Part shown: one piece after another, positions 1 through 33,439 of the stretch
Position numbering within the stretch: position 1 is the first letter of the stretch
Layout: every line of letters begins with the position of its first letter
Origin: Clostridia bacterium
GTDB taxonomy: Bacteria > Bacillota > Clostridia > Christensenellales > Borkfalkiaceae
Direction of reading: 5' to 3'
Assembly (NCBI GenBank): GCA_017624285.1
Contig: JAGANI010000031.1
Span: forward strand, 1 to 33,439
DNA: 33,439 nucleotides
The notes under the pieces: generated by a model
Database searches by the model: none
The model's input: only the letters and a program-made list of their open reading frames with translations
What the model was told of the DNA's origin: nothing
Made by a program: the position numbers and the translations under genes

Positions 1-1
1 A

Positions 2-445
2 GAGCTTGCTCCTACAGGTGTTAGCGATCCTTACGTATGGCGAGCATCCTACCTTCCCTCATTGAACGTAGATCAACAGTTTGTATATGACGCAGATCAA
101 AATTTCGATATGCTCCGTTTTGGACTTCAGGAATGGAAGAAGGTCGCGCCATATCTGCTCAAAGAATTTTACACACTGACGCCATGGCATAAGGAAAAGG
201 ATAACACGGATTTCACAGCCTTCTGTTACTACGATCCAGAAAAAGAAGATGGCGTTATATTGGCATTCCGCCAAGAAAAATGTTCAAGAGATGTCCTGAA
301 CATATCCCTTCCCTTCATTGACAGCGGTGACAGATATATTATTACCGACGAAAACAGTCATGAAGAAACCGCCACAAACGGAACTGTAACACTTCAGTTT
401 GATGGACCGCGAACTGCCAAGCTTTTATGGGTAAAAAAGATATGA
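2..445 (+). CDS. GH36-like alpha-galactosidase, C-terminal part (5' truncated by window)
   Basis: The reading frame is open from base 2, so the gene begins upstream of the window; the TTG at 62 is only an internal codon. The roughly 147 visible residues look like the end of a GH36-type alpha-galactosidase: a helical stretch (QEWKKVAPYLLKEFYTLTPW) leading into a beta-sandwich with CYYDPEKEDGVILAFRQ and a final LQFDGPRTAKLLWVKK strand. In this family the C-terminal sandwich follows the TIM barrel; the catalytic aspartates lie upstream and cannot be checked. The TGA stop at 443-445 overlaps the likely ATG of the transporter gene by four bases, so the two are probably translationally coupled. Family assignment rests on C-terminal resemblance only; another GH36-clan or GH97-like enzyme is possible. 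Confidence 0.7.
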   Translation, partial: ELAPTGVSDPYVWRASYLPSLNVDQQFVYDADQNFDMLRFGLQEWKKVAPYLLKEFYTLTPWHKEKDNTDFTAFCYYDPEKEDGVILAFRQEKCSRDVLNISLPFIDSGDRYIITDENSHEETATNGTVTLQFDGPRTAKLLWVKKI

Positions 446-1347
446 GTATACCGCTTACACTTATCTTATCTCTTGCCGCGGCTCTCGGCGGCAGTATTGC
501 GAAAAAATATTATACAGATAATGAACCGACGGGACTTTCGGGAGGCTTTGTTTTCAACGCGGTCGCTTGTCTGACCGCTGCCGTGATCCTGCTGTGCTGG
601 GGCGGATTTGGTGCGTCATCCGTATTTACGATTGTGCTAGGCGTGGCGTTCGGTGCTATTACAGCCCTGCAAGGAATCACGAACATAGCCGCTTTGCAGG
701 TCGGTCCTATGTCGTACACCTCGGTGATCATCTCTTTTTCTACCCTGATATCCTCTCTTTCAGGCGTGATGTTCTTTGACGAGAGCTTGGGGTGGGCACA
801 GATCGTGGGAATGGTGCTGATGCTTGCAAGCTTTGTGCTTGCCGCTAAAAACGACGTCGATGAAAAAAAAGCAAATTTAAAATGGCTTTTTCTGTGTCTT
901 GTAGCTTTTGTTGCAACAGGCGGCATCGGAGTGATGCAGAAGGTACATCAAAGCTCCGAATACCGCGACGAGCTGAACGCGTTTTTGATTATCGCTTTTG
1001 TCTCATCAGCAGTCCTTTGTGCGTTCTTCGCCGCATTGATGAAAAGGCGCGAAAGTCGATTTGCAGACGAAAAAGAGAAGAAAAAAAATAGCAAAAGGCA
1101 GGTTTGGCTTTTGCTCGGAATCATGCTTGCAAGCGGAGCTTGCGTAGCTGTCAATAACAAATTCAATCTCTATCTCTCCGGAGTAATGGACAGCGCGGTG
1201 TTTTTCCCCATCGTAAACGGTGGCGGTCTTGTGCTTACCACGCTTGCGGCAGTGCTGTTGTTCAAGGAAAAGCTTTCAACAAAGCAATGGATAGGTGTCG
1301 TTCTTGGAATCGCTTCGGTTGTTTTTTTGTGTAATCCGTTTGCGTAA
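442..1347 (+). CDS. DMT/EamA-family membrane transporter, possible sugar carrier
   Basis: This is a protein of about 301 residues with some ten hydrophobic segments in two halves, typical of the drug/metabolite transporter superfamily, which includes EamA exporters and the GRP/GlcU sugar porters. A charged loop (about residues 208-222, rich in Lys and Glu) separates the halves. ATG 442 is preferred because ATGA (442-445) overlaps the stop of the preceding glycosidase; ATG 427 is in frame but has no ribosome site. It shares clear blocks with the minus-strand DMT protein at 21678-22574: GGIGVMQK against GGLGLMQK, NAFLIIAF against DEFLIIAF, and SAVFFPIVN against SAIFFPVLN, so the two are paralogues. 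Its position after a glycosidase suggests uptake of the sugar that enzyme cleaves, but the substrate is not known. Confidence 0.85.
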   Translation: MSIPLTLILSLAAALGGSIAKKYYTDNEPTGLSGGFVFNAVACLTAAVILLCWGGFGASSVFTIVLGVAFGAITALQGITNIAALQVGPMSYTSVIISFSTLISSLSGVMFFDESLGWAQIVGMVLMLASFVLAAKNDVDEKKANLKWLFLCLVAFVATGGIGVMQKVHQSSEYRDELNAFLIIAFVSSAVLCAFFAALMKRRESRFADEKEKKKNSKRQVWLLLGIMLASGACVAVNNKFNLYLSGVMDSAVFFPIVNGGGLVLTTLAAVLLFKEKLSTKQWIGVVLGIASVVFLCNPFA

Positions 1348-1397
1348 AAGCGTTTTGAAATGATTGGCATCTATTTTGTCAAGATAACACAACGAAG

Positions 1398-1423
1398 AAG
1401 GACATCGCAAGATGTCCTTTTTT
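1398..1423 (+). terminator. Rho-independent terminator after the DMT transporter
   Basis: A nine-base-pair stem AAGGACATC (1398-1406) and GATGTCCTT (1411-1419) closes a GCAA tetraloop and is followed by a T run to 1423. It lies about 50 bases after the transporter stop and should end the glycosidase-transporter transcript. Confidence 0.85.
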
Positions 1424-1454
1424 CGTTGGTTACAGTGGCGCGACCTTGAACCGA

Positions 1455-1590
1455 ATGACCTCTAAAGGAGGTCATGGGCGAGCAAGCCAAAACGATTAAG
1501 TATCGTTTTGGCGACGCGAGGCCGCACGAAGCAAGGAGTATGACGAGCCGAGTGCAAGCGAAGCGAGAAACATAATTTGCCCGTGAGATC
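1455..1590. repeat. Hairpin-rich intergenic element, repeat-like
   Basis: Between two terminators lies a GC-richer noncoding stretch unlike ordinary spacer. It holds an 8-bp hairpin ATGACCTC/GAGGTCAT (1455-1462, 1468-1475), an 11-bp hairpin GCCAAAACGAT/ATCGTTTTGGC (1486-1496, 1502-1512), then a tract of short GCGAG/CGAAGC-like motifs to about 1570. A 33-codon frame starts at ATG 1474, but the AAAGGAGG before it is only two bases away and is inside the first hairpin, so it is not called as a gene. The architecture resembles dispersed palindromic elements; only one copy is in this window, so repeat status is an inference. Confidence 0.45.
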
Positions 1591-1597
1591 AAAAACC

Positions 1598-1637
1598 GAA
1601 CGGCGCCCTGCCTTGTCGCAGATCGCCGTTCGATGTC
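1598..1637 (-). terminator. Terminator of the minus-strand SGNH hydrolase
   Basis: Read on the minus strand, CGAACGGCG pairs with CGCCGTTCG around an 18-base loop and is followed by GTTTTTG. It begins just after the stop at 1653. The flanking T-rich run on the plus strand (1637-1645) may let it work in both directions. Confidence 0.7.
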
Positions 1638-1652
1638 TTTTTCTTATATTTC

Positions 1653-2306
1653 TCAATACTTCTTCAGCTCGTCCTTCAGTATCTCCTTATAGTAATCGGC
1701 GAAGATTTCATAGCCCAACTCATTGAAATGCACGCCGTCGTCTATGAATATATCCTTTCGATTAAGCGGCTCGTATGAAAGCGGGTCGAAATAGATGACG
1801 CGCGGACTCTTCTCGGCAAATTCGCGAAGCATTTCGCTATACTCTCTGCGGCGGGCAAGCACGCTCTCGTCCATATCCCTCGTCGCCAAAGCTCCCGAAA
1901 GATAGACCAGAAGCTCGGGAAAATCGGTCAGAGCATAGGTCACCACGCGCTGAGCAAGCTCGAAAGCCTCTTCGTTGCTATACCCAAACGACTCGCTGTT
2001 GCCCCAACTTCCGTAAACCAGCACGCGGGGCTCAAGGGGGCGTACCATACGAGGGTAATAATAGAGCTGATGCTCGGGACAGCTTGACCCGAATCCGCGG
2101 TTGATACAGCACTCCGCACCGCTCTCACCGAGAAGCACACGTCGAAGAGGCTTGTTACCCCATTCCATGCTCCATCGGGTGTAATACGAAGGCCCGTAAA
2201 AAACTATCCCATCGCGAATAATAGGCTCCTCCTCGTATTTCCGCACGTAATTCTCCATAGAGTCCTTCCAGATCTCAATATATTGCAAACCAACGCGAAC
2301 AGGCAT
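1653..2306 (-). CDS. SGNH/GDSL-type hydrolase (probable carbohydrate or lipid esterase)
   Basis: The product of 217 residues has the SGNH blocks: block I is GPSYYTRW with Ser at about 40 (GPS in place of GDS), block II is NRGFGSS (Gly about 71), block III is SWGNS (Asn about 103), and block V is DDGVHFNELGY with the catalytic Asp and His near 190-193. SGNH enzymes are serine esterases that often remove acetyl groups from polysaccharides, which fits the surrounding glycosidases; the actual substrate is unknown. There is no signal peptide, so it should be cytosolic. The ATG at 2306 follows a GGTAGG-like ribosome site. It is transcribed alone from a consensus promoter at 2344-2372 and ends at the terminator near 1600. 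Leucine codon use and GC content match the first 5 kb rather than the rest of the window. Confidence 0.82.
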   Translation of the reverse strand: MPVRVGLQYIEIWKDSMENYVRKYEEEPIIRDGIVFYGPSYYTRWSMEWGNKPLRRVLLGESGAECCINRGFGSSCPEHQLYYYPRMVRPLEPRVLVYGSWGNSESFGYSNEEAFELAQRVVTYALTDFPELLVYLSGALATRDMDESVLARRREYSEMLREFAEKSPRVIYFDPLSYEPLNRKDIFIDDGVHFNELGYEIFADYYKEILKDELKKY

Positions 2307-2343
2307 AATAAAAACCTACCTTCAGAAAGTATTTGTTAACACA

Positions 2344-2372
2344 ATTATACAACCCTTTTTCAATCCTGTCAA
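2344..2372 (-). promoter_or_regulatory. Sigma-A promoter for the SGNH hydrolase
   Basis: On the minus strand TTGACA (2372-2367) and TATAAT (2349-2344) are both perfect and separated by exactly 17 bases. The site is about 40 bases upstream of the ATG at 2306. Confidence 0.85.
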
Positions 2373-2385
2373 TGCCTGATTATAG

Positions 2386-2423
2386 AATACTTTGACCCCA
2401 AAAAATAACGAGTATTAAGTATT
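2386..2423. promoter_or_regulatory. Inverted repeat between divergent promoters, candidate operator
   Basis: AATACTT (2386-2392) and AAGTATT (2417-2423) form an inverted repeat with 31 bases between centres, about three helical turns. The right arm touches the -35 box of the plus-strand promoter at 2422, and the pair lies between the two divergent promoters. Short arms in AT-rich DNA can arise by chance. Confidence 0.3.
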
Positions 2424-2450
2424 GTCAAATGGAATGTCAAGTGATATAAT
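2422..2450 (+). promoter_or_regulatory. Sigma-A promoter P1 of the GH63-like gene
   Basis: TTGTCA (2422-2427) and TATAAT (2445-2450) are separated by 17 bases. A transcript from here would have a leader of about 315 bases before the ATG at 2774. Confidence 0.7.
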
Positions 2451-2564
2451 ATCTACAGTAATTGTTATTTCTACGTATCCGAATATATCAAAGAGATTTC
2501 CGGTTTGCGGCTTTTGCTATCGGTGGGGCTAAAAAACCTGTCAAATAAAATTCATAAATGCCGC

Positions 2565-2593
2565 TTGCATTTCCGGATCAAATTGTATATACT
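2565..2593 (+). promoter_or_regulatory. Possible second promoter P2 of the GH63-like gene
   Basis: TTGCAT (2565-2570), a 17-base spacer and TATACT (2588-2593) make a weaker second promoter, giving a leader of about 175 bases. It starts just before the hairpin cluster at 2660-2730. Confidence 0.45.
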
Positions 2594-2659
2594 ATTAATT
2601 ATTAAATAGCAAAATATTACAAAAAACCCAATTCGACAATGTATTTACGAAAGAAACGA

Positions 2660-2730
2660 GCAAAGTAACAAGGAATACTTTGCAGCATTTTCTGCTGTGT
2701 TCTATTCAGAAATTGAATCATAGGGAACAC
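2660..2730 (+). promoter_or_regulatory. Three-hairpin 5' leader of the GH63-like gene
   Basis: Three stems follow each other: GCAAAGTA/TACTTTGC (2660-2667, 2676-2683), CAGCA/TGCTG (2683-2687, 2693-2697) and GTGTTC/GAACAC (2697-2702, 2725-2730), the last with an inner ATTCA/TGAAT stem. No T run follows, so it is not a simple terminator, and it matches no riboswitch consensus that I know. A regulatory or mRNA-stabilising role is possible. Confidence 0.4.
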
Positions 2731-2773
2731 AAAAAGTAATTGGGAGCAACTAAGCAAAGATAGGAGAAGCATT

Positions 2774-4954
2774 ATGATAAAATACGGTGCATATGACCCG
2801 TTGTATCCAAATGGAATTGTTGCTGTGGGCGGCGATCAAGAAATTTTCGGCATTCGTTTTCTGACCGCTGACCGTTCGGATCACCATGTAGTCCGCGAAA
2901 AGGAGTTTCCTTTCTCAACGATTCGTATTCACTCCATTCAGGCTGAAGATCATATGGATTTTTCGTGGAAATACAAAGAGAAACAGGTGCGCCTGACATG
3001 GAAACGCTTGTCGGATGACACGGTTTTTGGACAGCTGGAATTTGACGAGGGGCTTGAAATTTACGCAGAAATGTATATGCCGTGGGAAAGCAGACATCCG
3101 TATACGGAGTGGCCGAATTTCACGGTGCAGGGGCCGAAGATTTTCGCCGGAGAACTCATCTCTCCCTATGGTATCGGTCAGAACAATGCGGTCATCTTTG
3201 CCACAGATAAAGAGCCGGAAGAAGCACTGGGGTACAATGACCGTATCCAGCAGTATGGGGATTTTCAGCAGCACGGAAAACTGCGCAACCTCGCTCCCGG
3301 AAGAATTTGGCAGGACATGGGCATCAGCTGGTATCTCGGTGCTCATTTTACCGAGAACTTTTCCTTTGTGCTCCAGACGGGCAGTGCCGCCGATTTCGCC
3401 TCCCGGAGCAGAGAGACATATGAATCCCTGCTAAGACTTGGAAAGGAATATACCGGAACCTATTCCCATGCGCTTACCGGAAGCGGTGATCTTTCGGCTG
3501 TCGGGGCTGCGGTTTCTTCGATTCTTCCCTTCAATACCATCTATAAAGCACATACGGGCCGCAGATACATTATGGTGGATCGTACATGGAATCGCTGTGA
3601 AGAAGGCTGGGGGTTTCAGTCTAACTGGGATACTTTTTTAAGCAGCTGGTCAGCTTCATGGACAGACCCCGTGCTCGCCAAGGAAAATATGCTTTCGGGA
3701 TACGACGCACAGCTTCCCGACGGAAAAATTCCCCTGCACATCCGTCCCGGAAAAGAGCACGCTGCCGAACCGCCGATTACTGCCGGACGCAGTCAGCATA
3801 TCGTGCAGGGACTTACTTTGTGGAACACATATCTGCACACAAAGGATAAGGAATGGGCAGACCACTGTTATCAATGTGCTAAAAAAGCGAACCGGTGGTG
3901 GTTCTCCGACAGAGGAGACGGACAAAAATACCGAGATCCGCTGGACTGGGGACTTCTAGGCTTTGGATATGATCCACAGGACGAGATGGGTATTTTAGGT
4001 GCGCAGATGCAGCCATACGTTGGAAAAGCGCAGTATGCCTACTTTGAAACATATGACGACAGTCCCCAGTGGACGACGGGTAAATATTTCAAATCTGTTG
4101 CAGGGCTTTCCGGCATCACGAAAGATGATGTTGACGACGAGTCGAAGTACATCGAGCAGTATCACACAGCAGATATATACACGCTGGAACGCTGCTGTCT
4201 GTACGCTGTGGACTGCGAGTGTCTGTCTAAACTGGCGAATGTGCTCGGATATGCGGAAGATGCCGCTGAGTTTGACGCCCGGTACAGACGGATCGCTAAG
4301 AACATCAACGAAAAAATGTGGTGCGAAGAGGACGGCTGTTACTACAATCTGAAATTCGACGGCAGTTTCTCCAAAAAACAATCCCCCGACTGCTTCATGC
4401 CTCTTATGACGGGGCTTGTACCGGACGACCGCAAAGAACGTCTGCTTTCCATTTTGAAAGATGAAAACAAGTTCTGGGGAGATTACATGATTCCGTCCAT
4501 TGCGAAGGATGACCCGGCATTCCCGGAACAGGCATACTGGAGAGGGCAAATCTGGCCGCCGATGGTTTTATGGACATATTTGGGTCTGAAGCGCAGCGGT
4601 GAATCCGGGCTGGCATGGGAATTTGCAGAGAAAATAGCTGCAATGCTGGCAAGAGAATGGCGGGAAAACGGCTTCACACCTGAAAATTACAATGCCTATA
4701 CAGGCAGATGCTCAGGCTCACAGCATTATAACTGGGGTGTGCTGATGGGACTGCCCATGCTTGAGGAGCTTGTAACCTTCACGGAAGACAGCCTTATTTT
4801 CGGCAATCCTTTAGCTCCCGACGGAACGGAACTGGTCAACATTCCGGCTGACGGCAAGTATTACAGCGTAAAAATCGAAAACGGCATGACAACCGTATGC
4901 TGTAACGGTGTATGTATTGCCAAAAATCACGGGTATGTTGAAATCGCTCGCTGA
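2774..4954 (+). CDS. GH63/MGH1-like (alpha/alpha)6-barrel glycoside hydrolase
   Basis: This protein of 726 residues has a beta-rich N-terminal domain (about 1-240) and a helical (alpha/alpha)6-barrel domain (about 250-690), the layout of GH63 and mannosylglycerate-hydrolase-like enzymes, with a short beta-type tail. Family landmarks are FQSNWDTFLSS with the likely general acid Asp at about 286, the WRGQIWPP motif at 589-596, and the TPENYN motif with the likely general base Glu at about 637. GH63 enzymes cleave alpha-glucosidic or alpha-mannosidic bonds with inversion; which sugar is cut here cannot be told. No signal peptide is present, so the enzyme is cytosolic. ATG 2774 has a ribosome site (TAGGAGAAG) seven to eight bases before it. 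Transcription is from tandem promoters and ends at the stem at 4988-5034. Trehalase (GH37) is a less likely alternative. Confidence 0.82.
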   Translation: MIKYGAYDPLYPNGIVAVGGDQEIFGIRFLTADRSDHHVVREKEFPFSTIRIHSIQAEDHMDFSWKYKEKQVRLTWKRLSDDTVFGQLEFDEGLEIYAEMYMPWESRHPYTEWPNFTVQGPKIFAGELISPYGIGQNNAVIFATDKEPEEALGYNDRIQQYGDFQQHGKLRNLAPGRIWQDMGISWYLGAHFTENFSFVLQTGSAADFASRSRETYESLLRLGKEYTGTYSHALTGSGDLSAVGAAVSSILPFNTIYKAHTGRRYIMVDRTWNRCEEGWGFQSNWDTFLSSWSASWTDPVLAKENMLSGYDAQLPDGKIPLHIRPGKEHAAEPPITAGRSQHIVQGLTLWNTYLHTKDKEWADHCYQCAKKANRWWFSDRGDGQKYRDPLDWGLLGFGYDPQDEMGILGAQMQPYVGKAQYAYFETYDDSPQWTTGKYFKSVAGLSGITKDDVDDESKYIEQYHTADIYTLERCCLYAVDCECLSKLANVLGYAEDAAEFDARYRRIAKNINEKMWCEEDGCYYNLKFDGSFSKKQSPDCFMPLMTGLVPDDRKERLLSILKDENKFWGDYMIPSIAKDDPAFPEQAYWRGQIWPPMVLWTYLGLKRSGESGLAWEFAEKIAAMLAREWRENGFTPENYNAYTGRCSGSQHYNWGVLMGLPMLEELVTFTEDSLIFGNPLAPDGTELVNIPADGKYYSVKIENGMTTVCCNGVCIAKNHGYVEIAR

Positions 4955-4987
4955 ACATTCGTACCCGGAATCATAAACAAATTATTG

Positions 4988-5034
4988 CGGCTGCTGCATT
5001 GGGAAATTCTTTCTGGATGCGACAGCCGTTTTTT
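4988..5034 (+). terminator. Rho-independent terminator after the GH63-like gene
   Basis: CGGCTG (4988-4993) pairs with CAGCCG (5023-5028), extended by GCAT/ATGC inside, and is followed by six T residues. Confidence 0.8.
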
Positions 5035-5066
5035 GCTAAAATTTTATATAATTAATCTTAATTTTA

Positions 5067-5095
5067 TTGTATTTTATTATTGTAAGTGGTATAAT
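5067..5095 (+). promoter_or_regulatory. Sigma-A promoter of the MscS gene
   Basis: TTGTAT (5067-5072), a 17-base spacer and TATAAT (5090-5095) lie 45 bases before the ATG at 5140, which has an AAAGGAG ribosome site. Confidence 0.7.
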
Positions 5096-5139
5096 TTATT
5101 AAAATCAATTTTTATATTATTAATAAAGGAGTTGTAAAT

Positions 5140-5958
5140 ATGGATTGGCAAGCTTTACTAGATACATTGATACAATGGGCAACAAATACCGGCGTAAAAA
5201 TAATTATTGCATTAATTATTATGCTTATTTCTTTCAAAATAATAAATTCTATTGCAAAAAAAATTGTTAAAAGATGTGAAAAAAAACACAAGGACAAGAC
5301 AATTTTTCAAACCCTTGCTTATGTGTTAAAAATCGGTCTTAAAATTGTCGTAGTCATTTGTTTAATTGGATATTTAGGCATAGACACTAGTGGATTGACC
5401 GCATTGATTGCATCCCTTGGCGTTGGCATAGGGTTAGCGGTAAACGGTGCGCTTTCTAACCTTGCCGGTGGTGTTTTAATTATTTTAACCAGACCTTTCA
5501 AGATTGATGATTATATAGAGGCGTTAGGCTATTCTGGAACGGTAGTTGATATTCACATTACCAATACTAAACTTTTAACGCCAGACAACAAAGTAATATA
5601 TCTACCTAATGGAACTCTTTCAAGTGCAGAAATAGTTAACTATTCTGAAAAAGATTTAAGACGTGTAGATTTTACGTTTTCAATCGGTTATGATGATGAT
5701 TTTACAAAGGCAAAACAAATTATAACGGATATATGCGAAGCACACGAACTTGTTTTAGACGACCCACAACCTTTTGTTAGGGTTAAAGAACACGGTTCTT
5801 CTAGTATAAATATAACGGCAAGAGCGTGGGTGAAAAACGCGGATTATTGGACCGTTTATTTTGATATTACTGAAGCCGTAAAATTAGCGTTTGATAAAGA
5901 AGGCATAGAAATTCCGTTCAATCAACTTGACGTTAACATAAAGAACAAAACGAATTAA
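5140..5958 (+). CDS. mscS: Small-conductance mechanosensitive channel, MscS family
   Basis: A 272-residue inner-membrane channel that opens under membrane tension and releases solutes during hypo-osmotic shock. Three membrane segments are visible: about 17-42, 60-82, and the pore helix at 88-115, which has the Gly/Ala-rich pattern (SLGVGIGLAVNGALSNLAGG) expected for the tension-gated TM3. The RPFKIDDYI sequence starts the MscS beta domain, followed by DNKVIYLPNG and a C-terminal alpha/beta domain to about 265. The length is that of the compact MscS class. It is monocistronic with its own promoter and lies at the start of the AT-rich part of the window: TTA and other AT-rich codons suddenly dominate here compared with the upstream gene. 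Confidence 0.95.
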   Translation: MDWQALLDTLIQWATNTGVKIIIALIIMLISFKIINSIAKKIVKRCEKKHKDKTIFQTLAYVLKIGLKIVVVICLIGYLGIDTSGLTALIASLGVGIGLAVNGALSNLAGGVLIILTRPFKIDDYIEALGYSGTVVDIHITNTKLLTPDNKVIYLPNGTLSSAEIVNYSEKDLRRVDFTFSIGYDDDFTKAKQIITDICEAHELVLDDPQPFVRVKEHGSSSINITARAWVKNADYWTVYFDITEAVKLAFDKEGIEIPFNQLDVNIKNKTN

Positions 5959-6118
5959 ACGTTGATTTAATAAAATTGCAAGCACATTTGAATTTAATAC
6001 ATTATTTGAATTGCAATATTGATAACTGATTATGAAATACTCTATTTTAATTGATTGCGAGTAGCCAAGTAATGCACTAAAACCACAACGGAATAATACT
6101 AAAAACTTTTAAAAAATT
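5959..6118. other. AT-rich spacer without recognised content
   Basis: Between the MscS stop and the T-box promoter I see no open reading frame with a ribosome site, no convincing terminator and no structured RNA. Confidence 0.5.
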
Positions 6119-6119
6119 A

Positions 6120-6148
6120 TTGACAAAGAAAAAATATAGGAATATAAT
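6120..6148 (+). promoter_or_regulatory. Consensus sigma-A promoter of the T-box transcript
   Basis: Perfect TTGACA (6120-6125) and TATAAT (6143-6148) boxes are separated by exactly 17 bases, predicting a start near 6155, just before the T-box leader. Confidence 0.9.
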
Positions 6149-6171
6149 TCAAAAAAAGTATATAAAAGCTA

Positions 6172-6430
6172 TGACGAAGACGGCCGAAAATGGATTATCA
6201 CAGAGAGCTGATGTATGGTGCGAATCAGCATAATCGTTTTTAATGGCTTATCACTTCCGAGCTGGAAGCCCCAAAGATAATTTCTAGTAGACGCTTCCCG
6301 TGGGTGCTACGTTAGTGCATAGGAGTTGTTGGACTCTGAAGGTGGTAGAGTAAATCTACAATTTGAGTGGTACCGCGAGTATATTATACCCGTCTCAAAG
6401 AGAAATCTTGAGGCGGGTTTTTGTTTTTTT
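6172..6430 (+). promoter_or_regulatory. T-box riboswitch leader, probably reading tRNA-Ile
   Basis: The leader has the full T-box layout. Stem I carries the GA motif (ATGACGAAG at 6180), a GATTAT/ATAATC helix, the AGAGAG bulge, and a GCTGAT/ATCAGC helix closing a GGTGCGA apical region. Stem III is GTAGA/TCTAC (6345-6359). The T-box signature is GAGTGGTACCGCG (6365-6377). The antiterminator pairs TTTGAG (6362-6367) with CTCAAA (6394-6399), which competes with the terminator. The best specifier reading is ATC (6250-6252) followed by A and CTTCC, meaning isoleucine. The T in TGGT (6368-6371) would pair with discriminator A73 of tRNA-Ile. Class and position are firm; the amino acid is an inference. 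Confidence 0.92.
6388..6430 (+). terminator. Regulated terminator of the T-box
   Basis: ACCCGTCTCAA (6388-6398) pairs with TTGAGGCGGGT (6408-6418), with one G-U pair, followed by a T-rich tail. Its left arm contains the bases that the antiterminator needs, so it forms when the tRNA is charged. Confidence 0.92.
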
Positions 6431-6460
6431 AAGTAAATTTAAAGGAATAGTGGGATTATT

Positions 6461-7900
6461 ATGAAAAAAACGTACGTAACAAAAATGCCTAATCATATTG
6501 GTGCTTTTTTAAAAGCAAGTAAATGTTTATCTGAACTAGGGATTAACATTACTAGGGTCAGTTATAATAAGGCGGTTGACTCTCATACGCTTTTTATTGA
6601 AGTGGACGGAGACGAAACACAGTTTGAAAAGGCTAATGAAAAACTAAAAGCAATAGGATATCTTTCAAACGAAAATGAGAATACCAAAATTGTACTACTT
6701 GAATTCCGTTTAAAAGATAAACCTGGTAGCGTAACTAGCGTTTTAGAGTTAATCAGTAAATTTAATTTTAATATTTCTTATATAAGCTCGCAAGAAAACG
6801 GTAGCGATTATCAATATTTTAAAATGGGCTTATACGTCAATGATACAAACGCTTTAACTGAGTTTTTAGCGCAAGCCGAAAAACTTTGCGAAGTTAAAAT
6901 AATTGATTATAACAAAACTGAAAAAGTTTTTGATAATAGCATCTTTTATAATTCTTACGTAGACGGACTAGTTAAAACAATGGGGCTTTCTAACAAAAAG
7001 AAGGAGGACCTTTTAGTTAACGTTAACTTAGCAATGCAAACCCTTGACGAACAAGGGCTTTCCCCCTACAAAACGTTTGATAGCATAAGTAAATTTGCAG
7101 ACCTTTTAGCCCAAAGTAAAAAAGACAACTTTAACCCAAGAATTACCGTACACAATATAACCGAAAAGACGAAAATCACCCTAATAGAACCAGATTGTGG
7201 TAGTAATACTGCTATTATAGAGAGCGATGGCGAGAGGGTTTTTGTTGATTCTGGCTATACTTGCTATAAAAATGAAATGCTTGCGCTTATTAAAAAAATA
7301 CTACCCGACTTTAAAACAAAAAAAGAAACGTTAATCATTACACATGCGGACGTCGACCACGTAGGATTACTTAACGAATTTGACGAAGTTATCGTTAGTC
7401 AACGCAGTTTTGAAAGTTTAAGTGCAGAAATTGATAAAACAGCTGGTTTTAGAGAGAGAAATTGTTTACATTTGCCATACGTAAACATCTGCAAAATTTT
7501 AACTGATTATGAAACGGCAGAAAAAAGCAAGCTTTGCGCGTTATGGAATAAATCCAGCTTAACAGCGCCAATAGAGCAAATAGGTTTTTATACTGTTGGT
7601 GAACTTAATTTTGAAGTTTACGAAGGCAAAGGAGGACATTTGCCTGGAGAAATATTGTTAATTGACTTTGAAAATAAAATTGCTTTTACCGGCGACGTGT
7701 TTATAAACCTTAACGATTTAACCAAAAAACAAGCCGAATATAATCAATATGCGCCTATTTTGATGACTTCAGTAGATACCGATGCAAAACTCTGTTCAAA
7801 AGAACGTTCGGCTTTTTTACAAAGACTAGGCGTGGGAACGTGGAATATTTTTGGAGGGCACGGCGGAAAAAAAGAATATTTAGCGCAAACGACTAAATAA
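6461..7900 (+). CDS. Tandem ACT domains fused to a metallo-beta-lactamase-fold hydrolase
   Basis: The 479-residue protein has an N-terminal ACT domain (about 3-68, with PNHIGAFLKASKCLSELGIN), a second ACT domain (about 77-150, with LKDKPGSVTSVLELISKFN), a helical linker (155-225) and an MBL-fold domain (about 228-475). Metal ligands are present: HADVDHVG with His295, Asp297, Asp299 and His300, then probably His393, Asp412 (FTGDV) and His467 (GGHGG). HxDxDH in place of HxHxDH is the pattern known from ComEC-type MBL domains. ACT domains usually bind amino acids and control an attached enzyme. With a T-box in front, probably for isoleucine, a role in branched-chain amino-acid supply or sensing is inferred; the reaction is unknown. 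It has no signal peptide or membrane segment. The ATG at 6461 follows AAAGGA. It is the only gene on this transcript, ending at the stem at 7973. Confidence 0.85.
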   Translation: MKKTYVTKMPNHIGAFLKASKCLSELGINITRVSYNKAVDSHTLFIEVDGDETQFEKANEKLKAIGYLSNENENTKIVLLEFRLKDKPGSVTSVLELISKFNFNISYISSQENGSDYQYFKMGLYVNDTNALTEFLAQAEKLCEVKIIDYNKTEKVFDNSIFYNSYVDGLVKTMGLSNKKKEDLLVNVNLAMQTLDEQGLSPYKTFDSISKFADLLAQSKKDNFNPRITVHNITEKTKITLIEPDCGSNTAIIESDGERVFVDSGYTCYKNEMLALIKKILPDFKTKKETLIITHADVDHVGLLNEFDEVIVSQRSFESLSAEIDKTAGFRERNCLHLPYVNICKILTDYETAEKSKLCALWNKSSLTAPIEQIGFYTVGELNFEVYEGKGGHLPGEILLIDFENKIAFTGDVFINLNDLTKKQAEYNQYAPILMTSVDTDAKLCSKERSAFLQRLGVGTWNIFGGHGGKKEYLAQTTK

Positions 7901-7972
7901 AAAGTACGTGGACGAAAAATTATTTAACGCGCTAAGCCAAAATATACTTGCTTTTATTATAAAACGTTATTT

Positions 7973-8002
7973 AAAAGGATAGGTTGCCCCTATCCTTTTT
8001 TT
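7973..8002 (+). terminator. Terminator after the ACT-MBL gene
   Basis: AAAAGGATAGG (7973-7983) pairs with CCTATCCTTTT (7989-7999) and continues into a T run. The same stem sequence recurs at 16803-16830. Confidence 0.85.
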
Positions 8003-8076
8003 GTTTGAATTAGAGCGGATTTTAAAACATCGTTAAAAAAGCAATCACCTGCCTTTTTTATTTACAAAAACAAAAA

Positions 8077-8091
8077 TCTACTAGTAGTAGA
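8077..8091. promoter_or_regulatory. 15-base perfect palindrome, candidate operator of the XRE-PfkB operon
   Basis: TCTACTA-G-TAGTAGA is a perfect inverted repeat 44 bases upstream of the -35 box of the sugar operon. XRE-type regulators bind palindromes of this size, and the first gene of the operon codes for one, so autoregulation is an attractive inference. Confidence 0.45.
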
Positions 8092-8135
8092 CTAATTTAT
8101 TTTTTGTTGCCTTAAATAGTCCTACAAAAAGTCGG

Positions 8136-8164
8136 TTGACAGCAGGCATAAAATAAAATATAAT
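8136..8164 (+). promoter_or_regulatory. Consensus sigma-A promoter of the kinase-isomerase-dehydrogenase operon
   Basis: TTGACA (8136-8141) and TATAAT (8159-8164) are perfect and 17 bases apart, 32 bases before the ATG at 8197. Confidence 0.9.
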
Positions 8165-8196
8165 TAATTTGTAAACGTACCGTAAAGGAGTTTTTT

Positions 8197-9423
8197 ATGG
8201 CTAAAACTAAAACAGAGTTTAATATTGGCGCAACTATTGCAAGATTACGTAAAAAACAAGGATTAACGCAAAACCAACTTGCAAAAATGTTATGTATTAG
8301 CAATAAAACGGTAAGCAAGTGGGAGCGTTGTGCTGGTTACCCAGAAATAACCCAGTTATTAAGCCTATCCCGCATACTTGGAACTACGGTTGACACGCTT
8401 ATGATGAGCGAACGACACGGAATAACGATTGCAGGCTGTTTAGTAGACGATCGTATAAAGATAATTGACTCTTACCCTAAAATGCACATGCAATCCACCA
8501 TACAATCTATTACGCACGGTGTTGGTGGTGGCGTACCAAACGTTGGCATAAATTTAGCAAAAATAGACCGTAGTATTACGGTAAACGCCGTTGGTAGAGT
8601 TGGTAACGACGTAAACGGCAGATATTTGATTGATGAACTCCGTCAAAATGGTATTGACGTAAGCGGTGTGATAACTTCAGAAACCGCAGGGACAAGTTTT
8701 ACCGACGTTATGACGGTTGGCAGTACTGGTGAACGTACTTTTTTCCACTACCGTGGCGCTAATGCAGAGTTTAACCCTAGCGACGTAGACATAAGTTTAT
8801 TAGATTGCAAAATGATACACTTAGCGTACGTTTTGATGCTAGACGCTTTAGATGAAGCCGACCCCGAATACGGCACGGTTATGGCAAAGTTTTTAAAAGA
8901 TTTAAAAGACGCTGGCATAACGACTTCAATAGACGTGGTAAGCGATAGCCGTGGGTTGTTTGCTGAAAAGGTAATCCCTGCGCTACGATATACCGATAAC
9001 GCTTTTATGAACGAGATTGAAGTTTCGGGCGTGTCAGGGATACCCTCTCGTGATGAAAACGGCAAACTTAATTTAGAAAATATTAAAAAATCGATGGAAA
9101 TAGTGATGGCAAACGGTGTAAGAGAACGTGTCATAGTACATTGTCCCGAAGCGGGCTTTTGCTTAAATCGGTCGGGTACGTATACCGTTGTTCCATCAAT
9201 TAAGTTACCAAAAGGCTACATAAAAGGCTCGGTTGGCGCGGGCGACGCATTTTGCGCTGGATGCCTATATGCAATTTATAAAGGGCTTGACGATGAAAGA
9301 ATTTTATCTTTTGCTTCGGGCGCTGCTTGTTGTAACTTATCTGCATTTGACTCGGTAAGCGGTATGCAAAATAAAGACTATATTTTTGATTTTATCGCTA
9401 AGGCTGAGCGTGTAAAACTTTAA
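8197..9423 (+). CDS. XRE-type HTH regulator fused to a PfkB-family sugar kinase
   Basis: The 408-residue product joins two modules. Residues 8-64 form an XRE/Cro helix-turn-helix (GLTQNQLAKML, then the recognition helix SNKTVSKWE). Residues 74-405 form a ribokinase/PfkB kinase: the sugar-binding GGGVPNVG motif at about 110-117 and the ATP/anion-hole motif GSVGAGDAF with catalytic Asp350. Both modules look intact, so the protein may phosphorylate a sugar (probably a ketose at C1, from its context) and also repress or activate its operon in response to that sugar. HTH-PfkB fusions are known, for example winged-HTH types in enterobacteria; the XRE version is less familiar to me. ATG 8197 has a strong AAAGGAG site. 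No terminator separates it from the isomerase and dehydrogenase genes, which use the same kind of ribosome site. Confidence 0.9.
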   Translation: MAKTKTEFNIGATIARLRKKQGLTQNQLAKMLCISNKTVSKWERCAGYPEITQLLSLSRILGTTVDTLMMSERHGITIAGCLVDDRIKIIDSYPKMHMQSTIQSITHGVGGGVPNVGINLAKIDRSITVNAVGRVGNDVNGRYLIDELRQNGIDVSGVITSETAGTSFTDVMTVGSTGERTFFHYRGANAEFNPSDVDISLLDCKMIHLAYVLMLDALDEADPEYGTVMAKFLKDLKDAGITTSIDVVSDSRGLFAEKVIPALRYTDNAFMNEIEVSGVSGIPSRDENGKLNLENIKKSMEIVMANGVRERVIVHCPEAGFCLNRSGTYTVVPSIKLPKGYIKGSVGAGDAFCAGCLYAIYKGLDDERILSFASGAACCNLSAFDSVSGMQNKDYIFDFIAKAERVKL

Positions 9424-9515
9424 TTTTTAATTACCCCTGCCCTATTTTACTTGCCGTAAATTAGAAAATACATTTATCAAACTAATTATAAAATTATCCG
9501 TAAAGGAGCGTTAAA

Positions 9516-10994
9516 ATGTTAATAAACAATATACCGATAGTAAAACCTGCAATTATTGCAGTTAGTCGCGATAACTTCCCCCGTGCGCTTTCTGAAAACA
9601 GAAGAAAGGCAGTAGTTGGTGCTTGCAAAAAGCATGATATTGATATTTACGAAAGCAATATCGTAGTAGAAACCGAAAAGCAAGCGTATAGCGCCGTTGA
9701 AGAAGTTAAAAAAGCGGGCTGTAACGCCCTTGTAGTATACTTGGGTAACTTTGGCCCAGAAACACCAGAAACGTTAATAGCAAAGGCTTTTGACGGCCCT
9801 GTTATGTACGTTGGCGCTGCAGAAGAAGGCGACCTTATCGCTGGACGTGGCGATGCGTATTGTGGTATGCTTAACGCTAGTTACAACTTAGCGCTTAGAA
9901 ATATACGCGCTTTTATCCCCACCCGTCCCGTAGGTATGCCTGACGAAGTCGCTAAAAATATAGAAGAATTTATCCCCTTAGCAAGGGCTGTAATCGGGCT
10001 TAAAAACTTAAAGATAATTTCTTTTGGTCCACGCCCGAGAGATTTTCTCGCATGTAACGCGCCTATAAAACGCCTTTATGATTTTGACGTTGAAATTGAA
10101 GAAAACTCTGAACTAGATTTATTAGAATCTTACCGTTTACACGATGGCGATGCGCGCATTGAGGCGATTGCCAAAGATATGATGTGTGAACTTGGCGCTA
10201 ACAATATGCACCCTGGTATAATAAACCGCCTTGCCCAGTACGAACTTACCCTTTTAGACTGGATTGAAAACCATCGCGATGGCAAAACCTACGTAGCGAT
10301 GGCAAATAAATGCTGGCCAGCCTTCCAAACGCAATTTGGTTTCGTGCCGTGTTACGTCAACTCACGCTTGACTATGCGTGGAATACCCGTCGCTTGTGAG
10401 GTTGATATTTGGGGCGCATTAAGTGAATATATTGCAACCTGTATAACACAAGACGCCGTAACGCTACTTGATATAAACAATACCGTACCCAACGATATTT
10501 ACGATAACGATATAAAGGGCAAATTTGCGTTTAATAAGGACGACCTATTTATGGGCTTCCATTGTGGCAATACGCCGTCTTGCAAACTTGTAAACCCCAA
10601 ATTGCTACACCAACGCATTATGTATAACTCGCTTGAATTAGGTAAAGAACCAGATATAACACGTGGTACGCTAGAAGGCGATTTAATACCTGGGGATTTA
10701 ACCATTTTCCGTCTGCAAAGTACGGCTGATGCTAAATTACGCGCATATATTGCGCAGGGTGAAGCCTTACCCGTAGCGACGCGTTCTTTTGGCTCGATAG
10801 GTATAATAGGAATACAAGAAATGGCGCGTTTTTACCGTTACGAGCTTATCGAAAATAACTTTCCACACCACTGCGCAGTTGCTTTTAAGCACGTCGGCAA
10901 AACCCTTTACGACCTTTTTAAATATCTTGGCGTAAAAGAAATAGGCTTTAACCGTCCTAAGGGTGATCGCTACCCAACGGAAAACCCCTTTTAA
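9516..10994 (+). CDS. L-fucose/L-arabinose isomerase-family protein
   Basis: The 492-residue protein has the layout of the FucI/AraA superfamily: two Rossmann-like N-terminal domains (about 1-170 and 170-350) and a C-terminal beta domain. Likely metal-binding and catalytic residues are Glu295 in ACEVDIWGALSEY, Asp319 in LLDINNT, His349 in GFHCGNTPSC, and a His in NFPHHCAV near the end. Such enzymes interconvert aldoses and ketoses with Mn2+. It is not a close match to classical FucI (about 590 residues) or AraA, so it belongs to the broader isomerase-like group and the sugar is open. It is 92 bases after the kinase gene with no terminator between, and 31 bases before the dehydrogenase gene. 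Isomerase followed by kinase would yield a ketose phosphate. Confidence 0.85.
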   Translation: MLINNIPIVKPAIIAVSRDNFPRALSENRRKAVVGACKKHDIDIYESNIVVETEKQAYSAVEEVKKAGCNALVVYLGNFGPETPETLIAKAFDGPVMYVGAAEEGDLIAGRGDAYCGMLNASYNLALRNIRAFIPTRPVGMPDEVAKNIEEFIPLARAVIGLKNLKIISFGPRPRDFLACNAPIKRLYDFDVEIEENSELDLLESYRLHDGDARIEAIAKDMMCELGANNMHPGIINRLAQYELTLLDWIENHRDGKTYVAMANKCWPAFQTQFGFVPCYVNSRLTMRGIPVACEVDIWGALSEYIATCITQDAVTLLDINNTVPNDIYDNDIKGKFAFNKDDLFMGFHCGNTPSCKLVNPKLLHQRIMYNSLELGKEPDITRGTLEGDLIPGDLTIFRLQSTADAKLRAYIAQGEALPVATRSFGSIGIIGIQEMARFYRYELIENNFPHHCAVAFKHVGKTLYDLFKYLGVKEIGFNRPKGDRYPTENPF

Positions 10995-11025
10995 TTCCAT
11001 ACACTAAATTTTAAGGAGAATTATA

Positions 11026-12279
11026 ATGAAAACGAAAGCAATCCGCCTACACGGAAAAATGGATTTACGTTTAGACGAGTTTGAACTTCCACCACTTGGT
11101 GAAAACGAAATTTTGGTTAATTTTATTACAGATTCGCTTTGCGCTTCTACTTATAAAGCAGTAAAACTAGGTGAAGACCATAAACGCGTACCACCAAACG
11201 TATCCGAAGTACCAGTAATAGTTGGGCACGAAATGTGTGGCGTTATAGCAAAAACGGGCGCTAACGTTGATAAAAAATGGAAGATAGGTCAAAAAGTTAC
11301 CATACAAACGGCTTTAAAGCTAGAGTCTGGTTACGACCCGGGTTACTCTTACCCGTATATCGGTGGCGCTTCTACGTACGCTATCGTACCAGAACTGGTT
11401 TTAGAACGTAACTGTCTTATACCTTACGATGGTGAAGGGTATTTTAAATGTTCAATGGTAGAACCCCTTGCCTGCTGTTACCGTGGGTTTTTAGGATGTT
11501 ACCATACCGATTACACCACCTACACGCGTACGGACGGCACTAAAAAAGGTGGCAAATTAGCAATTTTAGGTGGCGCAGGCCCGATGGGACTTGGTTGTGT
11601 AGAACTTGCCTATGGCTTTGCCAAAACTGCGCAAGTGGTGGTAACGGGGCGCAATAAAGAACGCCTTGACGGCGCTTCAAAAAAATGCCCGCCTGAATAC
11701 GCCAAACAAAAAGGTTGCGACCTTACCTATTTTTGCACTACCGAATACGACGACCCCGTTGCTAAGTTAATTGAACTTTCCGACGGTGGTTTTGACGACG
11801 TTTTTGTAATGGCGCCTTCGGCAGAACTATTTCAAATGGCTGAAAAAATCTGTCGTGAGGACGGGTGTATCAACTTTTTTGCAGGTCCACCACAACACGA
11901 TTTACAAGGCTCAATGAATTTATACCGTATCCATTACGACGGCATACACGTACTTGGCACAGGTGGCAGTATCCCACAAGACATGCGCGACGTTTTAGCA
12001 TTGATAGAAAGTAACGCTATCCGTCCACAAGCGCTTATATCGCATATTTTGGGTATGAACGCTTACGTTGATACGATGATGGCTATGGCTACGCCCAGCG
12101 GTGCAAAAAAACTGTGCTATACGGGGCTTGATATTCCGCTTATCGCCATAGACGAGTTAAAAGATTGGGGCAAAAAAGACCCGTTATATAATGAACTTTA
12201 TAAGATAGTAAAAGCAAACGGTGGGCTTTGGTGTGTAGAGGCTGAAGAATATTTACTTAAACACGCCCCTAAAATTTAA
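11026..12279 (+). CDS. Zinc-dependent medium-chain dehydrogenase, L-sorbose-1-phosphate reductase-like
   Basis: A 417-residue MDR-family NAD(P)-dependent dehydrogenase. Catalytic zinc ligands are visible as Cys39 (DSLCAS), His68-Glu69 (VGHEMCG) and Glu146 (MVEPLACC). The Rossmann nucleotide loop is GGAGPMG at 182-188. The structural zinc lobe with four cysteines is lacking. Phrases such as CASTYKA, GYSYPYIGGASTY and LQGSMNLYRIHY resemble SorE-type L-sorbose-1-phosphate reductases, which reduce a ketose 1-phosphate to a hexitol phosphate. As the last gene of the operon it would act on the product of the isomerase and kinase; the exact substrate is an inference. The ribosome site is AAGGAG, and a terminator follows at 12314. 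Confidence 0.85.
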   Translation: MKTKAIRLHGKMDLRLDEFELPPLGENEILVNFITDSLCASTYKAVKLGEDHKRVPPNVSEVPVIVGHEMCGVIAKTGANVDKKWKIGQKVTIQTALKLESGYDPGYSYPYIGGASTYAIVPELVLERNCLIPYDGEGYFKCSMVEPLACCYRGFLGCYHTDYTTYTRTDGTKKGGKLAILGGAGPMGLGCVELAYGFAKTAQVVVTGRNKERLDGASKKCPPEYAKQKGCDLTYFCTTEYDDPVAKLIELSDGGFDDVFVMAPSAELFQMAEKICREDGCINFFAGPPQHDLQGSMNLYRIHYDGIHVLGTGGSIPQDMRDVLALIESNAIRPQALISHILGMNAYVDTMMAMATPSGAKKLCYTGLDIPLIAIDELKDWGKKDPLYNELYKIVKANGGLWCVEAEEYLLKHAPKI

Positions 12280-12313
12280 CGCAAATTAATAATTAAAAAT
12301 TAAATCTTACAAA

Positions 12314-12342
12314 AAAAGCATCAACTTGGCGTTGATGCTTTT
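12314..12342. terminator. Bidirectional terminator between sugar operon and AraC gene
   Basis: AAAAGCATCAAC (12314-12325) pairs with GTTGATGCTTTT (12331-12342). A-rich and T-rich flanks on both sides let it serve the plus-strand operon and the minus-strand gene ending at 12386. Confidence 0.85.
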
Positions 12343-12385
12343 AGTTTTTAGTACAAATAAAGTTTTACCGATAAAAACGTAAAAA

Positions 12386-13174
12386 CTATATGTGTAGACG
12401 TTCTTTTTTAATTTCTTTAGGAGTTTTATTGTAGTGTTTTTTAAGTAAACGCCTTAAAAACGCTGGAGAGGAAAAATTTAACCTTTCACAAATCTGCTCT
12501 AATGACGATCCCATTTGAATCATATTGACGGCATCGGCTAATTTTATGGCGTTTTTATAATCTATTGGGGATGTATTGGTGATTTCTTTAAAGACCTGAT
12601 AGAACCTTGATTGCGACATATAGCACATTTTAGCTAAGTCTTCAACCTTAATTGGTAAGATGTAATTTTCCTTTAAAAAATTTAATGCTGGTAGAATACT
12701 ATCTATTTTTTTAGACTCGTCCTTTTTGATTAAAGGCAAGATTACGTCTAATAAAGAGTAAAAATTTTTAAGCGCTTTTACGTCGTCGCCGTCCTCCCTA
12801 CTTTTAAAAAGCGCGTTAAATAACGGCAACGTGCCGGTATCTTTAAACACTTGATGGGTTGGTAAAAGTTCTGAAATAAAATCCACGTCAAACTCTACAA
12901 CGTAGAAGGAAATATACCCGTTTGCACGCCAAACAGCCCTATACGGCTTATTTTTTGGCAAAAACCACACGCTGTTTTCGGGACAGTCTAAAACTTCGCC
13001 GTCGGGCAAATGTATAGTACAACTGCCTTTAAGCATATAAGCAAGCCGTGGCGTAATAAAACCAACTTCCTTAACTGATGTATGGTCGTACGGTCTATAA
13101 ACTTCTTCTAGATAATAATGGCACGAGTGGCTTTTTTTAGAAAACTTTACGGCGCTATCAACTTTACCTTTCAT
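12386..13174 (-). CDS. AraC-family transcriptional regulator (cupin plus two HTH)
   Basis: The protein of about 262 residues has an N-terminal cupin-like sensor (with YRPYDHTSVKEVGFITPRLAY and a PDGEVLDCPENSVWFLPKN turn) and a C-terminal AraC DNA-binding domain of two helix-turn-helices (VEDLAKMCYMSQSRFYQVFKE; LEQICERLNFSSPAFLRRLLKKHY). ATG 13174 is chosen. The frame extends to a TTG at 13228, but that TTG is the start of the TTGACA -35 box of a consensus promoter, so transcription should begin near 13193. A GGA sits about 12 bases before the ATG, a rather long spacing. The gene is divergent from the propeller lipoprotein and probably controls it in response to a sugar. Confidence 0.9.
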   Translation of the reverse strand: MKGKVDSAVKFSKKSHSCHYYLEEVYRPYDHTSVKEVGFITPRLAYMLKGSCTIHLPDGEVLDCPENSVWFLPKNKPYRAVWRANGYISFYVVEFDVDFISELLPTHQVFKDTGTLPLFNALFKSREDGDDVKALKNFYSLLDVILPLIKKDESKKIDSILPALNFLKENYILPIKVEDLAKMCYMSQSRFYQVFKEITNTSPIDYKNAIKLADAVNMIQMGSSLEQICERLNFSSPAFLRRLLKKHYNKTPKEIKKERLHI

Positions 13175-13183
13175 TGTAGAATA

Positions 13184-13252
13184 ATGTCCTTTTTTATATA
13201 GTATATACTCTTGAAAATTAAATGTCAATATTATATTTTAAAAATAGGACAT
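13184..13252. promoter_or_regulatory. Inverted ATGTCCT/AGGACAT boxes in the divergent promoter region
   Basis: ATGTCCT (13184-13190) and AGGACAT (13246-13252) face each other with 62 bases between centres, about six helical turns, and each is followed inward by T-rich or A-rich tracts. They flank the divergent promoters and are candidate AraC-binding half-sites. Confidence 0.4.
13200..13228 (-). promoter_or_regulatory. Sigma-A promoter of the AraC gene
   Basis: On the minus strand TTGACA (13228-13223), a 17-base spacer and TATACT (13205-13200) form a near-perfect promoter. Its place inside the extended reading frame decides the start of the AraC gene. Confidence 0.8.
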
Positions 13253-13267
13253 AATAAGGAGAACCGT

Positions 13268-16200
13268 ATGAAAAAATTATTACTTTTTTTATTACCTTGC
13301 TTGATGCTTACGTGTTTTGCGGGTTGTAAACCTGGCGGTGGCAACCCACCCACTTATGAAGTAAAGTTTATGGTTGATGGGGAGTTATACCAAACTGTTA
13401 CCACGGATAACGATGGTAAAATTACTATGCCAAGCGACCCGACCGTAGATAGTAACTTTACCTTTAACGGTTGGTATACCGACGACGGCGTTTGGGCTAA
13501 CCCCGTAACTAGTGAAACAAAATTCACTGCAAACACCAACGTTTACGCTAAAGTTACACGTAATACTTACGAAGTAAAGTTTTACGTTAACGGTAACTTA
13601 TTTAAAATCGTTAATAGCAACGCTGAAGGCACGATAACCTTACCAGCCAACCCGTCAATAAACAGCAACTATACTTTTGACGGCTGGTTTACTGATAATA
13701 ACGTTTGGAGTAACCCTATGACTAACGAGACAAAAATTAACGGCAATACCGACGTATACGCTAAAATAACCCGTAAGATTTATGAAGTAAAGTTTTACGC
13801 TAACGGCAGTTTATATCAAACGCTTTCTACCGACGCTGACGGCAAAATAATTATGCCTGCAGACCCTACTGTAGAGCAAAACTTTACCTTTGACGGCTGG
13901 TTTACCGGTGATGAAGTTTGGGCTAACCCCTTTACTGCAAATACGCCCATTAACGGCAACGTAGACGTATACGCTAAGATAACCCGTAATACCTATACCG
14001 TAAAGTTTATGGTTAATGGTGAAGAATATAGAACGGTAGCTACTGGCAGAAAAGGTACGATAACCTTCCCATCGAACCCGACGGTTGGCGGAAACTTCTC
14101 GTTTGACGGTTGGTTTACCGACGACGGTGTTTGGGAAAATCAATTTACCAAAAATACGCCCATTAACAGTAGTTTAACCGTTTATGCAAAGATAACGCGC
14201 GTGGCGTATTCCATCAAGCTTGTTGCCGATGGTGAAGTATATCAAATGGTGTACACCGATGCTAATGGCAACTTTACTATGCCACAAGACCCAAATTTAG
14301 GCTGTGGTTACGTATTTAACGGCTGGTATACAGACAACGGCACGTGGGAAAATGAATTTACCAACGACCCAATTACCGACGACGTAACTGTTTATGCAAA
14401 ATTAGATAAATACGTATTAAATAGTTTAAACGCTACTGTTGAAACCCTTAATATAGGTTCTAAGGTATGGAGCACTAACGACTACGTATTTACAAGCCTA
14501 CCAAAAGCGTTTATCGGCAAAAAATACTTACTTTGGTCGATCAACGGCTATAACGAAGCAGTTGCTATAAAGAGTGGTTGGGTATATGCAATCACTGGTG
14601 AAGCGTTAGATTTTGGCACGAACAACTCACAAATGGAAAAATTTGACGGGTATAACTTTACCTTGCTTGACACTGCTTTTTGGAATCTTTGGTCAGCTGC
14701 GTTAAAAAATAACTTTATTTACGAAAAATACGTAGAAAAGGGCGAAACCTTTACGCTTGGCAGATGGTCGGTATTAATTATGTCCGACACCAAACTTGAT
14801 ATCTATAAAGATGAACCTATCCCCACCGACGATAAACTTGCAGTATTAAAACCATCGGGTACGGATTACGTTGGCAATATGGCGTTAAACTCTTTAGTAT
14901 TTAGCGACCGTGCTCAATATACCTTCTACGATATGCCCTATTGGTTAGCAGGTAAAAACTATATTATAAACAAATACGACGCATCCTCCCACACCGCTAC
15001 GGTTACTAAGAGTGGCGAAGTTTATATGCTTACCAGTAAAGGTGGTAACATCAGTATAGTTAACAGTTTAGTATCTGCTGGCTGGACGGACGTTACTAGC
15101 ACTATCCCTGCCGACTTAAATATCTTTGGCGATGCTACGCAAAACGGCGCTTACTTAAATAGCCCGTATAACGGCTTTGCTCTTTTGAAAAAGCAATTTG
15201 CAGTTGGCGAAACCGTTACCTGGGGTAAATGGGGTATCCCGATCTTCTCAGGGGAATTTGTTATATCTGATAACGTTGCTAAATTAGCGCCTGCAGTAAG
15301 CACTTCTTACCCGACTAAGGTTGAAGACGGTATGCGTCTATTTAGCGATAGAACTTACTACGCTATGAACGGCGTTCCAACCGGTCTTGAAGGCTTAACT
15401 TACTTTATGGACAACATTGAAAGTGGCGCAACCGTTAAGGCAACTACCGCAGGTATTGCTTATCTTCTAATACCGTCTGGCACTAACGCTTATAAAACCT
15501 TAGAGCAACAAGTAAAAGACGCTGGTTGGGAGCTTGTTCCACATAGACCGGTTAGACTTGCAGTTGGTCAGTTGTTTGGCAACAGGATGTACAGCAAGTA
15601 CGTTGAAAAGGATGAAGTAATTAACTTTGCAAAGTACAATATAATCTTTGGCGCTCCGTTAGATAGCGAGGATGATTATTACGTAATGCCTTCTATAAAG
15701 ACGGCGGCAGACGTTATCGTAAACCCCGTAGGTGATTTTTACGATATCGATTTACAAAACTGGTTAGGTTGCCCGACTATTGAAAAAACTGCTGGTGGTA
15801 GAGTTTGGGCAGGCTGGTTTACAGGTGGTAAAAACGAGCTTGGTACGGGTAATTACGCTATAATTTATAGTAGCGACGACAATTGCAACACCTGGAAGCA
15901 AGCCGTTGCAGTGGTACACCCCGATACGGCTGTACAAGTAACTAAACCCGAATTATGGGTTGCACCTAACGGTGATTTATGGTTATTCTGGATACAACAT
16001 ACTGGTACTGGCAATTTTGATGGCAAGATGGGTACGTGGGCTTCTGTTTGTACAAATCCCGACGACCAAAACCCGACTTGGTCAACACCAAAACGTTTGA
16101 CCGATGGTTATATGAGAAGTAAGCCGATTATAATTGACGATAACGGCACTACAACTTGGTTATACGCTGCTTTTGATTGGATGGAACCGCATTATACTAG

Positions 16201-16765
16201 AGTATACGCTTCTACCGATAACGGCGCAACTTGGGCTTTCCGTGGTAAGGCAGAGTGTATTGATACTTCTTCTGGCAAAAACAATCTTGACGACCCCGTT
16301 TTAGTACAAAAACCCGACGGCACGTTATGGCTTTTAGTAAGACCTAGCGCAGGCACTACCGTTTACGAAAGTTTTTCTACCGACGGTGGCTTTACTTGGA
16401 CGCACGCGCGCCAGTCTAAGATTACCGGCCCGCAATCACGCTTTACTATCGACTTACTTGACGACGGTAAAATGCTTATGGTTTACCACGATAGCACTTC
16501 GCGTGAACGCTTGACGGCTTACCTATCTTTAGACGGTGGCGATACCTGGGCTTATACACTATTACTTGATGACCGTGGGGGCGTTTCTTACCCTGACACC
16601 ATTATTACCTCTTCCGGCGCAATTTACGTTATTTACGACCGTAACCGTACGTCGGATAGAGAAATTTGGATGACGGTATTTACCCTTGACGACCTTATCG
16701 CTGGTAGATATACAACTTCTATCTCCCGCCATAAAGTATTAGTTGATAAAACCAACCCTAAATAA
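13268..16765 (+). CDS. Surface lipoprotein: five InlB-type repeats, three repeated modules, BNR beta-propeller
   Basis: ATG 13268 has an AAGGAG site six bases before it; the frame's earlier ATG at 13211 adds 19 residues without sense. Residues 1-20 are a lipoprotein signal peptide with lipobox CFAGC (Cys20). Residues 30-383 are five tandem InlB B-type (Listeria-Bacteroides) repeats, the first four exactly 71 residues and the last 70, each with a W[FY]TD...VYAK pattern. Three copies of another module follow at about 395-505, 538-661 and 688-798. Residues 838-1150 form a BNR/sialidase-like propeller with four Asp-boxes (SSDDNCNTW, STDNGATW, STDGGFTW, SLDGGDTW). The RIP arginine motif of true sialidases is not seen, so the glycan target is unknown. 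It is divergent from an AraC regulator and ends at a terminator. Confidence 0.85.
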   Translation: MKKLLLFLLPCLMLTCFAGCKPGGGNPPTYEVKFMVDGELYQTVTTDNDGKITMPSDPTVDSNFTFNGWYTDDGVWANPVTSETKFTANTNVYAKVTRNTYEVKFYVNGNLFKIVNSNAEGTITLPANPSINSNYTFDGWFTDNNVWSNPMTNETKINGNTDVYAKITRKIYEVKFYANGSLYQTLSTDADGKIIMPADPTVEQNFTFDGWFTGDEVWANPFTANTPINGNVDVYAKITRNTYTVKFMVNGEEYRTVATGRKGTITFPSNPTVGGNFSFDGWFTDDGVWENQFTKNTPINSSLTVYAKITRVAYSIKLVADGEVYQMVYTDANGNFTMPQDPNLGCGYVFNGWYTDNGTWENEFTNDPITDDVTVYAKLDKYVLNSLNATVETLNIGSKVWSTNDYVFTSLPKAFIGKKYLLWSINGYNEAVAIKSGWVYAITGEALDFGTNNSQMEKFDGYNFTLLDTAFWNLWSAALKNNFIYEKYVEKGETFTLGRWSVLIMSDTKLDIYKDEPIPTDDKLAVLKPSGTDYVGNMALNSLVFSDRAQYTFYDMPYWLAGKNYIINKYDASSHTATVTKSGEVYMLTSKGGNISIVNSLVSAGWTDVTSTIPADLNIFGDATQNGAYLNSPYNGFALLKKQFAVGETVTWGKWGIPIFSGEFVISDNVAKLAPAVSTSYPTKVEDGMRLFSDRTYYAMNGVPTGLEGLTYFMDNIESGATVKATTAGIAYLLIPSGTNAYKTLEQQVKDAGWELVPHRPVRLAVGQLFGNRMYSKYVEKDEVINFAKYNIIFGAPLDSEDDYYVMPSIKTAADVIVNPVGDFYDIDLQNWLGCPTIEKTAGGRVWAGWFTGGKNELGTGNYAIIYSSDDNCNTWKQAVAVVHPDTAVQVTKPELWVAPNGDLWLFWIQHTGTGNFDGKMGTWASVCTNPDDQNPTWSTPKRLTDGYMRSKPIIIDDNGTTTWLYAAFDWMEPHYTRVYASTDNGATWAFRGKAECIDTSSGKNNLDDPVLVQKPDGTLWLLVRPSAGTTVYESFSTDGGFTWTHARQSKITGPQSRFTIDLLDDGKMLMVYHDSTSRERLTAYLSLDGGDTWAYTLLLDDRGGVSYPDTIITSSGAIYVIYDRNRTSDREIWMTVFTLDDLIAGRYTTSISRHKVLVDKTNPK
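13355..14416 (+). repeat. Five in-frame tandem repeats of 213 bases
   Basis: Repeat units begin at 13355, 13568, 13781, 13994 and 14207. Period and frame are exact although the DNA has diverged, which points to old duplications kept by selection on the protein. Confidence 0.9.
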
Positions 16766-16802
16766 CGATTTGGTTTTTATAAACGCTATAAAATAACGCA
16801 AA

Positions 16803-16830
16803 AAAAGGATAGGTTAACGCCTATCCTTTT
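16803..16830 (+). terminator. Terminator after the lipoprotein gene
   Basis: AAAAGGATAGG (16803-16813) pairs with CCTATCCTTTT (16820-16830). Confidence 0.85.
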
Positions 16831-17021
16831 TACTATTAAGTTTTACACATTACAAATAAAATTCCTAAACTATATAGTTTATTTAAGCTACTAATTAAAA
16901 TTTATCTATTAATTATTAAAATAATGCTAAAAAAACCACAAAAATTATTAAAAAAAGGCTACAAAATACTGCTAAAAAATGTTAGAATAATAAAAAACAT
17001 AATATTTTATAGGACAAAAAT

Positions 17022-17540
17022 ATGGAATTTGATAAACTTATAGCGGAAAGGTTTTCCGTAAGAAAATTCACTAAAGAACGCGTTTTGAAAAGCGACGTTG
17101 ATAAAATACTTATTGCAGGGCATAAAGCCCCTACTGGATGCAACTATCAACCACAAAGGATACTTGTGTTAAATACGGAAGAGTCTATTGAAAAACTTAA
17201 AAAATGCACCCGTTGCCATTTTAACGCGCCAACGGCAATGCTTGTTTGCCATAACCTGGATGAAAGCTGGGTTAGACCGTACGACGGGGCTATTTCTTCA
17301 CCCATAGATGCAACTATAGTAGCAACACACATGATGCTTAAAGCACATGATATAGGCGTAGGTTGCTGTTGGGTAATGCATTTTAACCCTGCACTTATTA
17401 AAGAGCATTTTAACTTGCCAAATAGCGTTGTACCCGTGGCATTACTGGTTATGGGTTACCCTGCCGAAGATGCAAAACCACTTGACTTGCACGATAAATT
17501 TAGACCGATGGACGAAGTGGTTTATTACGATACTTTTTAA
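17022..17540 (+). CDS. Nitroreductase-family FMN oxidoreductase
   Basis: A compact protein of 172 residues with the nitroreductase pattern: N-terminal RFSVRKFTKE, which binds FMN phosphate, then APTGCNYQPQRILVL (positions about 36-50), a central domain with a shortened insert, and the C-terminal VVPVALLVMGYPAED motif. These enzymes use NAD(P)H to reduce nitro compounds, quinones or enones; the physiological substrate is unknown. It is on the short side for the family. An AGGA at 17013 serves as ribosome site. The 190 bases upstream are very AT-rich and I see no convincing promoter there. It is followed after 55 bases by the C39-like gene with no terminator between. Confidence 0.9.
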   Translation: MEFDKLIAERFSVRKFTKERVLKSDVDKILIAGHKAPTGCNYQPQRILVLNTEESIEKLKKCTRCHFNAPTAMLVCHNLDESWVRPYDGAISSPIDATIVATHMMLKAHDIGVGCCWVMHFNPALIKEHFNLPNSVVPVALLVMGYPAEDAKPLDLHDKFRPMDEVVYYDTF

Positions 17541-17595
17541 TAATTAAAATATTAAACCTTTTGTTTTAAATTATTAATTTTTTAGGAAGTGTTTT

Positions 17596-18192
17596 ATGAA
17601 ATTTATACGCCAATTAGATTACCCTAATTTAACGTACGTTACTATGACCGAACTTAGTGAAAACGAGCGTTTAGCAGGTAAAAGCACTACGATTGCAAAC
17701 AGCGGTTGTGGATTATGCGCTGCCGTAATGGTAGTAGATAAACTTTTACCAAACGCTAATTTTAATATTGAAGACGCCATAGCGCTATCTTATAAGGCGA
17801 AAGCAAATATTAAAAGTGGTACGCAATACCCCATCTTTGCCCCGTTTTTTGCAAAGGAATTTAATTTTAAGTTAGAAACTACTTGCGACGCTAAACGCCT
17901 ACTTTATTGCCTAAAAACGGGTGGCGCAGTAGTGGCGCGTATTAGTGGCGACCAAAACGGCTACGTAGGTCTATTTAGCCACGGCTATCATTACGTTTTT
18001 GTTAATAACGTAGAAGAAGACGGTAGGATTTGTATTTTAGACCCGTCTATTAAGGACGGTAAATATTTAGAGGACGGCAGAAAGGGTAAGGTTGAAGTTA
18101 AAAACGACGTTTTTGCGCTTTGCAGTTTAGACGACTTAGTTAAAGATACCGCTTTTAGTAACCCAAGTTTTTACTTGTTTTGGCGCGCTTAG
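17596..18192 (+). CDS. C39-like papain-fold protein, cytosolic
   Basis: The 198-residue product resembles the peptidase C39-like family: SGCGLCAAVMVVDKL with the candidate nucleophile Cys38 preceded by a small-residue loop, HYVFVNNVEEDGRICILDPS with His132 and Asp149 completing a Cys-His-Asp triad. Unlike most such proteins it has no signal peptide and is not attached to an ABC exporter. The target could be a peptide or an amide or isopeptide bond; this is not known. It lies between a nitroreductase and a GH51 gene with short gaps (55 and 72 bases) and good ribosome sites (AGGAAG at the start), so the three may form one transcript. Confidence 0.75.
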   Translation: MKFIRQLDYPNLTYVTMTELSENERLAGKSTTIANSGCGLCAAVMVVDKLLPNANFNIEDAIALSYKAKANIKSGTQYPIFAPFFAKEFNFKLETTCDAKRLLYCLKTGGAVVARISGDQNGYVGLFSHGYHYVFVNNVEEDGRICILDPSIKDGKYLEDGRKGKVEVKNDVFALCSLDDLVKDTAFSNPSFYLFWRA

Positions 18193-18264
18193 CCTATTTT
18201 ACAAAAAAGCAATACACGTTACCCACTATTTTATATTTTTTAGTAAAAATAAAAGGAAAATATT

Positions 18265-19686
18265 ATGATAAATATAAAGATATCTACAGTTAAAAAACAC
18301 GAGATTTCCCCCTATCTATACATGCAATTTATGGAGCCTTTAGGCACGGCAGACGCTTCTATTGATAGCGCGTGGGATTTTAATGAAAACGACTGGATAC
18401 CCTGCGTTATAGATAAGGTTAAAGAACTTGCCCCCACTATGGTAAGATTTGGCGGTACAATGATAGATTATTACCACTGGAAGGAAGCCGTAGGCCCTAC
18501 CCGTACCCCCATGATTAACCATTGTTGGGGTGGTATATACCATAACTTAGTAGGCACGCACGAAGTCATTGATTTTTGTCGTAAAGTTGATGCTGAGCCG
18601 TTAATCGTAGTAAATATGGAGTCCGACGGATTTAAAAACTGGGCGTATCCTAAAAACGACGGTGTACGACTTGGCACACCAGACGAAGCGCGCGAGTGGG
18701 TTGATTACTGCAACAACCCAGATAACGCATTACGTATTAAACACGGCGTAAAAATGCCTTATAACGTAAAATATTGGCAAATCGGTAACGAAACTTCTTA
18801 CACGATTAGGTCGGTGCGTGGTTTTGACGTGGACGGTTGCTTAGAAGCAACTAACCGCTTTGTTGACGCTATGAAAAAAGCCGATAATAATATTAGCCTT
18901 GTCGCTTGGGGTGATAAAACCTTTGACGGTGAAAACTGGATTAAAAAGATGAGTACAGTCGATGGGGTTGAAGCGTTAGCCTTCCACCACCATTTTGATT
19001 CTGGCTTGGCGAATAGTCCGTTAAAGGCAACGGCATACCGAAACGACCCAGACTTAACTTGGGAGCATTTACTTAACGCACATAAATCGCTTGACGCGCA
19101 TATTATGGAGCTTAAAGCCGACCGTGGCAACAAACGTTTAGCGATGACCGAGGGTCATTTTTGCCTACCCGGGCGCAACCGTAACGAAGTGTTATCTTGC
19201 TGGGGCGCAGGCGTTGCTTACGCGCTTTGCCACAACGTAATTATGCGTCATAGCGACGTTTTAGATATCGCTACGCTTGCTGATTTTTTTGGAAACGTTT
19301 GGCAGGTTAACGCGCTGATGATACCGTCGCCAGTACCTTATTACGGTAACCCCTACTTGCAACCAGTTGGCGTAGTTATGAGCCTTTTTAGGAAGCACCA
19401 AGGTAAATATTATATCGATTGCGACTATTTAGGCAATATCGATGCCACCGCATCTATAACCGATAACGTAATATATTTGCACGTTGCAAACAAAGATAAT
19501 AAATACGCTCAACGCTTAAACGTAGATATCGGTAAAAGCGCAAAAATGTACTATATAAGCGCAGACCCCACTACGGAAATTACACCCGATAATACAGACG
19601 TATTTAATACTAAAGTGGTTGATATCGACCTAAAAGACTTTACCCTGCCCCCTGCTTGCGTTGGCGTAATTGAAATTTTATTGTAA
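18265..19686 (+). CDS. GH51-like alpha-L-arabinofuranosidase (clan GH-A)
   Basis: The 473-residue protein has a clan GH-A (beta/alpha)8 barrel and a short C-terminal beta domain. The acid/base is probably Glu176 in KYWQIGNET and the nucleophile Glu296 in RLAMTEGHF, the same motifs as in GH51 alpha-L-arabinofuranosidases. MVRFGGTMIDYYHWKEAVGP near residue 59-78 fits the substrate-binding region of that family. No signal peptide is present, so it should act on imported arabino-oligosaccharides. It is slightly shorter than typical GH51 enzymes (about 500). The ribosome site is AAAAGGA, and a strong terminator follows. Other GH-A families with similar motifs (GH39, GH79-like) are possible. Confidence 0.85.
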   Translation: MINIKISTVKKHEISPYLYMQFMEPLGTADASIDSAWDFNENDWIPCVIDKVKELAPTMVRFGGTMIDYYHWKEAVGPTRTPMINHCWGGIYHNLVGTHEVIDFCRKVDAEPLIVVNMESDGFKNWAYPKNDGVRLGTPDEAREWVDYCNNPDNALRIKHGVKMPYNVKYWQIGNETSYTIRSVRGFDVDGCLEATNRFVDAMKKADNNISLVAWGDKTFDGENWIKKMSTVDGVEALAFHHHFDSGLANSPLKATAYRNDPDLTWEHLLNAHKSLDAHIMELKADRGNKRLAMTEGHFCLPGRNRNEVLSCWGAGVAYALCHNVIMRHSDVLDIATLADFFGNVWQVNALMIPSPVPYYGNPYLQPVGVVMSLFRKHQGKYYIDCDYLGNIDATASITDNVIYLHVANKDNKYAQRLNVDIGKSAKMYYISADPTTEITPDNTDVFNTKVVDIDLKDFTLPPACVGVIEILL

Positions 19687-19731
19687 AATAACGCTATACG
19701 TACTACATTGTTTTAATATTTACAAAACACA

Positions 19732-19763
19732 CCCACCTTTGCGCTAAAGCAAAGGTGGGTTTT
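19732..19763 (+). terminator. Strong terminator after the GH51 gene
   Basis: CCCACCTTTGC (19732-19742) pairs perfectly with GCAAAGGTGGG (19749-19759) and is followed by TTTTA. Confidence 0.9.
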
Positions 19764-19847
19764 ATTTATAATTACTTTTTTTATAGATACGCAAATTGAA
19801 GCCAAAATAAATTAACGACAAAACACTACTGTAAAAATTTATTTTAC

Positions 19848-19876
19848 TTGAAAATCGTTTTTTTGTTTGTTATAAT
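19848..19876 (+). promoter_or_regulatory. Sigma-A promoter of the GH20 gene
   Basis: TTGAAA (19848-19853), a 17-base spacer and TATAAT (19871-19876) lie 60 bases before the ATG at 19937. Confidence 0.75.
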
Positions 19877-19936
19877 AATTTAAACAATGCTATATAAATA
19901 GCGTCGTTTATAAAATTTATAAATTAAAGGATATCT

Positions 19937-21121
19937 ATGGATAAATCTATTTATTACGTAAACGAGCGAATTTTTATGCTTGACTGTGGGCGTAAATATT
20001 ACACGCCTAAATGGATAAAAAAATTATGTGACGAAATATACGCCGTAGGCTATACGACCTTGAGCATACACTTTGCTGAAGAAATGGGTTTAAGGTTGGA
20101 GTCAAAGCAATACCCCTTCTTAGCGGGTGGCGACCATAGTTTATGCATTTGGGGTAAAGCAAATGGCGAGCCTGAAAACGACGATAAATACATCACGCAA
20201 GAAGAAATGGCTGATATCGTTAAATACGCGCAAAGCATTGGCTTAAAGGTGATGCCGTCCTTTGATAGCCCCGGTCATATGAACTACGCCGTTAAAAAAT
20301 ACAACCAGTATTTTAATAAAGATATAAGCAACTACTTCCACAAAAACGGTAAAGTTGCAATAGTGCAAGGTTCTAGCGTTAATCGTGAAGTTGAACAACT
20401 ATCGTTTTCACGCGGGATTGATATTGCCAACCCCGACGCTGTGGAATTTGCCCAAAACCTTTATAGAGAATATGGGGAATTTTTCTATAACCTAGGGTGC
20501 GACGCCTTTGATATCGGCGGGGACGAACTTTTAGGCTGGGGTGAAAGCATCGACGATACCTTATCTAAATGGAACAACCTTGACCATTGGCAAGAATTAG
20601 CAATTAAAAGGACTGGCAATAAAAACGCCGTTGCTCACGACGCTTTTATACTATATATAAACGATATCTGCAAAATTTTACGTTCTATCGGCTATAAAAA
20701 CTTGCATATGTGGAACGACGACGTTTACCGTAGTTACGATACTGGTTGGACTGGTATTACCGAGCTTGATAAAGACTTAATTATACAATATTGGGCGCCT
20801 TTTGCTAATAACGGGCAAAACACCGCGCTATATTATCTTGAAAAGGGGCATAAACTATATAACTTTACCAACAAATACACCTATTACGTGCTTGGCAAAG
20901 GTTTTAACAGTGGTTACACGGTAGAGCAAATTGATAAAGAGTGGAACGCTTACGTTTTTGACGGTAACGAACCTAAAAACAACCCCGTTGCCCCAGATAA
21001 CCGTGTTTTGGGCGGTGGTTTTTGCTTATGGTCTGATACCCCGAACGCTGAAACTGAGGACGAACTTTTAGAAAATATGCGTCCTTACTTTACCGTTTGT
21101 GCAAAAAAACTTTCAACGTAA
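19937..21121 (+). CDS. GH20-like beta-N-acetylhexosaminidase, catalytic domain only
   Basis: The 394-residue protein is a GH20 barrel without the usual N-terminal domain. Family marks include the substrate-binding LDCGRKYYT (12-23, replacing D-x-x-R), SFDSPGHM (108-115), the catalytic Asp-Glu pair in DIGGDELLGW (Asp196-Glu197), MWNDD (about 259-263), QYW, and GGGFCLWSDTPN near the C-terminus. GH20 enzymes release terminal GlcNAc or GalNAc using the substrate acetamido group. No signal peptide is seen, so it probably trims imported chitin-like or host-glycan fragments. It has its own promoter, an AAAGGA ribosome site, and is followed after 49 bases by a small lipoprotein gene on the same transcript. 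Confidence 0.88.
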   Translation: MDKSIYYVNERIFMLDCGRKYYTPKWIKKLCDEIYAVGYTTLSIHFAEEMGLRLESKQYPFLAGGDHSLCIWGKANGEPENDDKYITQEEMADIVKYAQSIGLKVMPSFDSPGHMNYAVKKYNQYFNKDISNYFHKNGKVAIVQGSSVNREVEQLSFSRGIDIANPDAVEFAQNLYREYGEFFYNLGCDAFDIGGDELLGWGESIDDTLSKWNNLDHWQELAIKRTGNKNAVAHDAFILYINDICKILRSIGYKNLHMWNDDVYRSYDTGWTGITELDKDLIIQYWAPFANNGQNTALYYLEKGHKLYNFTNKYTYYVLGKGFNSGYTVEQIDKEWNAYVFDGNEPKNNPVAPDNRVLGGGFCLWSDTPNAETEDELLENMRPYFTVCAKKLST

Positions 21122-21170
21122 TTATTAATTAAAGTAAAATTGCAAATACTAAGCTTAAGGAGTTTTATAA

Positions 21171-21623
21171 ATGAAAAAATTTTTGACTTTTCCATTGATA
21201 ATTATGCTTCTTTTAACACTTACCTGCTGCGCTAAACCGTATAATTTTTATAAAGAAAGCGACCTGGATAGCGTTACCATTAGTATTATAGAGATAAAGG
21301 GCTATATTAAAAGCACCTATCAAAACGACGTTTTAAGAGAAGACGCTTTTAACGAAAACAGTTATACGACACTTAAACTTGTTAACAATACAGCTAAAAT
21401 TGTTAAGGATATTAAAGCTTTACAATGTAGCCGTCCACCATTTGGCGATAGGCTTACCAAAATAACCGGTAAAGGCGTGCTTATAAATTACCCCGACGGT
21501 ACGATTGAAATTATAACCGATAACGGTAGCGCCGTTATAAATGCGACTTCGGTAACGATTAACACCATTAGTTTTAACACAAATGACTTTAATAAATTAT
21601 TAAATACTTATTTAGAAAGTTAA
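21171..21623 (+). CDS. Small putative lipoprotein of unknown function
   Basis: I do not recognise a family. The 150-residue product starts with a charged MKKF, a hydrophobic stretch to about residue 18 and the cysteine pair TCCAKP, which looks like a lipoprotein signal although the residue before the lipid-bearing Cys is not the usual Gly or Ala. The mature part is beta-rich and polar, with an NGSAVINATSVTINTISF tail. The ribosome site is AAGGAG. It sits 49 bases after the GH20 gene and is closed by a terminator at 21640. Confidence 0.75.
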   Translation: MKKFLTFPLIIMLLLTLTCCAKPYNFYKESDLDSVTISIIEIKGYIKSTYQNDVLREDAFNENSYTTLKLVNNTAKIVKDIKALQCSRPPFGDRLTKITGKGVLINYPDGTIEIITDNGSAVINATSVTINTISFNTNDFNKLLNTYLES

Positions 21624-21639
21624 AATATGCTTAAATGAT

Positions 21640-21666
21640 AAAAGCACCCCGACGGGGTGCTTTTTT
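21640..21666. terminator. Bidirectional terminator between convergent genes
   Basis: AAAAGCACCCC (21640-21650) pairs with GGGGTGCTTTT (21654-21664). It lies between the plus-strand lipoprotein stop and the minus-strand transporter stop and can serve both. Confidence 0.9.
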
Positions 21667-21677
21667 ATAACGTTTAG

Positions 21678-22574
21678 TTAAACCGAAAATACCAAAACTG
21701 TTGCTATACTTAATACCATTACGCCTATTTTTTGTAAAGTTAAACGTTCTTTAAAAATAATGATACTTAAAATTAAGCAAAGCAGTATTGCCGATACGTT
21801 TAATACTGGGAAGAATATCGCGCTTTTAATAACGCCTGCTAACAAGGTGTTTAACACGTTTGCGCCACCAAAACATAGACCCGTTACGGCAGTATACGCC
21901 GTTTGCTTAAACCCAAGCGTGGGTTTTTGCCTATAAAAAGCAAAAAAGATGAGTGAAACCACCGTTGCAACGATAAACGCTATAATTAAAAATTCATCAC
22001 GTTCTAACGCTACGACGGATTTTTGCTGGATTTTTTGCATAAGCCCTAACCCACCCGAAGCAAGCATAGCGATTAAAATAAATGGTAAAAAAGTAAGGTT
22101 TTTATTGTCTTTTTTATCCTTATCCCCTTTAGCGGGGTCGCTGTTTTGGTTAGAAAAGGTCGATAAAAGAATTGTGCCAAGCGCGAGAGCAAGCCCTACG
22201 CCTTGTAACGGGGTAAACCCACCGTCCCAAACAATAGCGCCTATAACCGTCGGGAACACAAACCCTAAAGAGTATATTACCGAGCAAATAGATGCATTAC
22301 CGGTTTTTAAACTTATAGTTAGCATCCACTGTGATAAGATTAACAATACGCCGTAAATTAAGCCGTAAACAACCGTTAAGTAGGACGTAATTTTAAAACC
22401 CCACACACCCGTTAACGTAAGTAAAACTAGCGCCGAAAAGAATAATACCGCTTGAGAAAAGTAAAAATCCGATTGTTTTGATACGCCAAGCGCAGTCTTT
22501 TTAGAAATTATATTTCTACCAGCGGTAAGCGAAGTAGTCAACGCCAAAAGCAAGACTTTAGATGTTGGCGTCAT
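21678..22574 (-). CDS. DMT/EamA-family transporter, paralogue of the one at 442-1347
   Basis: A 298-residue membrane protein with about ten hydrophobic helices in two five-helix halves and a charged loop (DPAKGDKDKKDNK) at about residues 146-158. It shares GG[IL]G[VL]MQK, FLIIAF, SA[IV]FFP and FKE[KR]L blocks with the DMT protein near the window start. Its ATG at 22574 overlaps the TGA of the GH5 gene in an ATGA, so its translation is probably coupled to that glycosidase. The DMT superfamily includes sugar porters of the GRP/GlcU type; import of the GH5 substrate or product is the likeliest role from context, but export cannot be excluded. Confidence 0.85.
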   Translation of the reverse strand: MTPTSKVLLLALTTSLTAGRNIISKKTALGVSKQSDFYFSQAVLFFSALVLLTLTGVWGFKITSYLTVVYGLIYGVLLILSQWMLTISLKTGNASICSVIYSLGFVFPTVIGAIVWDGGFTPLQGVGLALALGTILLSTFSNQNSDPAKGDKDKKDNKNLTFLPFILIAMLASGGLGLMQKIQQKSVVALERDEFLIIAFIVATVVSLIFFAFYRQKPTLGFKQTAYTAVTGLCFGGANVLNTLLAGVIKSAIFFPVLNVSAILLCLILSIIIFKERLTLQKIGVMVLSIATVLVFSV

Positions 22575-23662
22575 ACTTCACCCCTGATAATTTTAGCGAG
22601 TTTTTTGGATAAAATTTTACGCGTTACGTCGTCAACTAAACTAAACCTATTGCCGTCGTTAGGTGTGCTTAAATAGTTCCAAACGCAGTACGGAATATCG
22701 TTTTCTTTAAGTACGGTAATCATATCGCGCATGTAATTTTCTCTCCACTTAATATCTGCGTGACGTATCGTGCCGAATTCCCCACACCATAAAATTTTGT
22801 CGGGGTGCGCTTTGGTAAAATCAACCGCAGGTTGAAGGCGACGACGGATAAAGGTTATATCCATTTTATCTAAACCCTTATAAGCGTCGTGGTTGTTTTC
22901 GACAAAAGCCTTGTAATCACGATACCTTTCGATATCGTTTGAAGGGTATTCCATAATACGGTTATAGTAAAGCGTGCGTTCTTGCAATACACCGCGTTGG
23001 TGAGTGAATTCAAAAGGCTCGTAATTATGGAAGGTATAAATGATATTGTCGTCATCATAGACCTTTAAATATTTTAAAGTATCAGGGTCGTTCCATGCGG
23101 TAGAACCGATTATAATTTTACGGTCTTTATTTAATTTACGAAGTTCGATAATGGTTTTTTCAGCCAAAGCGTTCCACTTTTCGGGGTCGACGTCTCTAAC
23201 TTCATTTAAAAGTTCAAAAACGACTTCGTTATCGGATGAATAACGATTTTCAAACTGCTTCCATAATGCAATAAAACGGTTTTGAAGTTCGTCGTCGTCT
23301 AAAAGTTCTTTATCTTCCTTAATATCGCAATAGTTACCCACTGCTTTATGTAAGTTAAGTACTACGTTAAGATTGTATTTTTTGCACCAACCGATAAAGT
23401 TATCGATTAAAACAAAAATCTCTTCACGATAAACGTAAGGCTCGCTTTCTAAAACGACTTGGTCAAAACCTACCCTGATATGATCTAACTTTAAACTTTT
23501 AATATACTTAACGTCGGATTCTGTAATATAAGTTTTAAAATGTTCCATATCCCCAACGGTAAGTGGTAAACGCCTATGCATAGGCAATACGTTGAATCTT
23601 TTATAGTTAGTAAGCCATCCACCGATGCCCATACCACGTTCAAAACCAACAAATTTTTTCAT
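22571..23662 (-). CDS. GH5-family beta-glycosidase (cellulase-like fold), cytosolic
   Basis: The 363-residue protein is a clan GH-A barrel of the GH5 type. GMGIGGWL near the N-terminus matches the usual G-x-N-x-G-G-W start; other marks are DHIRVGFD (60-67), NLH (103-105), the acid/base Glu154 in FELLNE, HNY (212-214) and the nucleophile Glu295 in WCGEFG. GH5 members cleave beta-glucans, mannans or related chains; no signal peptide is present, so here short imported oligosaccharides are likely substrates. The ribosome site is AAGGATGG. It is the first gene of a two-gene minus-strand operon and is divergent from an AraC regulator. Confidence 0.9.
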   Translation of the reverse strand: MKKFVGFERGMGIGGWLTNYKRFNVLPMHRRLPLTVGDMEHFKTYITESDVKYIKSLKLDHIRVGFDQVVLESEPYVYREEIFVLIDNFIGWCKKYNLNVVLNLHKAVGNYCDIKEDKELLDDDELQNRFIALWKQFENRYSSDNEVVFELLNEVRDVDPEKWNALAEKTIIELRKLNKDRKIIIGSTAWNDPDTLKYLKVYDDDNIIYTFHNYEPFEFTHQRGVLQERTLYYNRIMEYPSNDIERYRDYKAFVENNHDAYKGLDKMDITFIRRRLQPAVDFTKAHPDKILWCGEFGTIRHADIKWRENYMRDMITVLKENDIPYCVWNYLSTPNDGNRFSLVDDVTRKILSKKLAKIIRGEV

Positions 23663-23694
23663 AATACAACCATCCTTATAATATAGTTTAATTA

Positions 23695-23722
23695 ATTATA
23701 CGACTATTTTAAAGTAAAACAA
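23695..23722 (-). promoter_or_regulatory. Candidate promoter of the GH5-transporter operon
   Basis: On the minus strand TTGTTT (23722-23717), a 16-base spacer and TATAAT (23700-23695) lie about 33 bases before the GH5 ATG. Confidence 0.6.
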
Positions 23723-23748
23723 AGTATAAAAACAACCTTTACTTTGAT

Positions 23749-23802
23749 AAAAGATAGATTTTTATTAAAAAATTACTTTCGGCTTGTACAAAAGATAGAT
23801 TT
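23749..23802 (+). promoter_or_regulatory. Paired 13-base direct repeats, candidate AraC operator
   Basis: AAAAGATAGATTT occurs at 23749-23761 and again at 23790-23802, 41 bases apart, about four helical turns on the same face of the DNA. The second copy fills the spacer of the AraC gene's own promoter, and the first lies upstream of the GH5 promoter, as expected for a shared AraC-type operator. Confidence 0.65.
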
Positions 23803-23812
23803 ATGATATAAT
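23784..23812 (+). promoter_or_regulatory. Sigma-A promoter of the AraC-SGNH-nitrilase operon
   Basis: TTGTAC (23784-23789), a 17-base spacer and TATAAT (23807-23812) end only 15 bases before the ATG at 23828, so the transcript has a very short or absent leader. Confidence 0.7.
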
Positions 23813-23827
23813 TTTTTTGGTGATGAT

Positions 23828-24562
23828 ATGAGTGAATTTAGTATTTCGATTACAGCTGACAACACTATAAAATACCCCCTGCACTCCCATAACGCGTGGG
23901 AAGTAATGCTTTACCTAGAAGGTGAAGGTTTTATGCTTGTTGGGAGCGATAAATTACCATTTAAAAAAGGTACGGTTATAATAATGCCACCTAAAACCGA
24001 ACACGGTTCGGTATCGGTAAACGGCTTTAAAAATATATCCGTTGCCGGGGATTTTTCGCACATATTTATGTTTAAGTCCCCCATATGCTTGACCGATAAC
24101 ACTAAGGGCGAAGGCGAGATTTTAGCAAAACTTATACTAGCGAATAGGCACGGGGATGAAAACTATTTGCAAGCGCTGTGCAACGCATATGCGTATTTTT
24201 TGGCAGAAAACACCGCTTGCGACAGTCAGCTTGGCGAGAGCGTTAAAAAAATAATTAGCGCGATTGAAGATAACTTTTGCGATACCGAGTTTAGCGTTGC
24301 CACCATATTGAAAAATAGTGGTTATGCTGAAGATTATATCCGTGCGGAATTTAGGGCGATAACGGGACTTTCGCCGGTAAAATTTTTAAATAAACTTAGG
24401 ATTGAACGCGCTACGTCGCTACTAGAAATTTACGGTAACGGCATAAGGATTTCGGAATTATCTGAAACAGTTGGTTTTACCGACGTAACGTATTTTACCA
24501 AACAATTTAAAAAAATAACGGGTACGTCCCCCACCGAATACAAAAATAAACTTAAAGGATAG
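23828..24562 (+). CDS. AraC-family transcriptional regulator
   Basis: The 244-residue product has an N-terminal cupin sensor (HSHNAWEVMLYLEGEGFM, then KKGTVIIMPPKTEHG, with the metal- or sugar-binding His pattern) and a C-terminal AraC domain from about 140, with two helix-turn-helices ending in ISELSETVGFTDVTYFTKQF and the typical FKKITGTSPTEYKNK signature. It is divergent from the GH5-transporter operon and heads its own operon with the SGNH and nitrilase genes (gaps of four and one bases). Direct repeats in the shared promoter region suggest it controls both directions and itself. The start at 23828 is close to the -10 box, so weak or leaderless translation is possible; a GGTGATG precedes it. 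Confidence 0.92.
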   Translation: MSEFSISITADNTIKYPLHSHNAWEVMLYLEGEGFMLVGSDKLPFKKGTVIIMPPKTEHGSVSVNGFKNISVAGDFSHIFMFKSPICLTDNTKGEGEILAKLILANRHGDENYLQALCNAYAYFLAENTACDSQLGESVKKIISAIEDNFCDTEFSVATILKNSGYAEDYIRAEFRAITGLSPVKFLNKLRIERATSLLEIYGNGIRISELSETVGFTDVTYFTKQFKKITGTSPTEYKNKLKG

Positions 24563-24566
24563 CATT

Positions 24567-25358
24567 ATGGATTGGAACAAATATTTTTATGACGAAACTG
24601 AAAAACCCCTTGACCATTTAGTTACAGGTTATAGTCGTACTTCAATTTTTAGGACTATGGCGTTTATAGGCGATAGCTTATCTTCTGGTGAGTTTGAAAC
24701 GCGTGATAAAGACGGTAAAACAGGTTATCACGATATGTTTGAATATTCTTGGGGGCAATTTATCGCAAGGAAAAACGGCATTAAAGCGTATAATTTTTCT
24801 AGAGGTGGGATGACTGCTAGTGAATATATCGAATCTTTTGCCGATAGTATGGGCTACTTTAACCCCGATTTAAAGGCGCAAGCATACGTTATAGCGCTAG
24901 GCGTAAACGATATTTATAACCGTCATTACGAGATAGGCTCGGTTGACGACGTTGACGTGAACAACCACGAAAACAACAAAAAAACTTTTTTGGGCTACTA
25001 CGGCAAGATAATTTCTAAATACAAAGAAATTTCACCCGATGCGAAGTTCTTTTTAGTTACCTTCCCTGACGAACAAAAATTGAAGGAAGAAACTTTAGCC
25101 GTAATAGACGCTTTTTATAAGCTTAGCGAAAAGTTTACTAACACCTTTGTTATAGACTTATATAAATACGGCCCTACGTATAACGACGCTTTTAGAGAAA
25201 AGTGCAATTTATATTGGCATTTATCCCCCGCGGGTTACGTTTTTACGGCTGAAATGATTGATAGCTACATAGATTATATTATACGCCACAACCCTGCATC
25301 TTTTAGAGAAGTTGGCTTTATAAATAGTGGAATAAAATATAAACAAGACGAGGACTAA
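24567..25358 (+). CDS. SGNH/GDSL hydrolase family protein
   Basis: The 263-residue protein has all four blocks: MAFIGDSLSSGEF with nucleophile Ser37, FSRGGMTASEY (block II Gly), ALGVNDIY (block III Asn) and WHLSPAGY (block V His). It is probably a serine esterase that removes acyl groups from sugars, given its position in a sugar-responsive operon; the substrate is unknown. No signal peptide is present. It starts four bases after the AraC stop, with the ribosome site AAAGGA inside the end of that gene, and its stop is one base from the nitrilase start, so the three are surely co-translated from one message. Confidence 0.88.
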   Translation: MDWNKYFYDETEKPLDHLVTGYSRTSIFRTMAFIGDSLSSGEFETRDKDGKTGYHDMFEYSWGQFIARKNGIKAYNFSRGGMTASEYIESFADSMGYFNPDLKAQAYVIALGVNDIYNRHYEIGSVDDVDVNNHENNKKTFLGYYGKIISKYKEISPDAKFFLVTFPDEQKLKEETLAVIDAFYKLSEKFTNTFVIDLYKYGPTYNDAFREKCNLYWHLSPAGYVFTAEMIDSYIDYIIRHNPASFREVGFINSGIKYKQDED

Positions 25359-25359
25359 C

Positions 25360-26169
25360 ATGAAGATTACCGTTGCACAACCAAGATATTACTCTGGCGA
25401 TACCCCAGATAAAGTTATTGCTGATTTTTTACTTAAAATTTTAGATACCCCCACCGAAGAAGGCAGTTTAACCGTTTTGCCGGAATACTCTAACGCTGGT
25501 GGTTTAAGCGACGTAGAAAGTGAACTTAAAGCCTTACCCCGCGCAGAAATGATGCTTGAAAAAGCTTCCGAATCTGCCCTAAAAAATAAAGCGTACGTAG
25601 CTATAAACGTTTTAATAAAACGTGATGGTGAAATTAAAAATAGCACCTACCTATATGGTAAAGACGGCAAAGTTAAGTTTATTTACGATAAACAGCACTT
25701 ACCCCCGTCGGAAATTAAACTTGGCGTTACCCCGGGTAACGGTAGCGGTAAATGTGCTTGCACGGCAGAAGTTGACGGCATACGCTTTGCTTTTATGACT
25801 TGCTACGACGTTTATTTTAACGAGCAAATCGAACATATCGCTAAATTTAAACCCGACGTTATAGTTATCCCTGGTTACCAACGTGGTGAACGTGTTGATA
25901 TTATAAACGCGCAATGCAAACTTTTGGCGTTTAGATGTAACTCTTTTATAGCGCGCTCGTCTTTTTCGATGGATACGCCTCTTAAGGGTGGATCGTCAAT
26001 GATAGTTGCACCCGACGGCAATATTTTAGTAAACGCCGTTGATACGGTTGGCACGGTTACTAAAACCGTAAACGTAAAAGATAAGTACACGCGTACTGCC
26101 GGCTTTGGTGGTAACGTCGTTAGAAACGACGATTTTATTAACGAAGGTCTTTGCCCTGATGCATTTTAA
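25360..26169 (+). CDS. Carbon-nitrogen hydrolase (nitrilase superfamily)
   Basis: The 269-residue protein has the Glu-Lys-Cys catalytic triad of the nitrilase superfamily: Glu42 in VLPEYS, Lys111 in YDKQHL and Cys148 in FMTCYDVYF. Members hydrolyse amides, including omega-amides, N-carbamoyl compounds and cyanides. The substrate cannot be assigned. It is the third gene of an AraC-SGNH-nitrilase operon; an esterase plus an amidase under a sugar-type regulator suggests removal of decorations from an amide- or acyl-substituted carbohydrate, an inference only. The gene for a secreted transglutaminase-like protein follows after 39 bases. Confidence 0.9.
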   Translation: MKITVAQPRYYSGDTPDKVIADFLLKILDTPTEEGSLTVLPEYSNAGGLSDVESELKALPRAEMMLEKASESALKNKAYVAINVLIKRDGEIKNSTYLYGKDGKVKFIYDKQHLPPSEIKLGVTPGNGSGKCACTAEVDGIRFAFMTCYDVYFNEQIEHIAKFKPDVIVIPGYQRGERVDIINAQCKLLAFRCNSFIARSSFSMDTPLKGGSSMIVAPDGNILVNAVDTVGTVTKTVNVKDKYTRTAGFGGNVVRNDDFINEGLCPDAF

Positions 26170-26208
26170 TTAAAATAACGGGATACGTTATATTAGATTT
26201 TTGATTTT

Positions 26209-27966
26209 ATGAGAAAATTTTTATTTAAACCACTACTGTTTTTTATATGTTTAATTTTGATATTCCCGCTGTTTGGCGAAATACGTTTTAATAAAAATAA
26301 TACTGTTAAGGCTTATGCGGACGATACGTTTTACTATTGTAGAAACGCCCTTAAAACGCTAAATAATTCTACCGCGCTATTATACGCTTACGATATGATT
26401 TACGAGGGGATTGAGTCTAATAAAGAAGTGATAACCGTCCACAACGGTGTTGATGCTTTAACTGAAGAAGAATTAGAATTAGTGCTTGACGCTTATAGGC
26501 GCGACCACGCCGAACATTTTTGGCTTGATAACGAATATCGCTTTTACCAAAGCGAAACCACAGTAACTAAATTATTACCTACTTACCTACTTACTGGCGA
26601 TGCCTTGACAACGGCTAGAGCGGAGTTTGACAAGGCTGTAAACGACCTTTTATTAGGTGCTAACGCGCTAGAAACCGATTATGAAAAGGAAAAATTCTTC
26701 CACGATAAACTTGCCGATAAGGTTATTTATAGCCAATCTACCCACGCGCACAATGCTTACGGTGCGCTAGTTATAGGTAATGCCGTTTGCGAAGGCTATG
26801 CAGAAGCTTTGCAGGTGTTATTACATAAAGTAAAGATACCCTCTTTATTAGTTTTTGGCAAAAGCAACAACCCATCTAGTGGTAGCCAAGAAAACCACGC
26901 CTGGAATATGGTTAAAATTGATAATAATTATTACCACGTAGACCTTACTTGGAACGACCAAGTTAGCACGACGTATTACGCTTACTTTAACGTATCGGAC
27001 GAGATAATTAATTTAGACCATATAATTGACGAAACCGCATACGCGCTACCGACCTGTAACAGTTTAGATAAAAACTATTTTATATTAAACAATAGATACT
27101 TAACAAGTTACACTACGCAAAGTATCGCCGATATATTAAAGCAAAACTCCTTGGTGGCGGAAGTATTTATTGACGGCAACGCGCAAAACTTTATTGCTTT
27201 TGTTACGGATAATATAGAAGAAATTGCTTATAAATCGGGTATTGATTGTGAATTTACATATGGTTGTACCCGTCTAGGTAACGCCGTAACAATTAATATT
27301 ACTATAAGCACTTGCAATTATATGGGTAGTACGCACGTTATAGCCGTACCCCCTACTTGTTTAGAGCCTGGCAATATTGAATACTATAAATGCAACAACC
27401 CCGATTGTGGTAAGTATTTTATGGATAACCGTCATAAAATAGTTATCCCTAATAAAGAAAACGTAATTATACCTGCGACGGGGCATTCTTTTAGCCAAAA
27501 GATTGAAGATACCGCTCACTTAAAATACGCCCCCGAAAGGTGTACGGAGCATTATATTTACTATTACGATTGCGTTGGTTGTAACTTAATTAGCGATAGG
27601 GATACATATTTAAGCGACAAAGTAGGCGCGCACCATCCCGAAAAAATTGATAAGGTCAACCCCACGTGCGACACGGACGGACATGAAGAATACTACCTTT
27701 GCGAGTGTGGCACGGCGTTTACCGATGAAACTGCTTTAACCGTAATAGAAGACTTACGCACCTACGCCGTTATAGAAGCACTAGGTCATCAAAACTTAAC
27801 GGCATACGGCACTTGTACCGATTGTGGCAAAATGGTTAAATATATAAATAAAGTTACCGTTTTAGGTGCAGCAGGGCTTGTGGTGATTATAATAATAATT
27901 TCGGTTATAGTGAAAGTTAAGAAAAACAAAAACAGAAAAAACACCCGAGGTTTTAATCGTTTATAA
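26209..27966 (+). CDS. Surface-anchored transglutaminase-like protein with Cys-motif repeats
   Basis: The 585-residue product has a signal peptide or N-terminal membrane segment (about 8-24, cleavage possibly after AYA at 35-37), a transglutaminase-core domain with triad Cys194 (GNAVCEGYAEAL), His230 (ENHAWN) and Asp245 (HVDLTW), and a C-terminal region (about 370-545) of three to four degenerate units with EYYKCNNPDCGKYF-type paired cysteines. A membrane helix (about 557-577) and a basic tail (KVKKNKNRK) end it, so it is anchored with the catalytic part outside. Transglutaminase-like domains in Clostridia are often peptidases or crosslinkers of the cell wall; the role is not known. No clear ribosome site precedes ATG 26209, so expression may rely on read-through from the preceding operon. 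Confidence 0.85.
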   Translation: MRKFLFKPLLFFICLILIFPLFGEIRFNKNNTVKAYADDTFYYCRNALKTLNNSTALLYAYDMIYEGIESNKEVITVHNGVDALTEEELELVLDAYRRDHAEHFWLDNEYRFYQSETTVTKLLPTYLLTGDALTTARAEFDKAVNDLLLGANALETDYEKEKFFHDKLADKVIYSQSTHAHNAYGALVIGNAVCEGYAEALQVLLHKVKIPSLLVFGKSNNPSSGSQENHAWNMVKIDNNYYHVDLTWNDQVSTTYYAYFNVSDEIINLDHIIDETAYALPTCNSLDKNYFILNNRYLTSYTTQSIADILKQNSLVAEVFIDGNAQNFIAFVTDNIEEIAYKSGIDCEFTYGCTRLGNAVTINITISTCNYMGSTHVIAVPPTCLEPGNIEYYKCNNPDCGKYFMDNRHKIVIPNKENVIIPATGHSFSQKIEDTAHLKYAPERCTEHYIYYYDCVGCNLISDRDTYLSDKVGAHHPEKIDKVNPTCDTDGHEEYYLCECGTAFTDETALTVIEDLRTYAVIEALGHQNLTAYGTCTDCGKMVKYINKVTVLGAAGLVVIIIIISVIVKVKKNKNRKNTRGFNRL

Positions 27967-28001
27967 AAGCAAAAAACACAGTAATTTTGTTAAAAAAACT
28001 A

Positions 28002-28030
28002 TTGAATTCCCCTATTTAATATTATATAAT
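28002..28030 (+). promoter_or_regulatory. Sigma-A promoter of the GH43-like gene
   Basis: TTGAAT (28002-28007), a 17-base spacer and TATAAT (28025-28030) lie 35 bases before the ATG at 28066, which has an AAGGAATAAAGG ribosome site. Confidence 0.7.
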
Positions 28031-28065
28031 AAGGTTACTAAACTTTTAATATAAGGAATAAAGGT

Positions 28066-28944
28066 ATGGAAAATCATTTGGACGTAAAAAATGTTAGAGT
28101 GCGCGACCCGTTTATCGTGGTGGCTGACGGCAAATATTTACTTTATAGCAATAATATGTGTGATAGTGTTGAAGGTGGCGTTTACGTGCAAGAAAGCGCT
28201 GATTTAGTTAACTGGTCAGAGCCGAAGCTCGTTTTAGCAGTTTCGGAAGCAAAAAACCCGCAAAAAAACGTTTTCTGGGCGCCGGAGTGCCATTACTATA
28301 AAGGCAACTACTATATTATAACTTCGGTTTTTTCGTCAGTATTGCAACATAGATGTATTTCTATATATAAATCCGCAACGCCGTACGGCCCGTTTAAAGA
28401 TATCTGCAACGGGCGTATAACCCCTGCTGATTGGGACGCTATAGACGGCACTTTGTTTATAGATAAAAACGGCGACCCGTATATGGTCTTCGTGCATGAG
28501 TGGACTTGTATGCCCGACCATAACGGCAGTATGGTTTACGCTAAACTGAGTGAAGATTTAACCCACTTTGTTACCGAGCCTGAGCATATGTTTTACGCAA
28601 AAGACCCCGTTTGGGCGACTTCTGGCGTAACGGACGGTCCTTTTATGTTTTACAACAAAAAAGGTGAACTTAAAATGCTTTGGTCAAACTTCTGTAAAGA
28701 CGGCTACGCAGTAACGGTTGCCGATAGCGCATCTAATACGCTAAAAGGTCCTTGGACGCAAAGGGATTTACCGATATACTATCGTGGTAAAAAGGCTAGC
28801 TACGTTTACGACGGTGGCCACGCCATGATGTTTACCGATTTAGAAGGCGTTAAACGCATAACCTTCCACACCCCAAACACACCCGTTGACGGCGTTGGTG
28901 AACATTTAGCAGTATTTACCTATGACGAGCTTTTAGACGAATAA
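28066..28944 (+). CDS. GH43-like five-bladed beta-propeller glycosidase
   Basis: The 292-residue enzyme shows GH43-type marks: the general base Asp14 in VRDPFIV, WAPE at 71-74, the pKa-setting Asp127 in WDAIDGTLFID, and the position of the general acid in VTDGPFMF (Asp190), where Glu is the usual residue. GH43 enzymes are mostly arabinosidases and xylosidases acting by inversion. The length fits a lone catalytic domain with no carbohydrate-binding module. Without a signal peptide it should act in the cytosol with the GH51 enzyme. It has its own promoter and a terminator at 28961, so it is monocistronic. The Asp in place of Glu could mean altered activity or a subfamily norm. Confidence 0.87.
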   Translation: MENHLDVKNVRVRDPFIVVADGKYLLYSNNMCDSVEGGVYVQESADLVNWSEPKLVLAVSEAKNPQKNVFWAPECHYYKGNYYIITSVFSSVLQHRCISIYKSATPYGPFKDICNGRITPADWDAIDGTLFIDKNGDPYMVFVHEWTCMPDHNGSMVYAKLSEDLTHFVTEPEHMFYAKDPVWATSGVTDGPFMFYNKKGELKMLWSNFCKDGYAVTVADSASNTLKGPWTQRDLPIYYRGKKASYVYDGGHAMMFTDLEGVKRITFHTPNTPVDGVGEHLAVFTYDELLDE

Positions 28945-28960
28945 TTATTTAATTAAAATT

Positions 28961-28992
28961 AAAAGGATAACCGACTGGTTATCCTTTTTTTT
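28961..28992 (+). terminator. Terminator after the GH43-like gene
   Basis: AAAAGGATAACC (28961-28972) pairs with GGTTATCCTTTT (28977-28988) and continues in a T run. Confidence 0.9.
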
Positions 28993-29184
28993 ATTTGAAA
29001 TTTTTACCCTTAAATTTTTTTATTAAATTTGCAAAAAAAAGTATCATACTGCGTTCAAAAATAAAAAAGTCGTGTTATGCTAATTATAGAAAGGGCAACC
29101 TTTTTAAACTGCAGTTTGGCTTTAGAAAAGACGTTTTTTAAAGCAGGTGGACGCACCGCTACAATATTATATAAGGAGAAAATT

Positions 29185-32100
29185 ATGAAAACTAACGAAA
29201 CCGTAGCGGACTATACCACTACAAATTTACCTGATGCAAACGCATCAACAACTTTACCTAAAAAAGATAACTTAAACGAACCCGCCACAAACGCGACTTG
29301 TGAAAATTTATCTACAAGCGCTTATAACTTAAGCGAACCCACAGCGCAAGCTAGCGAAACTTCAACCACCACGTCTGACGTTTCCGTCACGCCCCCTAAA
29401 GCAATTAAACAATTGCCAATTTCGGGCGGTATCGCGCAAATCAATTTATCAACCGCCGACTATTCCTTTGTTTTTGATGCTATTGATAAAAATAAAACAT
29501 TGATTGATAGACCTATACAATTTATCTACGGCGCACAGGACTTTAGAAGTTATTATGGGTACAATTCTCGATTCAATATGTGTGAACATATTGAATTTGA
29601 ACTAGATGGTACAACGCCATACAGGTACGTCGACTCTTTTGCTAACATCCACTATTTCTTCAATAAAAACGAAAATGATGAAAATGAAGAACCCGAATAT
29701 ATAATTAAAGGTAGTAATCAATATATTAGTACTTTGCCTCCTGCAACTATTGCAGACAATACAGCATATCTTAGTTTTATTAATTCTGGAGACACAAATG
29801 ATAATCAAATAAATAGGCATGAACCTATTTGTTGGCTAGTTAACGACTCTCAATATAAAGGCTTTAATATAGATGGTTATTTATGCGTTACATTAGATTT
29901 ATATGGCAAATTTGAATTTATATACCTTGATGAAAAAAACAGAATTACAAAAATAACAAGTTCAAATAATGGCTCACTTTATTTTAATTATATCAATAGT
30001 GAATACGGCATACTTACAAAGATAAGTTCTGGTAACACCACGGGAGAATATGATGCAAACGGCAATGAAAAGCGAACTTACGAAACGTATTTTCACTTCG
30101 GCACCAACGACATCCCTATAAGAATAAATTATAGCGATACCGAACATATAAGGTTTACCCACGGAGCGGGTGGCATTAATATTGTAAGGATTGACACTTC
30201 TAACGAGCTTTTTACCACGTTTAGTTATTCTAATGGTAAACTTGTTAATATTTCCAACTATTCTGGCGCAAATGAAATTCCTTTAATTTCTTATACAAAT
30301 ACTTTGCTATCTTCTTACGATATTGAATACGGCACAAACTCAGCAACAATCACAGATCACAATGGCAATAAAGAATATTATGAGTTTGACAACGATGAAA
30401 AACTCACTGCACTTTACGTAGAAGAAAATAACAAGGTTACGTCAGCAAAGCAGTACGGCAAGATTGATGCTACTCCAAAGTTAAAAAGATATGAATACGT
30501 AAAAATAGCTAAAGACTGTATCCTTAATCTTACCCCAAAATCATCTTTTACAATGTCCGATAATGATTCGATTATTATTAAGCATTATTACGATAAAAAC
30601 AACCTTTTAACGGAAAAAGTAAAAGAAAATATTGATTATGCTTACTGTAATGAAGAAAATGAAAGCTTTAAAGTGACGGCAAAGGCGTGTACCACTTATA
30701 CGCGAGGACATGTTAAAGACTTAACCAGAGAAGTAGAGGAGGTTACATTAACAAAGCAAAATCAAGTACTAAAAACTTTTAAAAATATCAAACAATATTT
30801 GTACACAACCGATAATAAATTACAACAAGTAGGATACTTTACTAGTGGTATCAACACGACCCCTAACGATATCGATTATGAACCCCCTATTGTTAAAATG
30901 TTTACATACGATGGATACGGTTATTTAGTGCTTGAAAGAACTTTCCCTGCGATATACCATAATGAAGCAGTAATTCCTGACCAAACTCATGGAGGTTACA
31001 TAAAGCAATTGGAATATAATGGCAATGGTAAAATATTAAAAGAATATCACGAAGGTGGCAAAAAATATACTTCATATAGTTATAAAGCAAATACTGGTTT
31101 AGTAAGTAAAGTAACGTACCCTAATGGTGTTATTAAGCAATTTACATATGATAATAATGGTAATATTATTACAATCAAGTATAAAAAAGGAAGTACTGTT
31201 TTAAAAACTTATAATTTAACTTATGCTCTTGGTGAAATCATATCCGTTTCTGATGGTGTAAAAACTGTAAATTATACATACGATGCAAAACGACGTATCA
31301 AAAAAATATCTTTATCAGATACTTATTTCGTCGAATACAATTATGAAGAATATTTTGCTACTAGCCCCGAAAATGTTTTAGAAAAATATTATAAAACCAC
31401 TATGAAAAACTTCAGGGGCGAAGAATTTATTCAAGAATATAATAAATCAAAAACTCATTTGAAAGAATATTATAAAGCAAATTCAAATGCTGAAGCTGTA
31501 TGCACTTCTGAAAAACTTTTTGATAGATTTGGTAACGTAACTACTATTATTGATAATGTTTTAGATGAAACCGAAAACTTTACTTATAATGATAACCATC
31601 AACTTATTTCATATAGAAATAGTTTATTGGAAAATTATAAATACAATAAATATGGTTATTTAAGCAAAACAAATGGTGATATTAACACTACCTATACTTA
31701 TAAAGATAGTGGAAATCATGCTTTACAAAAATTTACAGCACATGACTATGAAACTGTATACATTATAGATGACGTACATAGATTATCATCTAAGTACGTA
31801 CAATATCGAGGCACCCCTTCTGGATTTGTTTTACAAGATAAAGTAGACTATCTTAAAGGTAGCGCATACAACTCTACAAATTATTTTACTAATATTATTT
31901 CTCAAATTTCAGAAGTGATTTCTTATGATTCTTCAACCAACACTTATAACACTAGCCCAATAATTACACACGAATATGACGACTTTAATAGACCCGTAAA
32001 AACAATCCACAAAAACACCGAGTCCTATCGTATCACTTATGATTATCTAGACCGTGTTGTTAGAGAAGATAACCTGTCATTTAATAAATCGTACGTCTTT

Positions 32101-33306
32101 GCCTACGATAACGATAACAACCTAGTTTCTAAAAAGACCTACGCATACACAACGGCTACTATTGATGATACAACTACCCCGCTTGAAACTTTAACTTACA
32201 CCTATACAAACGGTATATTAACTAAAATTAATAATCAAGACGTTATTTACAATATACCCCATTTACCTACCAACATTAATGGCAAACAAATTACTTGGGG
32301 TAAAGACACGTTAATATCTTCTTACGATGGTAACACGTTTACGTATGACTGTTTAAACCGCTTAAGGTCAATCAACAATAAGGATATAATATATGCACCT
32401 GATGGTAATATTTACGATTATGGCTCGCTTAGTTTTTCTTACGATAAAAATGGTCTCTATTCTTTATCAAATGGTCAACAATATTTCTATCGTATAGACG
32501 GCTTAGGTAATATTTATGAAATTGTTGACAGAAATGGCAATACCGTTGTACAATATAAATATGATAGTTGGGGTAATCATTTGGTTTTAGATGGTAATGG
32601 CAACGCCATTACTGACCAAAACCATATTGGGCATAAAAACCCGTTTAGATTTAAAGGCTTATTTTATAATAAAGAAAGTAATCTTTATATTTGCAATAAT
32701 GGTTTTTATTCTCCAGAAATTGGCTTTTTTATACAACCAAACACCATATCTTCGTTTAACTTCCAAAATATTGATGGTTTTAACTGGTATAAGTTTGCCC
32801 ATAATAGTCCAATTAGTCTTTCATATGGCCGTGCTGTCTCTAATGGAACTATAACTACCGATACATTTGACCTAAATAATGTATTTGTTAAGAGTATATC
32901 TAAGAAGATCCATTGGGAAAGTAATTGGTTTGTTGTTACTAAACCTGAGTTCTTTAAGTTATCAAAAGAAGGGTTCGTAATTGTTAGTTTGGGATTATCA
33001 ATATACAAAGGAAATTTGTATTTTGATGAAGCAGAAACAAACTCTTTATATTTTTCTGCTGGCAATATTGGTGTTTATGCAGGTATAAATTATAAAAAAG
33101 GAATTGGTATTGAGGCAAATGCAAGTGTTTTATCAATAGGATATGATGGAAGATTTATTGGTGTGCAAGTTGACTTTTTAACTGCAAAATTCTTCTTTAC
33201 CTACAAGAATGGGGAATTGAAAATTGACCCAGGATTTGGATTGGTAGATTTTGGTATTTCAATTAACATTGTCGCTATTATAGATTATTTGAAAGGGAAT
33301 GGTTGA
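29185..33306 (+). CDS. RHS/YD-repeat protein with variable C-terminal tip, probable polymorphic toxin
   Basis: ATG 29185 is preferred: it has an AAGGAG ribosome site, whereas the frame's earlier ATG at 29077 has none. The 1,373-residue product starts with about 80 Thr/Ser/Asn/Ala-rich residues and no recognisable signal peptide. Residues 85-550 look like the N-terminal part of Firmicute RHS proteins; YD-type repeats (FTYDNNGNI, YTYDAKRRI, ITYDYLDRV, FTYDCLNRL and others) run to about 1,130, and the RHS core with NPFRFKGLFYNKESNLYIC and GFYSPEIGFFIQP spans about 1,152-1,205. After this lies a tip of about 160 residues of unknown type, Gly/Phe/Tyr-rich. RHS shells enclose a released toxin tip in known systems. 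Its stop overlaps a small downstream gene, the usual place of an immunity gene. Base use is more AT-rich than in neighbouring genes. Confidence 0.87.
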   Translation: MKTNETVADYTTTNLPDANASTTLPKKDNLNEPATNATCENLSTSAYNLSEPTAQASETSTTTSDVSVTPPKAIKQLPISGGIAQINLSTADYSFVFDAIDKNKTLIDRPIQFIYGAQDFRSYYGYNSRFNMCEHIEFELDGTTPYRYVDSFANIHYFFNKNENDENEEPEYIIKGSNQYISTLPPATIADNTAYLSFINSGDTNDNQINRHEPICWLVNDSQYKGFNIDGYLCVTLDLYGKFEFIYLDEKNRITKITSSNNGSLYFNYINSEYGILTKISSGNTTGEYDANGNEKRTYETYFHFGTNDIPIRINYSDTEHIRFTHGAGGINIVRIDTSNELFTTFSYSNGKLVNISNYSGANEIPLISYTNTLLSSYDIEYGTNSATITDHNGNKEYYEFDNDEKLTALYVEENNKVTSAKQYGKIDATPKLKRYEYVKIAKDCILNLTPKSSFTMSDNDSIIIKHYYDKNNLLTEKVKENIDYAYCNEENESFKVTAKACTTYTRGHVKDLTREVEEVTLTKQNQVLKTFKNIKQYLYTTDNKLQQVGYFTSGINTTPNDIDYEPPIVKMFTYDGYGYLVLERTFPAIYHNEAVIPDQTHGGYIKQLEYNGNGKILKEYHEGGKKYTSYSYKANTGLVSKVTYPNGVIKQFTYDNNGNIITIKYKKGSTVLKTYNLTYALGEIISVSDGVKTVNYTYDAKRRIKKISLSDTYFVEYNYEEYFATSPENVLEKYYKTTMKNFRGEEFIQEYNKSKTHLKEYYKANSNAEAVCTSEKLFDRFGNVTTIIDNVLDETENFTYNDNHQLISYRNSLLENYKYNKYGYLSKTNGDINTTYTYKDSGNHALQKFTAHDYETVYIIDDVHRLSSKYVQYRGTPSGFVLQDKVDYLKGSAYNSTNYFTNIISQISEVISYDSSTNTYNTSPIITHEYDDFNRPVKTIHKNTESYRITYDYLDRVVREDNLSFNKSYVFAYDNDNNLVSKKTYAYTTATIDDTTTPLETLTYTYTNGILTKINNQDVIYNIPHLPTNINGKQITWGKDTLISSYDGNTFTYDCLNRLRSINNKDIIYAPDGNIYDYGSLSFSYDKNGLYSLSNGQQYFYRIDGLGNIYEIVDRNGNTVVQYKYDSWGNHLVLDGNGNAITDQNHIGHKNPFRFKGLFYNKESNLYICNNGFYSPEIGFFIQPNTISSFNFQNIDGFNWYKFAHNSPISLSYGRAVSNGTITTDTFDLNNVFVKSISKKIHWESNWFVVTKPEFFKLSKEGFVIVSLGLSIYKGNLYFDEAETNSLYFSAGNIGVYAGINYKKGIGIEANASVLSIGYDGRFIGVQVDFLTAKFFFTYKNGELKIDPGFGLVDFGISINIVAIIDYLKGNG

Positions 33307-33439
33307 TGCTTATGATTTATTCGTATTCGATAGATTTAAGAATATTGTTTAAAAAATTCTATTGTCCAATTTGTGGGCAAAAATTAAAAGTAGTAAAAAA
33401 AGCGAATAAACTTTCATCAGAACAAAAAAACCTTTATTA
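33306..33439 (+). CDS. Small CxxC protein, N-terminal part (cut by window end), candidate immunity gene
   Basis: The ATG at 33306 overlaps the TGA of the RHS gene (TGATG), a sign of coupled translation; ATG 33312 is an alternative. The frame is open to the window end, giving about 44 residues: a hydrophobic start (MLMIYSYSIDLRILFKKF) and YCPICGQKLKVVKK with a CxxC metal-binding pair, then a polar helix. I do not recognise the family. In polymorphic toxin loci the gene directly after the toxin commonly codes for its immunity protein, which is the reason for the call; the sequence itself does not prove it. Confidence 0.6.
   Translation, partial: MLMIYSYSIDLRILFKKFYCPICGQKLKVVKKANKLSSEQKNLY

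Follow-up and report, generated by a model that had tools for sequence, protein, structure and literature searches.

Rumen and hindgut microbes need isobutyrate, isovalerate and 2-methylbutyrate, isoacids that they carboxylate to amino acids, which is why ruminant feed is supplemented with them. The synthesis of isoleucine and leucine from 2-methylbutyrate and isovalerate is established in rumen organisms (PMC10658910; PMC7356843). MbcS selectively activates 2-methylbutyrate and isobutyrate (PMC10026030), and a biosynthetic role has been ascribed to an AMP-forming ligase next to IOR (PMC13285125). No description of how bacteria sense their need for isoacids was found in the literature examined. 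Here, we analyzed a 33,439-nucleotide stretch of DNA (the window) from a member of the Borkfalkiaceae (GCA_017624285.1, contig JAGANI010000031.1). In it, a T-box leader precedes an open frame (6461 to 7900, plus strand) that encodes a protein of 479 amino acids with two ACT domains and an MBL-fold domain (ACT-ACT-MBL) and has homologues in 37 of the 391 Clostridia genomes sampled.

A sigma-70 promoter (TTGACA-17-TATAAT; 6120 to 6148), which matches the consensus at 12 of 12 positions, lies upstream of the T-box leader (6162 to 6400), both on the plus strand. The leader aligned with the whole RF00230 model (positions 1 to 219) at 92.2 bits, with an E value of 7.9e-21 obtained in a 651-nucleotide search of the leader region. 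This score is 0.8 bit below the Rfam gathering score of 93, so that a default scan of the window lists no T-box. Alignment to the RF00230 consensus placed the specifier codon ATC (Ile; 6250 to 6252, plus strand) in the specifier loop of Stem I and, together with the sequence itself, located the T-box sequence TGGTACCGCG (6368 to 6377, plus strand), the bulge of which pairs with the tRNA acceptor end. An intrinsic terminator hairpin with a T-run (6388 to 6431, plus strand; −18.6 kcal/mol in ViennaRNA) is mutually exclusive with the antiterminator, and RNA folding and sequence inspection found the TGGT bulge and the antiterminator and terminator arms all present. A further intrinsic terminator 3′ of the gene (7973 to 7999, plus strand) ends the one-gene unit. 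The complete T-box leader that the sequence-only reading had claimed is thus confirmed. Judged by its sequence, the leader with its specifier and terminator/antiterminator is an isoleucine-specific transcriptional T-box, for which tRNA-dependent antitermination is predicted. It shares with RF00230 T-boxes the whole-model match, the ATC specifier, the bulge and the alternative hairpins, and differs in its score just short of gathering and in the gene family that it regulates; the ACT-ACT-MBL family was not found in the T-box survey PMC2494555. Across the whole genome of the window, seven T-boxes were counted, this leader included.

The N-terminal part of the protein consists of ACT domain 1 (residues 1 to 70; 6461 to 6670, plus strand) and ACT domain 2 (residues 76 to 150; 6686 to 6910, plus strand), the latter resembling AHAS small subunits. 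The window protein matched Pfam ACT (PF01842) with an E value of 8.4e-11 and 41.9 bits against a cut-off of 27, the best stretch being residues 79 to 142, and ACT_AHAS_ss with an E value of 1.3e-7. ACT domain 1 gave a weak Pfam signal in the window protein and is the top ACT stretch of the homologue L142 (residues 8 to 57). The full-length fold was poor at the N terminus (pLDDT of 45 to 66 in places); refolding residues 1 to 155 with 56 alignment rows gave a better model with two ACT-like units (mean pLDDT, 85.9). These profiles and the predicted structure agree on the two ACT domains originally proposed and contradict the possibility that residues 1 to 150 are something else. Among 34 aligned homologues, Pfam matched ACT in 32 and Lactamase_B in 33. 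A three-helix linker (residues 159 to 218; 6935 to 7114, plus strand), seen in the AlphaFold2 model and strongly conserved, follows the ACT pair.

In structure comparisons, ACT domain 2 superposed on AHAS regulatory subunits with Z scores of 10 to 11 (2f1f: Z = 11.2, root mean square deviation [rmsd] of 1.6 Å over 74 residues), and the predicted ACT units resemble Val- and Ile-binding ACT structures. The likeness to the AHAS small subunit (IlvH/IlvN) is that of the second ACT domain: the whole protein stayed below the cut-offs of the AHAS small-subunit NCBIfam models (23.7 versus 128 and 15.9 versus 119 bits), and no AHAS partner is implied. Two ACT domains in tandem are likewise found in BT0572 (2f06), which superposes on both ACT domains (TM score of 0.54, rmsd of 4.7), and in the tandem-ACT protein (ACT_8, PF19571) of the IOR/PaaK cluster in the same genome, the profile of which matched residues 10 to 138 (E = 7.2e-6). 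Unlike the window protein, the latter stands alone (about 142 amino acids, no hydrolase), and it adjoins aromatic rather than branched-chain enzymes; ACT_8 itself was absent from the Pfam matches of the window protein up to an E value of 10. Because the tandem ACT domains resemble this protein and the AHAS regulators, a branched-chain amino acid (BCAA) is the natural guess for a ligand, and by analogy the domains probably bind isoleucine or another BCAA.

The C-terminal part (residues 221 to 479; 7121 to 7897, plus strand) adopts an MBL fold. Pfam Lactamase_B (PF00753) matched the full protein with an E value of 1.4e-8 and 35.4 bits (cut-off, 22.7) and this stretch with an E value of 2.2e-9, and the closest MBL structures scored Z values of about 16 to 17. 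Among the matches listed, TTHA1429 and BcII reached Z values of about 17 over about 195 residues and flavodiiron proteins 16.4; PqsE (Z = 16.1, rmsd of 2.9 over 201 residues) was no better than the beta-lactamases. The HxDxDH motif (H295, D297, D299 and H300; 7343 to 7360, plus strand) and the further predicted ligands H393 (7637 to 7639), D412 (7694 to 7696) and H467 (7859 to 7861), all on the plus strand, were unchanged in 99 of 99 distinct homologues. With all seven ligands invariant, the metal site is very probably active, and the metal hydrolase fold of the earlier interpretation holds. The pocket residues R331, Y340 and A431 are strongly conserved as well. The fold and the full ligand set are common to BcII, TTHA1429 and PqsE; these have HxHxDH in place of HxDxDH, share 11 to 19% identity with the window protein and lack its ACT domains and helical linker.

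ComEC carries an HxDxDH motif, and the sequence-only reading had assigned the domain to the ComEC type on this ground. The motif is indeed present at residues 295 to 300. A special link to ComEC did not emerge: no ComEC or Competence family was among the Pfam and NCBIfam matches of the window protein up to an E value of 10, the competence channel domain that accompanies the C-terminal MBL domain of ComEC/Rec2 is not present, and the nearest folds listed are generic MBLs. The absence of a ComEC structure from the 50 structure matches listed carries no weight in this respect. Kinship with ComEC, which would be based on the motif, was ranked low. As the earlier interpretation had supposed, no characterized enzyme of the ACT-ACT-MBL architecture was found in PDB or NCBIfam: no PDB chain spans both halves, the window protein reached no NCBIfam cut-off, and a literature search for ACT plus MBL returned nothing relevant. 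As far as the searched databases and literature show, ACT-ACT-MBL is a real, conserved and not previously characterized family, a new combination of known kinds of components. PHROGs contained no match to the window protein; therefore, a phage origin is not indicated.

A genome scan yielded 80 ACT-ACT-MBL loci, mostly from herbivore gut metagenomes. The distribution is patchy among close relatives, with carriers in 7 of 101 genomes searched, a count that includes the window's genome and a genome outside its family but within the order. On the same strand as the gene, and usually just upstream of it, 43 of 106 distinct loci contain a gene for an XRE-HTH-cupin-AMP-forming acyl-CoA ligase, and all copies of this ligase (49/49) are on the gene's strand. 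Members of the MaoC family, which acts on acyl-CoA, neighbor the gene in 17 loci. A MaoC-family hot-dog protein is encoded directly upstream in L033 (1100 to 1540), L065 (3509 to 3949), L072 (3538 to 3969) and L076 (3573 to 4004); in L076, the two frames share four bases, which suggests translational coupling.

The T-box is conserved upstream of the homologues or their operons, where it stands directly before the gene, before the preceding ligase or before a ligase just downstream. Of the T-boxes that precede the gene or its partner ligase, 38 have the specifier ATC (Ile), and the exceptions are Val or Leu; for TATCCC-type leaders, the specifier was read according to the Rfam alignment, which gives ATC. 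The non-Ile specifiers fit the neighboring genes. A GTA (Val) T-box precedes the second ligase in L075 and L156, and the T-box of L033 reads CTC (Leu) and is followed by MaoC, ACT-ACT-MBL, a LeuA-like gene and another ligase. The L156 locus belongs to a genome of the window's family and carries, on one strand, an Ile T-box, ligase, ACT-ACT-MBL, the Val T-box, ligase, a P-loop protein, VOR alpha, VOR beta and the edge of an IlvE-like aminotransferase. T-box control of a single gene, as first described, thus applies to the window and a few relatives, while most linked homologues have the order T-box, ligase gene and then this gene. In the tree, the solo arrangement (the window, L008, L009 and L010) is nested among ligase-linked relatives; therefore, the separation of the gene from the ligase looks derived. 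The T-box of the window is 67% identical to that of the separated ligase in the same genome.

For about 40% of the loci, no linkage was seen within the locus sequence. The divergent members in G124, G298, G388, G104, G186, G031 and G082 are solo and without an adjoining T-box or ligase, and such T-box-free members are spread over several Clostridia families. Because these members are unlinked and four of their genomes (G124, G298, G388 and G031) carry IlvC, the original role of the family may be broader than the isoleucine pathway. Judged by these unlinked members, the family is older or broader than this role. Homologues without a T-box therefore exist, and none of them has a known unrelated function.

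Contig C1 of the window's genome contains a Leu T-box with a LeuA-like gene and a ligase, an Ile T-box with a ligase, and a Val T-box with a ligase, BCAT, P-loop protein and VOR; the ACT-ACT-MBL gene has its own Ile T-box and lies alone, apart from the ligase. VorB and BCAT scored above their NCBIfam cut-offs, and the best NCBIfam model for the ligase domain was MbcS (E = 3.1e-131, below cut-off). IlvC and IlvD were not found in this genome, which is 83% complete, so that an assembly gap is possible; 14 of 14 control genomes were positive in both searches. This gut bacterium thus seems to lack the usual route to isoleucine. The ligase occurs in 36 of 37 carriers compared to 165 of 354 other Clostridia (Fisher P = 1.7e-10, shared ancestry ignored), a count that takes in related ligases without the XRE-cupin part. 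IlvC is rarer in carriers (6/37) than in the others (201/354; Fisher P = 2.6e-6, shared ancestry ignored). Operon linkage, ligase co-occurrence, the likeness to MbcS, the lack of IlvC and IlvD and the known use of isoacids in the rumen together give good support for placing the gene in a T-box-controlled route from isoacids to BCAAs, a placement that we consider likely.

We propose that the gene is an isoleucine starvation-induced part of BCAA synthesis from branched fatty acids and that it encodes a BCAA-gated acyl-CoA (thioester) hydrolase; taken as a whole, we regard this reading as evenly balanced. A scavenged branched-chain fatty acid would be converted to its acyl-CoA by the AMP-forming ligase, reductively carboxylated by the ferredoxin oxidoreductase (VOR) and transaminated by BCAT. 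When charged tRNA-Ile is low, uncharged tRNA-Ile would bind the leader through the ATC specifier and the TGGT bulge, the antiterminator would form, and the gene would be transcribed. Binding of the end product (isoleucine or another BCAA) to the tandem ACT domains would then gate the MBL domain, which would hydrolyze a pathway thioester, e.g., 2-methylbutyryl-CoA or a relative, and would thereby trim flux and CoA sequestration as isoleucine recovers. The MBL fold hosts many reactions, and a thioester is preferred because the neighboring enzymes act on acyl-CoA; from these neighbors, we infer a thioester hydrolase under end-product gating, an assignment that is tentative and has somewhat less than an even chance. 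A point against it is that co-induction of a thioesterase with the ligase would be futile without tight gating. The earlier proposal of a two-level sensor is plausible and is supported by the Ile-specific T-box and by an ACT domain 2 that is nearest to the BCAA-binding ACT domains of AHAS small subunits. In its full form, two-tier isoleucine control, in which a tRNA-Ile T-box and BCAA-sensing ACT domains act on a metal thioester hydrolase that sets the conversion of 2-methylbutyrate to isoleucine, is possible, and we put it forward with reserve.

Within the same pathway, the MBL domain might instead cleave an ester, lactone, phosphoester or amide to supply or recycle a precursor of the isoleucine branch, the ACT domains providing ordinary feedback. 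The conserved pocket (R331, Y340 and A431) means a specific substrate, which the fold does not name; the neighbors (acyl-CoA ligase, MaoC and 2-oxoacid oxidoreductase) work on acyl-CoA and favor a thioester, and we regard another bond as rather doubtful. A further departure would be a generic amino-acid-responsive housekeeping hydrolase that gained T-box control in some lineages and has incidental operon neighbors, in line with the solo, T-box-free members in several families and the 40% or so of loci without linkage. A ligase in 43 of 106 loci, always on the same strand, its near-constant co-occurrence (36/37) and the repeated Ile T-boxes speak against incidental neighbors, and this explanation seems improbable to us.

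Two other readings were ranked low together with ComEC kinship. Diiron members of the MBL fold have Glu in place of the second His of HxHxDH, and a carboxylate also replaces this His in the window protein, which could suggest a diiron MBL of the ODP/flavodiiron type that senses oxygen or redox state and either protects the oxygen-sensitive reductive carboxylation or reports on it. The ODP model (PF19583) aligns with residues 248 to 424 at 22.8 bits, just below its cut-off of 27.2, and flavodiiron proteins are among the close folds listed (Z = 16.4). The carboxylate, however, is Asp: HxDxDH, not HxExDH, is found in 99 of 99 homologues. Moreover, the flavodoxin partner domain is absent, zinc-type MBLs score equally in the structure comparison, and oxygen sensing would leave the isoleucine T-box and the ACT domains without reason, so that we consider an oxygen sensor very improbable. 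Hardly credible to us is a degradative operon, in which BCAAs would be oxidized to branched fatty acids and the protein would serve amino acid catabolism. Enzymes of the BCAT and VOR types also take part in oxidative amino acid fermentation (PMC13285125). Against this direction, T-boxes turn genes on during shortage of the amino acid, the AMP-forming ligases are similar to MbcS, an enzyme of salvage, and IlvC and IlvD are missing from the genome.

If true, two-tier control would make the window protein, to our knowledge, the first amino-acid-gated MBL enzyme and would place it in an isoacid-to-BCAA regulon of herbivore-gut Clostridia that is controlled by T-boxes for Ile, Val and Leu. Through the T-boxes, every ligase branch is linked to one particular amino acid (Ile, Val, Leu and, for PaaK, Phe), and ACT-ACT-MBL stands out as a regulated component of the Ile branch; this supplies concrete substrates and ligands for testing. 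Sets of T-boxes and ligases also offer a genome-based annotation of isoacid-dependent bacteria.

Several further arrangements were observed. Phe-specifier (TTC) T-boxes precede phenylacetate-CoA ligase (PaaK)-like genes in L029 (8061 to 8337), L066 (8043 to 8322) and L049 (7392 to 7673), which suggests T-box-controlled phenylalanine synthesis from phenylacetate; a literature search for T-box plus phenylacetate-CoA ligase returned nothing relevant. In L102 (G000:C1:19001-37000; 3940 to 6243, 6606 to 8873 and 9309 to 11762, minus strand), three acyl-CoA ligases carry additional regulatory or unrelated modules: two have an XRE-HTH and a cupin, and the third has a xylose-isomerase-like TIM barrel. 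Every one of these fusion genes is either controlled by a T-box or located behind one (Val, Ile, Leu). An XRE-cupin module fused to a metabolic enzyme is itself unusual. In L107 (G000:C9:8001-18000; 2695 to 4572, minus strand), an IorB-like domain is fused to a PaaK-like AMP-ligase in one 625-amino-acid protein, within a cluster of PaaK, IorA, tandem ACT and aminotransferase genes.

Elsewhere in the window, an XRE-type HTH is fused to a PfkB-family sugar kinase (8197 to 9423) behind its own 12/12 promoter (8136 to 8164). It is followed by genes for a fucose-isomerase-like protein (9516 to 10994) and a dehydrogenase-like protein (11026 to 12279), and the three may form a self-regulated sugar pathway. 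Near the end of the contig, a large protein of 1409 amino acids (29077 to 33306) has an RHS/YD-repeat-looking sequence.
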